Of a DNA stretch of 64,000 nt, positions 1 through 64,000 are shown piece after piece. The DNA is from an uncultured Spirochaetaceae bacterium (GTDB taxonomy: Bacteria > Spirochaetota > Spirochaetia > Sphaerochaetales > Sphaerochaetaceae), in contig OMYY01000013.1 in NCBI GenBank assembly GCA_900315435.1, positions 1 through 64,000 of the forward strand, given 5' to 3'. Positions within the stretch are counted from its first letter, which is position 1; each line of letters starts with the position of its first letter. The position numbers and the translations under genes are program-made. The notes under the pieces were generated by a model. That model was not told where the DNA came from. It was given only the letters and a program-made list of their open reading frames with translations, and did no database searches.

Positions 1-777
1 GACGCCATCGACCCCCTCGAACATGGAGCCGACGCCCATGCTCTCCCCGACGCTGTCAAAGAGCAAGCGGGCCACATTGGCCTTCGCCGCCCTGGACAGG
101 AGGCTCTCGAACATCAGCCGGAAAAGCCCGAGACCGCGCCACGGAGCATCCACCCCATAGTAGACGACATGCCAGGCGCCGGTCTCCTTCCGGTAGACCA
201 GCATTCCCACCAAGGAGTTGTCCGGCGAGAGCAGCGAGACAAACGAGGCGTCCTGGAATGGGGAAAGAGGAACGTAGCCGTCCCTGCCAAGGGCTTCCAG
301 CAACTTCGCGTCGTCAGGCTCGGTATCGGAAAAGACGACGGAGAAATCCTCCAGCAGCACGTCAGCCATCTCCGGGCTGCCTTCATGGCCTCCTTCCCGT
401 TTGCGCAATTGCCGGTACCAGGCAGTGACCACCTTCTCCATCTCATGACGCTTGAAGGAGTGCCAGCGTTGCTTCAGGGCGGGGTCCCGGTCGAGCACAT
501 CCTTGAAGGCGCGGAAAACCCCTCGGCCTTGGGAAAGAGCCTTTTTCAGCTCGGCTGCGCGGTTACGGGAGGCAAAGCGAACCATCAGGTCAAATCCGTC
601 CGCGCTGCTCCATCGGGGAAGTTCGACCGTACTGTCCATGCCGGAGGAATCCTCTTGGAAAGTGACAATTCCCTCGGCGAGGTTCAGGACCGCGATTTCG
701 TTCTGGTTCTCCATCGCGTAGATGATCTGTTCAATCAGTTCCCCTGTCAGAGGCGGGATTTGATACGAGGCATCCAT
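1..777 (-). CDS. UPF0158 domain - GNAT acetyltransferase fusion, C-terminus cut by window edge
   Basis: The frame is open to the left edge; 259 codons are visible from the ATG at 777. Residues about 10-150 resemble UPF0158 (LIDEIIYAMENQ near the start, later GRGVFRAFKDVL followed by W-x-x-F-K), a family of unknown function. Residues about 195-259 resemble a GNAT fold: strand LVGMLVYRK, then APWRGLGLF, the usual R-G-x-G acetyl-CoA pyrophosphate loop. No signal peptide or membrane segment is seen, so it is probably cytoplasmic. It is divergent from eno with about 100 bases between. The family assignments are from motif recognition; the acetyl acceptor is unknown. I see no strong ribosome binding site before the start. 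Confidence 0.75.
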   Translation of the reverse strand, partial: MDASYQIPPLTGELIEQIIYAMENQNEIAVLNLAEGIVTFQEDSSGMDSTVELPRWSSADGFDLMVRFASRNRAAELKKALSQGRGVFRAFKDVLDRDPALKQRWHSFKRHEMEKVVTAWYRQLRKREGGHEGSPEMADVLLEDFSVVFSDTEPDDAKLLEALGRDGYVPLSPFQDASFVSLLSPDNSLVGMLVYRKETGAWHVVYYGVDAPWRGLGLFRLMFESLLSRAAKANVARLLFDSVGESMGVGSMFEGVDGV

Positions 778-805
778 ACCCCGATTGTAGGGTCATTCCG
801 CAACC

Positions 806-836
806 TTGACAATCAACTTGAAAGCAATGATTATAC
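806..836 (+). promoter_or_regulatory. Predicted sigma-70 type promoter of eno
   Basis: TTGACA at 806-811 and an extended -10 (TG then A, TTATAC at 831-836), spacing 19. The transcript would have a leader of about 40 bases carrying AAGGAG at 869-874, seven bases before the eno ATG. Confidence 0.5.
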
Positions 837-854
837 CAATGGAACGTATTGTAA

Positions 855-2216
<1,362 letters not shown>

Positions 2217-2232
2217 TCTTCCAGCCTACGCA

Positions 2233-2286
2233 TAAGGGGGTGTGAAGAGAGCCGGCACACCGGCCTTCCGAACACCCCTTTCTTGT
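2233..2286 (+). terminator. Rho-independent terminator after eno
   Basis: AAGGGGGTGT (2233-2242) pairs with ACACCCCTTT (2272-2281), enclosing a second small stem GCCGG/CCGGC, and the distal arm runs into TTTCTT. The next 240 bases, to 2527, hold no gene that I can support. Confidence 0.8.
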
Positions 2287-2527
2287 ATCTGCCCCGGCCT
2301 GCATCGAGTGCCGGATTGTATTCTTTCACATGGTCCGGGACCCCGGAAACCATGTTGCCCTTCCCACAAGTCTCAGTGTTTGCCATCCACTACGAATCCA
2401 TGCCTTGCAAAGGTTGATGTGTCGTGTTTCTCGTGAGGAGAGATGGTATGTTGTCACGCCGGTTACCAGGTTACCATCCGTGTCGCGTGCAACATCGCCA
2501 TGGTTTCTTGCACGCTCGTTCCAGACC

Positions 2528-3205
2528 TTACAGGTCGAGCAAGGTCTTGTCCCCGTGAATGTTCCTCCAGCTGGCCTTGCAGCCGTTGGTCACCTTGTCC
2601 ACTACCGGCAGGTCAAGCGACGCGGTCAGAAGGTCGGGATTGACCGAAACTGCGTCCGCACCTGATTCGTAGGCGGTGACCACCTGGTCGATCGAATGGA
2701 ACCCGACAGCCAGGATACGGGCATAGCACTCGTCGTCGTGGTGGATGATCGAGGTAAGCCGATGGAGCATGTCGCTGGCGTTGATGCCAGCCTCTTCCAT
2801 CCGCTGGTATTCGCATAGCAGGTAGTCCGCTCCCGCCATGGCGGCCAGCAATCCCTGGATCGGGGTAAGGATACAGGCCGCGGTCACGTTGACCCCCTCA
2901 TGGGAAAGTTCCCTGATCGCCTTCATCCCTTCCCGGGTGGCGGGAATGCGGATATAGGTGTCACGCCCCAGCATGTCGCGGATCTTGTCGGTCTCGGCTA
3001 TGATGCCGGCATAAGTGGTCGATACCACCTGCACGTGGATGGAGCGGGAACCGATGATGCCGCGGAGCTTCTGCAGATGGGAAAAGAAATCCACCGGACC
3101 CTCCTTCTCCATGACGGAAGAACAGGTGGTGATTCCCGTGACCGGGAAGAGGTCGATGGCGTTTTCGACCGATTCGAGATGGGCGCTGTTCAACAATAAT
3201 TCCAT
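2528..3205 (-). CDS. Transaldolase/fructose-6-phosphate aldolase-like protein with altered active site
   Basis: 225 residues, the length of the FSA/TalC family of class I aldolases, and similar along the whole chain (GITTCSSVM, HVQVVSTT, TYIRIPATREGMKAI, AGADYLL). Key residues differ from E. coli FSA: the Schiff-base lysine, in VVKVPVT, is arginine here (R86, codon CGC); Asp6 is Asn; the Asn two residues after Thr26 is Cys28; the Tyr near 131 aligns with Glu. Gln59 and Thr26 are kept. It may be a pseudoenzyme or have a changed chemistry; ordinary aldolase activity is doubtful. GAGGAT precedes the ATG. It is a single gene, downstream of the aldo/keto reductase on the same strand. Confidence 0.85.
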   Translation of the reverse strand: MELLLNSAHLESVENAIDLFPVTGITTCSSVMEKEGPVDFFSHLQKLRGIIGSRSIHVQVVSTTYAGIIAETDKIRDMLGRDTYIRIPATREGMKAIRELSHEGVNVTAACILTPIQGLLAAMAGADYLLCEYQRMEEAGINASDMLHRLTSIIHHDDECYARILAVGFHSIDQVVTAYESGADAVSVNPDLLTASLDLPVVDKVTNGCKASWRNIHGDKTLLDL

Positions 3206-3261
3206 GGTAGGATCCTCTGTACTATCGCCCAGTATAGCACAGAGAACCCCCTCATGGTTCT

Positions 3262-4365
3262 TTATCGTTGGTCCGAGAAGGCTGCACGCACTTCGTCAAA
3301 CAGCTCCGGGATGGACAGATGCTGGGGACAGGCCTTGGCGCACTTGTGGCAACGGATGCACTCGCTGGGCTTGTGGGCCTGCATGTCGTAGCTCTGCTGG
3401 AAGCGGGCGTGCATGGCAGGGAAGAGCGCCTGCTGGTTGTACAGTTCGAAGAATTTGGGAATCTCGATGCCACGAGGACAGCCGGCGACGCAATAGCGGC
3501 AGGAGGTACAGCCGATCTTCACGGTCTTTCTCAGATATTCGCGCACCCGCGCGATGCGTTCCATTTCCTCGGCATCCAGCGGCTCGAGATGGTTGAAGGT
3601 CTCGACATTCTCCTCTACCTGCCGCATCGAGTGCATGCCGCTGAGAATCATCTCCACCCCCTCAAGCTGGGCGACAAAGCGCAGGCCCCAACGGGCATCC
3701 TCTCCCCCACCCAGCATCGCATGGGCCTCGGGAGGAAGGTTTGCCAACAGGCCGCCTTTCAGCGGCTCCATCACCCACACCTTCCGTCCGTGGCGGAGAA
3801 CCGTCTCGTAGCAAAGACGCGACTGAACCTTCGGATCATCCCAATCCAGGTAGTTCAGCTGGATCTGGACGAACTCCAGCTCGGGGTGTTCGGACAAAAT
3901 CTTGTCCAGCACGGCAGCCGAGTCGTGAAAGCTCATGCCCAAGTGGTGGATCAACCCCTTGTCCTTCAGCCCTTTGACAAATGCGAAACCACCAAGACGG
4001 TTGGTATCCTCGTATCTTTGCCCGTTCATCGCATGCAGCAGGTAGTAATCGAAAAAGCCGGCCTGGGTACGGGAAAGCTGCTCGTCCCAAATCCTCTGGT
4101 AGTCCTCGCTCTTCTGCACGAAGCGAAGCGGCATCTTGTCTGCCAGCAGGAAGGAAGAACGGTCGTGGCGCCCAACCAGCACCTTCCCGACGGCTTTCTC
4201 GCTGGTCTGCCCGTGGTAAGGATAGGCAGTATCAAAATAGCGATATCCCTGTTCGAGAAAGACATCGGCCATCTGCAGGAACTGGTCCAAATCTATCTGG
4301 TCGTTCTTGCCGTCGACGACAGGCAACCGCATGCAGCCGAATCCCAATCGTTTCCACTCGTTCAT
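3262..4365 (-). CDS. Aldo/keto reductase with C-terminal two-[4Fe-4S] ferredoxin domain
   Basis: 367 residues. The N-terminal barrel has the AKR features: YFDTAYPYHG with Asp and Tyr, LADKMPL with the catalytic Lys, YYLLHAMN with His. The C-terminal 90 residues carry two cysteine clusters, CTSCRYCVAGCP and CIRCHKCAKACP, as in the ferredoxin-linked AKR subfamily (COG1453). It probably reduces a carbonyl using electrons passed through Fe-S clusters; the substrate is unknown. Its ATG overlaps the stop of the upstream gene in an ATGA, so the two are translationally coupled. Confidence 0.92.
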   Translation of the reverse strand: MNEWKRLGFGCMRLPVVDGKNDQIDLDQFLQMADVFLEQGYRYFDTAYPYHGQTSEKAVGKVLVGRHDRSSFLLADKMPLRFVQKSEDYQRIWDEQLSRTQAGFFDYYLLHAMNGQRYEDTNRLGGFAFVKGLKDKGLIHHLGMSFHDSAAVLDKILSEHPELEFVQIQLNYLDWDDPKVQSRLCYETVLRHGRKVWVMEPLKGGLLANLPPEAHAMLGGGEDARWGLRFVAQLEGVEMILSGMHSMRQVEENVETFNHLEPLDAEEMERIARVREYLRKTVKIGCTSCRYCVAGCPRGIEIPKFFELYNQQALFPAMHARFQQSYDMQAHKPSECIRCHKCAKACPQHLSIPELFDEVRAAFSDQR

Positions 4366-5126
4366 CTCACACTCCTTCGCACCAGCGTCATGATCCGATG
4401 CATCACTTCTTCTTCCTGTGCCCTGGCGATCGTCACAGCGCAGGATTCCACAACATCCCCGACATGGACCAAAAGGCTCCCCAACACCCTTGCCATTTCC
4501 TTCATGTCCTCACTGAAGGGCTGGTCCTCGTAGCTGACCACCAGATCCGCCCCTCCGGTATCCCATGCAAGCAGATCCACAAGCCCCTCTGACGCATAGG
4601 ATGCAGAAAGGGAAATGCAGGCCTCCCAATTGAACCGGTCGGCAGCTTCCTTGGCCCCATTGCGGCAAAGGGCGGTGAAAGCGCCAGCTTCGTACACAAG
4701 CCTCTCCAGCCTTTCGGGGGCATTCACCAGAAGGACTACCCGGTCTCGCAGCAGGTCCTCCGGCCTTCCCGAAGGAGCAAGGCCGTAGAGTGAGCTGACC
4801 CCGAGGCCGCAGCACGCCTCATCGTAGTCGGTTCCCAAGCCGAAAGGCACTCCCCCCAACAAGACCGAAGCAGGATACAGTTGGCGCGCTTTCCCGTACC
4901 GGGCAAGCTGTTCCTTCCAGTGGGGAATCGAGGAGACCTCCAGGGGAAGGTCGTCAAAGACGAACTCGGGCATCTCCACCGAACCGGCGTGGACGAACAG
5001 ATGGTGGCAGGTGGCCCTGGCAAGAAGGGCGCTATAGGCATGTGGTCGCATATGGTCCAGCATATCACCAAAGCTTTCCTCTGTCTTGCTTGCGTGCTCC
5101 TCCGCTTTGTCCCATACTGGATTCAT
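4362..5126 (-). CDS. Conserved-looking protein of unknown function, coupled to the AKR
   Basis: 254 residues from the ATG at 5126, which has AGGTGG nine bases upstream (5136-5141); a longer start at 5168 would lie deep inside the divergent gene. I recognise no family. It is soluble, has several Cys (HLF, ACCGLG, LCRNGAK regions) but no spaced Fe-S motif, and a central stretch PASVLLGGVPFGLGTDYDEAC that is glycine-rich. Its stop overlaps the AKR start (ATGA), which suggests a common task, perhaps in delivering substrate or electrons. Its start codon shares the palindrome CATG with the start codon of the divergent CPBP gene. Confidence 0.8.
   Translation of the reverse strand: MNPVWDKAEEHASKTEESFGDMLDHMRPHAYSALLARATCHHLFVHAGSVEMPEFVFDDLPLEVSSIPHWKEQLARYGKARQLYPASVLLGGVPFGLGTDYDEACCGLGVSSLYGLAPSGRPEDLLRDRVVLLVNAPERLERLVYEAGAFTALCRNGAKEAADRFNWEACISLSASYASEGLVDLLAWDTGGADLVVSYEDQPFSEDMKEMARVLGSLLVHVGDVVESCAVTIARAQEEEVMHRIMTLVRRSVR
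5090..5118 (+). promoter_or_regulatory. Predicted promoter giving a leaderless CPBP mRNA
   Basis: TTGCGT at 5090-5095, spacer 17, CATACT at 5113-5118; the ATG at 5125 comes six bases later, where transcription would start. Confidence 0.45.
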
Positions 5127-5967
5127 GGACATATTCCACCTGAAGGCGGTTCTGGCAAGTTTCCTCACCTATCTGGTCTGGATCCTGCTTACCCCTTTCT
5201 GCCTTCGCTTGTTCCGCATCATTCCGCTTCCCGAACCCATGGCGACCTACCTGGGTACGATCGGCAGCTCGATTGCCATGGCGATCGGGGTGCTGTTCAG
5301 CGCCCGGGTATTGATGCGGAAGCCGTTGCTTGCCTGCATCAGCGACCGGCCCTGTTTCGCCCGTTTTCTGGTGCCTTTTCTCTGCGGTATCGGCTGTTTC
5401 TCCCTGTTCACCCTGCTGCGTATCGCCCTCGCCCCAAGCCACTTCACCTGGCAGGCGCCCAAGGCAGGCACCTATTGCTCCATGCTCCTTCTCGTGCTGG
5501 TGATGAATACCATCCAGTGCGCCAGCGAGGAGTTCATGATACGGATTTTTCCCAGCCATGCCCTGCCGGACCGGCTGGGCAGCAGTCTGCTTTGTACCCT
5601 GCTGTTCCTCCTTCCCCATTTGGGGAATGTCGAGCTGAAAGAAGGCAACACCGTCCTTGTCCTGTTCTCCTACGTCCTTTTCGGATTCTGGGGCACGTGG
5701 GAAAGCCTTGCCGAGGGGGGCTTCGGGTACTCGCTTGGCATCCACATGGCAAACAACCTGGTCGTTTCCCTCCTGGTCGGATACGAGTCCACAGCACTGC
5801 GCACCTACCCGATGTTCATGACTTCGGAGCGGAGCGGCAACCTGGGAGAGCTTTTGGCCCTCGTCGCCACCCTTGCCTTCTCCTCGTTGTTCAGCCGACA
5901 TGTTTTAGCCTATACTCTGAACCATCATGGCAAGCAAACAGAAGCAAACGACAAAGCCCGGAGCTAG
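5125..5967 (+). CDS. CPBP (CAAX protease/bacteriocin-processing) family membrane protease
   Basis: 280 residues with about eight hydrophobic segments from the N-terminus on. The CPBP/Abi2 motifs are present: CASEEFMIRIF (EExxxR, glutamate metal-site motif), LFLLPHLGN (second motif with His), and SLGIHMANNL (H-x-x-x-N). These are intramembrane metalloproteases; the bacterial substrate is usually unknown. I start it at 5125, not at the TTG at 5086, because a promoter -10 sits at 5113-5118 and the longer form would place coding sequence inside the promoter. Its end overlaps the nuclease gene by 41 bases. Confidence 0.88.
   Translation: MDIFHLKAVLASFLTYLVWILLTPFCLRLFRIIPLPEPMATYLGTIGSSIAMAIGVLFSARVLMRKPLLACISDRPCFARFLVPFLCGIGCFSLFTLLRIALAPSHFTWQAPKAGTYCSMLLLVLVMNTIQCASEEFMIRIFPSHALPDRLGSSLLCTLLFLLPHLGNVELKEGNTVLVLFSYVLFGFWGTWESLAEGGFGYSLGIHMANNLVVSLLVGYESTALRTYPMFMTSERSGNLGELLALVATLAFSSLFSRHVLAYTLNHHGKQTEANDKARS
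5887..5916 (+). promoter_or_regulatory. Predicted promoter of the nuclease gene, inside the CPBP gene
   Basis: TTGTTC at 5887-5892, spacer 18, TATACT at 5911-5916. The nuclease ATG is ten bases further on, so the leader would be about three bases. Confidence 0.45.
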
Positions 5968-6940
5968 CAGGAAATCCGGCAAACGGCACTCCCGCGCAGG
6001 CAAGAAGATCCTCTTCTTCCTGTTCGTCCTGGTGGTGCTCTGCATCCTCCTGGTCATGTTCGCCCCGGAGCCGGAACCGGAAGCAACCACGATGGATACG
6101 GCGGACTGGATCCAAGGTCTGGAACTCCCGGCCCCGGTACCCGGCGAGCAGATCATCACCCACACCGGTTACACCCTGTCCTACAACGAGGAGTACGAGC
6201 AGCCTTCCTATGTCGCCTACCTGCTGACCAGGGACAAGGTCTACGGGGCGTTGGACCGGGCTGACAACTTCCGCGCCGACCCCGCCGTCACCACCGGCAG
6301 CGCCACCCCGGACGACTACCGCTCCAGTGGTTACGACCGCGGCCACCTTTGCCCTGCCGCCGACCAGAAATGGTCAGCCCAAGCCATGGACGATTCCTTT
6401 TACATGAGCAACATGTCTCCGCAGGTCCCGGCATTCAACCGTGGCATCTGGGGTAGTCTGGAGGCGACGGTGCGAACCTTCGCCAACGATTACGGGGCTG
6501 TCTATGTGGTCACCGGACCTGTCCTTACCGACGGACCATACAAAACCATTGGCGCCAACAAGGTGGCAGTACCCAAGGAGTACTACAAGGCAGTCCTTGC
6601 CTATGATGGCAAGGAGAACGCCAAGGCAATCGGCTTCCTCCTGCCCAACGAGGGTTCCAAGAAAAAGGTGCAGGACTACGCCTGCTCGATTGACGACCTG
6701 GAACTGAAGACCGGTTTGGACTTCTTTCCCAAGTTGGACGACAACATCGAGATGACCGTCGAGGATTCCTACAGCCTGAAGGATTGGGACTGGAGGGAGT
6801 TCAGCGCCAAAGACGAGCCGAAAACGCTGGTAGCCGGCACCAAGGCGGACGACAAGAGGAGCGAAAGCATCAAACAGGTAATCCTTGTCGTTGCCAGCGA
6901 GTTGCGCAAACAACTGGTCACCTGGATCAACACCCTTTGA
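5927..6940 (+). CDS. Membrane-anchored DNA/RNA non-specific endonuclease (NUC family)
   Basis: 337 residues. Residues 1-25 are basic, 26-46 form one hydrophobic segment (ILFFLFVLVVLCILLVMF), and the rest is outside by the positive-inside rule. The NUC domain (about 75-270) has SGYDRGHLCPAAD, the DRGH motif with catalytic His, and SNMSPQVPAFNRGIW, with the magnesium-binding Asn. It may degrade extracellular nucleic acid for nutrition or act in competition. The last 60 residues are charged and unlike the family core. It overlaps the upstream gene but has its own predicted promoter. Confidence 0.93.
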   Translation: MASKQKQTTKPGASRKSGKRHSRAGKKILFFLFVLVVLCILLVMFAPEPEPEATTMDTADWIQGLELPAPVPGEQIITHTGYTLSYNEEYEQPSYVAYLLTRDKVYGALDRADNFRADPAVTTGSATPDDYRSSGYDRGHLCPAADQKWSAQAMDDSFYMSNMSPQVPAFNRGIWGSLEATVRTFANDYGAVYVVTGPVLTDGPYKTIGANKVAVPKEYYKAVLAYDGKENAKAIGFLLPNEGSKKKVQDYACSIDDLELKTGLDFFPKLDDNIEMTVEDSYSLKDWDWREFSAKDEPKTLVAGTKADDKRSESIKQVILVVASELRKQLVTWINTL

Positions 6941-6967
6941 AAACGACAGCGCACCAACCAGAGAAGA

Positions 6968-6996
6968 ACGCTGCCTTGGGAACTCCAGGGCAGCGT
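6968..6996. terminator. Hairpin between convergent genes, probable bidirectional terminator
   Basis: ACGCTGCC and GGGCAGCGT pair around TGG/CCA, between the nuclease and the convergent ATPase gene. The T-tract is weak on both strands (TTCTTCT on the minus side). Confidence 0.5.
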
Positions 6997-7019
6997 CCAT
7001 CATCGATAGCAATTACGCG

Positions 7020-7727
7020 TTAGCGGGAAATCAGCATCGTCCGAGGATCAAGGTCGACCCCGACAGGCTTCTGCAGGTCCTTGCCATGGGCATGGACGCA
7101 GGTCATCACCACCTTGTCGGTCGCGTCGTCGTACTTGAGTCCGATCAGGACATCCACCACAGAGCGATACGGCTCGATCGTGTTGGGGACACCGTACTTG
7201 TCGATTGTCGCGTCGGAGCGGACCGGCGAGACGCTGAACCAGACCTCGAGCTGCAGGTCCTCGGCGAACTTCTTGATCGCCTGCACATCCTCCTGGCTCG
7301 CCAAGGTCAGCTTGTACCCGTCGAAAAGCACTGCGTCGGCTTTCAGGATGCCATCCTTGATCTGGGTTTCCAAGTTGGAGAGCACTTTCTTGATGGAGAC
7401 ATCCTCCTGGCTGAAATTCATGACAAAACGATGCCGGACAATCTGCTCATAGATACTGTTCGCGTCATCAAGGCTCAACCCCTTCGAAATACTGCTGAAG
7501 ACCTCCTTGTACCAAGCGATCACATGCTCCACATTTCCGTTGAACGAGACATGAATGACATGTTCTCCATGAAGCAATTTGTCGGTAGCGAGCTGCACCA
7601 GGCATGCAGTCTTTCCCACACCCCTCCGGGAGACCAGCACACCGAGGTTGCCCTTGCCGAGCCCGCCACCGATCGCCTTGTCAAAGACTCTCATGGGAGA
7701 AAGAGAATTCAATTCATTGATTTCCAT
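7020..7727 (-). CDS. RecA/KaiC-like P-loop ATPase of unknown role
   Basis: 235 residues forming one RecA-type domain. Walker A is SRRGVGKT (33-40), placed as in RecA/KaiC/DnaB-like ATPases after a FDKAIGGGLGKGNLGVL strand-loop. A Walker B-like strand ADAVLFDGYKL (aspartate after hydrophobics) and a late strand VVDVLIGLKYD follow. There is no transmembrane segment or DNA-binding domain. The closest description is a single-domain KaiC-like protein; a signalling or filament role is possible but inferred. GGAGG precedes the ATG by about nine bases. It is a single gene transcribed toward the nuclease. Confidence 0.8.
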   Translation of the reverse strand: MEINELNSLSPMRVFDKAIGGGLGKGNLGVLVSRRGVGKTACLVQLATDKLLHGEHVIHVSFNGNVEHVIAWYKEVFSSISKGLSLDDANSIYEQIVRHRFVMNFSQEDVSIKKVLSNLETQIKDGILKADAVLFDGYKLTLASQEDVQAIKKFAEDLQLEVWFSVSPVRSDATIDKYGVPNTIEPYRSVVDVLIGLKYDDATDKVVMTCVHAHGKDLQKPVGVDLDPRTMLISR

Positions 7728-7805
7728 ACGCGCTTACCTCCAGCATCGTTGTTTTCTCCAATATACCATACAAATCTCCCTAAGGCTATTTTTTCCATGA
7801 AGGAT

Positions 7806-7843
7806 TGCAAAAACAAAAGACTACCGGGGCAAGCCCGGTAGTC
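7806..7843 (-). terminator. Rho-independent terminator after fusA
   Basis: On the minus strand GACTACCGGG, a short loop and CCCGGTAGTC (7819-7843) are followed by TTTTGTTTTTG. It lies 23 bases after the EF-G stop. Confidence 0.9.
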
Positions 7844-7865
7844 CTTGATCGCACGTAGGAAAAGC

Positions 7866-9974
7866 TTATTTCTTTTCCTTGGCCTTCTCTTCGAGGTACT
7901 TCTTCTTCAGGTCATCACTGACGCTCTGCGGTACGCGGCCGTACTTGGAGAGCTCCATGGTGAACTCGCCCTTGCCCTGCGTCAAGGATCTCAGGACGGT
8001 GGAGAAGCCGAACATCTCGGCGAGAGGCACCTCGGCGTCAACGGTGCACTGGTTGTGGTCCTCAGTGGAGCTGATGATCACGCCACGGCGCTGGTTGATC
8101 GAGGCGAACATGTTGCCCTGGAACTCGCTCGGGGCGGTCATCTCGACCTTCATGATCGGTTCCATGATGCAGGGAGCGGCCTTCGCGAAGCCTTCGCGGA
8201 AAGCGCCGATAGCGGCAGTCTGGAATGCGATGTCAGAAGAGTCGACCGGGTGCCACGCGCCATCATTGACGACACAGCGGACACCAAGAACCGGGAACCC
8301 GATTTGCGGGCCTTTCTTCATGGCAGCCTGGAAACCCTTGTCGCAGGAGGGGATGTATTCGGTAGGAATGGCACCACCCTTGACCTCGTCGACGAACTCA
8401 TAGTCCTTGCGCTCCTCATCCGGACCCGGTTCAGGAATTGGTTCCATGTAACCGGCGACACGAGCGTACTGACCGCTACCACCTGTCTGCTTCTTGTGGG
8501 TGTAGTTGAAGTCGGCTCTCTTGGTGATTGTCTCACGATAGGCGACCTGCGGCTGACCGGTGGTCACGACGGCATTGTACTCGCGCTTCATACGCTCGAT
8601 GTACACGTCGAGGTGAAGCTCGCCCATGCCGGCGATGATGGTCTGGCCGCTCTCCTGGTCCACGTAGCTGTGGAAGGTCGGGTCTTCCTTAAGGAAACGG
8701 TTCAGGGCCTTGCCCATGTTGTCGGCAGACTTCTTGTCCACCGGCTCGATAGCCAGCTCGATAACCGGGTCAGGCACATACATACTGGTCATGGTGTAGT
8801 TCAACGACGGATCGCAGAAGGTATCGCCACTGGCGCAGTCGATGCCGAACAGGGCGGCAATCTCGCCACAACCGGCTTCGGAGATATCCTCCATGTGGTC
8901 GGCGTGCATCTTGATCAGACGTCCGATCCTGAACTTCTTCTTGGACCGGGTGTTGTACAGCTCGTCGCCCTTCTTGATGGAACCCTGGTAGACACGGATG
9001 TAGGTCAGCTGACCGTACTGTCCATCGTCCAGCTTGAAGGCGAGGACGACTGCCGGCAGATCCTCGCGGGACTCCAGCACGACTTCTTTCTCGTTCTGGT
9101 CGATATCCAGAGCCTTGTTGACAACCTCGGTCGGGTTGGGCAGGTAGTCGACGACGGCATCAAGCAACGGCTCGATACCCTTGTTCTTATAGGCGGAACC
9201 CATGAAGACCGGGCAGAGCTTCAGGGCGATGGTGGCCTTGCGGACTGCCTTCTTGATGATGTCGGCAGTAACCTTTTCCTCGAGCATGGCCTCCATCAGG
9301 TCGTCATCGCACAGGGAAACGCCATCCAGCATTTCCTCGCGCTTGGCCTGTGCCTCATCCATCAGCTCGGCCGGAATCTCGGCAACCCTCTTGTGGATGC
9401 CATCCTCGCCGGCGTCGAAGTAGTAAGCCTTCATCTCGATCAGGTCGATGACACCCTGCAGCTTGTCCTCAAGCCCGATAGGAATCTGCATCAGGACAGC
9501 GTTCAGGCCGAGTTTCTCGATCAGATGCTGCTTGACACGATAGGGGTTCGCACCGGCACGGTCGCACTTGTTGACAAAGGCGAGACGAGGTACGTGATAC
9601 CGCTTCATCTGGCGGTCGACCGTGATTGACTGAGACTGGACACCGGCAACCGAATCAAGCACCAGGATGGCTCCGTCAAGGACACGGAGCGCTCTCTCGA
9701 CCTCGATGGTGAAGTCAACGTGTCCCGGAGTGTCGATGATGTTGATCTCATCGCCGGCCCAGCGGATGTTCGTCGCAGCGCTCTGAATGGTGATGCCTCT
9801 CTCTCTTTCCAAGTCCATGGAGTCCATCGTGGCACCAACGCCATCTTTGCCATGGACGTCATGAATGGCATGAATCTTGTTGCTGTAGTAGAGGAGACGT
9901 TCGGTCAACGTGGTCTTTCCCGAGTCAATGTGCGCGGAAATACCAATGTTCCTCATGTGATCAAGGTCAACCAT
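7866..9974 (-). CDS. fusA: Elongation factor G, spirochaete/mitochondrial-like (spdEFG1) type
   Basis: 702-residue translational GTPase that moves tRNA and mRNA through the ribosome. G1 is AHIDSGKTT, with Ser where most bacterial EF-G has Ala; G2 [11 protein letters not shown]3 DTPGH; G4 NKCD. The segment [20 protein letters not shown] is the form found in mitochondrial EF-G1 and in the spd (spirochaete, planctomycete, delta-proteobacteria) EF-Gs. Domains II-V continue to a lysine-rich tail. AAGAAGGAA lies before the ATG. As a single gene with its own terminator it is not in a str operon, also usual for spd-type EF-G. Confidence 0.96.
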
Positions 9975-10001
9975 AGTGTAAATTCCTTCTTCTTTGCTAG
10001 G

Positions 10002-10029
10002 ATTGTAGATGCTGTTTTATTGCTGTCCG
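10002..10029 (-). promoter_or_regulatory. Predicted fusA promoter
   Basis: On the minus strand CGGACA (10029-10024), spacer 16, TACAAT (10007-10002), leaving a leader of about 20-25 bases with AAGAAGGAA before the EF-G start. Confidence 0.4.
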
Positions 10030-10186
10030 AGTCCAAAGTCCAATAAGCAAACAAATTGGCTCCTTTCCGGGCATACCGCATGGATAATAAAACATTTGCG
10101 CGCATTTATGCAAGACTGATTTCGATATTGTCTTGCCCCTCCCATCTTTACAAGATAGAATGAACTCCATCAAGAGGTACGCACCT

Positions 10187-10591
10187 ATGGGAAAAACCGT
10201 ATTCGAACGCATCATTGACGGAGAAATTCCCTCTGTCAAGATCCACGAGGACGACCTTTGTATCGTCATCCTCGATATTGCACCCGTCGAGAAGGGCCAC
10301 GCCCTGGTCATCGCCAAAACTCCCTACCCGACCTTCACCGACTGCCCGGAAACCACCCTGTCGCACATGATGGAGACGGCCAAGCAGGTCGACCGGAAAC
10401 TGCGCGAGGTACTGCACTGCGACGGCACCAACATCCTGATCAACAACGGCAAGGCCAGCGGACAAGAAGTGCCCCACCTGCACATCCATGTCATTCCCCG
10501 CTTTACCGGTGACGGGCAGCAGTTCGGATTCACCAAGCAACAATACGCCGAAGGCGAGCAGGCCCGTCTCGGCGGCAAGCTGGAGTTCTGA
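10187..10591 (+). CDS. HIT family nucleotide hydrolase (Hint-like)
   Basis: 134 residues. The N-terminus MGKTVFERIIDGEIPS is typical of bacterial Hint proteins (Cys of CIFCKI is absent), and the histidine triad is HLHIHVIPRF. Hint proteins hydrolyse adenosine phosphoramidates and aminoacyl adenylates. The start at 10187 has AGAGG ten bases upstream; an upstream ATG at 10161 would add nine residues with no ribosome binding site. It is the first gene of a tight three-gene unit with the zinc-ribbon protein and the lipoprotein. Confidence 0.93.
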   Translation: MGKTVFERIIDGEIPSVKIHEDDLCIVILDIAPVEKGHALVIAKTPYPTFTDCPETTLSHMMETAKQVDRKLREVLHCDGTNILINNGKASGQEVPHLHIHVIPRFTGDGQQFGFTKQQYAEGEQARLGGKLEF

Positions 10592-10596
10592 CCACC

Positions 10597-10872
10597 ATGG
10601 GAGCCTGTCATTTTTGTCATGCTCCATTCGAGGACCAGGTGGATTTTCACACCACCTGTCCCACATGCGGGAAACCCCTGCACAGTTGCGTCAACTGCGT
10701 CTCATACGAACCGGGAGCCTATCACGACTGCCATGAGGGCGTTGACGAGGAAGAACTGGATAAGGAAGCAGAGAATTTCTGCGAATGGTTTCGGCTAGGT
10801 TCCGGCGGCGGATCCAAACCGAATGACGCGAAAGCCGCACGAGCCAAGGCCGAAGCCTTGTTCACTTTCTAG
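10597..10872 (+). CDS. Small cysteine-rich zinc-ribbon protein
   Basis: 91 residues with three CxxC pairs and extra Cys/His in the first 48 (CHFC, CPTC, CVNC, then HDCHE), which would bind two zinc ions. The rest is acidic and then Ala/Lys-rich. No enzyme domain is seen; it could be a protein- or nucleic-acid-binding adaptor. It begins five bases after the HIT stop and ends four bases before the lipoprotein start, so it is surely cotranscribed. The function is unknown. Confidence 0.82.
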   Translation: MGACHFCHAPFEDQVDFHTTCPTCGKPLHSCVNCVSYEPGAYHDCHEGVDEEELDKEAENFCEWFRLGSGGGSKPNDAKAARAKAEALFTF

Positions 10873-10876
10873 AGAC

Positions 10877-12142
10877 ATGAAGCAACTACTGATCGGCGCC
10901 GGATGCGCCCTCGCACTGCTTTCGGGCTGTGCCCACTATACCGCGAAGGATGGCCTAGCCGCCATCACCCAAGAGCCGGCCGCCACCACTGAGACCCGGT
11001 ACAAGGAAATCCACCCGGAGGCCTCGCCCGAGAACCCCGACAAGGTGTTGATTGCCAGCCAAGAGAAGACCATCAAGAGCCAGCAGGACAAGATCGCCCA
11101 GCAGGATGCGGTCATCGTGCAACTGCAGGGCCAGGTCGCCACTCTGAGCAACGAGAACAGCCTCCTCGCCTCCACGGCCGCTGACCAGAAAGCCAAACTT
11201 GCGATGAACGAGTCGATGATCAGCGACCTTTCCGGCAAAGTGGTGGGACTCCAGTCCAAGGTCAACATCGAGAACGAGAAGCAGCAAAAGGCCAAGGAAG
11301 CAGCTGAAGCAAAAGCCAAAGCGCTGGCCACACTCGAGCCACTTGAACAAATAACCTATCCGAAAGGCTACCGGAACGGGGACGTGTTGACCACGGAAAA
11401 GAAGCAACCTGTCACCGTCGTCTTCCTGCCACTGGGGGAGACCACCTACAGCGAGGGCCAGATTGACGAAATCATGACCTCGGTCAGCGACCTGAAAGCT
11501 CAGGTCACCTTGGTCACCGGCAACAAGGAGAACACCTACATGGCGGTGCGCTCCAGCGGGGAAAGCGCAGTCCTGACCGAACAGGGCGCCATCATCAGCA
11601 ACTATGCACTGGAGGGAGACCCGAAAAGCGAGAGCGCGACACTCCGGCTTGACGAGAACCGTACCTTCACGCTGGCAGTGGCCGACCTGCCCCAGCTCGA
11701 CCTTTTTGCGGCCATCAAGGACGGCGGAGACTGGAAAAGCCTGGTCAAGGAGCGCGCGACCAGCCGGGACAAGGCATTGCGGAACACGCTTTCTGAAGCG
11801 AATGGATCCAGCTGTCTGGTCGCGGCAAGCCTCTACGAGCCCGCCACGAGCGACTGGCAACGGCTGACCGCCTATACATGGCGGGATTCCAGCTTCTCCT
11901 GGCCATTGGTGGACACCGCCCTGTCCCTTGGCTGGAACGACACCTACCGGCAAACCCATTACAGCGTCGAGAGCGATGCGGGCAACACCCTCTCCATGGA
12001 TGGAATCACCGAGAGAACCGACTACCTGCTGTCCAAACGGATCCTTCCCCTGACCAGCAACGTGGTCAATATCGGACCAGCATCTCTCGAGGAGAACGGC
12101 TACTCGCGCTACGGCTTGGTCGCCACCTACCTGGTTCCTTAA
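10877..12142 (+). CDS. Coiled-coil lipoprotein with a C-terminal globular domain
   Basis: 421 residues. Signal peptide MKQLLIGAGCALALLSGC ends in a lipobox (L-S-G-C, Cys18). Residues about 55-140 are a coiled coil rich in Gln, Lys and Glu (SQEKTIKSQQDKIAQQDAV onward). The C-terminal 270 residues form a globular region; its final part (SFSWPLVDTALSLGWNDTY) faintly recalls endonuclease/exonuclease/phosphatase-like proteins, but I cannot confirm this. The protein should sit on the periplasmic face of a membrane. The start at 10877 is fixed by the signal peptide and AGAGA upstream. Confidence 0.85.
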   Translation: MKQLLIGAGCALALLSGCAHYTAKDGLAAITQEPAATTETRYKEIHPEASPENPDKVLIASQEKTIKSQQDKIAQQDAVIVQLQGQVATLSNENSLLASTAADQKAKLAMNESMISDLSGKVVGLQSKVNIENEKQQKAKEAAEAKAKALATLEPLEQITYPKGYRNGDVLTTEKKQPVTVVFLPLGETTYSEGQIDEIMTSVSDLKAQVTLVTGNKENTYMAVRSSGESAVLTEQGAIISNYALEGDPKSESATLRLDENRTFTLAVADLPQLDLFAAIKDGGDWKSLVKERATSRDKALRNTLSEANGSSCLVAASLYEPATSDWQRLTAYTWRDSSFSWPLVDTALSLGWNDTYRQTHYSVESDAGNTLSMDGITERTDYLLSKRILPLTSNVVNIGPASLEENGYSRYGLVATYLVP

Positions 12143-12181
12143 GCCAGTCCTTATCCAAAAACCGGGAACCCATATCTTTTC

Positions 12182-12214
12182 AGGGAGACGGAACGCACTA
12201 CCGTCTCCCTTTTT
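12182..12214 (+). terminator. Rho-independent terminator of the HIT-zinc ribbon-lipoprotein operon
   Basis: AGGGAGACGG (12182-12191) pairs with CCGTCTCCCT (12201-12210), followed by TTTTTG. Confidence 0.92.
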
Positions 12215-12293
12215 GTATGGAAAATCCGGAGTGTGAAAGGATGGTAACCAGTGACCATAAGAGAAATTATTTCTTCCGATATCATATCTATAT

Positions 12294-12311
12294 AACACTA
12301 TTAGTAGTGTT
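12294..12311. promoter_or_regulatory. NrdR box
   Basis: AACACTATTAGTAGTGTT is a perfect palindrome with seven-base arms and matches the ACACwATATwGTGT-type consensus of NrdR, the ATP/dATP-sensing repressor of ribonucleotide reductase genes. It touches the -35 of the predicted nrdD promoter. Boxes are usually paired about 31 bases apart; I do not see a good second copy. Confidence 0.75.
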
Positions 12312-12339
12312 TTACAAATTCGAGCATGCTAATTATGGT
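12311..12339 (+). promoter_or_regulatory. Predicted nrdD promoter
   Basis: TTTACA at 12311-12316, spacer 17, TATGGT at 12334-12339. The NrdR box overlaps its upstream edge, which suits repression. Confidence 0.5.
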
Positions 12340-12451
12340 GGACATATCGTTCACAAGGCCGTATACTGGCAAGTACGGGCAAGAGGGAAAGGCACATGCA
12401 TCCATATGGGCTTTTCTCCCATCCGCACCACCATCCACACGAGGTACCAGC

Positions 12452-14800
12452 ATGTATCAGGTCATCAAGAGGAACGGAGAAGTCGTCGACTTCAACCTGT
12501 CGAAAATCAAAAAAGCAATCCAGAAAGCGTTCGACGCAACCAACATCCCATACCACGACGACATCATCAGCCTTCTTGCCCTGAAGGCCACCAGCGACTA
12601 CCAGGAGAAAATCAAGGATGGAAAGGTTTCCGTCGAGGACATCCAGGACAGCGTCGAGACCACGCTCGCCCTTGCCGGCTACAGCGCCGTCGCCAAAGCG
12701 TACATCCTCTACCGGAAACAACACGAGAACGTGCGTGAGGCGGAAAAGAGCCTGCTTGACTACAAGAAACTGGTCAATGCCTATCTCAAGGCTGATGACT
12801 GGCGTGTCAAGGAGAATTCCACCGTCAACTACTCCATCGGCGGCCTGATCCTGTCCAACAGTGGCGCCATCACCGCGAACTACTGGCTCAGCGAGATTTA
12901 TGACAAGGAAATCGCCGACGCCCACCGTGGTGCGGACCTGCATCTGCATGACCTGTCCATGCTCTGCGGATATTGCGCCGGCTGGTCGCTCAAGCAATTG
13001 ATCAAAGAGGGGCTCGGCGGCGTGGACGGCAAGATCTCCAGCTCTCCGGCAAAGCACCTGTCCACCCTCTGCAACCAGATGGTCAATTTCATCGGCATCA
13101 TGCAGAACGAGTGGGCGGGCGCCCAGGCTTTCAGCTCGTTCGACACCTACCTTGCCGCATTCGTCAAAGCCGATCATCTTTCCTACGACGAGGTACGGAG
13201 AAGCATCGAATCCTTTGTCTTCGGCGTCAACACGCCTTCCCGCTGGGGAACCCAGGCTCCCTTCAGCAACATCACCCTGGACTGGACTGTCCCTGAGGAC
13301 CTGAAAAACCTGCCTGCCGTCGTCGGTGGCAAAGAACAGGATTTCACCTATGGCGACTGCAAAGAGGAGATGGACCTTGTCAACCGGGCATTCCTCGACA
13401 TCATGATCCAGGGCGACGCCAACGGCCGGGGCTTCCAGTATCCGATCCCCACCTATTCGATCACCAAGGATTTCGATTGGTCCGAAACCACGAACAACCG
13501 TCTGCTCTTCGAGATGACCATGAAGTACGGAACCCCCTATTTCAGCAATTACATCAACAGCGACATGCAACCGAGCGATGTGCGCTCCATGTGCTGCCGG
13601 CTGCGCCTCGACCTGCGCGAGTTGCGCAAGAAGAGCGGCGGCTACTTCGGTAGCGGAGAGTCCACCGGTTCGGTCGGCGTCGTCACGCTGAACATGCCAC
13701 GCCTCGCCTACCTGTCCAAGGACCAGGAGGACTTCTTCCACAGGCTCGACCATTTGATGGACGTGGCGGCGCGCTCGCTGAAAATCAAACGGAAGGCCAT
13801 CACCAAATTCATGGAGAACGGTCTGTATCCCTACACCAAGCGGTATCTGGGCACGTTCCAGAACCACTTCTCCACCATCGGGCTGGTCGGCATGAACGAA
13901 GCCTGCGAGAACGCGTGCTGGATCAAGGCGGACCTGACGGACACAAAGGCGCAGGATTTCACCGCACAGGTGCTTGACCACATGCGGGAGAAACTCTCCG
14001 ACTACCAGGAGCAATACGGAGACCTGTACAACCTCGAGGCGACACCCGCCGAGAGCACGGCATACCGCCTTGCCAAGCACGACAAGGAGCGCTATCCCGA
14101 CATCATCACCAGCGGAAGCGCCGATGCCCCGTACTACACCAATAGCAGCAACCTGCCGGTGGGCTTCACCGATGATGTTTTCAAGGCGATGGATATCCAG
14201 GACCGTTTCCAGGTCAAGTACACGAGCGGCACTGTCTTCCATATCTTTCTTGGCGAGAAGCTCTCCGACTGGAGAAGCACCGCAGCCCTGGTGCGCACCG
14301 TGGCGGAGAACTACCGGCTTCCTTACTACACTCTCAGCCCGACCTACTCGGTCTGCCAAGACCACGGCTATCTGGCTGGCGAACAATGGGAATGCCCCGT
14401 CTGCCACAAGAAAACCGAAGTCTACAGCCGCATCACCGGCTATTACCGTCCGATCCAGAACTGGAACACCGGCAAGGCGGAGGAATTCAAGGAGCGCAAG
14501 GAATATGCGATGGCGCATGCCGGACAACCACATGGCCTGCATACCAGCCAGAAAGGAGCGACCGAAAGGAAACTACCGGCCGGTCAAAACTTGCTTTTCA
14601 CCACTGGCAGTTGCCCGAACTGCAAGACCGTCAAGGCGATGCTTGACCGCAAGGGCATCCCCTATACGATCGTAGATGCTGAAGCCAATCCGGAAGAGGC
14701 TGCCAAGCTCGGCATCCAGAGCGTGCCGGTGCTCTTCGCCGACGGCCAGCAGCTCATTGGACTCGGACCAATCCTCGGATGGGCCAACAGCCGGAAGTAA
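12452..14800 (+). CDS. nrdD: Anaerobic (class III) ribonucleoside-triphosphate reductase with fused C-terminal redoxin
   Basis: 782 residues. Reduces ribonucleotides to deoxyribonucleotides by glycyl radical chemistry. Residues 1-90 are an ATP-cone (MYQVIKRNGEVVDFNLSKI); the catalytic barrel has SMLCGYC and RSMCCRLRLD cysteines; a CPVC pair (648, 651) belongs to the zinc site; the glycyl radical site is SRITGYYRP with Gly663, as in Thermotoga-like NrdD. About 75 extra C-terminal residues form a glutaredoxin/thioredoxin-like domain with the dithiol CPNC (721, 724) and a cis-Pro in QSVPVLF. This suggests a reductase that takes electrons from its own redoxin rather than formate. Start chosen at GAGG-7-ATG. 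Confidence 0.96.
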   Translation: MYQVIKRNGEVVDFNLSKIKKAIQKAFDATNIPYHDDIISLLALKATSDYQEKIKDGKVSVEDIQDSVETTLALAGYSAVAKAYILYRKQHENVREAEKSLLDYKKLVNAYLKADDWRVKENSTVNYSIGGLILSNSGAITANYWLSEIYDKEIADAHRGADLHLHDLSMLCGYCAGWSLKQLIKEGLGGVDGKISSSPAKHLSTLCNQMVNFIGIMQNEWAGAQAFSSFDTYLAAFVKADHLSYDEVRRSIESFVFGVNTPSRWGTQAPFSNITLDWTVPEDLKNLPAVVGGKEQDFTYGDCKEEMDLVNRAFLDIMIQGDANGRGFQYPIPTYSITKDFDWSETTNNRLLFEMTMKYGTPYFSNYINSDMQPSDVRSMCCRLRLDLRELRKKSGGYFGSGESTGSVGVVTLNMPRLAYLSKDQEDFFHRLDHLMDVAARSLKIKRKAITKFMENGLYPYTKRYLGTFQNHFSTIGLVGMNEACENACWIKADLTDTKAQDFTAQVLDHMREKLSDYQEQYGDLYNLEATPAESTAYRLAKHDKERYPDIITSGSADAPYYTNSSNLPVGFTDDVFKAMDIQDRFQVKYTSGTVFHIFLGEKLSDWRSTAALVRTVAENYRLPYYTLSPTYSVCQDHGYLAGEQWECPVCHKKTEVYSRITGYYRPIQNWNTGKAEEFKERKEYAMAHAGQPHGLHTSQKGATERKLPAGQNLLFTTGSCPNCKTVKAMLDRKGIPYTIVDAEANPEEAAKLGIQSVPVLFADGQQLIGLGPILGWANSRK

Positions 14801-14824
14801 CCACAAAAGAACTCTGATCCAGGA

Positions 14825-14850
14825 ACGGCGGGAGGACAACCTTCCGCCGC
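14825..14850 (+). other. Intercistronic hairpin between nrdD and nrdG
   Basis: CGGCGGGAGG and CCTTCCGCCG fold into a stem with an ACAA loop and no T-tract. It may stabilise the upstream mRNA or adjust the relative yield of nrdG. Confidence 0.5.
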
Positions 14851-14872
14851 TGTGCACAAGGAGTCAATCAGC

Positions 14873-15550
14873 ATGCAATTCGGTGGTTTTGAGCGACTCG
14901 ACCTGGTCAACTTTCCAGGCCTGCTCGCCGCGACGGTGTTTGTCGAGGGATGCAATTTCCGTTGTCCCTACTGCCATAACGCCGCCTTGGTCGAGCGCCA
15001 CGGTGACAAGATTGATGAGGAAGAGGTTCTCGCGTACCTCGACGAGAGGAAACGGATGGTCAAGGGAGTCGTGGTGACTGGCGGCGAACCGACCATCCAC
15101 AAGGATACCCCTGGTTTCATCGTCAAAGTCAGAAACATGGGCTTCAAGGTAAAGCTGGACACCAACGGCAACAACCCGGCCATGCTCGAACAGCTGCTGG
15201 ACGACGGCTTGCTGGATTACGTGGCCATGGACATCAAGACCAGTGCCCAGAACTACCCGCTGGTAACCGGAAGAGACGCCACGAACGTGGCCAAGTCGGT
15301 CGAGATACTCAAACAGTGTCCAGTACCGTACGAGTTCCGCACCACCTGCGTTAAAGGACTCATCCAGCCCAGCGACTTCCTGCTGATTGGAAAATGGATC
15401 GCAGGAGCAAGGAAATACGTACTCCAGCCATTCAACCCCGAACATACGCTAGACCCGGCGTTCCATTCCTATTCGACCTACAGCGGCGAAGAACTGGAAC
15501 TGATCGCCCAACGGATGCGGGAGTTCGTGCCAGACACGACAACCCGCTGA
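14873..15550 (+). CDS. nrdG: Anaerobic ribonucleotide reductase activating protein (radical SAM)
   Basis: 225 residues. It generates the glycyl radical on NrdD by reductive cleavage of S-adenosylmethionine. The cluster motif is EGCNFRCPYCHN (CxxxCxxC), followed by VVTGGEPT (SAM-binding GGE) and LDTNGNNP. The length exceeds the about 155 residues of E. coli NrdG and is closer to the longer NrdG2/PflA-like form. ATG at 14873 with AAGGAG at 14858-14863; the upstream GTG at 14852 lies before that site. It follows nrdD by 72 bases in one operon. Confidence 0.95.
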   Translation: MQFGGFERLDLVNFPGLLAATVFVEGCNFRCPYCHNAALVERHGDKIDEEEVLAYLDERKRMVKGVVVTGGEPTIHKDTPGFIVKVRNMGFKVKLDTNGNNPAMLEQLLDDGLLDYVAMDIKTSAQNYPLVTGRDATNVAKSVEILKQCPVPYEFRTTCVKGLIQPSDFLLIGKWIAGARKYVLQPFNPEHTLDPAFHSYSTYSGEELELIAQRMREFVPDTTTR

Positions 15551-15790
15551 ATAGCGTGGAACCACATGGCCTCCACTACTTCGCTGGCCATACGGATCCT
15601 TTCCCACGCCCCCTCAAAACCACGAGTGGTCTTGGCGTGGCCGATTCTTCGAGATGTCGGGGTGCCAATCAGCCTGGCGCGGGACCATCATCGTCCAGTC
15701 CGGGAATACATCTCCGGACTTTGCACGAGCGGCAGACGTCAAGCTCCTCTGGGCACAGCCTGTGAGGCCCAAAGGAAAAGGAGCTTGCGC
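15551..15790. other. Gene-free 240 bases with nested hairpins
   Basis: Lies between convergent nrdG and rsmE. AGTCCGG/CCGGACT flank one loop (about 15697-15721). AAGCTCCT and AGGAGCTT (about 15739-15785) enclose a further GGGC/GCCC stem. On the minus strand, after the rsmE stop, one frame reads a short cysteine-rich stretch (LCPEELDVCRSCKVRRC) without a good start. It could be a terminator structure, a small RNA or a gene remnant; I cannot decide. Confidence 0.4.
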
Positions 15791-16513
15791 TCAGAGCAGT
15801 CCCATCCGTCCCATCAGGACAGCAGTGGCCGCTGAACACACGGTCTCGGTGCGGAGAATCCGGCTTCCCACCAAGATGGGTTCGTAACCCGCCCCGAGGA
15901 AAAGCTTCCTCTCCCGGTCCGAGAAGCCCCGCTCCGGCCCTATGGCCATGACGACACGCCGCCCTGGCTCCACCTGAAGGGAACCCAAAGGCTGGGAACC
16001 AATCACGTTATCCAGCAACAGCTTGCGGGCTCCGGAGGGAACCTTGTCCAAGGACTCCTCCACGGTTGAGGCGAAGCGCACCTCGCTGATTCCGGTTCTG
16101 CCGCTCTGCATGGCGCCGTCCATCAGGATCTGCCGGTACTCGCCGGTAGTGTAGAGCTTGGCATTCTGGTAGGACTTTTCCGTCAGGTCGCAGGTGGCCA
16201 GCACGATGGTCTCGACCCCAAGGTCGACACACTCGCGAAGGATGCGTCGCATGCAAATCGGCCTGACCTGGCCGATAATCAAGGTGACAGGGTACATCTC
16301 CGAGGCATCCTTCTCGATCGGGGTGAAGGAAATACGCATTCCATCCTCGCCCATGTCGAGAATGGTGGCAAGGCCCTTGGCTCCTCCCACGATGCCCATC
16401 TGGAAGGAATCTCCGCTTTGCAACGCAAGGATATCGCGCACGTGCACAAAGCGCTCGTCGCTTGCCGGCACGAAGCCCCCCTCCGGCATCGATTCGAACA
16501 GGATCACGTTCAT
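15791..16513 (-). CDS. rsmE: 16S rRNA m3U1498 methyltransferase
   Basis: 240 residues, SPOUT-class methyltransferase that methylates U1498 of 16S rRNA. Family marks are FVHVRDILALQSGD (N-terminal PUA-like part), the knot region with VMAIGPERGFSDRE, and the C-terminal LGSRILRTETVCSAATAVLM. The ATG at 16513 directly follows the malQ stop (TGAGATG), so the gene is coupled to malQ. A longer start at 16543 would overlap malQ. Confidence 0.95.
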   Translation of the reverse strand: MNVILFESMPEGGFVPASDERFVHVRDILALQSGDSFQMGIVGGAKGLATILDMGEDGMRISFTPIEKDASEMYPVTLIIGQVRPICMRRILRECVDLGVETIVLATCDLTEKSYQNAKLYTTGEYRQILMDGAMQSGRTGISEVRFASTVEESLDKVPSGARKLLLDNVIGSQPLGSLQVEPGRRVVMAIGPERGFSDRERKLFLGAGYEPILVGSRILRTETVCSAATAVLMGRMGLL

Positions 16514-16514
16514 C

Positions 16515-18032
16515 TCACTTTCCCGTCCTTCCGTATAGCTCAATCATCTCCCTCAGGTGGCTGACCCTCCAAGGCTCGATTTCCAGGCTTTCCAGTCGCC
16601 AAGACCAATTCGAGGTCCCACAAGTCGACGGCACATTCATTCGCGCCTCGGAACCAAGCTCCAGCCAGTCCTGCATCGGCAGAATCGCGTAGCGCGAGGC
16701 ACTCATCAGCATGGCTCTCACCAGCTGGCCGACCACTTGCTCGTCCGGACACTCCAGGTAGCGGCGCACCTTGTCACGCAGCCCCTCGTCCAGGCTCTCG
16801 TACCATCCCTTGGTGGTGTTGTTGTCATGGGTGCCGGTGTATATCACGCTCTGCCACTCGCAGTTATGGGGCAGATAGGCGCTCGTGGCATCCAGACCGC
16901 CCTGTCCATCATATCCAAAGGCAAACTGCAGGATCTTCATGCCAGGCAATCCGTTGGCGGTCCGCAGTTCCTCCACGTCGGGGGTGATGACACCAAGGTC
17001 CTCGGCGATGAAGGGCAGATCCTGGCCATAGACCTCGTGCAAATGCTTGAAAAAGGAATCTCCGGGAACTTTGACCCACTTGCCCTCACGTGCGGTCGCC
17101 GCCCCGGCGGGAACCTCCCAGCAGGCGGCAAAGCCACGGAAGTGATCCAAACGAACCATGTCACTGTATCGCAACGCACCTTGGACGCGGCGGGTCCACC
17201 ACTGCCAGCCCTCACGCTCGTGCTCTTCCCAGTTGTACATCGGGTTGCCCCACAGCTGGCCGTCGGCGGAAAAGGCGTCCGGCGGCACTCCGCTGGAAAC
17301 CTTCTGGTTGCCCTGGCTATCCAGCTTGAACAGACGGCGGTTGCACCAGACGTCGACGGAGTCTCCGGCGACAAAGATAGGGATGTCGCCAACCAGCAGC
17401 ACGCCTTTCTTGTTGGCATAGCGTTTCATCTTCAGGAACTGCACATCAAAGAAGTACTGGATCACCTTCTCCACCAGGATCTGGTCGGCGTATTGCACCT
17501 TGACCCGGGCGAGCGCCTGGGCTTCGCGCATCTTCACCTCGCGCGGCCAGACGGCGAACCAGCGGGAATCTCCGTAGGCACGGCAGAGCACCGTGTACAG
17601 GGCATAGTCGTCCAACCACCAGGACTGGTCCTTGCAGAAGGAACGGAAACCAGCCAAGTCCGCTTTCTCCAAAAATGTCTTCGCAGCCTTTTCCAGCAAC
17701 GGGTTCTTGTACTGGCGCACAGCCCCATAGTCCACCCGCCTGGCAGTCTGGAGGGGGAGATCCAGCACGTCGTCCAGCTCCAGGTATCCCTGGCTTGCCA
17801 GTTCCTTCAGGTCGATCAGGAGCTCGTTGCCCGCAAACGAGGAGCGGGCTGCGTAGGGACTGTCCCCATACCCGGTCGGACCAAGCGGCAGCATCTGCCA
17901 AAGCGTCACATGGGCCTCGGAAAGCAGGTCGATGAACTGATAGGCCTCTTCCCCCAGCGTTCCGATCCCCTCCCGCCCGGGAAGAGAAGAAGGATGCAGC
18001 AATACACCACAACGGCGAACCAAATGTTTCAT
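16515..18032 (-). CDS. malQ: 4-alpha-glucanotransferase (amylomaltase, GH77)
   Basis: 505 residues, the compact GH77 size. Transfers alpha-1,4-glucan segments in maltodextrin and glycogen metabolism. Landmarks: RRCGVLLHPSSLPG, WQMLPLGPTGYGDSPY, MVRLDHFRGF (nucleophile Asp), FIAEDLGVITPDVEELR (acid/base Glu), and YTGTHDNNTTKGWY (transition-state Asp). The ATG at 18032 has no ribosome binding site, but a promoter -10 nine bases upstream predicts a near-leaderless mRNA. It is divergent from carD and followed by coupled rsmE. Confidence 0.97.
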   Translation of the reverse strand: MKHLVRRCGVLLHPSSLPGREGIGTLGEEAYQFIDLLSEAHVTLWQMLPLGPTGYGDSPYAARSSFAGNELLIDLKELASQGYLELDDVLDLPLQTARRVDYGAVRQYKNPLLEKAAKTFLEKADLAGFRSFCKDQSWWLDDYALYTVLCRAYGDSRWFAVWPREVKMREAQALARVKVQYADQILVEKVIQYFFDVQFLKMKRYANKKGVLLVGDIPIFVAGDSVDVWCNRRLFKLDSQGNQKVSSGVPPDAFSADGQLWGNPMYNWEEHEREGWQWWTRRVQGALRYSDMVRLDHFRGFAACWEVPAGAATAREGKWVKVPGDSFFKHLHEVYGQDLPFIAEDLGVITPDVEELRTANGLPGMKILQFAFGYDGQGGLDATSAYLPHNCEWQSVIYTGTHDNNTTKGWYESLDEGLRDKVRRYLECPDEQVVGQLVRAMLMSASRYAILPMQDWLELGSEARMNVPSTCGTSNWSWRLESLEIEPWRVSHLREMIELYGRTGK

Positions 18033-18041
18033 AGGACTTCA

Positions 18042-18070
18042 CTTATATCCTCTTACCGTCCTTTTGCCAA
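18042..18070 (-). promoter_or_regulatory. Predicted malQ promoter (near-leaderless)
   Basis: Minus strand TTGGCA (18070-18065), spacer 17, TATAAG (18047-18042), then nine bases to the malQ ATG. Confidence 0.55.
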
Positions 18071-18080
18071 TGCTGCCGAA

Positions 18081-18109
18081 TTGAGTTTTCCTCATTTTTC
18101 ATGTATACT
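18081..18109 (+). promoter_or_regulatory. Predicted carD promoter (near-leaderless)
   Basis: TTGAGT at 18081-18086, spacer 17, TATACT at 18104-18109, then nine bases to the carD ATG. It is back-to-back with the malQ promoter; the two -35 hexamers are ten bases apart. Confidence 0.6.
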
Positions 18110-18118
18110 GGTTCCTGT

Positions 18119-18763
18119 ATGAGTGCAACCGAGAAACAAACGGAATTCAAGATTGGACAGCACATCGTCTATCCCCTGCAGGGTGTCGGTATCGTGAAGG
18201 CTGTTCAGGAGCGCTCTTTCAACGGAGCCCCCACCCTTTACTACAACATCTACCTGAAGTCGTCCGACATGACGGTCATGGTTCCTGTCAAGAAAGCATC
18301 GGAAATCGGCATCCGTGCCATTGTCAACGCCGACGAGGCGATGAAAGCCATCGAGGAGATCAACGCCAAGGACGACTCCGCCCCTCCTTCGGACTGGAAA
18401 GACCGCTACCGGATGAACATGGACCTGCTCAAGGAAGGTTCCATCGCTTCTTTCGCCAAGGTCGTCCATTCGCTGTACTCCCGCAGCAAGGTCAAGGAAC
18501 TTCCGGTCCAAGAACGCAGGCTTTATGAAAGCGCGCTGGTCCTGCTGATTGACGAGGCCTCGTTTGCCACCGGCAAGAGCCCGGACGAGATCAAGAAAAT
18601 GATCTTCTCCAAGCTGGAGCCGGACCTTCCCGCCAAGCAGGTTGGCATTCCGTTGCAGAAACCGCTTGATGACGGTGACGACGCCGATCTCGAGTCCTTC
18701 AGGGAAGACGCCGAAGCCGAAGAGGCTGATGACGACGATCGGGACGACGACGAGGAAATCTGA
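18119..18763 (+). CDS. carD: CarD-like RNA polymerase-binding regulator
   Basis: 214 residues. The N-terminal CarD/TRCF RNA-polymerase-interaction domain (FKIGQHIVYPLQGVGIVKAV onward) is followed by the helical CarD DNA-contacting domain (WKDRYRMNMDLL, LYSRSKVKELPVQERRLYE). CarD stabilises open promoter complexes, notably at rRNA promoters. The last 45 residues are a very acidic tail (EEADDDDRDDDEE), longer than in Mycobacterium CarD. An upstream ATG at 18101 lies inside the promoter and is rejected. The stop overlaps the ispD start (TGATG). Confidence 0.93.
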   Translation: MSATEKQTEFKIGQHIVYPLQGVGIVKAVQERSFNGAPTLYYNIYLKSSDMTVMVPVKKASEIGIRAIVNADEAMKAIEEINAKDDSAPPSDWKDRYRMNMDLLKEGSIASFAKVVHSLYSRSKVKELPVQERRLYESALVLLIDEASFATGKSPDEIKKMIFSKLEPDLPAKQVGIPLQKPLDDGDDADLESFREDAEAEEADDDDRDDDEEI

Positions 18764-19557
18764 TGGCTTTTCCCCCCTTCGCCGCCATCATCACCGCCGC
18801 AGGCAGAAGCGAACGCTTTTCCGGTGGACAGGTAAAAAAAGAATATCTTTCCATTGACGGGGAAACGGTCCTGCACAGGGCCGTCTCTCCCTTTCTTGCC
18901 TTACCCGGCATCCAGCTGGTGGTCGTCACCTGCCCCCCGGGGGAACAGGATGAATGCGCCGTCGCCTTGGGCGACCTGTTCGACCACCAGAGCGTTCCGA
19001 CCATGATCTGCGACGGGGATACCACCCGCCAAGGCAGCGTCCTGAAGGCGCTTGACCTGGTCAGAAAAATCGGCATTCCCGTAGCGTATGTCGCCATCCA
19101 TGACGGAGCCCGTTGTTTCGTCACCAGCGACCTGATCATCCAGACCCTTGCCACCGCCACCGTTTTTGGCGGGGCAGCTCCGGCACTGCCGCTTGTCGAC
19201 GCCCCGAAGAGCATCGACGAGCAGGGAGTGATTGTCAGCCATCTGGACAGGCATGCCACCATCGGCGTCCAGACTCCGCAAATCTTCCACTTCCCTGAAA
19301 TCCTCAAGGCCCACCGGATGGTCAAGGACAACGGAAAGAACTATATCGACGATACCGAAATCTTCACCGACTGCGGCTACAAGGTAGGTGTCTGCATGGG
19401 CGAGCGCACCAACAGGAAAATCACCTACCTTGAGGAAATCCCCAACGCAAAGGAGCAAATCGAACAGTATCTGCAAACCCGGGCAAAGGGATTGGAAGCA
19501 AAGAAGGCCCACGAAGAGCTGGAAAGGGCCATTCTGGAGAGCAAGGAGACGACATGA
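18763..19557 (+). CDS. ispD: 2-C-methyl-D-erythritol 4-phosphate cytidylyltransferase
   Basis: 264 residues. MEP-pathway enzyme joining CTP to methylerythritol phosphate. Nucleotide-binding start AAIITAAGRSERFSGG, then VKKEYLSIDG; RQGSVLKAL; AIHDGARCFV; and GVQTPQIF, all IspD landmarks. A C-terminal extension of about 25 charged residues is unusual. It is coupled on both sides: one-base overlap with carD and an ATGA overlap with ispF. The carD-ispD-ispF order is also known from mycobacteria. Confidence 0.95.
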   Translation: MAFPPFAAIITAAGRSERFSGGQVKKEYLSIDGETVLHRAVSPFLALPGIQLVVVTCPPGEQDECAVALGDLFDHQSVPTMICDGDTTRQGSVLKALDLVRKIGIPVAYVAIHDGARCFVTSDLIIQTLATATVFGGAAPALPLVDAPKSIDEQGVIVSHLDRHATIGVQTPQIFHFPEILKAHRMVKDNGKNYIDDTEIFTDCGYKVGVCMGERTNRKITYLEEIPNAKEQIEQYLQTRAKGLEAKKAHEELERAILESKETT

Positions 19558-20003
19558 GAATCGGCAACGGGTGGGACCTGCACCGTCTTGTTCCGGGAAG
19601 AAAGTTGATGCTGGGGGGCTATCAGGTCCCCAGTCCCGTCGGAGAAGCAGGACACAGCGATGGCGACGTCCTGATCCACGCCATCATCGACGCCATCTAC
19701 GGAGCCTTGGCCGATGGAGATATCGGCAGCCATTATCCGGACACCGACCCCCGCTACAAGGGAATCGATTCCCAAAAGCTGCTGGAAGACACCATGGCCC
19801 ACCTGGGAACCCACCACATCGAGAATCTGGACAGCACGGTGATCCTGCAGAGCCCGAAGCTTCGCGACCACATCGATTCCATCCGTGCAAGCCTTGCGCA
19901 GACCACCGGACTGAGCATCGAGCAGATTTCGGTCAAGGCAAAGACCACCGAGCACTTGCTGGAGGATGCCGTCATCGCGCAGGCGACCGTCCTCCTCTCC
20001 TGA
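19554..20003 (+). CDS. ispF: 2-C-methyl-D-erythritol 2,4-cyclodiphosphate synthase
   Basis: 149 residues, normal IspF length. Forms the cyclodiphosphate in the MEP isoprenoid pathway. Zinc ligands are Asp8 and His10 in GWDLHRL and the His of GHSDGDVLIHAI; DGDIGSHYPDTDP and SVKAKTTEHL complete the family pattern. Its start overlaps the ispD stop, so carD, ispD and ispF form one operon. Confidence 0.96.
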   Translation: MRIGNGWDLHRLVPGRKLMLGGYQVPSPVGEAGHSDGDVLIHAIIDAIYGALADGDIGSHYPDTDPRYKGIDSQKLLEDTMAHLGTHHIENLDSTVILQSPKLRDHIDSIRASLAQTTGLSIEQISVKAKTTEHLLEDAVIAQATVLLS

Positions 20004-20025
20004 CTGAAAAACACCTTTGCACCTC

Positions 20026-20054
20026 TTGCATAGAAAAAAGAATCCGGGTATTAT
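20026..20054 (+). promoter_or_regulatory. Predicted tRNA-Leu promoter
   Basis: TTGCAT at 20026-20031, spacer 17, TATTAT at 20049-20054, followed by the tRNA at 20082. Confidence 0.6.
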
Positions 20055-20081
20055 CAGGGACTGTCAGCCGAAAGGCGAAAT

Positions 20082-20165
20082 GCCCAGGTGGCGGAATTGG
20101 TAGACGCACTTGGTTCAGGTCCAAGCTCTGTCAAAGGAATGGAAGTTCGAGTCTTCTCCTGGGCA
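20082..20165 (+). tRNA. tRNA-Leu (anticodon CAG)
   Basis: Acceptor arms GCCCAGG (20082-20088) and CCTGGGC (20158-20164) pair fully, with discriminator A. The anticodon stem CTTGG/CCAAG holds the loop TTCAGGT, giving anticodon CAG for codon CUG. A long class II variable arm and the T-loop TTCGAGT are present. The 3' CCA is not encoded (CCT follows). Confidence 0.97.
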
Positions 20166-20170
20166 CCTCA

Positions 20171-20196
20171 GCATCCGAGCAATCGGATGCTTTTTT
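20171..20196 (+). terminator. Rho-independent terminator after tRNA-Leu
   Basis: GCATCCGA, loop GCAA, TCGGATGC (20171-20190), then six T. Confidence 0.93.
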
Positions 20197-20208
20197 GTAT
20201 CCGACGCC

Positions 20209-20237
20209 TTGTCCAAACAAACCCTTGCAACTACCAT
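20209..20237 (+). promoter_or_regulatory. Predicted leaderless promoter of the CDF gene
   Basis: TTGTCC at 20209-20214, spacer 17, TACCAT at 20232-20237; the ATG at 20244 is six bases later. Confidence 0.5.
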
Positions 20238-20243
20238 GGAACC

Positions 20244-21356
20244 ATGCGTAGCACAAGGGAAACCACCATCATCCGCACCAGTGCCATCGGCATCCTCGCC
20301 AACTTGGTGCTGGCCGCATTCAAGGCTTTTGTAGGCTTGGCAACCGGGTCGATCGCCGTCATTCTGGACGCGGTCAACAATCTCTCCGACGCCATGAGCA
20401 GCGTCACCACCATCATCGGTACCCGACTGGCAGGCAAGGCTCCCGACAAGAAACATCCTTTCGGCTATGGCCGCATCGAGTATCTTTCGGCTACCATCGT
20501 CGCCGTCATCGTCCTCTACTCCGGCATCACGAGCGCGGTAGAATCGGTCAAGAAAATCTTCCACCCCGAAGCGGCGACCTACACCGACATTTCCTTGCTG
20601 ATCATCGCCGTGGCGGTGCTGGTCAAACTGCTTCTCGGCACCTACGTCCAGCACCAAGGGAAAAAGGTCAACTCCGACTCTCTGGTGGCCAGCGGAGCTG
20701 ACGCCAAGTTCGATGCGATTCTTTCCCTTTCCGTCTTCGTCTGCGCCCTGCTCTCCCGCTTCACCGGCCTTTCGCTCGAGGCTTATGTCGGCGTCCTGAT
20801 TGCGGCCATGATCATCAAGAGCGGCATCGAAATGACCGGGAAGACGACGAGCGAGATGCTGGGCGAACGTGCCTCCAGCGAGCTCTCGAAGGGCATCAAG
20901 GCGGTTCTCGAGGAGAACGACCGCGTCAGGGGAGCCTACGACCTGGTGCTGAACAACTATGGTCCCGACCAGTACATCGCCTCGGTCCACATCGAGGTGC
21001 CCGACACCATGACCGCCTGTGAGATCGACTCCCTGAGCCTGGAACTCTCCCGCAAGGTCTACCAGAAGTGCCATGTGGTCCTCTCTGCCATCGGCATCTA
21101 CGCTTCCAACACCGCAGACCCGGCATCGAAAGCGATGAGAGAGGCGGTAGAAGCGCTGGCCAAAGGTTTGGAAGGCGTCCTCCAGATCCATGGCTTCCAT
21201 CTGAATGCGAAAGAGAAACAAGTCAAGTTCGACATCGTGGTGGACTACGCGGTCAAGGACAAGGAGGCGCTGGTCTCCCACATGCAGGAACTCTGCCGGA
21301 AGAAGTGGCCGGACTACAGCTTCCAGGTCAACCAGGATTTCGACATCAGCGATTGA
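20244..21356 (+). CDS. Cation diffusion facilitator (CDF) metal exporter
   Basis: 370 residues. Six transmembrane segments in the first 210 residues, then a cytoplasmic ferredoxin-like domain. The first half of the transport site is in DAVNNLSDAMSS and the second in ASGADAKFDAI (Asp/Asp rather than His/Asp, as in manganese- or iron-type CDFs); HPFGYGRIEYL follows TM2. A second, duplicated C-terminal domain (about 290-370) is present. Likely exports Mn, Fe or Zn; the metal is inferred. It has no ribosome binding site and a -10 six bases before the ATG. It ends two bases from the convergent EAL gene. Confidence 0.92.
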   Translation: MRSTRETTIIRTSAIGILANLVLAAFKAFVGLATGSIAVILDAVNNLSDAMSSVTTIIGTRLAGKAPDKKHPFGYGRIEYLSATIVAVIVLYSGITSAVESVKKIFHPEAATYTDISLLIIAVAVLVKLLLGTYVQHQGKKVNSDSLVASGADAKFDAILSLSVFVCALLSRFTGLSLEAYVGVLIAAMIIKSGIEMTGKTTSEMLGERASSELSKGIKAVLEENDRVRGAYDLVLNNYGPDQYIASVHIEVPDTMTACEIDSLSLELSRKVYQKCHVVLSAIGIYASNTADPASKAMREAVEALAKGLEGVLQIHGFHLNAKEKQVKFDIVVDYAVKDKEALVSHMQELCRKKWPDYSFQVNQDFDISD

Positions 21357-21358
21357 AA

Positions 21359-23014
21359 TCAGGCGATGGAGGTTGCCTGCTTTTGCCCGCTCATCAGGGC
21401 GAAGAACTGCTCTGCCGCCATCGGCCTTCCGTAATGGAAGCCTTGGGCATACTGGCAACCAAGCTCCTCGAGCATCTTCGCCTGGGTCTCGCTCTCCACA
21501 CCCTCGGCAATCACCGGCACCCGCATGTCGTTGGCGATATGGAGCACGTCACGAATGATCGCGGGCCGCTCCGTCTCCAGCTGCAGGAACTGCATGTCCA
21601 GCTTCAGCACGTCAATCGGCAGCAGCGCCAGCATGTTCAACGACGAGCAACCGCTGCCGAAGTCGTCCATCTCGATCCGATAGCCAAGGCTCCTCAGCTG
21701 GCTCACCAGCTGGACCAGCCGGCTCGGCTCACGCGTGTATGCGCTCTCCGTCACTTCAAGATTCAGGTCCCTCGGCTCCAGGCCGTAGTGTTCCACGATG
21801 CTGTGGATCGTCCCGACCAAGTCCGGCATGCCGACGTCAACCCGGCTGATATTGGTGGAGATCGGGACACAGGAACCCAGGCTCTCCTTCCAGCTCCGGA
21901 TCTGGCTTGCGACACAATTCCAGATATAGTTGTCTAGGGCGCTGATCAGCCCGTTCCTCTCGAAGAGGGGGATGAATCGGTCAGGAGTAAGGAAGCCAAG
22001 ACGGGGATGATTCCAGCGGACCAAGGCCTCGGCACCGACGAGAGCGCGGCCGCTGATCCGGAACTTGGGCTGGTAGCGGATGACAAACTGACGCTCCTCA
22101 ATGGCACGGGGAGTATCCCCCACCAACCGCATCTCCTCCATCTGCGCCTTGTGCAAATCGGAGTCGAAAAAGCAGTACGGCTTGTTGAAGTTCTCACGGG
22201 CGCGGTCGCAGGCGAAATTGGCCCGCTCGAAGGCAGTCGCCACGGGCAGCTCATGCCCGATGGGCGCATAGATACCGCTCCGCACCTGCACCTGTGGCAG
22301 GTCGCGCATCTGACGGAGCGGTTCCAGAACCTGCCTGAGCAATTGAGGCCAGTCTTCCTGGTGGGGAACCAGGACGAGGAAGCAGTCGGGCTTCCCTCCT
22401 CCGACGATGCCGCCCATCTTCGAGAAACGGACCTTGACCAGGCTGGCCAGGATACGGAGCATGTTGTCGCTTACCTCCGGGCCATACAGGTCCCGGAACA
22501 TGCGGAAATGGTCGATGTTGAGCACCAACGCATCGTAGCTCAATCCCGGGTTTGCCTTCATCAGCTTTTCCGCATACGGGAAGAAGACTTCGCGGGTGTA
22601 GACTCCGGTCAGGTGGTCATGCTCGCTCAGGCGCAACAGGCGGTTCTCGCAACCCTGGCGGATCGCCCGCTCGATCTTCAGCCGGACCAGCCTCGGGTCC
22701 GAGGGAAACACGATGAAATCCTGGGCCCCTTGGGACAGGGCGTCAAATTCGTCCTCGCTCCGTTCAGAGAGGGCAATCAGGACACAATCGCCCGAACGCC
22801 CCTTCATCGCGGAAAGCAGGGCGCCCTCGACCAGCAATGCATCGACATTCCGTCCTGGACCCTGAAGGATCGAAGCCGCTTCATCTACCGTGCTGGAGAG
22901 TAAAAGCTGATAGGTGGGTTCACAGATTGAGGAAACAAGCTTTCTGCGGAACTCACTGGAATCCACAATCAAGAGCGTATTGCGGACGCCCTGTCCTTTC
23001 GTGATGTCTTCCAT
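21359..23014 (-). CDS. EAL-domain protein with degenerate receiver and degenerate GGDEF
   Basis: 551 residues, no membrane segment. Residues 10-120 look like a receiver domain whose phosphoacceptor position reads DALLVEG (Glu in place of Asp). Residues 130-290 are a GGDEF fold (EHDHLTGVYTREVF), but the GGDEF signature reads GGGKPDCF, so no cyclase activity is expected. Residues 300-545 are an EAL domain with all main motifs: GAEALVRW, NISRVDV, LEVTES, MDDFGSG, KLDMQF and AEGVES. It probably hydrolyses cyclic di-GMP. Start at 23014; a promoter -10 is ten bases upstream. Confidence 0.93.
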   Translation of the reverse strand: MEDITKGQGVRNTLLIVDSSEFRRKLVSSICEPTYQLLLSSTVDEAASILQGPGRNVDALLVEGALLSAMKGRSGDCVLIALSERSEDEFDALSQGAQDFIVFPSDPRLVRLKIERAIRQGCENRLLRLSEHDHLTGVYTREVFFPYAEKLMKANPGLSYDALVLNIDHFRMFRDLYGPEVSDNMLRILASLVKVRFSKMGGIVGGGKPDCFLVLVPHQEDWPQLLRQVLEPLRQMRDLPQVQVRSGIYAPIGHELPVATAFERANFACDRARENFNKPYCFFDSDLHKAQMEEMRLVGDTPRAIEERQFVIRYQPKFRISGRALVGAEALVRWNHPRLGFLTPDRFIPLFERNGLISALDNYIWNCVASQIRSWKESLGSCVPISTNISRVDVGMPDLVGTIHSIVEHYGLEPRDLNLEVTESAYTREPSRLVQLVSQLRSLGYRIEMDDFGSGCSSLNMLALLPIDVLKLDMQFLQLETERPAIIRDVLHIANDMRVPVIAEGVESETQAKMLEELGCQYAQGFHYGRPMAAEQFFALMSGQKQATSIA

Positions 23015-23024
23015 GGTGAACACC

Positions 23025-23053
23025 ACTGTAACATGTGTCACATCTTTTCTCAA
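23025..23053 (-). promoter_or_regulatory. Predicted promoter of the EAL gene
   Basis: Minus strand TTGAGA (23053-23048), spacer 17, TACAGT (23030-23025), then ten bases to the ATG, giving a leader of about three bases. Confidence 0.5.
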
Positions 23054-23061
23054 GAGCATTG

Positions 23062-23090
23062 TTGACAGTTTTTTGCGTATTGGCCAGAAT
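23062..23090 (+). promoter_or_regulatory. Predicted promoter of the OhrR-like gene
   Basis: TTGACA at 23062-23067, spacer 17, CAGAAT at 23085-23090. Transcription would start near 23097, at the edge of the operator. Confidence 0.55.
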
Positions 23091-23098
23091 ATGAAATT

Positions 23099-23112
23099 AA
23101 TTGCATGCAATT
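23099..23112. promoter_or_regulatory. Probable autoregulatory operator
   Basis: AATTGCATGCAATT is a perfect 14-base palindrome just after the predicted transcription start and before the ribosome binding site. Its AATT-n-AATT form resembles known OhrR/MarR operators. Confidence 0.6.
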
Positions 23113-23124
23113 CAATGGAGTGCC

Positions 23125-23649
23125 ATGATGGACAGTGACGACCCCCTGAGACTCGAAAACCAGCTTTGCTTTCCGCTCTATGCGGCGGCACGTGAGATCA
23201 TCCGTGCCTACACACCTCTGCTGGAGAAGCTGGATTTGACCTACACCCAGTACATCACCATGATGGTCCTGTGGGAAAAGCGGCAGGTCAGCGTCAAGGA
23301 GATCGGAGAGTTGCTTTTCCTGGATTCAGGCACCCTTACCCCCCTTTTGAAGAAACTTGAGTCAAAAGGGTACCTGACCCGCAAGCGGAGCAGGGACGAC
23401 GAGCGGTCGCTCGTGGTCACCGTCACCGACCGGGGCCTGCTGCTGAAACAGGAAGCCCGTTCGATCCCCAAGGCGATGCTGGCCTGTTTCCAACTCTCCC
23501 CGGAGGAGGCGAAAACCCTTTACCGGTTGCTCTACAGGCTGATCGATACGGCGAGAAAGGATACAGAAAAAGGGCTCGTTTCCGAGCCCCTGCATGTCAC
23601 GCGAGTCAAACCAGTCAGTCCTCAGCAGGCAACCGGTAGATTCTCCTGA
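23125..23649 (+). CDS. OhrR-type MarR family peroxide-sensing regulator
   Basis: 174 residues. The start LENQLCFPLYAAAREIIRAYTP is the OhrR signature, with the peroxide-reactive Cys near residue 15 and Tyr residues that bind its sulfenate; LDLTYTQYITMMVLWE follows. The winged helix spans about 55-110 (SGTLTPLLKKLESKGYL, KRSRDDERS). It should repress organic-peroxide defence genes; no ohr gene is next to it. TGGAG precedes the ATG pair at 23125/23128. The C-terminus is about 25 residues longer than usual and runs through the terminator of the convergent gene. Confidence 0.9.
   Translation: MMDSDDPLRLENQLCFPLYAAAREIIRAYTPLLEKLDLTYTQYITMMVLWEKRQVSVKEIGELLFLDSGTLTPLLKKLESKGYLTRKRSRDDERSLVVTVTDRGLLLKQEARSIPKAMLACFQLSPEEAKTLYRLLYRLIDTARKDTEKGLVSEPLHVTRVKPVSPQQATGRFS
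23563..23590 (-). terminator. Terminator of the XRE gene, embedded in the OhrR-like coding sequence
   Basis: Minus strand GGGCTCG, loop GAAA, CGAGCCC (23572-23589), then TTTTTCTG. It lies 25 bases after the stop of the XRE gene. Confidence 0.8.
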
Positions 23650-23977
23650 CAAGTTTCATGTCCTCTTCCGACGAATGGGACATGGCAAGCACGACATCAA
23701 GGGGAATCAGCTTCTGATTCGCGCCTTGAGCTCCTCTGGACTCCTCCGCCATGTTCACCAATTCTTCGCCCGTCGTCAGATACTCAACCGTTGTGTCAAG
23801 AATTTTCGCGATCTTGCAAGCAGTTGTCACTGAAGGATAGATCTGTCGCGAGCGCTGAGTGATGAGCAGGGGATAACTGAGGTCCAGTCTCTCCGTTATC
23901 GACTTGATCGAAAAGCCCTTGGACTTCCTCTCTTTGTCGAAACGTTCCCAGAATTTCTCTGCACCAGCTCCTTTCAT
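23615..23977 (-). CDS. XRE-family helix-turn-helix protein
   Basis: 120 residues. A helix-turn-helix of the Cro/C1 type covers about 8-70: GFSIKSITERLDLSYPLLITQRSR then PSVTTACKIAKILDTTVEYLTTGE, the usual ending of XRE domains. The C-terminal 45 residues are a short helical tail. It probably binds DNA as a dimer; the target is unknown. It overlaps the convergent OhrR-like gene by 35 bases. No ribosome binding site is evident; TATTAC lies seven bases before the ATG, but with a poor -35. Confidence 0.85.
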   Translation of the reverse strand: MKGAGAEKFWERFDKERKSKGFSIKSITERLDLSYPLLITQRSRQIYPSVTTACKIAKILDTTVEYLTTGEELVNMAEESRGAQGANQKLIPLDVVLAMSHSSEEDMKLVRRIYRLPAED

Positions 23978-24143
23978 ACGTTAAGTAATAGCATAACTCG
24001 TCGAGACTTGACTACTCTTAATATCTCTATTTTCCTTTGAATTTATCGCAATCTTCTCAAATGCATATGGAATATTTTGTGCTTTCTTCACATGAGTCGA
24101 AAATTTTCCACCCAATTGACTGGATTCGGAGAAGCAGGGCGTG

Positions 24144-24172
24144 TTGACCTTGCTGGCGGCTCTCCATACCAT
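24144..24172 (+). promoter_or_regulatory. Predicted leaderless ybaK promoter
   Basis: TTGACC at 24144-24149, spacer 17, TACCAT at 24167-24172; the ATG at 24179 is six bases later. Confidence 0.55.
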
Positions 24173-24178
24173 CATCTT

Positions 24179-24652
24179 ATGCATAAAACAAATGCCATGA
24201 GAATTCTGGAATCCCTCGGCATCTCCTATACGACACAGAGTTACGATTGGGATGAAGACCATATCGATGCGAAACACGTCTGCGAGGAGCTACACCTCGA
24301 CCCCGAACAAGTCTTCAAGACAATCGTGCTGGAAGATAGCGACAAACAGAAATTTGTCTTCTGTCTGCCTGCCGAGTCTGTCATAAGTATGAAACGCGTC
24401 AGAGAAATCACCGGAAGCAAAACCATCGACCTGCTCCCGTTGAAAGACTTGCAGAAAACCACCGGATACATCCGTGGCGGTTGTTCGCCGCTCGGGATGA
24501 TCCGGAAATTCCCTACCTATATTGAAGAGACGGCCCAGCTGTTCGACACGATTTACGTCAGTGCCGGCATGCGAGGACTACAACTTTGCCTGAGGCCAGA
24601 CGACCTGCTGAAGGCCGCCGAGGCCACGTGGGCCGATTTCACTCAAGCGTAG
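24179..24652 (+). CDS. ybaK: Cys-tRNA(Pro)/Cys-tRNA(Cys) deacylase, YbaK family
   Basis: 157 residues, usual length. Trans-editing enzyme that removes Cys from mischarged tRNA(Pro). Landmarks: VFKTIVLED (lysine near the active site), FCLPAESVISMKRV, RGGCSPLGMIRKFPTYIEE (GxxSPxG active-site loop), and VSAGMRGLQLCL. There is no ribosome binding site before the ATG; a well-formed promoter places the transcription start at or next to the start codon. Its end overlaps the convergent ridA gene by 14 bases. Confidence 0.94.
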   Translation: MHKTNAMRILESLGISYTTQSYDWDEDHIDAKHVCEELHLDPEQVFKTIVLEDSDKQKFVFCLPAESVISMKRVREITGSKTIDLLPLKDLQKTTGYIRGGCSPLGMIRKFPTYIEETAQLFDTIYVSAGMRGLQLCLRPDDLLKAAEATWADFTQA

Positions 24653-25016
24653 CGATCGCCTCGATCTCCACCAAAGCGTCCTTGGGAAGCCTAGCGACCT
24701 GCACGGCGCTACGAGCGGGATAGACTCCCGAGAAGAAGGTGGCATAGACCCCGTTCATTGCGGCGAAGTCGTTCATGTCCTTCAGGAAGACGGTGGTCTT
24801 GACGACGGCGTCCATCGTCAGGCCTGCTGCCTCAAGCTGGAAGCGCAGGTTGGCAAGCGACTGCCGGGTCTGCTCCTCGATCGTCCCGGCCATGGCGCCA
24901 CTATTCGCGTCGATGGGAAGCTGTCCACTGACAAACAGGAGGCCGCCAGCCTTCACGGCCGGGCTGTAAGGGCCAATGGCGGCCGGTCCCTTTTCGGATA
25001 CAATGCGTTCTTTCAT
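24639..25016 (-). CDS. ridA: RidA family enamine/imine deaminase
   Basis: 125 residues, standard RidA size. Hydrolyses reactive 2-aminoacrylate and related imines made by PLP enzymes. GPYSPAVKAGGLLFVSGQLP, VVKTTVFLKDMNDFAAMN and YPARSAVQVARLPKDALVEIE match the family, with the catalytic Arg in PARSA. AAGGAG is six bases before the ATG at 25016. Its promoter (TCAACA-17-TATGAT on the minus strand) overlaps the -35 of the divergent ABC exporter promoter. Confidence 0.96.
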   Translation of the reverse strand: MKERIVSEKGPAAIGPYSPAVKAGGLLFVSGQLPIDANSGAMAGTIEEQTRQSLANLRFQLEAAGLTMDAVVKTTVFLKDMNDFAAMNGVYATFFSGVYPARSAVQVARLPKDALVEIEAIATLE

Positions 25017-25060
25017 GGAATCTCCTTCTTCCCCCATCATAGCATACCTGGCCGAGTCTG

Positions 25061-25089
25061 TTGACTCTCCCGTATCGGAAAGGAACAAT
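25061..25089 (+). promoter_or_regulatory. Predicted leaderless promoter of the ABC exporter operon
   Basis: TTGACT at 25061-25066, spacer 17, AACAAT at 25084-25089; the ATG at 25097 is seven bases later. Confidence 0.5.
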
Positions 25090-25096
25090 AGCTCGT

Positions 25097-26848
25097 ATGG
25101 GGCACCAACCTGATTTGCGCCCAGTGCAGGAACCTGAGCGTGTTTTTTCCTATTTTCAGAAAGAATGGCCACTCGTGATTCTGTTCTCGATTGCCGGAAT
25201 CGTTTTCAACCTCGGGCAATCGGTCGTGCTGGTGATGCAGGGAAAACTGATTGACACGGTGGCGGACGGCTCTTCCCTTCCGGTCGTCCTTCGGACTACG
25301 GGAACCCTTATGCTGATGGTCCTTTTCTTCCAAGGATGCCGGTATACGAAACGCTTTGCCATCCGTCACTGGGCCAACCTCACCATCGCCCGGATGCGGC
25401 AGGAGGTCTACGACCATCTGGTCAGCCAGAGCCTGGGCGAACTGGAAAAAGAACAAATCGGAGATTTGATGACCAAGGCCGTCGGCGACGTCGACATTTC
25501 CGTAGAAGGCATCCGCAAGACCACCACCGAGATATTCGATACGGGAGTGCTGATGGCCGGCTATGCCGCCACCCTCTGCATCTCATCCTGGAGCATCACG
25601 GCGATGTGCATCTGGTGGATACCTCTTTCCATGTTCCTCGCCTCACGGCTGAAATCCCTGGTGGCCCTGTCGAGCAGGGCCAGCCGGGAGCAGCAGAGCC
25701 GGGTGACCGGCATGACCTTCGACATGGCCGGCAAGACCGTCCTGCTTCGGACCGCCAGCATGGAAGAACCGGTCCTGGACCACTACCGTCGGGAGTTGGA
25801 AGACTTGCAACGGAAAGCGACGCTCGCCTCCCTTCTGGAAAGCTCGCTCGGTCCGCTCTACCAAGGGGTGGCCAGCATCGGTTTCCTTTTCGTCCTCTTC
25901 TTCGGGGGCAGGATGGTGGTCGATGGAAAGTGGAGCATCGGCTCCTTCAGCAGCTACATCCTGCTCTATGCAGCCTTCACCGTAAAGGCCAGCAAGGCCT
26001 CCAAGCTCTTCAACGCCTGGCAGAAGGCGCAGGTCTCCTTCGGCCGGATCCGGCCCCTGCTCGCGGGACATCCCGAAGAGGACGCAACAATCCACCATCC
26101 GCTTGACCCGGAAAGGAACCTGGTGGTCAGCCACCTTTCCTTCCGTTATCCGCAGGAGGAGAAATGGGTGGTCAGGGATGTCAGCTTCACCGCAAGACCG
26201 GGTGAGGTCATCGGAATCACCGGCCCGGTGGCAAGCGGCAAGTCGACGCTGAACATCGCCCTGGAGGGACTCTACCCCTACGAAGGCTCGGTCAAGCTCG
26301 GGGGCTGGGAACTCAGGGACCTGAGCAATTTCGAACGAGGATCCTTCATCTCCTGGCAAGGACACCAAAGCGAGCTGCTCTCCGCCTCCATCCGCGAGAA
26401 CGTCACCCTTGGGAAGCAGGGAGACATCTCCCAGGTACTTCGTGATGTGGCCTTCGACAAAGACTTGGAAAGGATGCCGGATGGGGAAGCAACGATGGTC
26501 GGTTCCAGCGGGGTGCGGCTCTCCGGAGGACAGGGCCAACGAATCAGCCTGGCCCGGGCGCTGTGGCGTGGTAGCCCGCTGATCTTGCTTGACGACCCCT
26601 TCGGGAGCGTCGACCTGGCCACCGAGCGGCATATCATCCATTCCATCCGTACCCACTACACCCGCTCGATCATCATCCTCGCCAGCCACCGGCTGGCCAT
26701 GTTCCCCGAGACCGACCAGGTAGGATTCCTATCCAAGGACGGACGGCTTTCCATGGGAACCCATCAGAGCCAGATGGAAGACAACCCCCTGTATCGGGAA
26801 ATGTACGAGCTGCAGCAGAGGGAGGAGGAAAGCCATGCAAATCGATAA
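25097..26848 (+). CDS. ABC exporter half-transporter A (degenerate Walker B)
   Basis: 583 residues: six transmembrane helices (about 30-310) and a nucleotide-binding domain. Walker A GPVASGKST, signature LSGGQGQRIS, Walker B LILLDDPFGSVD, H-loop LASHRLAM. The residue after the Walker B Asp is Asp rather than the catalytic Glu, so this ATP site should not hydrolyse. It forms a heterodimer with the next gene, which it overlaps by 14 bases. Drug, lipid or peptide export is possible; the substrate cannot be told. Start at 25097 from the leaderless promoter; the alternative at 25061 lies on the -35. Confidence 0.94.
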   Translation: MGHQPDLRPVQEPERVFSYFQKEWPLVILFSIAGIVFNLGQSVVLVMQGKLIDTVADGSSLPVVLRTTGTLMLMVLFFQGCRYTKRFAIRHWANLTIARMRQEVYDHLVSQSLGELEKEQIGDLMTKAVGDVDISVEGIRKTTTEIFDTGVLMAGYAATLCISSWSITAMCIWWIPLSMFLASRLKSLVALSSRASREQQSRVTGMTFDMAGKTVLLRTASMEEPVLDHYRRELEDLQRKATLASLLESSLGPLYQGVASIGFLFVLFFGGRMVVDGKWSIGSFSSYILLYAAFTVKASKASKLFNAWQKAQVSFGRIRPLLAGHPEEDATIHHPLDPERNLVVSHLSFRYPQEEKWVVRDVSFTARPGEVIGITGPVASGKSTLNIALEGLYPYEGSVKLGGWELRDLSNFERGSFISWQGHQSELLSASIRENVTLGKQGDISQVLRDVAFDKDLERMPDGEATMVGSSGVRLSGGQGQRISLARALWRGSPLILLDDPFGSVDLATERHIIHSIRTHYTRSIIILASHRLAMFPETDQVGFLSKDGRLSMGTHQSQMEDNPLYREMYELQQREEESHANR

Positions 26849-28556
26849 CCCGACCCTGCGCGTGGCATGGAACGTGACCAAGGAACACCCTTGGAGGATA
26901 GCCCTGCTTTTTCTTTTCATCATCCTGGTCATTGCAGGCGCCCTGCTCCCTCCCCAGGTGCTCCGCCTGATCATCGACACCAAACTGGTTCCAAAGACCA
27001 CCGAGGGACTGCTATCCCTCACCCTGCTCTATCTTGGCCTGCTCCTGGCCACCAACCTCTTTGACTTTCTCAAGTCGGCCCTGTTGACCGATTACGGGCA
27101 GCGGCTGGTCTCAGCCCTCCGGGAGGCGATGGCGGAGAAGATGCGCCGACTTCCCCTCGCCTACTACACCAGCCACACTCCGGGTTCGATCACCAGCCAT
27201 TACTCGAGCGACGCCGAACAGGTGAACAGCCTTTTCTCCAGCGGCCTGATCAACCTGCTGATCGACCTTTCGAAAATCATCGGCATCTTCCTCTCGATCG
27301 CCCTTTTCTCCCGGCTCATGGCGCTGGTGACCCTGTTGTTCATGGCGATCATGTTCCTTGTCACCATGCACTTCCGGGGAGCGCTTTTCCGCGTCCAGAA
27401 GGTAAACCTTGCCCAGCTGGGGAAAGTCAACAGCCATATTTCCGAAACATTGGCAAACATCCACACGGTCAAAGCCTTTGCCCGGGAATCCTACATGGAG
27501 GACCTGTACAGCAAGCGGCTACGAGACAACTACGAGACACTGGACCAGGTCAATTTCTACGACTCGCTCTTCCCTACCTTCGTGCAGGTGTTGAAGCACG
27601 GTCTGATTGCCGTCGTGATACTGCTCACCTGCAGTCGGTCCAGGTTGCTTGGCATCACCCTCGGCACCTTGGCTGCCTCGATCGACCTGGTCAGCCACCT
27701 CTTCCAACCCATCGACCTGCTGGGGCAGGAGCTGGAGAAGATCCAGGAAGGCAAGAGCGGACTAGCCAGGATCAACGAGTTTCTTTCCGAGCCGCAAGAG
27801 GCGCCGAAGGACGAGCATCTAGCCTTGCGGGACATCACCCCCGATGGTTCCGCCACCATCACCTTCGACCATCTTTCCTTCCACTACCCGGACTCCCAGG
27901 AACTGGTATTGAAAGATATCGACCTCGCCATCCCCGACAAGGGAAACCTGGCCTTCATCGGCCGTACCGGTGTAGGAAAGACCACGCTGTTCCGGCTGGT
28001 GCTGGGACTAATGCCGCCAAGCGCGGGAAAGGTGACCTACAATGGAGTGGACGTCTTTACCATCCCCAACCGGCTCAAGAGGCATCTGTTCGGCTATGTC
28101 GAGCAAGAGTTCGTCCCGGTGGAAGGCGACCTGTTCGAGCAGGTCAGGCTCTACGACCGGAGCATCAGCGACAGCGACGTGCTTGAAGCCTTGGATTTTG
28201 TCGGGCTTTCCTCCTTGGTAGGCAAGCCGTTTCATGTCTCCGGCCTTTCCCAAGGGCAGAAGCAACTCTTCTCGATCGCCCGCGCGATTGTAGCGAATCC
28301 CCCAGTACTGCTGTTTGACGAAATCACTGCCTCGCTGGACGCGCGCACCGAGGAACATTTGGTGCATGTGCTCTTCAAGGCGGCAAGCGGCCGCACGGTA
28401 CTGGCTATCAGTCACCGTGAAAGCACGATGCGCAGCGCCCGGAATCTCGTCCTGATCCAAGAAGGACGGATTGCCGGCCAAGGAACTCCAGAGAAATTGT
28501 TGGCACGTCTCAAAGGGCTGGAAGCAGAGGAAGGAGCTCCAGAGGATTGTCGATGA
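26835..28556 (+). CDS. ABC exporter half-transporter B (degenerate signature)
   Basis: 573 residues: six transmembrane helices and a nucleotide-binding domain with Walker A GRTGVGKTT, Walker B VLLFDEITASLD with intact catalytic Glu, H-loop AISHRES. Its ABC signature reads LSQGQKQLFS instead of LSGGQ. Together with subunit A this gives one consensus and one degenerate ATP site, the known asymmetry of TM287/288-like heterodimers. GGAGG lies upstream, within the end of gene A. The last 47 bases overlap the convergent HAD gene. Confidence 0.94.
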   Translation: MQIDNPTLRVAWNVTKEHPWRIALLFLFIILVIAGALLPPQVLRLIIDTKLVPKTTEGLLSLTLLYLGLLLATNLFDFLKSALLTDYGQRLVSALREAMAEKMRRLPLAYYTSHTPGSITSHYSSDAEQVNSLFSSGLINLLIDLSKIIGIFLSIALFSRLMALVTLLFMAIMFLVTMHFRGALFRVQKVNLAQLGKVNSHISETLANIHTVKAFARESYMEDLYSKRLRDNYETLDQVNFYDSLFPTFVQVLKHGLIAVVILLTCSRSRLLGITLGTLAASIDLVSHLFQPIDLLGQELEKIQEGKSGLARINEFLSEPQEAPKDEHLALRDITPDGSATITFDHLSFHYPDSQELVLKDIDLAIPDKGNLAFIGRTGVGKTTLFRLVLGLMPPSAGKVTYNGVDVFTIPNRLKRHLFGYVEQEFVPVEGDLFEQVRLYDRSISDSDVLEALDFVGLSSLVGKPFHVSGLSQGQKQLFSIARAIVANPPVLLFDEITASLDARTEEHLVHVLFKAASGRTVLAISHRESTMRSARNLVLIQEGRIAGQGTPEKLLARLKGLEAEEGAPEDCR

Positions 28557-29166
28557 CAGCCGATACCAAAGACCCGGTTGCCGGGCGTGTCGGGAAGCCG
28601 AAACCATAGGCGGCGGCAATAAAAGAGACGCCGACAGCAGCCGCACCGTTCTGGTCGTGCATCGAGTCCCCTACCAACAGGGCGTCGGAAGGGGGAAGAT
28701 GCAGATCCGAGAGAATCAGGGAGAGCACATCGCTCTTGGTACGGCCGCCCTGCTCCGCGTCACCATGCACCACGTCGAAATAGTCCAGCAGTCCGAAGTG
28801 GCCCAGCAGGCTCAGGGATACCGACTCGTTCTTCAACGTCCCTACCGCCAGAAGATAGCCACGGCCATGGAGCGCCGAAAGCACCTGGGGTATGCCGTCA
28901 TAGACCTTTCCCAGAAACTGCCCGCATGCACGATACCTGGCCTGGTAGACCGGATAGGCCTTCCTGATCTGCCCGTCGTTCAGATTGTAGACAATCCGGA
29001 AGCATTCATCCAACGGGGGACCGATAAAGCGGCGCATGCGCTCCATCGGCACATCCGCGTCGATGCCAAGCTGCATGGCGGTGAACCTAGCGGTATCGAA
29101 GATTCCTTCCGAGGTATCCACCAGTGTTCCATCCAGGTCAAAAATGACAAGCCGTTTGTCAGCCAT
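28510..29166 (-). CDS. HAD-superfamily phosphatase, phosphoglycolate phosphatase-like
   Basis: 218 residues. HAD motif [13 protein letters not shown] (nucleophile Asp), motif II Thr in AVGTLKN, motif III Lys in RTKSDVL, motif IV LLVGDSMHD. The helical cap between motifs I and II is the type seen in Gph/PpaX. Substrate unknown. The start at 29166 overlaps the end of the IMPase gene by eight bases, so the two are one operon. Confidence 0.92.
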   Translation of the reverse strand: MADKRLVIFDLDGTLVDTSEGIFDTARFTAMQLGIDADVPMERMRRFIGPPLDECFRIVYNLNDGQIRKAYPVYQARYRACGQFLGKVYDGIPQVLSALHGRGYLLAVGTLKNESVSLSLLGHFGLLDYFDVVHGDAEQGGRTKSDVLSLILSDLHLPPSDALLVGDSMHDQNGAAAVGVSFIAAAYGFGFPTRPATGSLVSAVIDNPLELLPLLPAL

Positions 29167-29944
29167 CGACCTGTCGGTGGATCCAGTCATGGATCAGTCC
29201 GTTGCTGGCGACGACGTCGCAACGAGTATCGGAGAAGCCGCCGGCACAGTCCACCTTGCCACCCGCTTCGCGGAGGATGGCGCAACCGGCTGCGATATCG
29301 TACCAGCCGAGCAACAGCTCGTAGTAGCCGTCCAGGCGTCCTGCGGCGATATAGGCGCACTCCAAAGCTGCGGAACCGAAGGAACGGATATCGGAACAAC
29401 CGTTGAACAGGCGCCGCTCCGCGGCGAAATAGGCGTCGGCGCATTCGTGGTGGCGGTGAGGCGGGACGCATACCATCAAGGCGAATTTCGGGTCGGAAAT
29501 CGTGGAGACATGGATGGGCACCCCGTTGCAGAAGGCTCCCATACCCTCGGCGGCGTAGAAAAGCTCATTTTGGCTCGGGACGTAGACGACACCGACGAGC
29601 GGATGGTACTTCTCGATTTCCCAAGCGATGCTGATGACGAAATCAGGGACACCGCGGAAGAAATTGGTCGTGCCGTCAATCGGGTCAATGACCCAACGTC
29701 CCCTCCCCGGAGCATCAGACTCGCCGCTTTCCTCCCCAAAGAAACTCTCGTCGGGAAATGCCTTGCGGATCATGCCGATGATCAGCTTCTCGTTTTCCTT
29801 GTCGGCGTCCGTGACGAAGTCGTTGGTGTGCTTGGTCGTCACATGAAAGTGCTTGCTCATTTCAGCGGCGATCGCCTGGGAACCTGCCGCGCGGGCAGCG
29901 GCAATCGCCACGTCAAGATGTTGTCTCAGGATTGCTTTGTCCAT
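29159..29944 (-). CDS. Inositol monophosphatase family phosphatase
   Basis: 261 residues, usual length. Lithium-sensitive phosphatase fold with metal-site motifs FFGEESGE, WVIDPIDGTTNF and the C-terminal GWYDIAAGCAILREAGG. May act on inositol phosphate, or on other sugar or nucleotide phosphates such as PAP (CysQ-like). The start at 29944 lies five bases after the stop of the 942-residue gene and is probably reached by reinitiation (AAGGA overlaps the junction). Confidence 0.93.
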   Translation of the reverse strand: MDKAILRQHLDVAIAAARAAGSQAIAAEMSKHFHVTTKHTNDFVTDADKENEKLIIGMIRKAFPDESFFGEESGESDAPGRGRWVIDPIDGTTNFFRGVPDFVISIAWEIEKYHPLVGVVYVPSQNELFYAAEGMGAFCNGVPIHVSTISDPKFALMVCVPPHRHHECADAYFAAERRLFNGCSDIRSFGSAALECAYIAAGRLDGYYELLLGWYDIAAGCAILREAGGKVDCAGGFSDTRCDVVASNGLIHDWIHRQVDG

Positions 29945-29948
29945 ATCC

Positions 29949-32777
29949 TTATTCCTTTTGCTGTTTTCTTCGGGCAATGATGCGCTCACCGATATTGGTG
30001 GCGTATTTCCACTCAAGCTGGGAGTAGTCCGACTGCTTGATTGTCTGGGTGTCCACACCACGGAGTTCCCCTTCCTTGTCGTAGAAGAGGGTGATGCTGT
30101 TCCAGGCATCCTTGCCGTCGACATACATCATCGCTCCAATGTTTTCCTTGCGGTCATATCTGCTCAGTTCATCGTCGCTCCTACTGGCAATCACGAAAGT
30201 CAGCGCATACTTGCTGATGGTGAACATCTTGTCTTTTCCATCCTGGGACTGGGCCATCAGGGCCTTGTCGATCAGGGCACAGGAAGCGTCCAGAAGCTTG
30301 TCGCTTCCCTCTTTGCACATGGTAAAGAACGCACCATCGGTCAATCCTTGCTTCTCAAGGATTTCCCTCAGTCGGGCAGGAATCTGCTTCCCACCCAAAG
30401 CGACATCAATTGGCGATGCACTCACAAGATCCTCCAACAACGGCGCGTCAAGGTTCGAATCCTCATCGTCTGTCTCGGTGGCAACAGGAGTTGTCTCCGG
30501 TTCCGGTTTCTCGACAGGAGCTGGTCCGGACTGCTCCGGCTGAAGCTCCTCCGTCTTCTCGCAGGAAGAAGCAGAAGCTTCGTCGGCAACCTGTGGCTCG
30601 GAAACCGGTTCCGGCGCGGGCTGCGCTTCCTCTTCAGCTTTTTCCTCAGGAACTGGTCCTGACTGGGGCTCCTGTTCTTCCTCGCCGGAAGAAACCGAAG
30701 CATCATCGGCAACCTGTGGCTCGGAAACCGGTTCCGGCGCGGGCTGCGCTTCGGCCGGCGCGGATGCTTGTATCGGTTCTGGATCAGAAACCAGCTTGGA
30801 AGCTTCAGGTGTGGAAACTTCCTGCTGTACAGGAGCATACGAGGGATGGTCATTTCCCTTGGAGATGTCGTTCAGGAGCGAGAACAGCGAGAACTGTGGC
30901 TTGGCTGGTGCGGAAAGCGTCTCCGATTGCACCTCGTTTGCCATTGCATGGGCGACATGCTCCTCGTCTTCCTCTTCGGAAGAGGTTTCTTCCATCGGCA
31001 CGTCAGCCAGGTCGTCATCACTCGTTTCCGAGTCATGGATCATCGACTCAGCCACATCCTCCTCAGCCTCCTCGCTCAAATCCTCGTCCTCTTCCTCGCC
31101 ACCATGGTCCTCGTCCTCAGAGTCAGGTTCTTCGTCGTCCTCTTCGGCCAACGATCGGGCCAACTCGTCCTCTTCCGTCTCCGACTCGTCAGTCTTGACT
31201 TCTTGGACGGCCGACTCATCACCTGCAGGCTCACGGTCCGGCCCATCATTCACAGGCGCTTCGTTTTCGATTGCGCCACTCCTGCCATCACAGGACTCCT
31301 CCTGCTTCTCAGGAAGTTTCTCGCAAGGTTCCGCACTCTGAACCAAGCCAAGCAATGCCTTGCACTGCTTGACGGTCTCGGGTTCCTGGGTGATGCGAAG
31401 GAACTGGCTGGCGGTCATGTAGAGCACCTCGTCCTGCAACTGCAGAGGGTAGTTGCCTACCAGAGTGCCGTCTACGACGATAGCGCGGAGCTTCTGGTTG
31501 CGGACCCAACCCATCCGGGTCAGGCCGTTGGCAATCTCCAGCATGCAACCCCTGCCATCCTCGAACGGGTCGCTTTCGACCGGATTGACCACCACAAGGC
31601 CGATTTGCCTCTCAGGAAAATCAAAGACCGCGTCATAGCCATCCTTGTGCAACTCGAAGCTCATGGAGCCGAAAAGCGAGTGGACGATGGTGACTGGCTG
31701 CAAGAGCCTGTTTTCCTTTTCTGTCGCTTCCCATTCCTCGCTGGAGAGCAATCCCTCGTTGAGGACATGGTCCTTGATGATCTGGTAGCCGTCGTCCAGC
31801 AAGTGGTCGGCGTCAAAACAGAAATACTTGGTCACCCCGCGGACGAAGGGATAATCGGCGGTAGCGCGGGTCTCGAAGGGATACTGGCTGAAATTTCCTT
31901 CCACCGAGGCAAGCGCAAGGGAAAGCGTCTCACAGTCGTGGTTGTCCAGGTTGGTCAGCTTCTGCACATCGTACAGTCCGTATCCGTCACGGCGGGCGAG
32001 CATCGAGTCGATCCTCGCATGCCAGTGCTCGCGGTTGACGATGGCGTCGACACGCTCCTGGTCGTCGGAGAACACCTGGCCAAGCTCCTTCGACTCCTTG
32101 ACTTTGGCAGCCATGTCGCGCTGGTAGTCGTCGGTATCCTTGCGCAAGTCACGAAGTGACTGCATGCAACCAGCTTCCAGCGTGGCGAAGGCCTCGACGA
32201 TGCCATCAAGACCGGCATGGAAGACCTGGTCGACCGCGCTTTGGAACGGGAGCAAGGACATGCGCAGCAGGCGGGCACGGTCGGGAATGGACCGTTCATT
32301 CTGCGGAGGCGGGAAGCAACGGTCGCTGGCAAACATCTGCATCTGCTCGACAATACCGTTTTCCTTGACGCCGCTCTGGACCTTGGCGACCAATACCGCG
32401 TTGTCAACATAACGCTGGGTGCGCTTGACAAGGTCGTCGAAAAGCTGGGCAAGGCGCTTGTAATCCTTGGTATGGATGTCACGTTCGGAGTGGATCGCCT
32501 CGGCGTCGTAGGTCTGCTGGAGCACATAGGCGTTCTGCAGGAAGCGGACGAAGGCGCTTGCCGTGCAGGCCGCCTGCGCATCACCCTCGTTGGTCACGCG
32601 CCAACGATCCCAGCAAGCCAGTTTCATCATCTCCAGCGGAGCATACTGCATAAGAATCGCCCGCATCTGACGGACATCGCTGTCCATGAAGACCATCTGC
32701 TCGCGCATATTGCGCTCAAGCTTGTCGCTGGATATATCACCAACCCGACTCAAATCCCAATTCTGCGTGCTTCTCAC
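29949..32777 (-). CDS. 942-residue protein with long acidic linker, function unknown
   Basis: Three parts. Residues 1-490 are globular and mainly helical, with a coiled-coil tendency around 200-260 (DLRKDTDDYQRDMAAKVKES). Residues about 500-820 are low-complexity: very rich in Glu, Asp, Ser and Pro, with a tandem 41-codon duplication. Residues about 830-942 are a compact C-terminal domain (IPARLREILEKQGL ... SLFYDKEG-like strands). There is no signal peptide or membrane segment. Starts at GTG 32777 with GAGGGAA upstream. I recognise no family. It precedes IMPase and HAD on the same strand; the link is unclear. Confidence 0.85.
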   Translation of the reverse strand: MRSTQNWDLSRVGDISSDKLERNMREQMVFMDSDVRQMRAILMQYAPLEMMKLACWDRWRVTNEGDAQAACTASAFVRFLQNAYVLQQTYDAEAIHSERDIHTKDYKRLAQLFDDLVKRTQRYVDNAVLVAKVQSGVKENGIVEQMQMFASDRCFPPPQNERSIPDRARLLRMSLLPFQSAVDQVFHAGLDGIVEAFATLEAGCMQSLRDLRKDTDDYQRDMAAKVKESKELGQVFSDDQERVDAIVNREHWHARIDSMLARRDGYGLYDVQKLTNLDNHDCETLSLALASVEGNFSQYPFETRATADYPFVRGVTKYFCFDADHLLDDGYQIIKDHVLNEGLLSSEEWEATEKENRLLQPVTIVHSLFGSMSFELHKDGYDAVFDFPERQIGLVVVNPVESDPFEDGRGCMLEIANGLTRMGWVRNQKLRAIVVDGTLVGNYPLQLQDEVLYMTASQFLRITQEPETVKQCKALLGLVQSAEPCEKLPEKQEESCDGRSGAIENEAPVNDGPDREPAGDESAVQEVKTDESETEEDELARSLAEEDDEEPDSEDEDHGGEEEDEDLSEEAEEDVAESMIHDSETSDDDLADVPMEETSSEEEDEEHVAHAMANEVQSETLSAPAKPQFSLFSLLNDISKGNDHPSYAPVQQEVSTPEASKLVSDPEPIQASAPAEAQPAPEPVSEPQVADDASVSSGEEEQEPQSGPVPEEKAEEEAQPAPEPVSEPQVADEASASSCEKTEELQPEQSGPAPVEKPEPETTPVATETDDEDSNLDAPLLEDLVSASPIDVALGGKQIPARLREILEKQGLTDGAFFTMCKEGSDKLLDASCALIDKALMAQSQDGKDKMFTISKYALTFVIASRSDDELSRYDRKENIGAMMYVDGKDAWNSITLFYDKEGELRGVDTQTIKQSDYSQLEWKYATNIGERIIARRKQQKE
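30583..30752. repeat. Tandem duplication inside the acidic linker
   Basis: A 47-base identical block at 30583-30629 recurs at 30706-30752, offset 123 bases, so 41 codons in frame. Flanking bases are similar but diverged. It encodes the motif EAQPAPEPVSEPQVAD twice. Confidence 0.95.
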
Positions 32778-32816
32778 CGTATTCCCTCTGTCTGGTATCG
32801 TAGCAGAAATGCCAAG

Positions 32817-33959
32817 TCATGTGGTAGAGAAACGCCGTCGAAAAACGCAGAAGAGCACGGCGCTGGCCAAGGCAACCGCACCACAGGAAAGGAACATCGC
32901 CCGATATCCATAGAAATCAACCAAAAAGCCGCAAAAAAGGTTACCCACCATAGTCATCAATCCGGTACCTATCGACTGCATGAAGCCCATTCCCTTGGCC
33001 TGGTCGTTCGGACTGACCAGCTGGCGTACAAACAGGACGATTGCCGGTTGGAAGAAGCCGAAGCAGAAAGAATGGGTGCACTGGGCGAGCGCCACCCCGA
33101 GCACCGAGGGAACCATGGCATACAGCAGCATGCGCAAGACCACGGCAAGCGAGGAGATGACCATGCAGGCAAGCGGGGAAAGGATGTGCTGGTTGATCAG
33201 TCTTCCGGCAAGCAGCATGGCGGCAAACTCGCTCATCGTCGCACACGCGTACATCAGCATGATCCGGTCGTCACCGAGCACGTCGACCATGTACAGGGGC
33301 ATGTACTGCACTCCCGCCATGGCGAGCCTGCCCATGGCAACCAGTACCAGGCAAAGGACGAAGGACCGGTCGCACCACCTGCTTTCCTTCCCCTGCGCTG
33401 CCGGCCGCACAGCTGGCACCATAGCCTGACCGTGATGGGGGAAAAAGCAAAGCACGAGATAGGGAGTCGAGGAAACCAGGATCAGGCGAAGAATCGAATG
33501 GTTGTCCGAAACATCAGGCAGATGGACCAATTCGTAGAGGAGGCTGAAAAAGGTCGCGCCCAGCGTGCCCATGGCCCGCATGCGCGAATACCGGTCGACG
33601 TCACCTTGGGCGACATCCATGCCAAGCGCGTCCTGGAGCGACACCTGGCTCTTGTTGCAGAAACCCACCACGCCACAGGCGGCCAAAGGAACGGCATACA
33701 GCGGCAAATGGACAATCAGCAAGACGGAAACACCAAGGGCCACCATCAAGCCGCCCAGCACCTGGCGCATATGCCCATGCCGGTCGACAAAGGCGCCGGT
33801 GAGCACCGGACCGACCATGCCGAGCAATTCCATCAACGCCATGCCGAGTCCGATCATGGCATAGGAATAGTGCAGATTCTTCAACAACACCTGCATGTAG
33901 AGGCTGACCACCACGAAACATGCCTGGGAGAAGAAAAAAAGAGCCGACACTGTCATCAT
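32817..33959 (-). CDS. Major facilitator superfamily transporter
   Basis: 380 residues with twelve predicted membrane helices. The loop after TM2 reads GAFVDRHGHMRQVLGG, a form of the MFS motif G-x-x-x-D-R-x-G-x-R. Substrate unknown; sugar or drug export is possible. I start it at the ATG at 33959: the TTG at 33980 would include TATACT (33972-33967) in the coding region, and that hexamer looks like the -10 of a leaderless promoter, although the -35 is weak. It lies downstream of DUF763 on the same strand. Confidence 0.88.
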   Translation of the reverse strand: MMTVSALFFFSQACFVVVSLYMQVLLKNLHYSYAMIGLGMALMELLGMVGPVLTGAFVDRHGHMRQVLGGLMVALGVSVLLIVHLPLYAVPLAACGVVGFCNKSQVSLQDALGMDVAQGDVDRYSRMRAMGTLGATFFSLLYELVHLPDVSDNHSILRLILVSSTPYLVLCFFPHHGQAMVPAVRPAAQGKESRWCDRSFVLCLVLVAMGRLAMAGVQYMPLYMVDVLGDDRIMLMYACATMSEFAAMLLAGRLINQHILSPLACMVISSLAVVLRMLLYAMVPSVLGVALAQCTHSFCFGFFQPAIVLFVRQLVSPNDQAKGMGFMQSIGTGLMTMVGNLFCGFLVDFYGYRAMFLSCGAVALASAVLFCVFRRRFSTT

Positions 33960-34001
33960 GACGGCCAGTATACGCTTCAACCCGGGAAATAGCCACTCTC
34001 C

Positions 34002-35270
34002 TCAGACAAAACCCCGGCAAGTACGCCCGCCCCACTGGCGGCTATGGGACTGCTCCCGCTGTATCGTCGCCTCGAAGTCTGCCTTCGGGTCACAGTTCCG
34101 CTCGATGGCAAGGGCCGTCTGGCTGAGGCGCCTGATACACTCGCCCTTTTCCTTCCAGCCCAGTCTGGAACGATCTATGGCGTCGCCAAGAATACGGATC
34201 GATTCGTCATAGACCTTGGTCGGGACCGGAAACGGATGACCATCCTTACCCCCATGGGCAAAGGAGAAACGAGCCGGGTCGCAAAAGCGGCTCGGGGTTC
34301 CGAAGATCACTTCGCTGACCAACGTCAGGGACTGCAGGGTCCGCGGGCCGAGACCCGGGGTAAGCAAAAGGCTTTCGAAATCCTTCGGCTGGCTCTCATA
34401 TGCGGTTGCCAGCACCCCGCCGAGACGCTTCAAGTCCACATCATCCGCCATGACCTGGTGACGTCGGGGCATGACCAAGTCACGACCGGTCTCGATGACG
34501 ACCTGCTCGGAAGGAAGGGTTTCCGGAAACAGTTCCAGCTGGCCCTCCGGCACGGACACGTTTCGGGCCACAGCGCGGATTTCTTTCAGTGTCCGGTCAG
34601 GACGCTCCCCCGTGGAAAGCGCCAGGATCGAGGAGCGGGTCTGCGTAGCGGCCTTGTCGGTAAGGTTGAGGATCTTCCCCCTGTTCTCCCCCGTCACCGC
34701 CGTGTGAGGTTCCTCGACAAAAGAACGCAGCGAGGCAGAGCACCAGTGGTACCGCCTGGCAGTCTTGCTCTGGATGTTCATGCCCTGCTGGACCACAGCC
34801 CAGTCGCCCTCGTCGGTGACGATGAAGTTGTGCTGGTAAAGCTGGAAGCCATCCTGCACCGCCGCGCTGTCCACCTTGGCGCACAACCGGCTGGCACGGG
34901 CAAGGGACAGGCCGTCCAAACCGGTCGTCTCGCCATAGGAAACCAGTTCCTGCGGACTCTGGCGGGAATACGAGCCTCTACCGCCTGCCACATACAGGCC
35001 GAACTCGCGGCTGTGGGCGTTGATGCCGCGCTTGAGGGCATACATGACGCTCGTGGTGATTCCGCTGGAGTGCCAGTCCATGCCGAGCACCGCCCCCAGG
35101 CTCTGGAACCAGAGCGGGTCGGAAAGGCGCACCAGCACCTCCCGCTTGCCATACTCCATCAGCAAGGCCCTGACGATCTCGGTCCCCAGTTGCATCATCC
35201 GGTCGGCAAGCCATCGCGGCACCGTACCGGAATGCAGCGGCAAATCCGCATATCCCGTCCTCTTGATCAT
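34002..35270 (-). CDS. DUF763 family protein
   Basis: 422 residues. The start RTGYADLPLHSGTVPRWL and the central GDWAVVQQGMN, YHW and LSTGERPD-like segments match DUF763, a family found in archaea and scattered bacteria without an assigned function. LTPGLGPRTLQSLTLVSEVIFG has the look of a helix-hairpin-helix, which suggests DNA binding or a nuclease-related role (inference). No membrane segment. There is no ribosome binding site; a promoter -10 lies six bases before the ATG. Confidence 0.88.
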   Translation of the reverse strand: MIKRTGYADLPLHSGTVPRWLADRMMQLGTEIVRALLMEYGKREVLVRLSDPLWFQSLGAVLGMDWHSSGITTSVMYALKRGINAHSREFGLYVAGGRGSYSRQSPQELVSYGETTGLDGLSLARASRLCAKVDSAAVQDGFQLYQHNFIVTDEGDWAVVQQGMNIQSKTARRYHWCSASLRSFVEEPHTAVTGENRGKILNLTDKAATQTRSSILALSTGERPDRTLKEIRAVARNVSVPEGQLELFPETLPSEQVVIETGRDLVMPRRHQVMADDVDLKRLGGVLATAYESQPKDFESLLLTPGLGPRTLQSLTLVSEVIFGTPSRFCDPARFSFAHGGKDGHPFPVPTKVYDESIRILGDAIDRSRLGWKEKGECIRRLSQTALAIERNCDPKADFEATIQREQSHSRQWGGRTCRGFV

Positions 35271-35276
35271 GCAAAT

Positions 35277-35305
35277 ACGTTACACCTGTTACCAAGAATG
35301 GACAA
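35277..35305 (-). promoter_or_regulatory. Predicted leaderless DUF763 promoter
   Basis: Minus strand TTGTCC (35305-35300), spacer 17, TAACGT (35282-35277), six bases before the ATG at 35270. Confidence 0.5.
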
Positions 35306-35308
35306 CAC

Positions 35309-36193
35309 CTACCGTTCTTTCCACCCACTGACCACCATGCCTCCGATGGCGAGAACCGCACCGAGCAGAGAAAGAGGCGTCAGTCGTTCCTGCAGGAAGA
35401 GGCTGCTGGCAACCAGGGTCACGACCGGCGAGGCGTAAATGTAGAACGAGGCGTTCACCACCCCTGCATACTTCATGGCGAGATTCCAGGTGACGAAACA
35501 GATGCCGCTCGCAAGCCAGCCCAGAAAGAGGAGATGGCCGATGAAGGGCCAGCGCACAAGTTCTCCGAACCGCCATGGGGCAGGCTCAAACAGGTTGACC
35601 ACCAGGATTCCAATCAACGCGATCAGGAACATCACCCTCGTCGCCGGGAGCATGTCGTAGCCCCCACGTGTCACCCTGGTGGTGAAGAGCGAATAGAAGC
35701 CCCACATGACCGCCGCACCGAGCGCCATCACATCCCCTTTCGGGTTCAGGTGCAACACCTGGCTGCCATTGAAGGAAATCAGGACGATACCACAGATGGA
35801 AATCAGGAAACCGGCCAGATACTTCATCTTCAAAGGAGTACGGAAAGCAACCGAACAAATCAGGATAGTGAACATCGGGGCGGTACTGACGATGACGCTG
35901 GTATTGCTGGCATAGGTATAGGTCAGCGAGCTGTTTTCCAGAAAATAATACAGGAAGACACCGAAGAAACCCGCCCCTGCGAAGTCCAAGACATCCCGTC
36001 CCGACCGCACGTGCAGGCGATGGGGATGGATGACCCAAAGCAACAGGTAGCCAAGCAGAAACCGGCAGAAGAGCAGCTGCAGGGGAGACATGACCGCCAG
36101 CAGCCTTTTGCTCGAAACGAAGGTGACCCCCCAGACAAGACAGGTGAAGGCCGCCAGCAAGTTGCCGGCAGCCTTGCGCGTGGCTTCAGTCAT
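35309..36193 (-). CDS. EamA/DMT-family transporter
   Basis: 294 residues with ten membrane helices in two five-helix repeats, the DMT superfamily layout. WGVTFVSSKRLL in the first helix and the second repeat beginning near GAAVMWGFYSLF match the EamA domains. Exporter of amino acids or other metabolites; substrate unknown. Its start overlaps the end of the aminotransferase gene by eight bases, which may hint at amino-acid export. Confidence 0.92.
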   Translation of the reverse strand: MTEATRKAAGNLLAAFTCLVWGVTFVSSKRLLAVMSPLQLLFCRFLLGYLLLWVIHPHRLHVRSGRDVLDFAGAGFFGVFLYYFLENSSLTYTYASNTSVIVSTAPMFTILICSVAFRTPLKMKYLAGFLISICGIVLISFNGSQVLHLNPKGDVMALGAAVMWGFYSLFTTRVTRGGYDMLPATRVMFLIALIGILVVNLFEPAPWRFGELVRWPFIGHLLFLGWLASGICFVTWNLAMKYAGVVNASFYIYASPVVTLVASSLFLQERLTPLSLLGAVLAIGGMVVSGWKER

Positions 36194-37391
36194 GCATCAT
36201 CCGCCTGCGGTAGGCCTTCAGGCCGGCAGCAAGGCATTTCAAGGAATGGCGGAGGTCATTGGGATTGATCACATAGGCAAGCCTCACCTGCCGGGTCCCC
36301 AACTCCTTGTGGACATAGAAGTCGGCGCAGGGGGCGACCATCACCGTCTCGCCATCCAGGTTGAAATCCTTCAGCATGAAGATGGCGAACTGCTCTGCAT
36401 CATCGACCGGAAGTTCCGCCACCAGGTAAAATGCTCCCTTCGGGGTGTTGCACTTCACCCCATCGATGTCGTGCAACCCGCGGACCAGCACGTTGCGTCG
36501 CTCCTGGTACTCCTTCTTCACCTCGGCGATATAGGTTGTCTCGTCGGCCCGGAGCGCGGCCAAAGCGGCATGCTGCTCGATATCGGGCGGGCAGAGCCGG
36601 GCCTGGCAGAGTTTCAGGACGCCACCGAGGAACTCCTTGTTCTTGGTGACGATGGCTCCGACACGGCTGCCACACATCGAGAAACGCTTGCTGAAGGAAT
36701 CGATGCAGACGACGCGGTCGGCATACTCGGGGAAGCTCAGCACGCTGACGAAGTTCTTGCCGTCGTAGCAGAACTCGCGGTAGACCTCGTCGACAATCAG
36801 GAAAATGTCGTGCTTCCTCACCAGCTTGAGCAACTGGAGCAGCTCCTCCCTCGTATAGACATGACCGGTCGGGTTGTTCGGATTGCACAGCAGGATCGCA
36901 CCGGTCTTGCGGGTAATCTTGCTCTCGAAATCGTCGATGGTCGGCAACACGAAACCGTCGTCCATGCGGCTGGTCACAGGCACCAGGTTGACCATCGCGA
37001 CGTTGGCGAACGAAGCGACGTTGGTGTAGTACGGCTCGGGAATGATGACTTCGTCATAGGGGTCGCAGACCGTCATGAAGGAGAATTGGATCGCCTCGGA
37101 GCCACCGGTGGTGATCAGGATGTCCTCCGGATCAACCTGGCAGTTGTAGCCTTTGTAGTATTCACTCAACGCTTCACGTAATTCGGGAAGGCCTTCGCTC
37201 GGGCCATAGGCGATTGTCTTGGCCGAATAGTCCTGGACCGCTTTCAAGGCAGGTTCGGGAGTCTTGATGTCGGGCTGGCCGATATTCAGGTGATAGACCT
37301 TGATACCCTTGGCTGCCGCTTCACGGGCATACGGGCTGAGTCTGCGAATGGGGGAACACTGAAAACCGTCGATACGATGAGACATTTGCAT
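36186..37391 (-). CDS. Aspartate aminotransferase-like PLP enzyme (class I/II)
   Basis: 401 residues. Fold type I aminotransferase: NIGQPDIKTPEPAL, NPNNPTGHVYT, IVDEVYREF, DSFSKRFSMCGSRVGA with the PLP lysine, and the substrate-carboxylate Arg near RLAYV. Probably transaminates aspartate, tyrosine or alanine with 2-oxoglutarate. AAGGAG lies nine bases before the ATG at 37391; a second ATG at 37385 is also possible. Upstream, 105 bases separate it from prs, with imperfect GC-rich stems but no clear terminator. Confidence 0.94.
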   Translation of the reverse strand: MQMSHRIDGFQCSPIRRLSPYAREAAAKGIKVYHLNIGQPDIKTPEPALKAVQDYSAKTIAYGPSEGLPELREALSEYYKGYNCQVDPEDILITTGGSEAIQFSFMTVCDPYDEVIIPEPYYTNVASFANVAMVNLVPVTSRMDDGFVLPTIDDFESKITRKTGAILLCNPNNPTGHVYTREELLQLLKLVRKHDIFLIVDEVYREFCYDGKNFVSVLSFPEYADRVVCIDSFSKRFSMCGSRVGAIVTKNKEFLGGVLKLCQARLCPPDIEQHAALAALRADETTYIAEVKKEYQERRNVLVRGLHDIDGVKCNTPKGAFYLVAELPVDDAEQFAIFMLKDFNLDGETVMVAPCADFYVHKELGTRQVRLAYVINPNDLRHSLKCLAAGLKAYRRRMMHD

Positions 37392-37496
37392 AGGATGGCA
37401 CTCCTTGAGTAGCTATGGCGGGCCAGCAAGGGCAGCCCCTCTCCGAAAGGCCACCCCTGTTTCTGGCTGAGTCCCGGTACCGCGTTGACTGTTCGT

Positions 37497-38804
37497 CTAT
37501 GCGCGGACCGGGTCCGTAGCCGCCGCAGCCTCAGTCGCGGACGCAGGAAGATCCTCGTCCTTGATGCCCTGGCTATTGTTGATGAGGATCTGGATGAACT
37601 TGCGGTTGTCCAGAAGCGGACTGATCGAGCGTCCATGGTGCAGACGGTTGATGATGCGGGCGAAGAGCTCGGTCACATCGGCCTGCACGAACCACTCCTT
37701 ATCCAGCAGGTCATGCCCGTGGCAGACGGCATTGGTACCGATGATACGGTAGAAGACGCCCTCCTTGTAGGCCGCGTCAAAGGTGTCGACAGCCCCGCAG
37801 TTGAAGAACGGAAGGCTGATCATGCAGATGATCCGCTTGGCACCCAGCCGCTTCAGCTCACGCATCGCCATCAGCATCGTGCCTCCGGTGGCGATCATGT
37901 CATCCGCCATCAGGACCGTCTTTCCTTTCACATCTCCAAGCAGGTTGATCGACTTGATGTTGGTGTTCTTGGCGTTGGTGCTCACCTGCGAGTAGTCGCG
38001 CACCTTGTACAGCATGGCAAGCGGGCGATGGAGCGCCTGGGCATAGAACTTGTTGCGGCTGACGGCACCGGTATCCGGGGAGACGACCACCAGGTCGGGG
38101 TCGTTGAAATCGATGATCTTGTGCAGCGCGATCAGGGTCTGGTAGGAACCATGGAGGTTCTCCAACCTGATATGACTGAAGCTGTTCTCGATCTCACGGC
38201 TGTGGATGTCGAGGGTGATGATGCGGTCGACATCCAGCATCTCGCACATATGGCCGAACATGCTGGCGGTAAGAGCCTCGCGGCTCGCTTTCTTGTGCTG
38301 GCGGGCATACGGATAGGTCGGGAGGACCAAGGTGATCGAGTCGGCACCGGCAAGATGGACGGCGTTGATCGTGGTGAAGAGGAACATCAAATGGTCGTTG
38401 ACCGACAACTTGATCGGCTCATCGGCTCCGGCGACCGCGACAGGTTCCTCGTTTGCCATGTCGTAGATGATGTAGACACGCAGCCCCCGGACAGGATCAA
38501 GCAGCTCCGCCTTCTCCTCTCCATTGGCGAACCTGGTATACTTCACCTTGACGGTGAAATCAGGAACCTGGAAGCTGGTCGGGCATTTTGCCTTCGGAAT
38601 ACTCTTGCTGTCCAAATCGTCGATCAGGGTGACCGCCTTCAGTACCTCCTCTTCCGACATCCCATGGCGTTTCGCCAGCGCGGAAGAGAGCTTCTCATAG
38701 CGTTCCACATACAATCGGCGCAGATGCTTGACGATCTTGCTCGTGAAATACTCACTGCCAGGACCGGCAATTACCCCAAGCTTGTGCGGCTTTACGATAC
38801 TCAT
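37497..38804 (-). CDS. prs: Ribose-phosphate pyrophosphokinase, long form
   Basis: 435 residues against about 315 for typical Prs. Makes PRPP from ribose 5-phosphate and ATP. Conserved parts: GVIAGPGSEYF, FANGEEKAEL, LPTYPYARQHKK, ITLDIHSREIENSF, VVSPDTGAVSRN, and the PRPP loop VLMADDMIATGGTM. About 60 residues are inserted between the N-terminal strand and FANGEE (RRLYVERYEKLSSALAKRHG onward), and the C-terminus is extended. GAGG lies eight bases before the ATG at 38804. The 5' leader contains a small GTAGG/CCTAC hairpin. Confidence 0.93.
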   Translation of the reverse strand: MSIVKPHKLGVIAGPGSEYFTSKIVKHLRRLYVERYEKLSSALAKRHGMSEEEVLKAVTLIDDLDSKSIPKAKCPTSFQVPDFTVKVKYTRFANGEEKAELLDPVRGLRVYIIYDMANEEPVAVAGADEPIKLSVNDHLMFLFTTINAVHLAGADSITLVLPTYPYARQHKKASREALTASMFGHMCEMLDVDRIITLDIHSREIENSFSHIRLENLHGSYQTLIALHKIIDFNDPDLVVVSPDTGAVSRNKFYAQALHRPLAMLYKVRDYSQVSTNAKNTNIKSINLLGDVKGKTVLMADDMIATGGTMLMAMRELKRLGAKRIICMISLPFFNCGAVDTFDAAYKEGVFYRIIGTNAVCHGHDLLDKEWFVQADVTELFARIINRLHHGRSISPLLDNRKFIQILINNSQGIKDEDLPASATEAAAATDPVRA

Positions 38805-38903
38805 CTCGCTGTCCTCTTTTCGGTGACGGTGTATCACCGTGTATTGTTAGTAGGTCTTCGTAGCCTACTGCAAAAAAAACCGTTTTGCTAGAGGGGAAGG
38901 AGT

Positions 38904-40280
38904 TTACAACTCGATGGTGTCCACCCCTTCGAGCCCCGAAAGATGCTCATAGGCGTCATGGACCAGCTGTTCCTTCTCCTTGACCAGGCCTTCCATCAGA
39001 CAGGCGTCTTTCATCGTCGCGTCCAACAGCAAGTTGCCTGGGGCACCGATGCTGGTGCGGCTCTTCAGGGCGGCCGTGATATCCTCGGGAACCTTGACCA
39101 TCTCCAAGTGCAGGCCGACGTCCTTGTAGGCGTCGCGGAAGGTCTCACCATTCCTGACCCGCTGGAAGACCAAGTCGGTGGCGTACAGGAGCGAGTTGCA
39201 GGCGCCCTTCAGCTTGTCTTCGTGGACCTCAAGCTGGCTGACCATGCGCGCCATGATGGCGACCAGCAGCCACGTGGTCGATGCGCCCTCGATCAACGGA
39301 GCCTTGGTGTCCTGGAAATCCCGGTTGTAGCCGGAAGGGAGCGCCCTGACCAACGCCTTGACGGTTGCCGCGTCCCCATCGACAATCGCGCTGCGGCTGC
39401 GGGCCAGCTCCAAACCGTCAGGATTCTTTTTCTGGGGCATGATCGAACTGCCGGTGGTCAGCTCCTTCGGCAATGAGAAATAGCCCAATTCGGGCAGGGT
39501 GAAGAGCATCAGGTCCTGCGCCAGCTTGCTGATGGTCAAGGCGATATAGTCGCAGTGGTCAAGCAACATCCCTTCGAACTTGCCCCGGCTATCCACCGAG
39601 TAGAGGACATTGCGTTGCGGGCCTTTGAAACCCAACAGGCCCGCCGTGTAGGCGCGGTCCAGCGGCAACGGGACGCCGTAGCTGGCGGCCGCCCCCAGCG
39701 GACTATGGTCCAAAAGGCCTTCCAGGTCGAGCAACAGGCCGGTCTCATCAATCAGCTCCTCGGCAAAGCTGGCGGCCCAGGTACCCACCGACGAGGGCAT
39801 GGCGATCTGCATGTGGGTACGTCCCGGCATCGGTGTGAACTCGTAGCGCTTGGCGAACGCAAGGAGTTCCTTGGCGAAGGAAAGCGTCTCCCCGGCAAGG
39901 CGCAGCGCATAGTCGCGCATCCACAGGCGCAAGGCAACCTGCACCTGGTCGTTGCGGCTGCGGCCGGTATGGATCTTCTTACCGACGTCGCCGTAGCGTT
40001 CGGTCAGGAAGTTCTCGATCGCCGTATGGCAGTCCTCGTCGCTTCTCTGGATCGGGAAGTCATGCCTCTGGCGCAACCTGATCACCTCGCGGAGCCCCTC
40101 CATCAGCGTCTCCCCTTCCTCTTGGGTCAACAACCCGATTTTCACCAGACCTTTCATGTGTGCCATGGAAGCAAGCGCGTCACTGATGACCAGATGCTGG
40201 TCGAGAAGATAATCACTGCCGACGGTGAATTTCTCCATCAGCGTATCCAGCGAGTAGTTTTTCTGCCACAATTTCGCCAT
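38904..40280 (-). CDS. argH: Argininosuccinate lyase
   Basis: 458 residues. Last step of arginine synthesis: argininosuccinate to arginine and fumarate. Fumarase-superfamily signature GSSIMPQKKNPDGLEL with the flexible catalytic-Ser loop, HTGRSRNDQVQ, and PGRTHMQIAMP. GCGGAG lies seven bases before the ATG at 40280; a start at 40298 is possible but less likely. It stands alone here; argG and other arginine genes are not in the window. Confidence 0.96.
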   Translation of the reverse strand: MAKLWQKNYSLDTLMEKFTVGSDYLLDQHLVISDALASMAHMKGLVKIGLLTQEEGETLMEGLREVIRLRQRHDFPIQRSDEDCHTAIENFLTERYGDVGKKIHTGRSRNDQVQVALRLWMRDYALRLAGETLSFAKELLAFAKRYEFTPMPGRTHMQIAMPSSVGTWAASFAEELIDETGLLLDLEGLLDHSPLGAAASYGVPLPLDRAYTAGLLGFKGPQRNVLYSVDSRGKFEGMLLDHCDYIALTISKLAQDLMLFTLPELGYFSLPKELTTGSSIMPQKKNPDGLELARSRSAIVDGDAATVKALVRALPSGYNRDFQDTKAPLIEGASTTWLLVAIMARMVSQLEVHEDKLKGACNSLLYATDLVFQRVRNGETFRDAYKDVGLHLEMVKVPEDITAALKSRTSIGAPGNLLLDATMKDACLMEGLVKEKEQLVHDAYEHLSGLEGVDTIEL

Positions 40281-40365
40281 ATCGAATCTCCGCTGCATCC
40301 AGTGTATGGATTGGCTCCAGCGCGGTCAATCGACAAGAATGGCGGAAAAGACCGTATGGTAGGAT

Positions 40366-41256
40366 ATGAGACATTCCTATCTTGCCACTTTCCTGCTCTT
40401 TTTGGCCGGTTGCAACCCGCAAGCCACCCTCACCAACCTGGGGGACCTGCACGCCCCGTCCCTCGTCTCTGCGGTCATGACGGCTTCCGATAGCGCCCGG
40501 TTGGTATTCGACGAACCGCTTTCCCCCAACGGCTCGAGCGCAGAAAGTCCCATCGCCATCGCCAGCATGGCTGTCGAAGGGAACGAGCTGTACGTATACT
40601 TCCAGAAGGCGCTTCCGCTGGACCGGACCACCGTCCTGAACGGCCGGGTCAAGGACGGGCGTGGGAACAGCTGCAACTTCACCGTCCCCCTCTGGGGGAA
40701 AAACGAGCATCCTGCCACCTTGCTGATCAGCGAATGCACCACCAAGGGGACCAAAAGCCAGCCTGACCGGGTCGAGCTCCTGTGCGTCAAACCCGGCTCC
40801 CTCAGCGGACTGACAGTAGCGGACGGTCCCCCGGGATGGGGAAACGACCGATGCGTCCTTCCCGACGAGTACCTCTGGCCGGGAACCCGTATCGTCATCC
40901 AGTTCCAAACCGGAGACGAACAGCTTCCCTACCGCTCCAGCCTTGCAGGACTTGGTTCCAACAATGGCTGCATCGTCCTGCTGGGCGACCCATCGGCAAA
41001 CGCCGAGGTGCTGGACGCCCTGGTCTACAGCAACCGGCAGAGCGACCTGTACGGAGGCTGGGGAACCAGCTCCACCCAGAACGCCATCAAACGGCTTGTC
41101 GAGCTGGGTGGATGGGAAAGCGACTTGCCCTCCTCCGCCGTCGACTCCACCCACAGCACCTCGACCAGGAGCATGCAGCGTCTTGGCGAGACGGACACCG
41201 ATAGCGCCTCCGACTGGGTAATCGCTCCGACAGGAGGAGCCTCGTGGGGATATTAG
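40366..41256 (+). CDS. Lipoprotein with lamin-tail-like domain
   Basis: 296 residues. Signal peptide MRHSYLATFLLFLAGC with lipobox L-A-G-C. Residues about 120-270 resemble a lamin tail domain: ATLLISECTTKGT, RVELLCVKP then a beta-rich core, ending with the SMQR-x-x-x-TDTDSASDW element typical of LTDs. Likely sits on the cell surface or periplasmic face; role unknown. TATGGT lies five bases before the ATG, so the mRNA may be leaderless. Divergent from argH. Confidence 0.85.
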   Translation: MRHSYLATFLLFLAGCNPQATLTNLGDLHAPSLVSAVMTASDSARLVFDEPLSPNGSSAESPIAIASMAVEGNELYVYFQKALPLDRTTVLNGRVKDGRGNSCNFTVPLWGKNEHPATLLISECTTKGTKSQPDRVELLCVKPGSLSGLTVADGPPGWGNDRCVLPDEYLWPGTRIVIQFQTGDEQLPYRSSLAGLGSNNGCIVLLGDPSANAEVLDALVYSNRQSDLYGGWGTSSTQNAIKRLVELGGWESDLPSSAVDSTHSTSTRSMQRLGETDTDSASDWVIAPTGGASWGY

Positions 41257-41276
41257 GAAAGCCGCATGTCTCCACG

Positions 41277-42101
41277 TCAGATGTGGGCTGCGATGAATTC
41301 CAGGATCGTCTGTTTCACGGAGTCCCGGAAAAACGGGTGGTCGGCGTGCTCCGCTCCTTCGACCAGCACCAAGTCGGAGGGCACCCCGGCCTTCTGCAAG
41401 GCAACATACAGTTCCTCGGATTGGCTGGAGGCGACCTGGCTGTCGCCCGTACCATGCACCAGCAGGATGGGTTTGGAGACTTTCGGGTCTACCGATTCTG
41501 CCAACACCGGGTAGGAGAAGGCGTCATACGGAATCTCCTGCTTCTCCGGGTCGAAGCCCAACGTCCGCACGTTGGTCACCGGGTACAGCCCCACCGCGCA
41601 GCAGACGCCGCTCGGATATTGGCCGTAGAGCCCGTTTCCATAGCGCTCCGACGCTCCGGACAGCCCGGACAGCACACTGAAATAGCCGCCGGCCGATTCT
41701 CCCATGATGGCGATCTCGTCGCTCTTGACGTGCAACGCCTTCGCGTTGGCCCGGATATAGCGGATGGCACAGGAAATCTGCTCCATCTGGGCCGGGAACC
41801 TGGTCTTGAAGGTGGTCCCGTACTCTACGCTCGCCACGACGAAACCGTGGCGGACGTAATACAGCAGTTCCGGCATCCAGACATTGCAGTCGACCTCACG
41901 GAAGGACCCCCCTGCCAGGAATACCAGGCAGGGGTAGTCGGTGACCGTATCGTCATACGAGAAATGGCTTCGCGGCCGCATCACCGACAGGTGCAGCGGC
42001 TGGCTTGCGGCCCCGCACCAGAAGCTCGTCTGCATGTAGACAATTCCCGTCGTCAGGAGCACCACCGGATGGTCGCTTCCTCCAGAAAGAACCGTACGCA
42101 T
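41277..42101 (-). CDS. Alpha/beta-hydrolase (acyl esterase-like)
   Basis: 274 residues. Hormone-sensitive-lipase/carboxylesterase type: oxyanion motif FLAGGSFREV, nucleophile elbow IMGESAGGYF (Ser), acid in LVHGTGDSQV, catalytic His in GAEHADHPF. No signal peptide. It starts eight bases after the stop of the phosphodiesterase gene and belongs to the same operon as the ABC importer, so it may deacylate an imported ester. Confidence 0.9.
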   Translation of the reverse strand: MRTVLSGGSDHPVVLLTTGIVYMQTSFWCGAASQPLHLSVMRPRSHFSYDDTVTDYPCLVFLAGGSFREVDCNVWMPELLYYVRHGFVVASVEYGTTFKTRFPAQMEQISCAIRYIRANAKALHVKSDEIAIMGESAGGYFSVLSGLSGASERYGNGLYGQYPSGVCCAVGLYPVTNVRTLGFDPEKQEIPYDAFSYPVLAESVDPKVSKPILLVHGTGDSQVASSQSEELYVALQKAGVPSDLVLVEGAEHADHPFFRDSVKQTILEFIAAHI

Positions 42102-42109
42102 GATTCCCC

Positions 42110-43402
42110 CTACCGGAGCAATTCGTCCATCGCCTTTCCGTCGATATCGTCGGGCATCTCGAATCCCAGCGCATTGGCGAAGGTGGGAGCCTCGTCGACG
42201 ATCGGATGGACACCGGTCCGGAATCCTTCCTTGAACGCAGGTCCCTTGGCGAGGAAGACCGGCTGGGGTCCTTTGTCCGGCAGATAGCCATGGGTGGCAT
42301 GCCCGGTCCGGTAATCGCTCGTGTCGAAAGACCGCACCAATGGGGGCAGCCAGCTGTCTGCAAAAGAGGTATATCCGTCGGTTTCCAGCACAAAGGAGAA
42401 ATCACCGCCCAACCGCTCCTCACGCCGCGATTCCTCTTCCGTGTAGACGTGGCTGATACCGTAGACACCCTCGGCGCACAGGCCGTCCAGCAGATCTTTC
42501 GTCTTCTGCCAGACCCGCTTGTCCGCAGGATCCTTCAGATAGACAAGGGCGGAAGCACCACCGCTGAGGACGTAGGCGTCCCAGTCCTTGATCTCTCCCT
42601 TTTCGTCCAACCGGATCAGTCCCGCCTGCACCAGTTTCACGTTCAGGCAGAGGTTGCGCACCACGTCGATCTGCCCGTGGTCGCTGATCAGGCAGAGGTT
42701 GGTCGACTCCAGAAGTCCGGCCCGCTCCACCGCGTCCATGATGATGCCGATGAAGCGGTCCGTCTCGATGACACCAGCGTCCACCTGCGGAGTGAAGACA
42801 CCCGTATGGTGGCGGTAGGCGTCGATATTGGCGGGATGGATCGCCAGCAAATCAGGCTGGAACTGCGTGACGATGTCGGCAGCGACATGGATCAGAAATT
42901 CGTCGCAACCCGGATGGACCCGGTTGGTCAGAATCGGCTCGTACCGGTCGATGATCGAGAGCACCTCGGGCGAGGAACCCATCCGCTTGAACGCCTCATG
43001 GACCGTGTCCTCAGGCCCCTGGGGCCAGTACTCATCGCACAGCCAGTCGATATGCTCGTGGTTGCCGGTCACCGGCCAGAAGACCGCGGCGGTGGTACAT
43101 CCCGCTTTCTTGGCCATGTCGAAGATATCGGGACGCCTGACATGCTTGTGGTCCCACGCCCAAGGCTGCTTGTGCAGTCCGACCGTGAAGTCCAAATTCC
43201 CATAGATGCCGTGTTTGTCCGGGTAGCATCCCGTCACCACGGAGGTGTGCACGGGATAGGTGATGGTCGGATAGATGGTCTTGATGTGGTCGCACTCCAC
43301 CCCTCCGGCCAAGTACTTCTTGTAGTTCGGTAACGTTTTCAACAAGGAAAGGTCTTCCGTGACCATTGCGTCCGCGGAAAGAATGATGAGTTTTTGTTTC
43401 AT
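42110..43402 (-). CDS. Type I phosphodiesterase/nucleotide pyrophosphatase family enzyme
   Basis: 430 residues. Alkaline-phosphatase superfamily: metal site LSADAMVTED, nucleophile Thr in YPTITYPVHTSVVTGCYPD, later metal ligands in ISDHGQID and HATHGYLPD. Cleaves phosphodiesters or phosphomonoesters. There is no signal peptide, so it should act on an imported substrate. It follows the two permease genes with eight bases between. With a Ugp-like binding protein at the head of the operon, a glycerophosphodiester-type substrate is a reasonable inference. Confidence 0.9.
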   Translation of the reverse strand: MKQKLIILSADAMVTEDLSLLKTLPNYKKYLAGGVECDHIKTIYPTITYPVHTSVVTGCYPDKHGIYGNLDFTVGLHKQPWAWDHKHVRRPDIFDMAKKAGCTTAAVFWPVTGNHEHIDWLCDEYWPQGPEDTVHEAFKRMGSSPEVLSIIDRYEPILTNRVHPGCDEFLIHVAADIVTQFQPDLLAIHPANIDAYRHHTGVFTPQVDAGVIETDRFIGIIMDAVERAGLLESTNLCLISDHGQIDVVRNLCLNVKLVQAGLIRLDEKGEIKDWDAYVLSGGASALVYLKDPADKRVWQKTKDLLDGLCAEGVYGISHVYTEEESRREERLGGDFSFVLETDGYTSFADSWLPPLVRSFDTSDYRTGHATHGYLPDKGPQPVFLAKGPAFKEGFRTGVHPIVDEAPTFANALGFEMPDDIDGKAMDELLR

Positions 43403-43410
43403 GATGCAAC

Positions 43411-44244
43411 CTACTTGATCCCAGTATATGCGAAAGCGGAGATAATGTGTCTATTGGAAACCGCATAAATGAGCAAAATCGGAAAGACCAGGAACATGTT
43501 TCCCGCCATCACGATGTTCCAGTTGGTAATGCCTTCGGAGTCGTACAAACTCTTGACTGCGAGGGTAAGCGGACGCACGGCATCCCGGTTGGTCATGACC
43601 AGCGGCCAGAAATAATCGTTCCAATGGGCAATGAAATTGAAAAGGATGATCGTGGAGATGGCAGGCCTGCTCATCGGCATCAGGATGTGCCAGAGCATCT
43701 GCACTTCCGAGGTTCCATCGAGTTTCGCCGCTTCAATCAGTTCCGTGGGAACCTGCATGAAGTATTGCCGGAGCAGGAACACGCCGAAAGCGCTTGTCAT
43801 GAAAGGAAGGATCTGCGGAACCAAGGTTCCCAACAGCTTCCACCGGCTCATCATCATATACACCGGGAGAAAGGTGATCTGCCCGGGGGTCATGAACGCG
43901 ATGATCACCAGGGCGAAGAGCAAGGACTTGCCTTTGAACGAATACTTCGCGAAGCTGTAGGCGGCAGGAATCATGACCGCCAGCTGGAGGACTAGGATCG
44001 CCACGACGACAATGACCGAATTCCTCAGGAAAAGCAGGAAGGGCCGGGATGTCCAGGCGTCAACATAGTTGGAGATCATGCAATGGTGGGGGATGATGGT
44101 GGCAGGGAACGTCATCGTCTCCTCGGTGGTCTGAAGCGATACGGAAAGCATCCACAGGAACGGGAAGACGAACAGGAAAATCAGGATCAGCTTTCCGAGA
44201 AAGGAAACACAGGAAAGGGTGGTTTGGAACCTTGTCTTTTTCAT
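43411..44244 (-). CDS. ABC importer permease, MalG/UgpE-like
   Basis: 277 residues, six membrane helices. The EAA loop that docks the ATPase is ELIEAAKLDGTSEVQMLWHILMP. GGGAGG precedes the ATG. It is the second permease of the binding protein-permease-permease-phosphodiesterase-esterase operon; no ATPase gene is present, so a shared MsmK/UgpC-like ATPase elsewhere is implied. Confidence 0.95.
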   Translation of the reverse strand: MKKTRFQTTLSCVSFLGKLILIFLFVFPFLWMLSVSLQTTEETMTFPATIIPHHCMISNYVDAWTSRPFLLFLRNSVIVVVAILVLQLAVMIPAAYSFAKYSFKGKSLLFALVIIAFMTPGQITFLPVYMMMSRWKLLGTLVPQILPFMTSAFGVFLLRQYFMQVPTELIEAAKLDGTSEVQMLWHILMPMSRPAISTIILFNFIAHWNDYFWPLVMTNRDAVRPLTLAVKSLYDSEGITNWNIVMAGNMFLVFPILLIYAVSNRHIISAFAYTGIK

Positions 44245-44256
44245 TGGGAACCTCCC

Positions 44257-45144
44257 TTATTGGTAGAACACTCGCTTGGAGAGTACTTTGAAGTAGACTG
44301 CGGAGAGCAGCGCGACGATCACCAGCAGCACGACACCAGCGACAGCGCCATACCCCCATCGGTAATTGGTGAACACTTCCATGTAGATGAGATAGGCGAT
44401 CGAGCTCGTCGCGTTGTTCGGCCCTCCCATCGTCATCACCAGGATCAGCTCGAACACTTTGAAAGCGGAAATCGTCAGGACGATCAGGACAAAGAAAATC
44501 TGCGGGGAGATGATGGGGAGGACGATCTGGAAGAAAATCCTCGCGCCGCTGGCATGGTCGAGCTCCGCCGCCTCGTAGATGTCCTGGGGAACACTCTGGA
44601 TGGCGGCGATGAAAATCAGCGTGTAGTAGCCCACACTCTGCCAGACGGAGATGAAGATGATGGAAGCCAACGCGCTTTGCGAGCTTTGCAGCCATTGGCT
44701 TGTGGGCAGGCCAAGACTCCGCAGGAAGGAATTCATGATGCCGTATTGTGGTTCGAGAATCCACATCCAGATCAGGGAGATGGAAACGGTGGCGACAATA
44801 TGGGGGAAGAACACGCATACTTGCGAGAGCCGGTCGATCGGTCGTTTCTTCCGTCCGATCCATTCGGCAATCAACAGGGAGAGGACCATGATCAGGGCCA
44901 CGGTCACGAAGGAATAGATGACGGTGTTCGCCATCGATTTGGAAAAAGAATCCTTTGCGAACATCCTGCTGTAGTTGGTCAGCCCGACGAATTTCGTCTT
45001 CGACGCGTTGAGCATGTTGACATCGTAGAAGCTGAGCTTCACCAGACTGAAAATCGGATAGATGCAAAACAACAGGATCCCGATGACCGCTGGAGCCACC
45101 AACAGATATGGCGTCAGGATTTTTTTGATACGGTAGTGCTTCAT
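44257..45144 (-). CDS. ABC importer permease, MalF/UgpA-like
   Basis: 295 residues, six membrane helices. EAA loop DIYEAAELDHASGARIFFQIVLP. I start it at the ATG 45144 (MKHYRIKK); longer forms would run through the hairpin that follows the binding-protein gene. It is twelve bases upstream of the second permease. Confidence 0.94.
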   Translation of the reverse strand: MKHYRIKKILTPYLLVAPAVIGILLFCIYPIFSLVKLSFYDVNMLNASKTKFVGLTNYSRMFAKDSFSKSMANTVIYSFVTVALIMVLSLLIAEWIGRKKRPIDRLSQVCVFFPHIVATVSISLIWMWILEPQYGIMNSFLRSLGLPTSQWLQSSQSALASIIFISVWQSVGYYTLIFIAAIQSVPQDIYEAAELDHASGARIFFQIVLPIISPQIFFVLIVLTISAFKVFELILVMTMGGPNNATSSIAYLIYMEVFTNYRWGYGAVAGVVLLVIVALLSAVYFKVLSKRVFYQ

Positions 45145-45165
45145 GTGTGTTTCCAGAAAAGCCGA

Positions 45166-45192
45166 CAGGGTGCCGGCATCACCGGCACCCTG
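45166..45192 (-). terminator. Strong intercistronic hairpin after the binding-protein gene
   Basis: CAGGGTGCCGG and CCGGCACCCTG form an 11-base-pair stem with a five-base loop, then TCGGCTTTTC in the minus direction. It may terminate partly or protect the binding-protein mRNA, giving more binding protein than permease. Confidence 0.75.
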
Positions 45193-45207
45193 CAAGAGGC
45201 GCAATGG

Positions 45208-46509
45208 TCATTTGCCAGCCATGATGTCCTTTACGGACTTCGCCATGATGTCGATCTGTTTCTGGACATCGGCGTTGTCGTACATCGTGGCGTCGATCAG
45301 CGTGTACAGCTCGTTCATGATCTGTCCACCCTGTGGCACACGGGAACCACGGTCGTCCGCATACTGCAGCAGCTCATATGCGGTCTTGCGGCCCGGCAGC
45401 TTCTTCCAAAGTTCCTGCTCCTGCTCGCTGGAGGCCATCGATTTGGTAATCGGCAGGTAGCCAGAGTTCTCCGTGAAGAACAACAGCCCGTTCGGATCGG
45501 TGAGCAGCCAGTCGATGAACTCCCAGGCTTCCTGCTTGTGTTGCGAACCCTCGAGCATGACCAACGCGTTTCCACCCGTCGGCACGCTCAGGACGTCGCC
45601 TTTCGGCGGGAAGAAGACCTGGCAGTCGAACTTGCAGGATTCCAAGGTCGAGACCAAGGCCCCGATGGAGTTCCACAGCATCGCGCACTTGCCATCGGCG
45701 AACATCTGGGTGACCACCGTGCCGCCGTTGTTCGCCGGAGCGAAGAACAGCTCCTGGGTATTCTTCATATCCTGCAGGAACTTCCATGCCTTGTAGGCGT
45801 GGCCGTTGTCCACGCAACCCATGCCGGTGCGATCCTTGTTGATCAGGTCTCCGCCGGCCTGCGCGACGGTCATGTACCAATACCAGGTATCGCGGATCAA
45901 GCCGAGTCCATAGCGTTCGACCTCACCCTTCTCATTGACCTTCTTCAGCTTCTCGCAAGCAGTCCTAAGCTCATCCCACGTGGTGGGGACCTCGACGCCA
46001 GCTTCCCTCATGATATCCATATTGACGTACATGACGGGAACGGAGCGGCCAAATGGAATCGCAATCATCTTCCCATTCTGTTTGAAATCCCAGCTGAACG
46101 CGTCGATGAAATCGTCAGGATCGACTCCATCCTTTTTCATATAGGGCATCAGGTCGGCAAGGACTCCCTCCTCGCTCCCGAACACGCCGACATGGTCGAC
46201 ACCCATCTGGAGCAAGTCGGGATTCTCGCCAGCAGATACGGCATTGATCGCTTTCGAGGCGGCAGTCCAGTAGTCACCTTGGTAGGAAGGCACCACCTCG
46301 ACGTCGTCATGGGTCTTGTTGAACGCGTCACACATCCGGGCGAGCAAGTCGCCATTTTTGCCACCCATGGAGTGCCAGAACTGGATCTGCACCTTCCCGG
46401 TCTTTGCGGCAGGCTGCGAAGAGGCCGGAGCCGCTTCCTTGGAACCCTGTCCGAAAGACATGCCGACCGCAAGAGCGGTGAGCAACATCACGCTAAGAAG
46501 TTTTTTCAT
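45208..46509 (-). CDS. ABC importer substrate-binding protein, UgpB-like
   Basis: 433 residues. Cleavable signal peptide MKKLLSVMLLTALAVGMSFG without a lipobox Cys. Family 1 solute-binding fold; IQFWHSMGGKNGDLLARMCDAFN and VVPSYQGDYWTAASKAINAV closely recall UgpB (glycerol-3-phosphate binding), and NPDLLQMG follows. Substrate may be glycerol 3-phosphate, a glycerophosphodiester or a sugar. First gene of the operon, with palindromes upstream that may be operators. Confidence 0.92.
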   Translation of the reverse strand: MKKLLSVMLLTALAVGMSFGQGSKEAAPASSQPAAKTGKVQIQFWHSMGGKNGDLLARMCDAFNKTHDDVEVVPSYQGDYWTAASKAINAVSAGENPDLLQMGVDHVGVFGSEEGVLADLMPYMKKDGVDPDDFIDAFSWDFKQNGKMIAIPFGRSVPVMYVNMDIMREAGVEVPTTWDELRTACEKLKKVNEKGEVERYGLGLIRDTWYWYMTVAQAGGDLINKDRTGMGCVDNGHAYKAWKFLQDMKNTQELFFAPANNGGTVVTQMFADGKCAMLWNSIGALVSTLESCKFDCQVFFPPKGDVLSVPTGGNALVMLEGSQHKQEAWEFIDWLLTDPNGLLFFTENSGYLPITKSMASSEQEQELWKKLPGRKTAYELLQYADDRGSRVPQGGQIMNELYTLIDATMYDNADVQKQIDIMAKSVKDIMAGK

Positions 46510-46551
46510 TGTTTCTCTCCCTTCTGCCGACAACGCAAGTCTTGCATATTC

Positions 46552-46581
46552 GTTTCGAAACTTGTTGAATGTTATTTCAAC
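46552..46581. promoter_or_regulatory. Candidate operators upstream of the UgpB-like gene
   Basis: GTTTCGAAAC (46552-46561) is a perfect palindrome with a central CG, the style of LacI/GalR-family operators. GTTGAA and TTCAAC (46564-46581) form a second inverted repeat. Both lie 40-75 bases before the start codon, around a possible -10 TATGCA. No regulator gene is adjacent. Confidence 0.45.
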
Positions 46582-46632
46582 AGTTGTCGACTTATACTAT
46601 GGGATTAAACAGCAAATTTGTAAAGAAAATAT

Positions 46633-47042
46633 TTAATTAATGTTATAAATCAGCCACGGTATTCCCCTGACATCAGATATGCCAAACGCAAGCCAAACAG
46701 AAAAAAGTTTCGATTCAACAATATTCAGAAACATCGAGACGGCCAAAGAACAGCGCTCGCGACAGAAGGAACTCCCGCCTTGTGCTGCCCAAACGGACAA
46801 CTGTCTATCAATCCAGACTTCTTCCTTCCAGTCCTGGACGGTGTGCCCCGTGGACGAGAAGGCGATGCCCAAGAGGTGGACCGCCTTCCCGCATTGCAGC
46901 ATCACCACGTCCCCCTGCGTGTCCCTCTTCCTCAGGGCAACCACCAGGTCCCGCACCACCGGGTCAGAAGGTTCCGGTAGCAGGCTTCCTGCACCTCCTG
47001 GTTCGAGAAGCGCTTTTCGAGCCGGAAACGATATCCTGGACT
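46633..47042 (-). pseudogene. Frame-disrupted, coding-like remnant downstream of the GH3 gene
   Basis: Between the GH3 stop and the Ugp-like operon lie about 500 bases without an intact gene; 46582-46690 is AT-rich. After the GH3 stop the same frame continues for 35 codons (YRFRLEKRFSNQEVQEACYR), then stops, and protein-like sequence goes on in another frame (DLVVALRKRDTQGDVVML, VHLLGIAFSSTGHTVQDW) to 46633. This looks like one gene broken by a frameshift near 46960. I do not recognise the family; an AraC-type regulator is one guess. Confidence 0.4.
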
Positions 47043-49262
47043 TTATTCGAGCGCTTTCAGAATCTGTTCGTAAGGAATACCCATGAAGGCGCTCACCGTG
47101 TGCAGTGGCGTGCTCAGCACCCAGTTGCGATGCATTTCCGCCTCGCGCCTGCGTTCCTCGCCATCTCCCTGCTCATACAGGCTGGCCAGCTGCTCCATCA
47201 TCGCCTCGAACTTGGGGTACCGCCAACCGGACTCCAGAATGTCCCGGATTGTCGTCGTGTCGGAAATCCTCACCGGATGTGGCTCTTCGAGGACCGTCAC
47301 CTCGCCGGTCAAGGCGATATCCCGGCTCGAGGTGCCGAGCTCAATGCCATAGGCTCCCCGCTCCGCATGCCAAGATTCCGTGTAGGTGTCCCAGTAGGCA
47401 AAGGAACGCTTGTCGAGCAGGAAGGAAACCTCCCGTCTCTCCCCTTTCTTCAGGAACACTTTCTGAAAGCCCTTCAGCTCATGGACCGGACGCGCGACTG
47501 ATGGATGCTTGGGGGCGATGTAGAGCTGGACCACTTCCGCTCCATCCCGGTCGCCGGTATTCTCCACCTCCACCGTGACCGAAAGCGTGTCGCCCTCCTT
47601 CCAGGTTGAAGAGGAAAGCTTCAGCGCGCCAAGCCGGAAGGTCGTGTAGGAGAGACCGTACCCGAACGGAAAGGCGACCTGCTGCCTGCGGGTATCGTAG
47701 GCACGGTAACCGATGAAAAGGCCCTCCCCGTAGTAGGCGTCGTGACCGTCCCGGCCATAGTCCAGGTAGCAGGGGGTGTCCTCCAGCCTGAGCGGGAAAC
47801 TCTCCGCCAACTTTCCGGAAGGGTTCGCCTTGCCAACGAGCAAGTCCACTGTGGCGCCACCGACAGCCTGTCCACCAAGATACATATTCAGAATGGCACC
47901 GACCGAGTCCTTCCATGGCATCGCAACCGGGCTGCCCACATGCAGGACCACCACGACACGCCTATGGATTTCCGCAAGCTTCCCGATCAGTTCGTTCTGG
48001 CAGGCGGGAAGATCCATGTGGCTCCGGTCATAGCCTTCAGATTCGAACGAGTCAGGCATGCCGGCATAGACCACCACCGTCTGATAGGAACCTGCCGCCT
48101 CGAGCACCGCTGCAAGCGCCTTCGGATCCGGGGTCTCGTTGTCCATTCCCCAGCCGGGAAGCCAGTCGCACCGAGCGTCCTCCAAGGCACTTTCAATCCG
48201 GGTGGCGTTGATATGGCTCGAACCGCCACCTTGATAACGGGGATTTTGGGCGAATGGGCCGACGAAGAGCACCTTGTCGAACGAAGGAAGAGGAAGCAGC
48301 CTGCCATCGTTCTTCAGCAACACCGCGCACTGTTCCTCCACTTTCCTGGCAAATGCGTGGTGGGCCTCCCGGTCGTAGGGCTTCTCCACCACTCTCAAGC
48401 CCTTGTCGATCCAGGAAAGAATCCTTGCCACCGACTCGTCAAGCACCTTCACGTCCAGGCTTCCATCCCTGACCGCGGCCGCCAGACGCCGGTCGTTTTC
48501 AGCGCTCGGCCCCGGCATCTCCAGATCCAGGGCAGCCTTGTGGGCCTCGACCCTCCGGTTCATTCCGCCCCAGTCGGTCATGACCACACCGTCAAAGCCC
48601 CACTGCTCGCGCAGAATCCTGCGCAGGATCAGCGGGTTCTCGCAACTATAGGTACCGTTGATGCGGTTGTAGGAGGCCATGACCGTCCAGGGGTTGCCCT
48701 CCTTGACCGCGATTTCGAAGGCGGCCAGGTAGATTTCGCGAAGCGTCCGCTCGTCGACATGCTCGTTGATGTTCATGCGGCTCTTTTCCTGGTTGTTGGC
48801 AGCGAAGTGTTTCAAGCTGACTCCCACGCCATGCTTTTGCACCCCCTTGATGTAGCTGGCGGCAAGCTTTCCGGCCAGATAGGGGTCCTCGCTCAGGTAC
48901 TCGAAGTTGCGTCCGCACAGCGGACTGCGCTTCATGTTGACGGCAGGTCCGAGCACCGTGTGCACCTTCTGCCCGGCAGCCTCCTCTCCAAGCGCCGATC
49001 CGACCTTTTCGAGCAGGTCGGCATCAAAACTGGAAGCCAAGGCGGATCCCGAAGGAAAGCAGATGGCCGGCACGGCTCCAACGTACCTTCCGTTCACCTG
49101 TTCGGTCTGGGTCCTGAGTCCATGGGGGCCGTCGCTGACCATGATGGCAGGGATGCCGAGACGCTGGACAGCCTTGGTCCACCAGTTGTCCGCTCCAGAA
49201 CAGAGCCCTGCCTTCTCTTCCAATGTAAGATGCTTCAGCAAATAGGGAATATCGAGATGCAT
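47043..49262 (-). CDS. Glycoside hydrolase family 3 beta-glucosidase
   Basis: 739 residues. Hydrolyses beta-linked glucosides. Start DIPYLLKHLTLEEKAGLCSG, substrate-site VSDGPHGLR, LKHFAANNQEKSR (KH-x-N motif), and nucleophile Asp in GVVMTDWGGM. A second alpha/beta sandwich domain (about 330-560) and a C-terminal fibronectin-III-like domain (about 600-690) follow, as in Bgl-type GH3. No signal peptide, so it is cytoplasmic and acts on imported oligosaccharides. GGAGG precedes the ATG. Confidence 0.95.
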   Translation of the reverse strand: MHLDIPYLLKHLTLEEKAGLCSGADNWWTKAVQRLGIPAIMVSDGPHGLRTQTEQVNGRYVGAVPAICFPSGSALASSFDADLLEKVGSALGEEAAGQKVHTVLGPAVNMKRSPLCGRNFEYLSEDPYLAGKLAASYIKGVQKHGVGVSLKHFAANNQEKSRMNINEHVDERTLREIYLAAFEIAVKEGNPWTVMASYNRINGTYSCENPLILRRILREQWGFDGVVMTDWGGMNRRVEAHKAALDLEMPGPSAENDRRLAAAVRDGSLDVKVLDESVARILSWIDKGLRVVEKPYDREAHHAFARKVEEQCAVLLKNDGRLLPLPSFDKVLFVGPFAQNPRYQGGGSSHINATRIESALEDARCDWLPGWGMDNETPDPKALAAVLEAAGSYQTVVVYAGMPDSFESEGYDRSHMDLPACQNELIGKLAEIHRRVVVVLHVGSPVAMPWKDSVGAILNMYLGGQAVGGATVDLLVGKANPSGKLAESFPLRLEDTPCYLDYGRDGHDAYYGEGLFIGYRAYDTRRQQVAFPFGYGLSYTTFRLGALKLSSSTWKEGDTLSVTVEVENTGDRDGAEVVQLYIAPKHPSVARPVHELKGFQKVFLKKGERREVSFLLDKRSFAYWDTYTESWHAERGAYGIELGTSSRDIALTGEVTVLEEPHPVRISDTTTIRDILESGWRYPKFEAMMEQLASLYEQGDGEERRREAEMHRNWVLSTPLHTVSAFMGIPYEQILKALE

Positions 49263-49291
49263 GGGAATACCTCCAAGGGCAATGTATCACG

Positions 49292-49329
49292 GAAAAGGCA
49301 CCGGAATACAGCAGTGCCGGTTCCGGTGC
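49292..49329 (-). terminator. Probable terminator after ssb
   Basis: Minus strand GCACCGG ... CCGGTGC (49329-49298) with inner pairing, followed by CTTTTCC. It sits about 100 bases after the ssb stop and before the GH3 start. Confidence 0.55.
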
Positions 49330-49424
49330 GGGAACACACGTCAAATGGAAACTCGGAAACATGCTCCTATATGCCTTCGACGGCCCGCCTGAGCATGACG
49401 AACCAGAGCTGGGTCCAACGGCAG

Positions 49425-49820
49425 TCAGGTACTTGCTGGTTCCGTATTCTCGTAGCTGCCACGTTTCTCTCCTTTCGGTCCGGGACCGAACTCAACCTGG
49501 TCGGCGAGCACATAGAGGCGCGAGTGGTTCTTCTGGTCCTCCTTTCCCACCCAGCTGGACTGCTTCAGCCTGCCAAGCACACGCACCCGCTTGCCCTTCT
49601 TCAGATACTGGGCGCAACGGTCCGCCAGAGTCGCCCAGCACTCCACGTCCAGGAAGACCGTCTCCGTCTGTTCCTGCTTCTCCTCTCCTTCCTTGTTCCT
49701 GCGAATGCCGTTCATGGCAATCGTGAAAACGCAGACCGTCTTTGCCGACGGCCCCACCGACTTGCTTTGGGGATCCGCCACCAGGTTGCCCTCCGCGATG
49801 ACGGAATTCAGATCTCTCAC
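49425..49820 (-). CDS. ssb: Single-stranded DNA-binding protein
   Basis: 131 residues. OB-fold protein protecting single-stranded DNA in replication and repair. NSVIAEGNLVADPQSK, CVFTIAMNGIRRNKEG, DVECWATLADRCAQYLKKGKRVRVLGRLKQSSW match SSB. The GTG at 49820 has AAGGAG six bases upstream, while the ATG at 49907 would add 29 atypical residues. The tail lacks the common acidic DDDIPF end, and the length is short for SSB. A single gene, divergent from the UMP kinase. Confidence 0.93.
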   Translation of the reverse strand: MRDLNSVIAEGNLVADPQSKSVGPSAKTVCVFTIAMNGIRRNKEGEEKQEQTETVFLDVECWATLADRCAQYLKKGKRVRVLGRLKQSSWVGKEDQKNHSRLYVLADQVEFGPGPKGEKRGSYENTEPAST

Positions 49821-49948
49821 AGATGTCTCCTTTGCCTTCTGGCCGGGGCGCCTCCAGCCGAAAGCCTCTAACCTATCTATACGGACTTTTCTTCCGTTTT
49901 GATTCACACTTTTCCCAATGCGTGCTAGGGTAGACGGCGGAGGACGAC

Positions 49949-50638
49949 ATGAGCGTTACGGTCATTTCACTCGGAGGTTCCATCATCGCTCCCGACTCGG
50001 TGGACATCGATTTTCTCAAGGCTTTCAGCAAGGAACTCAGGGCATACCTCAAAGAGGATGCGTCTCGCAAAGTGATCCTGGTTTGCGGAGGCGGCGCCCC
50101 CGCCCGGATCTACCAGCAGGCAGCCAAGGCCGTAGCGCCCGGTATCGACAGTTCCTATCTGGACTGGATCGGCATCCGTGCCACCCATCTGAACGGACAG
50201 CTGGTACGCACCCTCTTCGCGGACATCTGCAGCGACCAGCTGGTCATCGACCCGACCAGCAAGGATATCGAGTTCAAGGGGCAAGTGCTGGTTGCCGGGG
50301 GATGGAAGCCGGGATTTTCCAGCGACAACGACGCCGTCCTGCTCGCCGAACGGTTTGGAGGCAAGCTGATCATCAACCTCTCCAACATCGAGAAAGTCTA
50401 TACGGACGACCCGAGGAAGAACCCCCAAGCCAAACCGATCGACACGATCAGCTGGGAAGATTTCCGGAAAATCGTCGGCGACGACTGGGTTCCGGGCAAG
50501 AACACCCCATTCGACCCGGTAGCCAGCAAGAAAGCCGCCAGCCTCGGCATGCAGGTAGTCTGCTCCAAAGGAACCCAGATCCAGAACACCATGGCGATTC
50601 TCCGCGGCCAGCCATTCGTCGGAACCACAATCGGTTAG
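49949..50638 (+). CDS. pyrH: Uridylate kinase, archaeal-like type
   Basis: 229 residues. Amino acid kinase fold: VISLGGSII (phosphate loop), ILVCGGGAPARIYQQAA, LDWIGIRATHLNGQLVRTLF, NLSNIEKVYTDDPRKNPQAKPI. Phosphorylates UMP. The sequence pattern (SLGGSII, GGGAPAR, IGIRAT) is closer to the archaeal-type UMP kinase subfamily than to E. coli PyrH. GGAGG precedes the ATG by eight bases. It overlaps the convergent radical SAM gene by four bases. Confidence 0.88.
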   Translation: MSVTVISLGGSIIAPDSVDIDFLKAFSKELRAYLKEDASRKVILVCGGGAPARIYQQAAKAVAPGIDSSYLDWIGIRATHLNGQLVRTLFADICSDQLVIDPTSKDIEFKGQVLVAGGWKPGFSSDNDAVLLAERFGGKLIINLSNIEKVYTDDPRKNPQAKPIDTISWEDFRKIVGDDWVPGKNTPFDPVASKKAASLGMQVVCSKGTQIQNTMAILRGQPFVGTTIG

Positions 50639-51597
50639 CCGAGCTTGTTCCGCTTCAGCTGGAGGAAGTACGTAAGCGCGTCGGCGAAGGAAGCGGGAAA
50701 CGGGACGTCCTTGGTGAAATCAGGAATCCAAGGAATGTTGTCCGCCAGATCCTGCACGAAGCCATTGTCGATACCAAGCTCCTCCAGCTTGTCGATCAGG
50801 AGATCGTACTCCTCCTCGGTGATATCCTTGAAACCAGGATTCTCCCTGGGGGGGACAAACTGTACCATCAGGCTGAGCCAGGCATGGGCGTCCAGCTTTT
50901 CCTTGTAGTATTCCAGGAAATCAAGCGTCGCCTGCATCTGCCCGGGAAACCACAGATGCCTGACCAGGATTCCATGGAGCCCCGTATGGTCCAGCTTCGT
51001 GACGGGATGGCGCTTGACAATCCACTCCATCACCTTCCCGACCACATCCGCATACCTCGGGGTTCCACAGAACTGCCCTGCGCATGCGTGGTCCAAGGTC
51101 TTCACATCAATCAGATACAGGTCGGTCAGGGGATCGAGGATCTGCAGTCCGCTGACCGACTCATAGCCGGAACTATTGTTGACGATGGGAAGCTTCAATC
51201 CCTGTTCCCGTGCCATGCGGATGGCAACCGCGATCGAGGGATAGAAATGCGTGGGGGTCACCAGGTTGATTGTCGCAGCCCCCATCCTCTGCAGCTCCAG
51301 CATCATCCTCGCCAGTTCCTCCAAAGAGACCTCGATGCCGACATGCTCGTCGGCGGCCGAAATCTGGTAGTTCTGACAATAGGCACAGTGCAGCGGGCAC
51401 CCGCAGAAGAAAATCATCCCGGAGCCCTTCTTGCCTTTTACCGGCGGTTCCTCTCCCCGGTGCAGGCCGCTCCAAGCGACCCTGACCACGCTCGTCTCTC
51501 CACAGACACCCTTCTTGCCATGCAGGCGGTCAACCCCGCACTGGTTCGGACAGAGCATGCAATGCGCGTACGCGCCCAGTATCGTCGTATCGATCAT
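50635..51597 (-). CDS. Radical SAM protein, PflA-related (COG1313 type)
   Basis: 320 residues. N-terminal CMLCPNQCGVDR ... GVCGE cysteine region, then the radical SAM cluster GCPLHCAYCQNYQIS (CxxxCxxC), with FFCGC before it. These proteins are annotated as pyruvate formate-lyase activating enzyme-related; real substrate unknown. TPTHFYPSI and NNSSGYES are family landmarks. I start at the ATG 51597, where TACAAT lies seven bases upstream (leaderless); the GTG/ATG starts further up have no ribosome binding site. Confidence 0.88.
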   Translation of the reverse strand: MIDTTILGAYAHCMLCPNQCGVDRLHGKKGVCGETSVVRVAWSGLHRGEEPPVKGKKGSGMIFFCGCPLHCAYCQNYQISAADEHVGIEVSLEELARMMLELQRMGAATINLVTPTHFYPSIAVAIRMAREQGLKLPIVNNSSGYESVSGLQILDPLTDLYLIDVKTLDHACAGQFCGTPRYADVVGKVMEWIVKRHPVTKLDHTGLHGILVRHLWFPGQMQATLDFLEYYKEKLDAHAWLSLMVQFVPPRENPGFKDITEEEYDLLIDKLEELGIDNGFVQDLADNIPWIPDFTKDVPFPASFADALTYFLQLKRNKLG

Positions 51598-51624
51598 GCC
51601 CAGCATTGTACCGTAGAGCCACAT

Positions 51625-51731
51625 CTCTTGCTACCTGAATGTGCGATGTAAATCATATATTCAACCAAATATATATTCCGTTCTAGGTCTGATAATTTGA
51701 TTATTATAGTTGCTTCGACCAGGTTGTGCTG
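51625..51731. other. AT-rich spacer between divergent genes
   Basis: Strikingly A+T-rich for this window (runs such as AAATATATATT and TTGATTATTATAG). It separates the radical SAM gene from the patatin gene and may hold regulatory sites or mark a foreign junction. No gene is seen. Confidence 0.5.
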
Positions 51732-51760
51732 TTGACCATTTGCCGGCATTGACCTTAAAT
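51732..51760 (+). promoter_or_regulatory. Predicted leaderless promoter of the patatin gene
   Basis: TTGACC at 51732-51737, spacer 17, TTAAAT at 51755-51760; the ATG at 51768 is seven bases later. A second TTGACC lies at 51749. Confidence 0.5.
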
Positions 51761-51767
51761 ATCCTTT

Positions 51768-52967
51768 ATGGGTGGAAACGTGCTCTTTGCAAGACAGGCA
51801 AAGGAAAAAAGACCTCAGGAACGCTACATCCTCTGCATCGACGGCGGGGGCATGCGGGGGGTCATTCCATGCCACCTGCTCGCCAAACTGGATGCAATGC
51901 TGAAAGGACAAGGAGACCACCGTCCCCTGGCAGCACACTTCGACCTGATTGCGGGAACTTCCACCGGCGGCCTGATCGCCCTCGCGCTGACGATTCCCCT
52001 TGGGAAAAGCGGATTCGTGCAGGATGCAAGCGAGCAGACGCTCGTCTACCAGCCGAAAGAGCGAAGCTGGATGCAGAGGTTCCTGCACAGGCCTGCCATC
52101 GAGGAAGCTATCGGAGCCTTTCCCCGTACCGCCACCATCCAGGAAATCAGCGACCTCTATCGGGTCAACGGCAAGAGGATCTTTCCCAAACGGCAATCCC
52201 GGTTCTTCGGATCCTTCTTCACAGACAAGTATGATGTCCGGCCACTGGAAGAATTCCTGCGGGAGAAGTTCCTCGACACCCCGCTCTCTGAGGCAGTGGT
52301 GCCGGTTCTGGCTACCTCCTACAATATCGCCGAGAGCGGGAGGCCCTTCCTCTTCACCAGCAGGGATTCCCACCAGTTCCTGTTCCGCGAGGCAGGGCGG
52401 GCCACCAGCGCCGCCCCCACCTATTTCAAACCCGCCACCATGACCGACCGGGTCACCGGCGAGCCGCTGATGCTGATTGATGGAGGGCTGGTAGCCAACA
52501 ATCCTGTGCTCTATGCATTGCAGGAAGCCCGCAAACTCTACCCGGACTGCACAACCTTCCACATGCTCTCGCTCGCCACCAGGCAGCCGGAAATCCACGT
52601 GGAGATGAACGGCAACACCGGCATGGTCGCATGGCTCGATCCCTCCCAGGGGGCTCCGATCCAGAGAATCCTCTATGCAGCCCAAGAGCAGACCAGCAGC
52701 TCGATCATCCGTTCCATCCGGGGGGTGGACTATGTCCGCGTCGAAGGACCGCTCTCCGCAGGCTACAAGATGGACGAAACCGCGAATGAGGCGCTTGATA
52801 CGCTCCAAGAAGACGCCGAGGCGATGTTCGAGAACCATGAGGAGGAACTGGCGCGATACGTGCAGATGCTTGCAAAACGTACGGATTTCGACCAGCTGAA
52901 ACTCGATCCGATTCCTCCCGCAACCACCGGGACACCAACCAATGCACTACAAACAACAGCAACTTGA
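51768..52967 (+). CDS. Patatin-like phospholipase
   Basis: 399 residues. All catalytic parts are present: oxyanion loop CIDGGGMRGV (24-32), nucleophile elbow GTSTGG with Ser65, and the Asp of LIDGGLVANNP (Asp238). This is the patatin/CapV-like subgroup rather than the short bacterial YchK/RssA type. It should release fatty acids from phospholipids or other acyl esters. No signal peptide. It overlaps the next gene by 26 bases, so the pair is cotranscribed. No cyclic-nucleotide synthase is nearby, so a CBASS role has no support here. Confidence 0.92.
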   Translation: MGGNVLFARQAKEKRPQERYILCIDGGGMRGVIPCHLLAKLDAMLKGQGDHRPLAAHFDLIAGTSTGGLIALALTIPLGKSGFVQDASEQTLVYQPKERSWMQRFLHRPAIEEAIGAFPRTATIQEISDLYRVNGKRIFPKRQSRFFGSFFTDKYDVRPLEEFLREKFLDTPLSEAVVPVLATSYNIAESGRPFLFTSRDSHQFLFREAGRATSAAPTYFKPATMTDRVTGEPLMLIDGGLVANNPVLYALQEARKLYPDCTTFHMLSLATRQPEIHVEMNGNTGMVAWLDPSQGAPIQRILYAAQEQTSSSIIRSIRGVDYVRVEGPLSAGYKMDETANEALDTLQEDAEAMFENHEEELARYVQMLAKRTDFDQLKLDPIPPATTGTPTNALQTTAT

Positions 52968-53337
52968 GGACCAACTGAGAGCACTGTGCGACGACCTGGA
53001 CGAGTACCTCGAGGACACCTACGGGGCGGAGTATCATCTCCGGCCGAACCGTCAGCCCCGTGGCACCACCTCCAGCAACCAGTACGACGGGCTTTTCGCC
53101 ACCGCTCCAGCCTTCACCCTAGGCTATGGAAGCGAGCACGGCAAGGGCTATGTGGTGGAGATTTCCATCTGTACCTTCGACTGGATCGAGCCGAAGCGCC
53201 GCAAGGAGATGTTCGATGATGCCTTCGCCTATGTCAATGCGATTCTTCCTCACTATTTTCCCGACCGTGCGCTCTCGATCGTCCACGACGGGAACGTGAT
53301 GAAGATTGTCGGCGATTTCTCACTCGGCGATGTGTGA
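52942..53337 (+). CDS. 131-residue protein of unknown function, coupled to patatin
   Basis: An alpha-beta protein: N-terminal helix (YKQQQLEDQLRALCDDLDEYLED), then beta strands with AFTLGYGSEHGKGYVVEISIC and a helical run MFDDAFAYVNAIL. No recognised family. Its ATG lies inside the end of the patatin gene, in a different frame. The tight coupling suggests an accessory or inhibitor of the lipase. It overlaps the convergent nucleosidase gene by 18 bases. Confidence 0.8.
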   Translation: MHYKQQQLEDQLRALCDDLDEYLEDTYGAEYHLRPNRQPRGTTSSNQYDGLFATAPAFTLGYGSEHGKGYVVEISICTFDWIEPKRRKEMFDDAFAYVNAILPHYFPDRALSIVHDGNVMKIVGDFSLGDV

Positions 53338-53898
53338 GAGCAGGTGGTCCAGCTGTTCGTTTGCTTTCCTAATGAATTCCGGATACCGTTTCGCCCGGCG
53401 GCCGCAACTATCGTCGCTGATTGACCTTACAACCATGATGTCGGTATCAAGCTCCTTCGCCGCGTAGGCTACCCCGTAACTTTCCATATCACAGAACAAC
53501 GAACCGGAAAGCTGGGGATGGGATTCTTGGTAAGGACGGGTAACAAAGACATCTCCAGACGCGCAGCGTCCTGCTGGAAGACCAGGAAAAGGGTTGCAGG
53601 CAATCTCACCCACCACTCCGCCACGGCCATTGGGAAGCTCCCCTGCCAAAAGGCCGAACCGGGTCAAATCGACGTCATGCTGCCAGACACTGGTTGCCGT
53701 AACGATATCTCCGATGTGCAAGGACGGGTCCAGTGCCCGTGCGGTCCCGACACACACGACCAAGTCCGGTTTCTCGGATTCGATAGCACGATAGGCATGC
53801 AGGGCGGCCTGGAGCTTTCCCACACCGACGACATGCGTATGGGGACAGGTGATTCCCTCGAGTTCCGGAAGGCTTGAAGCGACGAGGAGCACCTTCAT
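53320..53898 (-). CDS. Purine nucleosidase-like protein (MTA/SAH nucleosidase family)
   Basis: 192 residues, shorter than the usual 230. Nucleoside phosphorylase fold: VGVGKLQAALHAYRAI, VVCVGTARALDP (usual GxAG replaced by GTAR), GDIVTATSVW, CDMESYGVAYAA (catalytic Met-Glu), VRSISDDSCG (catalytic Asp). Likely cleaves methylthioadenosine, S-adenosylhomocysteine or a related nucleoside; futalosine hydrolase is an alternative. Its ATG overlaps the stop of the pyridoxal kinase gene (ATGA). Confidence 0.87.
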   Translation of the reverse strand: MKVLLVASSLPELEGITCPHTHVVGVGKLQAALHAYRAIESEKPDLVVCVGTARALDPSLHIGDIVTATSVWQHDVDLTRFGLLAGELPNGRGGVVGEIACNPFPGLPAGRCASGDVFVTRPYQESHPQLSGSLFCDMESYGVAYAAKELDTDIMVVRSISDDSCGRRAKRYPEFIRKANEQLDHLLSHIAE

Positions 53899-54665
53899 AG
53901 GGCGACCAGTTCCTTCCGGACCGTCCGGACATCCACCCCGAGCTTTGGGTCGCGATGGGTACGGGAAACTGCAAGCGCCACCAACGTGATCGCCTGCTTG
54001 ACCGCACGCTCCTCGTCGACCCCTTTGACCAGCTGTCCGAGCAGAACCGCATCAAACAAATCCCCTGTCCCCGGATAGGAGGCCGGATAGTGCTCGAAGG
54101 GAATGGTCGTGGTATCGGTCGCCACCACCCATCCACCGTGGGACTCAAGGCCGGTAATCAGGTGATGTCTGCCGGGTAGGCGCCGGCAATCTTCAGGAAG
54201 AGGCTCCCGGTCCAACCCCAGAAGCAGCTTCGCCTCGGTCGGGTTGGGAGTCACGTAGGTAGCCCTTGGCGCGAGTTTGTCCCGGAAACTATCGACGAGG
54301 GCAGGATCGATTCCTTGGTAGCACTGTCCATCATCCCCCAGCACCGGATCACAGAAGAGCAACGTCCCGGAATGGTCGTCCAGAAAAGGCAGCAAGGCCT
54401 CCACCTGCCTGGAGCTGGAAAAGTAGCCGGTATAGATTCCGGAGAAGCGAAGGCCGAGCCGAGTCCACACCCCGAGGATCTCGCCGAGGGAATCGGTCTC
54501 CTCCTTCCGATAGGGATCAAGGAAACCGTCGCTCTGGGTGGAAAGCAATGCGGTCGCCACCGGACAGGCTTCGACCCCCAGCATCTCCAGCGCGGGAATC
54601 ATGACGGTCAGCGAGCTCTTGCCGTAGGAGGAAAGGTCCGTCAAAAGGACCACACGCTTTTCCAT
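53895..54665 (-). CDS. Pyridoxal/pyridoxamine kinase
   Basis: 256 residues. Ribokinase-like vitamin B6 kinase: VVLLTDLSSYGKSSLTVMIPALE replaces the usual H-x-V-x-G-Y-V-G-N start, FCDPVLGDDGQCYQG follows, and the anion hole with catalytic Asp is YPGTGDLFDAVLLG. GGGAGG lies eight bases before the ATG at 54665. It is the first gene of a two-gene unit with the nucleosidase and is divergent from the phosphohexomutase. Confidence 0.92.
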   Translation of the reverse strand: MEKRVVLLTDLSSYGKSSLTVMIPALEMLGVEACPVATALLSTQSDGFLDPYRKEETDSLGEILGVWTRLGLRFSGIYTGYFSSSRQVEALLPFLDDHSGTLLFCDPVLGDDGQCYQGIDPALVDSFRDKLAPRATYVTPNPTEAKLLLGLDREPLPEDCRRLPGRHHLITGLESHGGWVVATDTTTIPFEHYPASYPGTGDLFDAVLLGQLVKGVDEERAVKQAITLVALAVSRTHRDPKLGVDVRTVRKELVAL

Positions 54666-54715
54666 GCCTAGCACCTCCCGATTGATTGTTGGTATGATAC
54701 CATACAAACGAGGTA

Positions 54716-56539
54716 ATGACGATGATAGTGAAGGATTCTCGAACGGGTTTCCCCCTTTTCGACTCTGCGTACAACCCTTTCAAGGGACCGATTCCCACCC
54801 AAGAGGATATCGCGAAGGGATTGAAGCCCATGATTCTCAGCGCCAGCGGCTGGCGCAAGGTGTTCGCCCAAAGTGGCGATGCGGAAAGCGCGGAGCCGGA
54901 AATCACCAAGCGTGACGCCTATCTGGCGGCGGCTGCTGCTTTGGTCCATGCGGCATATCTGAAGACCCAGAAGAAGGATCCTTCCGTGCTGGTCGGGGTC
55001 GACGCCCGCCCTACAGGCTATTCGATCGCCCAGTGCGCGATCCGCGCATTCCTCGCAGAGGGGGTCACGGTACGGTATCTGTTTATCGCCTCGGCCCCGG
55101 AGATCATGGCGGAGAACGCCAGGGGAGACCATGGTTGTGACGGCTTCTTCTACATCTCCGCCAGCCACAACCCGCTTGGACACAATGGCATCAAGTTCGG
55201 AGGAGCTGGCGGCGTCTATCCCGGTTCGGTCACCGGACCCTTCGCCACCCGGTTCAAGGAACTGCTTGACGATCCGGCGTCCATCCAGCAAAAACTGCTT
55301 TCGGTGGACGAGGCGGCGCTCGAGGAAGTCTACCGGAGTAGCGGGAAAGCGAAAGACGAGTCCCTGAAGACCTACCATGATTTCGTCCTAGAGACCGGCG
55401 AGCGCCCGATTGGCGCCTACCAGGAACTGCTACGGACACAACCCCTAGGTGTCGTCATCGACTTCAACGGGAGCGCCAGGGCCGACAGCATCGACGTCTC
55501 CCTGCTGGAGGAGCTGGGAGCCAGACTGATGACGGTCAACGACAAGTGCCGCGAGGTGGCCCACGGAATCGTTCCCGAGGGGGAGAATCTCCAGCTCTGC
55601 AAGGATTCCCTCGAAATGGCGCACCAGTCGGATCCCTCCTTCGTCGTCGGGTACCTGCCAGACAACGATGGGGACCGCGGCAACATCGTCGTCTGGGACG
55701 ACGCGAGCGGCAGTGTGGTCGTTCCTCCCGCCCAAGAGGTCTTCGCGCTGGTGGCCATGGCCACCCTGAGCGAGATGCAACTTTCCCATCCCGAGGCAAA
55801 GTTGGCCATCGCCGTCAACGGACCGACATCGATGCGCATCGACCGGATCGCCGACGCCTTCGGCTGCAAGGTGTTCCGAAGCGAAGTCGGCGAGGCAAAC
55901 GTCGTGCAACTGGCCGGCCAGCTGCGGGATCAGGGCTATCTGGTCAAGATCCTTGGCGAGGGCTCCAACGGCGGCAACATCACCGACCCGGCCAAGGTTC
56001 GCGATCCGATGAACACCATCATCACTCTGCTGAAACTGCTGGGGGATTCCGAAATCATGCGCAACTGGTGCGGGAAAAGCGGACAGCCCATGCCAAGGAA
56101 CATCACCCTTTCCGGCGTGCTGGACAGCCTGCCGGTCTTCACCACGACCGGCGCCTTCAGCAAGGACGGCACCATGCAGGTCCATCTGGACGCAGGCACG
56201 TTGAAACGCAACTATGAGAAGGTCTTCCGAGCGGAATGGAAGGAGCATGCCGACAAGCTCAAGGAAGAAGGTATCTACGGATACCGGATCTACCAGTCCG
56301 AGGGAACAGTGACCCGCGAGGGAATCGGAGAGGAGTTCCGGCACGCTCCCTTCAAAGGTGGCTGGAAGGCTTGCTTCCTCAACCAGAACGGCGAGGAAAC
56401 CGGCTTTATCTGGATGCGCCCCAGCGGAACCGAGCCGATCTTCCGTGTCCTCTGCGACGTGGAAGGCAACCGCCCCGCCCTGCACGACAAATTGCTTGCC
56501 TGGCACCGGTCGATGGTACAGCAAGCCGACAACCTGTAA
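54716..56539 (+). CDS. Phosphoglucomutase/phosphomannomutase
   Basis: 607 residues; alpha-D-phosphohexomutase superfamily, interconverting hexose 1- and 6-phosphates. Phosphoserine loop YISASHNPLGHNG, metal loop PDNDGDRGN, sugar-specificity loop reading EGSNGGNITDP in place of the common GGEESGH, and phosphate-binding WMRPSGTEP. Longer than bacterial ManB (about 450). GAGG lies closer to the ideal distance for the ATG at 54722 than for 54716, so the true start may be two codons downstream. Confidence 0.93.
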   Translation: MTMIVKDSRTGFPLFDSAYNPFKGPIPTQEDIAKGLKPMILSASGWRKVFAQSGDAESAEPEITKRDAYLAAAAALVHAAYLKTQKKDPSVLVGVDARPTGYSIAQCAIRAFLAEGVTVRYLFIASAPEIMAENARGDHGCDGFFYISASHNPLGHNGIKFGGAGGVYPGSVTGPFATRFKELLDDPASIQQKLLSVDEAALEEVYRSSGKAKDESLKTYHDFVLETGERPIGAYQELLRTQPLGVVIDFNGSARADSIDVSLLEELGARLMTVNDKCREVAHGIVPEGENLQLCKDSLEMAHQSDPSFVVGYLPDNDGDRGNIVVWDDASGSVVVPPAQEVFALVAMATLSEMQLSHPEAKLAIAVNGPTSMRIDRIADAFGCKVFRSEVGEANVVQLAGQLRDQGYLVKILGEGSNGGNITDPAKVRDPMNTIITLLKLLGDSEIMRNWCGKSGQPMPRNITLSGVLDSLPVFTTTGAFSKDGTMQVHLDAGTLKRNYEKVFRAEWKEHADKLKEEGIYGYRIYQSEGTVTREGIGEEFRHAPFKGGWKACFLNQNGEETGFIWMRPSGTEPIFRVLCDVEGNRPALHDKLLAWHRSMVQQADNL

Positions 56540-56548
56540 CTCGATACC

Positions 56549-56566
56549 GGGCACCTTCGGGTGCCC
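56549..56566 (+). terminator. UUCG-loop hairpin after the phosphohexomutase gene
   Basis: GGGCACC, loop TTCG, GGTGCCC, ten bases after the stop. No T-tract follows, so termination is uncertain. Confidence 0.5.
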
Positions 56567-56851
56567 ATCACCATCCGGTTCCTGCTCCTTTGGGCCTTTA
56601 TGGACCATAAGCCAGAGGAAAGCATTGGAGCAGCGAAGAAATACTATTTCGAGGATGTTGGCCTCCGAAATGCGAGCCAACAAGGAAAGCAAGAGAGCAT
56701 GCAACTGAAAGTTGATTACGTAGCGGGAAAAGCATCGCTCATGAGGACGGGCGATGGTTTCCAGAAAGTGACCATCACCGGAGGTTTTGTCCACAAGCAG
56801 AGAGACGAGAAAGGAATATTGACGATACCATATTATTCCCGAAGCCTGTAA
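56561..56851 (+). pseudogene. Remnant of an AAA ATPase with DUF4143-type C-terminus
   Basis: An open frame of 96 codons. KKYYFEDVGLRNAS matches the K-x-Y-x-x-D-x-G-L-R-N element of DUF4143 ATPases, LKVDYVAGK the later L-x-V-D-F-V-x-x-K strand, and SLMRTGDGFQKVTITGG the C-terminal T-G-D-x-F-x-K element. In intact proteins about 80-100 residues separate the first and last elements, and 250 residues with the P-loop precede them. Here the P-loop part is absent and the middle is collapsed, so this is a deletion remnant. 56852-56899 holds nothing recognised. Confidence 0.65.
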
Positions 56852-56899
56852 CCGGTATTGCAAGCCGCATCGAGGATATCCGGCCATCTCTCCAGTTGG

Positions 56900-57322
56900 T
56901 CATTGGTCCCAAATCTCGTTCAGGAGGCCTTCAAGAGTCTCCTGTTGTTTTTGCTTGCCCCTCAGTTCGCACTCCCACACGACGATGGGACGCCACCCCA
57001 TGGCCAGGAGCCGTGCGATCGAGCGCTCGTCCCTCGCCCGGTTGCGCTCGATCTTGCGTTTCCAGAATTCCTGATGGGTCTTCGGAAGACGATACAGGCT
57101 GCAGTGCTCATGGCCGTGCCAGAAACAGCCATTGACAAAAACGACCGTGCGGTACTTGGGCAGGACGATATCCGGCCTGCCCGGGAGCCTGCGGTCCGAG
57201 GTACGATACCTCAGACCGTGGCGGAAAAGGAACCGCCTGACCAAGAGCTCATCCTTGGTATCCCGGCCCTTGATCGCCGCCATCACCTGGCTGCGCTTCT
57301 GGGGCGAGAACAGGTCGCTCAT
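56900..57322 (-). CDS. vsr: Very short patch repair endonuclease
   Basis: 140 residues. Nicks DNA 5' of T in T:G mismatches made by deamination of 5-methylcytosine. Start MSDLFSPQKRSQVMAAIKGRDTK, LPGRPDIVLPKYRTVVFVNG with catalytic Asp, and CFWHGHEHC with the active-site His residues and zinc ligands. No DNA cytosine methyltransferase gene lies in the window, which is unusual, as vsr normally accompanies dcm. Its ATG overlaps the hexokinase stop (ATGA). Confidence 0.95.
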   Translation of the reverse strand: MSDLFSPQKRSQVMAAIKGRDTKDELLVRRFLFRHGLRYRTSDRRLPGRPDIVLPKYRTVVFVNGCFWHGHEHCSLYRLPKTHQEFWKRKIERNRARDERSIARLLAMGWRPIVVWECELRGKQKQQETLEGLLNEIWDQ

Positions 57323-58605
57323 TCGCTCAAACCGGCAATCGCCGCTCCAATGGTCGGGGCGTCCTCGACGTGGAGCAGGCGGATAAAGCGACGATACCGC
57401 CCCTCCAGGTATCGCTGGAGATACCGCTCGACAGCTTCCTTCAGCCCCTTGGTCTGGTAGTAGGTGGTGCCATCGATATTCAGCGCCACCGGCTTCTCCT
57501 TCCCGATGCCGGCACCGCTCTGCAGGACGCTTGCGGTAATACAGGCTGCCGTCAGTTTGGCGGCCTTCTCCACCACGGCCTGTGCGATCTCGAGCATCCT
57601 GGCCTTGTCGGCAGGATTGACGAGCGCCTCGCCGATCAAGCCGGTCGCAGGATCGGTCAGGAACTTGCTGACCTGGATGGTTGTCCACCGCTCCTGCTCC
57701 ATCAAGCGTCCTACGCTCTCCGGGGAGAAGAGATGTCCGTCGATGACCGCATGGCGCATCAAGGTCCAGCACTGCAGGCCGAGGTAGGCTCCGCTGATCA
57801 TCTTTTCAAAATGGTAGTGGAGCGGATCTTTGGTCGAGGCGAAGATCTCGCTTCCAAGGCGCCCACCGGCAATATCGAAGTTGCCGCTCTCGATGTTGAC
57901 GCACTGGGAACCAGTTTGCTGATGGATCTTGCCGATATTCCTGTTCTGCTCCACGTAGGCCATATTGGTACCGGTGCCAAGGATCAATCCCATGTAGCCG
58001 CTTATCGGATCGGAGCCTGTTGCCGAAGGTCCTGCGAGCAGGGTCGCCACCGTATCGTTGACCACGGTCAGCTTCTTACGGGAGACATCGTGTCCACGGC
58101 GGGCAAGCTCATCCAACAGGCCTTTGCCGACCGGCTTGCCAATCACATCCTGGGCCTTGATTTCCTTGCTGAACATCAACGGGACACCATCCCTGTTCTC
58201 GGTGATTCTGGCCGCATAGGAAAAACAGAAGCCGATATGGTCGCTCTTCTCGATCAGACGCTCGACCTGGTCGGCGAACGCACTGAAGAACTCCGGGGCG
58301 CTCACCTCGCGGGCGATGCCGGGCATGGCAGTCTTCTGCCAGTCACTGATGGCGGCCCTTCCCGACTCGTCAAAGGAAACCAGGCTGGTACGGAAGTTGG
58401 TCCCGCCGGCATCCAGGACGATGACCGGTTCGCCACTGGGAATATGGTCGGGTATCGAGACGTAGGCAGGAATCATTTCCAGAGAACTTGCCCTTCCCTG
58501 CAATCCATCATCCATGGCTACTTGAAACGCGCGCACCAACGCATCGAAATCCACCGCTTCGGGGCCGGCGTCCCATGCTGCCAAAAAAGCCTTTGTATCC
58601 ATCAT
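57319..58605 (-). CDS. Hexokinase, eukaryote-like family
   Basis: 428 residues. Phosphorylates glucose with ATP in the first step of glycolysis. Hexokinase_1/2 type: VIVLDAGGTNFRTSLVSF (phosphate 1), KLTVVNDTVATLLAG (catalytic Asp), GLILGTGTNMAYVE (phosphate 2) and IESGNFDIAGG. This family is rare in bacteria but known in treponemes. AAGGAA precedes the ATG at 58605; a second ATG at 58602 is equivalent. Translationally coupled to vsr downstream. Confidence 0.94.
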   Translation of the reverse strand: MMDTKAFLAAWDAGPEAVDFDALVRAFQVAMDDGLQGRASSLEMIPAYVSIPDHIPSGEPVIVLDAGGTNFRTSLVSFDESGRAAISDWQKTAMPGIAREVSAPEFFSAFADQVERLIEKSDHIGFCFSYAARITENRDGVPLMFSKEIKAQDVIGKPVGKGLLDELARRGHDVSRKKLTVVNDTVATLLAGPSATGSDPISGYMGLILGTGTNMAYVEQNRNIGKIHQQTGSQCVNIESGNFDIAGGRLGSEIFASTKDPLHYHFEKMISGAYLGLQCWTLMRHAVIDGHLFSPESVGRLMEQERWTTIQVSKFLTDPATGLIGEALVNPADKARMLEIAQAVVEKAAKLTAACITASVLQSGAGIGKEKPVALNIDGTTYYQTKGLKEAVERYLQRYLEGRYRRFIRLLHVEDAPTIGAAIAGLSE

Positions 58606-58634
58606 CGTGTTCCTTTTGTCCCCATATTGTACTT

Positions 58635-59210
58635 CTACTCGTACCGGAATTCCAAGCCGTCGGTAACGATTCCCTCGCTTGCAATCCGGGCGGTTCCGCT
58701 TACCCGGATCGGGCGGGAAATACGTCGCCCTTCCAGCAAGAGGTCTACCCAGACCGTCACCTCGCCAAAGTGTCGCGCAAAGGCCTGGGCCACCAGCGTC
58801 ACGACACTCGAACCTTTGGGCCAGTCTGCCCGATAGGTACCGGAAAGGAGGATGTCGCCCTTCCTCCAATCATGGACAGACAGGATGGTCCGGCACTGAT
58901 CGTCCAGCGGTCCTTTCGTCTGGCTGGCAAGCCGTTGGTACCATGTTTGATTGCCTATTTTAGCAGGAATCATGGGCGAATACCCACTCAAATCGCTTTG
59001 AACGACCATCAATGTACGGGGAATCGTTTCCTGACCCAGCGTACAGCCGGGCATGAAATACTGGGGATCGGCGATGTAGCCGGCAGTCACCGCGAGGGCA
59101 CAATCGGTCACTGCCGCGCGGGCGACGAGATAATCATTGTCCGATACCTCGAGAGCAGACAAGGGAAAGACAACCACCAGGAACACCAGCATCGTCAGGA
59201 TTCTGCGCAT
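58635..59210 (-). CDS. Exported protein of unknown function
   Basis: 191 residues. Signal peptide MRRILTMLVFLVVVFPLSA, with predicted cleavage before LEVSDND, so it is periplasmic. The mature part is beta-rich (WYQRLASQTKGPLDDQC, VWVDLLLEGRRISRPIRVSG) with two to three Cys. No family recognised. AGGA lies six bases before the ATG. It is 30 bases upstream of hexokinase on the same strand and divergent from the exonuclease I gene. Confidence 0.82.
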   Translation of the reverse strand: MRRILTMLVFLVVVFPLSALEVSDNDYLVARAAVTDCALAVTAGYIADPQYFMPGCTLGQETIPRTLMVVQSDLSGYSPMIPAKIGNQTWYQRLASQTKGPLDDQCRTILSVHDWRKGDILLSGTYRADWPKGSSVVTLVAQAFARHFGEVTVWVDLLLEGRRISRPIRVSGTARIASEGIVTDGLEFRYE

Positions 59211-59239
59211 AGCCCATCCTATTCCAAAAGAGATGGTTA

Positions 59240-59248
59240 TGGTACAAT
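59240..59248 (+). promoter_or_regulatory. Extended -10 promoter of sbcB (leaderless)
   Basis: TG then G, TACAAT at 59243-59248; the ATG at 59256 is seven bases later. The -35 is poor, as is common with an extended -10. Confidence 0.45.
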
Positions 59249-59255
59249 TTCTTCC

Positions 59256-60713
59256 ATGGAAAAAACACCCGAGACCATTCTTTGGTATGACCTGGAGACC
59301 TTTGGCCTCAACACCCGCTATGACCGCATCGCCCAGTTCGCCGCCCAGCGGACCGACCTGGACCTGCATCCCGTAGGCAGTCCTGTCGTCCTGTATGGAA
59401 AAATCAGTGACGACTACCTGCCAGACCCGCTTTCCTGCATGGTCACCGGCATCACCCCCCAGGAAACCGAAGCGAAGGGACTGTGCGAATATGAGCTGAT
59501 CAAGCAGGTCAACGCGCTCTTCTCTGTGCCCAACACCACGGTCGCCGGCTTCAACAATATCCGCTTCGACGACGAGATGATCCGTAGCTGTCTCTACCGG
59601 AACTTCTTCGACCCCTACGAGCGGGAATGGAAAAACGGCTGTTCCCGCTGGGACATCATCGACATGGTCCGGGCTTGCCATGACCTTCGGCCCGAGGGAA
59701 TCAATTGGCCGGCACGCAACCCGGATACCGGCATGCCGATTGTCAAACTGACCAGCCTGACCGAGGCGAACCATATCGACCAAACAGGAGCGCATGACGC
59801 CATGGTGGACGTCTACGCCACCATCGAGGTGGCCCGCCTGATCAAGGAGCAACAGCCAAGGCTGTACGCATGGGCATGGAAATACCGGAACAAGAACCTG
59901 TTGAAGAACCTGGTCCGGACCCCTTTCGGCACCCCGGTGCTGCTGACCAGCGCACTCTTCACCAACCCCAATGGCTACTCTGCCATGGTGGTCCCCATCA
60001 CCCCGGCGAAGGATGTGGGAAACACGTTCATCTGCTTTGACTTGATGCAAGACCCGATGCCGCTCCTTGCCGCCAAGAACCCGCAGGAACTGATGCAGGT
60101 GCCCGGCATCTGCACGATTGCCGTCAACCGGTGTCCCTTCGTCACCCCGATCAGTCACAGCTTTCCTGACGAAGGCACCTACAAGCGCCTAGGCATCGAC
60201 CGCGACAAGTGCCGCGAGACCTACCGGCTGCTGAGGGAGCACGCAGAGCTGATTCCGATGCTGAGGGACGCCAAGGCCGCCGAGCAGTATGATGATGTGA
60301 AGGACACCGATTTTGAAATTTACAGCGGCGGCTTCTTCAACGACAGCGATAAAATGCAGTTCCAGGCAATCCACCATACAGCGCCAAGCCAGAAGCTGGC
60401 CTTGGGCATCCACTTCCAGGACCAGCGCGTACCAGAGATGCTGATGCGTCACGTCGCCCGCAACTGGCCCGAGGTGCTGACCGAAGACCAGGCACGCAAA
60501 TGGAAGAGTTTCTGCGCCAGCCGTATCCTCAGTCCTCCGGGCGGCGTCAAGATCAGCTGGGAGTTCTACCAGCGCAAGATCAAGGAAAATATGGCCTCGA
60601 CCGATATCGCTCCCGAGGTGAAGCGGGACGTGCTCGAACCGCTCGAAGCCTGGGGCAAACGCCTCTCCGACAAGCTCTTCGGGCCAAAAGCTGACGTAGG
60701 TCCGGCAACGTAA
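59256..60713 (+). CDS. sbcB: Exonuclease I
   Basis: 485 residues, the normal size. 3'-5' exonuclease on single-stranded DNA, used in repair and recombination. DEDDh motifs: ILWYDLETFGLN (Asp-Glu), AGFNNIRFDDEMIR (Asp), and TGAHDAMVDVYAT (His-Asp). The SH3-like and helical C-terminal domains follow (KNLLKNLVRTPFGTPVL, RWN-like end). SbcB is best known from gamma-proteobacteria, so its presence with a spirochaete-like set is of interest. No ribosome binding site; leaderless start predicted. Confidence 0.95.
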   Translation: MEKTPETILWYDLETFGLNTRYDRIAQFAAQRTDLDLHPVGSPVVLYGKISDDYLPDPLSCMVTGITPQETEAKGLCEYELIKQVNALFSVPNTTVAGFNNIRFDDEMIRSCLYRNFFDPYEREWKNGCSRWDIIDMVRACHDLRPEGINWPARNPDTGMPIVKLTSLTEANHIDQTGAHDAMVDVYATIEVARLIKEQQPRLYAWAWKYRNKNLLKNLVRTPFGTPVLLTSALFTNPNGYSAMVVPITPAKDVGNTFICFDLMQDPMPLLAAKNPQELMQVPGICTIAVNRCPFVTPISHSFPDEGTYKRLGIDRDKCRETYRLLREHAELIPMLRDAKAAEQYDDVKDTDFEIYSGGFFNDSDKMQFQAIHHTAPSQKLALGIHFQDQRVPEMLMRHVARNWPEVLTEDQARKWKSFCASRILSPPGGVKISWEFYQRKIKENMASTDIAPEVKRDVLEPLEAWGKRLSDKLFGPKADVGPAT

Positions 60714-60775
60714 CACGTTCCATCTGCAGGGGAAGCAAACGAACCGGTTTTTTCGGAATCCGGCTGGTTTCACGC

Positions 60776-60804
60776 TTGTCGAGAACCACAGGTTTCCTTA
60801 CATT
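60776..60804 (+). promoter_or_regulatory. Predicted near-leaderless promoter of the second ABC importer
   Basis: TTGTCG at 60776-60781, spacer 17, TACATT at 60799-60804; the ATG at 60813 is eight bases later. Confidence 0.5.
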
Positions 60805-60812
60805 GCAAACCA

Positions 60813-61679
60813 ATGAAAGGAACACGGCTTCGGAAGATTGCTCCGTATCTGTACGTGCTGCCGGCCCTAGGGCTGGCGGTTCTTTTCTGTTACGCGCCTT
60901 TCTTCGCGACGATTCTGGACAGTGTTTCCCACGTGCGGGCTTCGGGTGAAAGGATCCGCTTCGTCGGCCTAGAGAATTTCCAGAACCTGTTCGCGTCGGA
61001 TTCCTTCCATGACTCCTTGCGGAACACCATCACCTTCACCCTATGGTTCGTCCCCTGCAATGTGCTGGCCACATTCCTCTCGGCTCTGCTGGTCCACGGC
61101 AAAGGCAAGGCGCTCAGGGCGAGCCGGAGCGCGTTGATGGCGACCATCGCCATCGCCATGGGCTCGATCGTGCTGATCCTCAAAACCCTGTTTGACGAAA
61201 ACACCGGGTTGTACAACCGCATCCTCTGCACATCGGTGCGCTGGTTCAGCTCCCCCAGAGCCGCCATGGGAATGCTGGTCTACACCGGCATATACTTGGA
61301 TTTCGGCTTCGACTTCCTGCTCTTCTCTGCCAGCCTGGACAACATTCCCCGGGACCTGTACGAGGTGGCAGCCCTGGAGGGGGCGGACCCTTGGCAGAGA
61401 CTCTGGTATCTGGAGTTTCCACTTACCGAGCCGACGATGGTCTTCGTGGTGCTGAACAACCTGAAGGATGCGTTCCTCATCTGCTCCCCGGTGATGATTC
61501 TGACCGAAGGCGGGCCATTCCGCTCGACCCAGACAATCGTCTACCAGATGTACCTTGAAGGGTTCAAGGGAGGGAACATCGCCATGGGGAGCGCTCTGGC
61601 GACGGTGGCCTTCTCCATGAGCCTGGTGCTCTTCTTGGCCGGAATGGCCCTCCAGCACAGGAGGGTGTTCTACCAATGA
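60813..61679 (+). CDS. ABC importer permease, MalF/UgpA-like
   Basis: 288 residues, six membrane helices. EAA loop DLYEVAALEGADPWQRLWYLEFP. First gene of the operon permease-permease-binding protein, an order opposite to the first importer in the window. Overlaps the next gene by four bases (ATGA). Confidence 0.94.
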   Translation: MKGTRLRKIAPYLYVLPALGLAVLFCYAPFFATILDSVSHVRASGERIRFVGLENFQNLFASDSFHDSLRNTITFTLWFVPCNVLATFLSALLVHGKGKALRASRSALMATIAIAMGSIVLILKTLFDENTGLYNRILCTSVRWFSSPRAAMGMLVYTGIYLDFGFDFLLFSASLDNIPRDLYEVAALEGADPWQRLWYLEFPLTEPTMVFVVLNNLKDAFLICSPVMILTEGGPFRSTQTIVYQMYLEGFKGGNIAMGSALATVAFSMSLVLFLAGMALQHRRVFYQ

Positions 61680-62482
61680 AACGCCTTCGCGATGTCGCCA
61701 GCGTGCTGCTTGCCGTAATCATCCTCTTCCCGTTGGCCTATGCGCTTTCCGCCTCGTTTTTCGCCAGGGGGGACTTCACCACGCTTCCTGCCCGCTTCCT
61801 GCCCTCGACTTTCACCCCGTCCAACTACGTTCGGGCCTTTGCCTCGAGCAATCTGGCACGCTATCTGTACAACTCTCTGGTCACCGCCATCATGGGCACC
61901 GGGCTCCGCATGGTGGTCTGCCTGGCGGCGGCCTACAGCCTGACTACCTTCGAATACCGCGGCAGGGAGGCGATCTTCCTGATTTTGGTTGCCAGCATGC
62001 TGCTACCCGGAGACGCCCTGCTTCTTGCCAATTATCTGGAAGTCCGCAGGATGGGGCTGGTCAACACCTATCTCGGGCTGGTGGTTACGGGCATCTTCAG
62101 CCCTACGGCGGTCTTCCTGCTCAGGCAATACTTCTTGACCGTGAGCCCGGAATACCGCGAGGCAGCATATCTGGAGGGGTGCTCGGACTTGCGCTTCATG
62201 ATGACCATGCTCGCTCCGATGAGCAAAAGCGTCCTCCTCGCCATCGCCGTCCAATCCTTCACCGGGTATTTCAACGCCTATCTTTGGCCTTTGCTGGTGA
62301 CCAGCAGGGATTCGATGCGGACCGTCCAGGTCGGCCTCACCATGCTGGGTTTCAGCGAGACTTATGATTTGGGACCGCAGTTCGCGGCCATCGTATTTCT
62401 GACTGCACCGATGCTGCTTCTCGTACTCGCCATGCGTAGGCGGATCTTCGAGGGAATCAGTACCCGGTTTTCAGGGAGATGA
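61676..62482 (+). CDS. ABC importer permease, MalG/UgpE-like
   Basis: 268 residues, six membrane helices. EAA loop EYREAAYLEGCSDLRFMMTMLAP. Its start overlaps the first permease gene and it ends four bases before the binding-protein gene. No ATPase gene is present. Confidence 0.94.
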   Translation: MKRLRDVASVLLAVIILFPLAYALSASFFARGDFTTLPARFLPSTFTPSNYVRAFASSNLARYLYNSLVTAIMGTGLRMVVCLAAAYSLTTFEYRGREAIFLILVASMLLPGDALLLANYLEVRRMGLVNTYLGLVVTGIFSPTAVFLLRQYFLTVSPEYREAAYLEGCSDLRFMMTMLAPMSKSVLLAIAVQSFTGYFNAYLWPLLVTSRDSMRTVQVGLTMLGFSETYDLGPQFAAIVFLTAPMLLLVLAMRRRIFEGISTRFSGR

Positions 62483-62486
62483 ACCA

Positions 62487-63824
62487 ATGAAACGTTATTT
62501 GATTGTGGCGATGCTGCTCGCCTCCATGACGGCCTTCGCTGCTGGCGGGCGGGAACAGAAGAACACCAACGAAGTGACCAACATCACCTGGTGGCATTCG
62601 AACTCCGGCATCCTAGGCGAAGCGACAGCGGACCTTGTCGACACATTCAACAATACGGTCGGCAAGGAAAAGCATATCCACGTCGATGCTGTCTACCAGG
62701 GCAAGGCGAGCGACGTGCTGACCAAGGCGAAAGCCATCTGGCAGGGAAACGACCTAGAGGATCTTCCCGACCTGGTCCAGTTCGATGCCCAGGCGGTGCT
62801 CGACATCCGGGACAACAAGGCATTGGTCCCGATGGAGCAGCTTGCAAAGGGAAACGGCTACGACCTTTCCCAGATTGTCAGCTCCGCCCGTCTTTCGCAG
62901 ACGTACAAGGGGCAGATGATCGGCATGCCCTTCAACGCCTCCACTATCCTGCTCTACTACAACAAAAGCGCCTTCGACGAGGTGGGAATCACCGAGGCTC
63001 CAAAGACGTTGGATGAGCTGGCAGAGGATTCCAAGCGCTTGCTCAAGCGGGATAGCTCCGGCAACGTGACCCGCTATGGCTATGCCGGTGTCCCCACCAC
63101 CTACGAGCTCTGCGCCTGGCTGGGCCAGCAGGACGGGCTTTCCCTGATTGTCGACCAGAACAACGGCCACGATGGAATTCCGACCAAGGTGCTCTTCGAC
63201 CAGAACGGCACCATGGTAAACTTCCTGACGAAATGGCAGGCCCTGCATGACACCGGGGCGTTGGATAACGCGACCAGCGGGGTGACCGGAGAATTCGCCA
63301 GCGGGAAGACAGCGATGATGGCGCAGTCCACCAGCGCCCTGACCACCATGATGGAGATGACCAAAGGCAAGTTCGAGCTTGGCGTCGCCAACCTGCCGAT
63401 GGTCGACGAGAAGGCCACCGGTGGCGTCAATATCGGCGGTGGCGCCCTGTACGCCCTGGACAACAAGAGCGGCCATCAGGACGCGGCCTTCACCTTCGTC
63501 GCCTTTGCCGTCAGCATGGAGCAACAGCTTGCCTGGCATATCGCCACCGGATATTTCCCGGTAAACGAAGGAACCTACCAGATGGAGGAGTTCAAGAAGC
63601 ACTGCGAGGAACATCCGCTCTTCTCCGTCGCCATCGACCAGATGCGGGAGAGCAATCCCCTTCTGCAAGGCATCTGGGTTCCTTCCAGCTACGAAATCTA
63701 TTACGCCTTCCAGAAGGGAATCGTCGATATGCTGGACAGCGCGGCAAGTCCCGAGGAGACGACCAAGAAGCTTGCCAAGACCATCAACGGCTATTTCGAG
63801 AACTATCGGAACACACAGGACTGA
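62487..63824 (+). CDS. ABC importer substrate-binding protein, UgpB-like
   Basis: 445 residues. Signal peptide MKRYLIVAMLLASMTAFAAGG without a lipobox Cys. Solute-binding family 1: ITWWHSNSGILGEATADLVDTFN, DAVYQGKASDVLTKAKAIWQ, and GMPFNASTILLYYNKSAF. It resembles glycerol-3-phosphate-binding UgpB at the N-terminus, but the ligand could be a sugar. AGGGAG lies eight bases before the ATG. It overlaps nothing; the convergent partial gene ends 15 bases away. Confidence 0.92.
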   Translation: MKRYLIVAMLLASMTAFAAGGREQKNTNEVTNITWWHSNSGILGEATADLVDTFNNTVGKEKHIHVDAVYQGKASDVLTKAKAIWQGNDLEDLPDLVQFDAQAVLDIRDNKALVPMEQLAKGNGYDLSQIVSSARLSQTYKGQMIGMPFNASTILLYYNKSAFDEVGITEAPKTLDELAEDSKRLLKRDSSGNVTRYGYAGVPTTYELCAWLGQQDGLSLIVDQNNGHDGIPTKVLFDQNGTMVNFLTKWQALHDTGALDNATSGVTGEFASGKTAMMAQSTSALTTMMEMTKGKFELGVANLPMVDEKATGGVNIGGGALYALDNKSGHQDAAFTFVAFAVSMEQQLAWHIATGYFPVNEGTYQMEEFKKHCEEHPLFSVAIDQMRESNPLLQGIWVPSSYEIYYAFQKGIVDMLDSAASPEETTKKLAKTINGYFENYRNTQD

Positions 63825-63838
63825 CGAGGACCAGGACG

Positions 63839-64000
63839 TCATCTGGCAGGTTGCCGAAAGAAGCGGCACTTCTCCCGAAAGGAACAGGAAGCGCAGGCGC
63901 TTCCCGGGCACTCCTGCCAGTTGATTCCGCTTTCCAGCTGGCGGATATGCCAGGAAAGATCGCTGATGCGTTTCTCAAGGGCCGCCTGACGTTCCATGGC
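63839..64000 (-). CDS. C-terminal end of an Fe-S cluster nuclease or helicase-nuclease (partial)
   Basis: The last 53 codons of a gene that enters from the right edge. After a helix (LEKRISDLSWHIRQLESG) comes CPGSACASCSFREKC and a stop. The C-x(5)-C-x(2)-C-x(5)-C pattern is what closes the Fe-S-bound PD-(D/E)XK nucleases of the AddB/Cas4/PDDEXK_1 group. The rest of the gene is outside, so the exact family cannot be told. Confidence 0.6.
   Translation of the reverse strand, partial: AMERQAALEKRISDLSWHIRQLESGINWQECPGSACASCSFREKCRFFRQPAR

Follow-up and report, generated by a model that had tools for sequence, protein, structure and literature searches.

The window, a 64,000-nucleotide stretch of a contig from an uncultured Spirochaetaceae bacterium, carries the genes and features listed in Table 1. 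One of the genes encodes a protein with the fold of fructose-6-phosphate aldolase (FSA) and TalC, in which an arginine occupies the site of the Schiff-base lysine. Its reading frame is uninterrupted, as the first-pass annotation had stated when it called the gene intact. The gene lies 56 nt behind that of an aldo/keto reductase, with which it may be co-transcribed, and is convergent with the enolase gene. The next ORF upstream gave no match in searches of Pfam and NCBIfam. Its 5' part overlaps an ORF on the opposite strand (5086-5967), its dN/dS is 0.20, and its start is probably located further in.

Table 1. Features of the lysine-less FSA/TalC-fold locus, in coordinates of the window
Feature	Position	Strand	Evidence
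Lysine-less FSA/TalC-fold protein, 225 aa	2528..3205	(-)	ORF, Pfam TAL_FSA, predicted structure, dN/dS
Codon GGG, Gly168 at Ser166 site	2702..2704	(-)	Alignment, orthologue codons
Codon GAA, Glu132 at catalytic Tyr131 site	2810..2812	(-)	Alignment, orthologue codons
Codon CGC, Arg86 at Schiff-base lysine site (E. coli Lys85)	2948..2950	(-)	Alignment; CGG in orthologue; mid-strand in model
Codon TGT, Cys28 at Asn28 site	3122..3124	(-)	Alignment, orthologue codons
Codon AAC, Asn6 at Asp6 site	3188..3190	(-)	Alignment, orthologue codons
Putative leader hairpin over Shine-Dalgarno AGAGGA (3213-3218) and start codon	3202..3257	(-)	Folding energy, orthologous leader
Aldo/keto reductase with C-terminal 4Fe-4S ferredoxin domain, upstream gene	3262..4365	(-)	Pfam Aldo_ket_red 119 bits, Fer4_9; synteny with G002
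ORF overlapping reductase start by 4 nt, true start uncertain	4362..5168	(-)	ORF list; family searches

The protein is a member of the TAL_FSA (FSA/TalC) fold family. It scored 74.5 bits against the Pfam model (PF00923), well over the curated cut-off of 27, and a phmmer search of PDB sequences aligned nearly its whole chain with E. coli FSA (1l6w, 78.3 bits) and with the transaldolase of Thermoplasma acidophilum (80.4 bits), in agreement with its first description as transaldolase-like. A (beta/alpha)8 barrel such as that of class I aldolases was predicted at high confidence (mean pLDDT, 95.3), and the top match of the model among PDB structures was again E. coli FSA, with a TM-score of 0.93 at ca. 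25% identity. On the other hand, the protein falls short of the models that define the enzyme itself, scoring 201.8 bits against the nearest curated model (PRK12656, “fructose-6-phosphate aldolase”; cut-off, 214) and 111.3 bits against the TIGR00875 equivalog (cut-off, 246).

In the enzyme of E. coli, covalent catalysis is carried out by Lys85, and mutation of this residue leaves no activity; protons are shuttled mainly by Tyr131, and the donor pocket is lined by Asp6, Asn28, Gln59, Thr109 and Ala129 (PMC13259622). We aligned 81 family members with MAFFT, using the E. coli sequence as the anchor. The alignment reproduced what had been read by eye in the first-pass annotation, i.e., Lys85 to Arg86, Asp6 to Asn6, Asn28 to Cys28, Tyr131 to Glu132 and a conserved Gln59, and added four changes that had been missed there (Thr109 to Ala110, Ala129 to Leu130, Ser166 to Gly168 and Lys168 to His170). 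Seven of nine pocket residues are replaced, and only Gln59 and the phosphate-contact Arg134 (Arg135 in the window protein) are left; among the shuttle and pocket residues Tyr131, Asp6, Asn28, Gln59 and Thr109, Gln59 is the sole survivor. By comparison, 29 of 30 non-redundant lysine-bearing relatives hold all seven pocket residues that are conserved at ≥90%, and the remaining one alters a single residue. Within the window protein itself, the excess of changes in the pocket is suggestive and weak when taken alone (7/9 against 22/55 non-pocket sites at an 80% conservation threshold, P = 0.067; 5/7 against 10/26 at 90%, P = 0.2), because other conserved sites have changed too, several of them conservatively.

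The first-pass annotation had allowed for a lysine elsewhere in the pocket taking over the same role. The position of the lysine does vary among aldolases, being on strand beta-6 in KDPG aldolase and DERA and on beta-4 in FSA. This variety, together with the retained fold, would speak for a Schiff-base aldolase with its lysine supplied from another place. In the predicted single-chain model, Arg86 sits mid-strand on beta-4 (residues 84 to 88), and none of the seven lysines (residues 34, 46, 74, 95, 204, 210 and 220) is found on any strand of the barrel, all being in helices or loops. With Tyr131, Asp6 and Thr109 lost as well, a relocated lysine seems very unlikely. Since there is no lysine at the site or on any other barrel strand, and most of the partner residues have changed, the alignment and the model strongly support the loss of FSA/transaldolase Schiff-base chemistry, upholding the original claim that the catalytic lysine and other catalytic residues are gone. 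A protein unable to form the lysine imine would be neither an FSA nor a transaldolase.

Among described systems, the best family match, over the full length, is the TalC-type FSA subfamily (NF009299; PRK12656), which occurs, e.g., in operons for the sorbitol PTS in Ligilactobacillus and Enterococcus. The window protein has in common with it the fold, Gln59, Arg134 and the C-terminal ...HGDKT(L/I)LDL tail, and is up to 46% identical to lysine-bearing spirochaete members of this type, but Lys85, Asp6, Asn28, Thr109, Tyr131 and Ser166 are all missing and there is no PTS operon. Compared with E. coli FsaA (PDB 1l6w and variants), the predicted fold is alike, whereas Lys85 and Tyr131 and the Asp6/Asn28/Thr109 network are replaced. 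The Lys86Ala variant of the T. acidophilum transaldolase (PDB 3s1w) has the same fold, and it too lacks the lysine and still folds; in that case, however, the loss of a single residue was engineered, while here seven pocket residues have changed naturally.

A second species of the genus (G002) has a syntenic orthologue (L022/L063) with 96% identity and identical residues at all the pocket replacements. Base-calling error is excluded because these same residues, in a separate assembly, are written with synonymously different codons (CGC/CGG for Arg86, TGT/TGC for Cys28 and GGG/GGA for Gly168). The two genes differ at 66 codons, only 9 of them amino-acid-changing and none of those at the tabulated pocket sites. 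Their dN/dS is 0.036, tighter than that of the neighbouring reductase gene (0.062) and near that of enolase (0.019), with two further ORFs at 0.17 to 0.20. The gene is functional, and its pocket replacements have been maintained by purifying selection across the two species. Decay towards gene loss or an artefact of sequencing, as the long branch and the many replaced conserved residues might suggest, is already contradicted by these values and is hardly credible.

This is the only TAL_FSA gene found in the window genome (96.6% complete), and G002 also has just one. Mixed decamers with a non-catalytic subunit could be envisaged, FSA proteins being decameric (PMC13259622). Such an arrangement could hold in genus g3 of the same family, where most of the genomes with these proteins combine a lysine-bearing copy with a lysine-less one. 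For the window protein it is most improbable because the genome lacks a second TAL_FSA gene; moreover, a cysteine replaces Phe209, a residue of the C-terminal helix that is otherwise nearly invariant. Among the functions proposed in the first-pass annotation, a scaffold, taken as a non-catalytic subunit of an active decamer, becomes unlikely in this way, while a regulator and an enzyme with different chemistry both fit the sequence. To judge from the gene list, in which Transketolase_N and PFK genes number three each, this organism may run the non-oxidative pentose phosphate pathway without transaldolase, e.g., via sedoheptulose bisphosphate.

Of 139 genomes surveyed in the taxonomic family, 55 carry a homologue. 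In a tree of 81 proteins, the window protein and its G002 orthologue form a pair at the end of a long stem of their own, with 1.17 changes per site. The lysine has been lost in four places of this tree, and the starred branches force at least three; losses within the family therefore number at least three and, most parsimoniously, four. Besides the window pair (Arg), they comprise a clade of second copies in g3 (15 members, Ala or Ser), three proteins of g16 (Arg) and a single protein of G109 (Glu). AU tests rejected a shared origin of the window pair with the g16 group (P = 0.0006) as well as with the g3 clade (P = 0.0046), with the caveat that long branches weaken such tests. The losses that could be tested are under purifying selection, with dN/dS values of 0.038 to 0.085 for lysine-less pairs of g3 and g16, similar to lysine-bearing controls (0.040 to 0.052). 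A clade sharing the arginine, which the first-pass annotation had proposed to look for, does exist, but it is narrow: Arg86 plus the other pocket changes are common only to the window species and G002, and the other lysine losses are separate events. A third genome assigned to the genus (G001) has a lysine-bearing homologue at an unrelated locus; the best match to the reductase in that genome is only 49% identical and lies ca. 100 kb away from it. The enolase gene of this genome (G001:C14:3270-4554, L153) seems split into two overlapping frames, by a frameshift or an assembly error.

The lysine-less paralogues of g3, g16 and G109 resemble the window protein in the loss itself and differ from it in their separate origins and in a mostly preserved pocket (Asp6, Asn28 and Ser166). 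The g3 second copies (L025, L026, L064, L066, L068 and L078-L090) have Ala or Ser at the lysine, Phe at Tyr131 and an otherwise near-complete pocket; they are under strong purifying selection and divergent from an AraC-type regulator gene. Their neighbourhoods, inspected by eye and partly with Pfam, include a convergent FGGY sugar kinase and a split transketolase in several genomes. In the separate K-to-R group of g16 (L101:8298-8969(-), L102 and L103), Thr26 is replaced by Ile and the gene is beside that of mannose-6-phosphate isomerase. The G109 protein (L091:9007-9681(-)) has Glu at both the lysine site and Arg134, and its gene adjoins an FGGY kinase and a DeoR-like regulator; this genome additionally has a lysine-bearing copy (L067). 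No close viral relatives of the window protein were found, phage and plasmid matches staying below 60% identity, and the lysine was kept in all six records examined (a Salmonella FSA and five that belong to the TalC type or come close to it). The FSA of an Enterococcus raffinosus megaplasmid (L125:4001-4672) has Thr at Asn28 and retains the lysine.

The leader of the window gene, taken as the gap plus the start codon, is predicted to form a hairpin of 22 pairs (−32.6 kcal/mol, z = −6.0), with both the Shine-Dalgarno sequence and the AUG base-paired in it. G002 keeps the hairpin in its orthologous leader (z = −3.2). Between the two there is one two-sided pair change (G-U to U-A), other pairs are held via one-sided changes, and a few outer and upper pairs differ, so that conservation is suggested by two sequences and one two-sided change. 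The inverted repeat is present in a single copy in the window genome, and the leader had no family match in Rfam. The gene had been credited with a leader of its own. A 56-nt gap with a strong hairpin is indeed there, but no sigma-70-like promoter was found in it. The hairpin could serve in translational control or, alternatively, as a DNA operator.

Taken together, catalytic residues have been lost, the predicted fold has been kept intact and the gene, the sole TAL_FSA gene found in its genome, is under purifying selection close to that on enolase. We consider the window protein an FSA-fold pseudoenzyme whose most likely role is that of a regulatory protein binding a ligand (probability of roughly 0.55); very probably, its function is not the aldol reaction implied by its annotation. 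The separate, selected losses in the family show that this fold has been kept repeatedly without the lysine. The pocket may have been rebuilt around Arg86 and Glu132, perhaps as an ion pair, with Cys28, Asn6, Gln59, Arg135 and His170, and may bind a sugar-like ligand, small and probably phosphorylated or anionic, that is not turned over, the protein acting as a sensor or regulatory partner. The hairpin, by hiding the Shine-Dalgarno sequence and start codon, would keep translation low until opened by ribosomes finishing the upstream reductase gene or by a hairpin-binding factor. Some features do not sit easily with this proposal. Ser166 and Lys168, which help hold phosphate in relatives, are both replaced, and therefore the pocket may bind phosphate weakly. 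The protein has no attached DNA-binding domain, and the clade is known from two sequences only. The long stem indicates a changed function and does not give its direction.

The same Arg86, Glu132, Cys28 and His170 pocket would also fit an enzyme with a different, imine-free chemistry, e.g., an isomerase, epimerase, lyase or hydrolase with a sugar-like substrate, which we regard as the main rival, possible although not the favoured explanation. Glu132, Cys28 and His170 are candidate acid/base groups or metal ligands compatible with new catalysis, and Arg86 could hold an anionic group. Several ionisable pocket residues fixed between both species, the strong purifying selection, the adjoining redox enzyme gene and the retention of Gln59 and Arg134 would agree with such an enzyme. 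However, we found no recognised catalytic or metal motif in the protein, there is no metabolic operon around the gene, and two sequences lend little depth to the conservation of the pocket residues. The ligand-binding pseudoenzyme remains our preferred reading.

Natural lysine-less FSAs or transaldolases were not found described in the open literature, which is weak evidence, subscription journals being outside the scope of the search. For the window species, the consequence is a genome in which no classical transaldolase or FSA gene was found. Databases label near relatives of the window protein as aldolase. Lysine-less paralogues such as L085:9459-10133(-) (228 bits) and L064:6426-7100(-) (254 bits) are above the PRK12656 cut-off and would be named fructose-6-phosphate aldolase; genomes will therefore be credited with an activity that these proteins almost certainly lack. 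More speculatively, and with some doubt on our part, the FSA barrel might have been turned at least three times, probably four, within this spirochaete family into lysine-less sugar-phosphate sensors or enzymes with a new imine-free reaction. The window protein would be the most remodelled of those observed, its pocket being of an Arg/Glu/Cys kind and its translation controlled by the hairpin. The repeated and selected loss of this lysine, confined here to a single family of aldolases in a single family of bacteria, represents a natural experiment in enzyme conversion.
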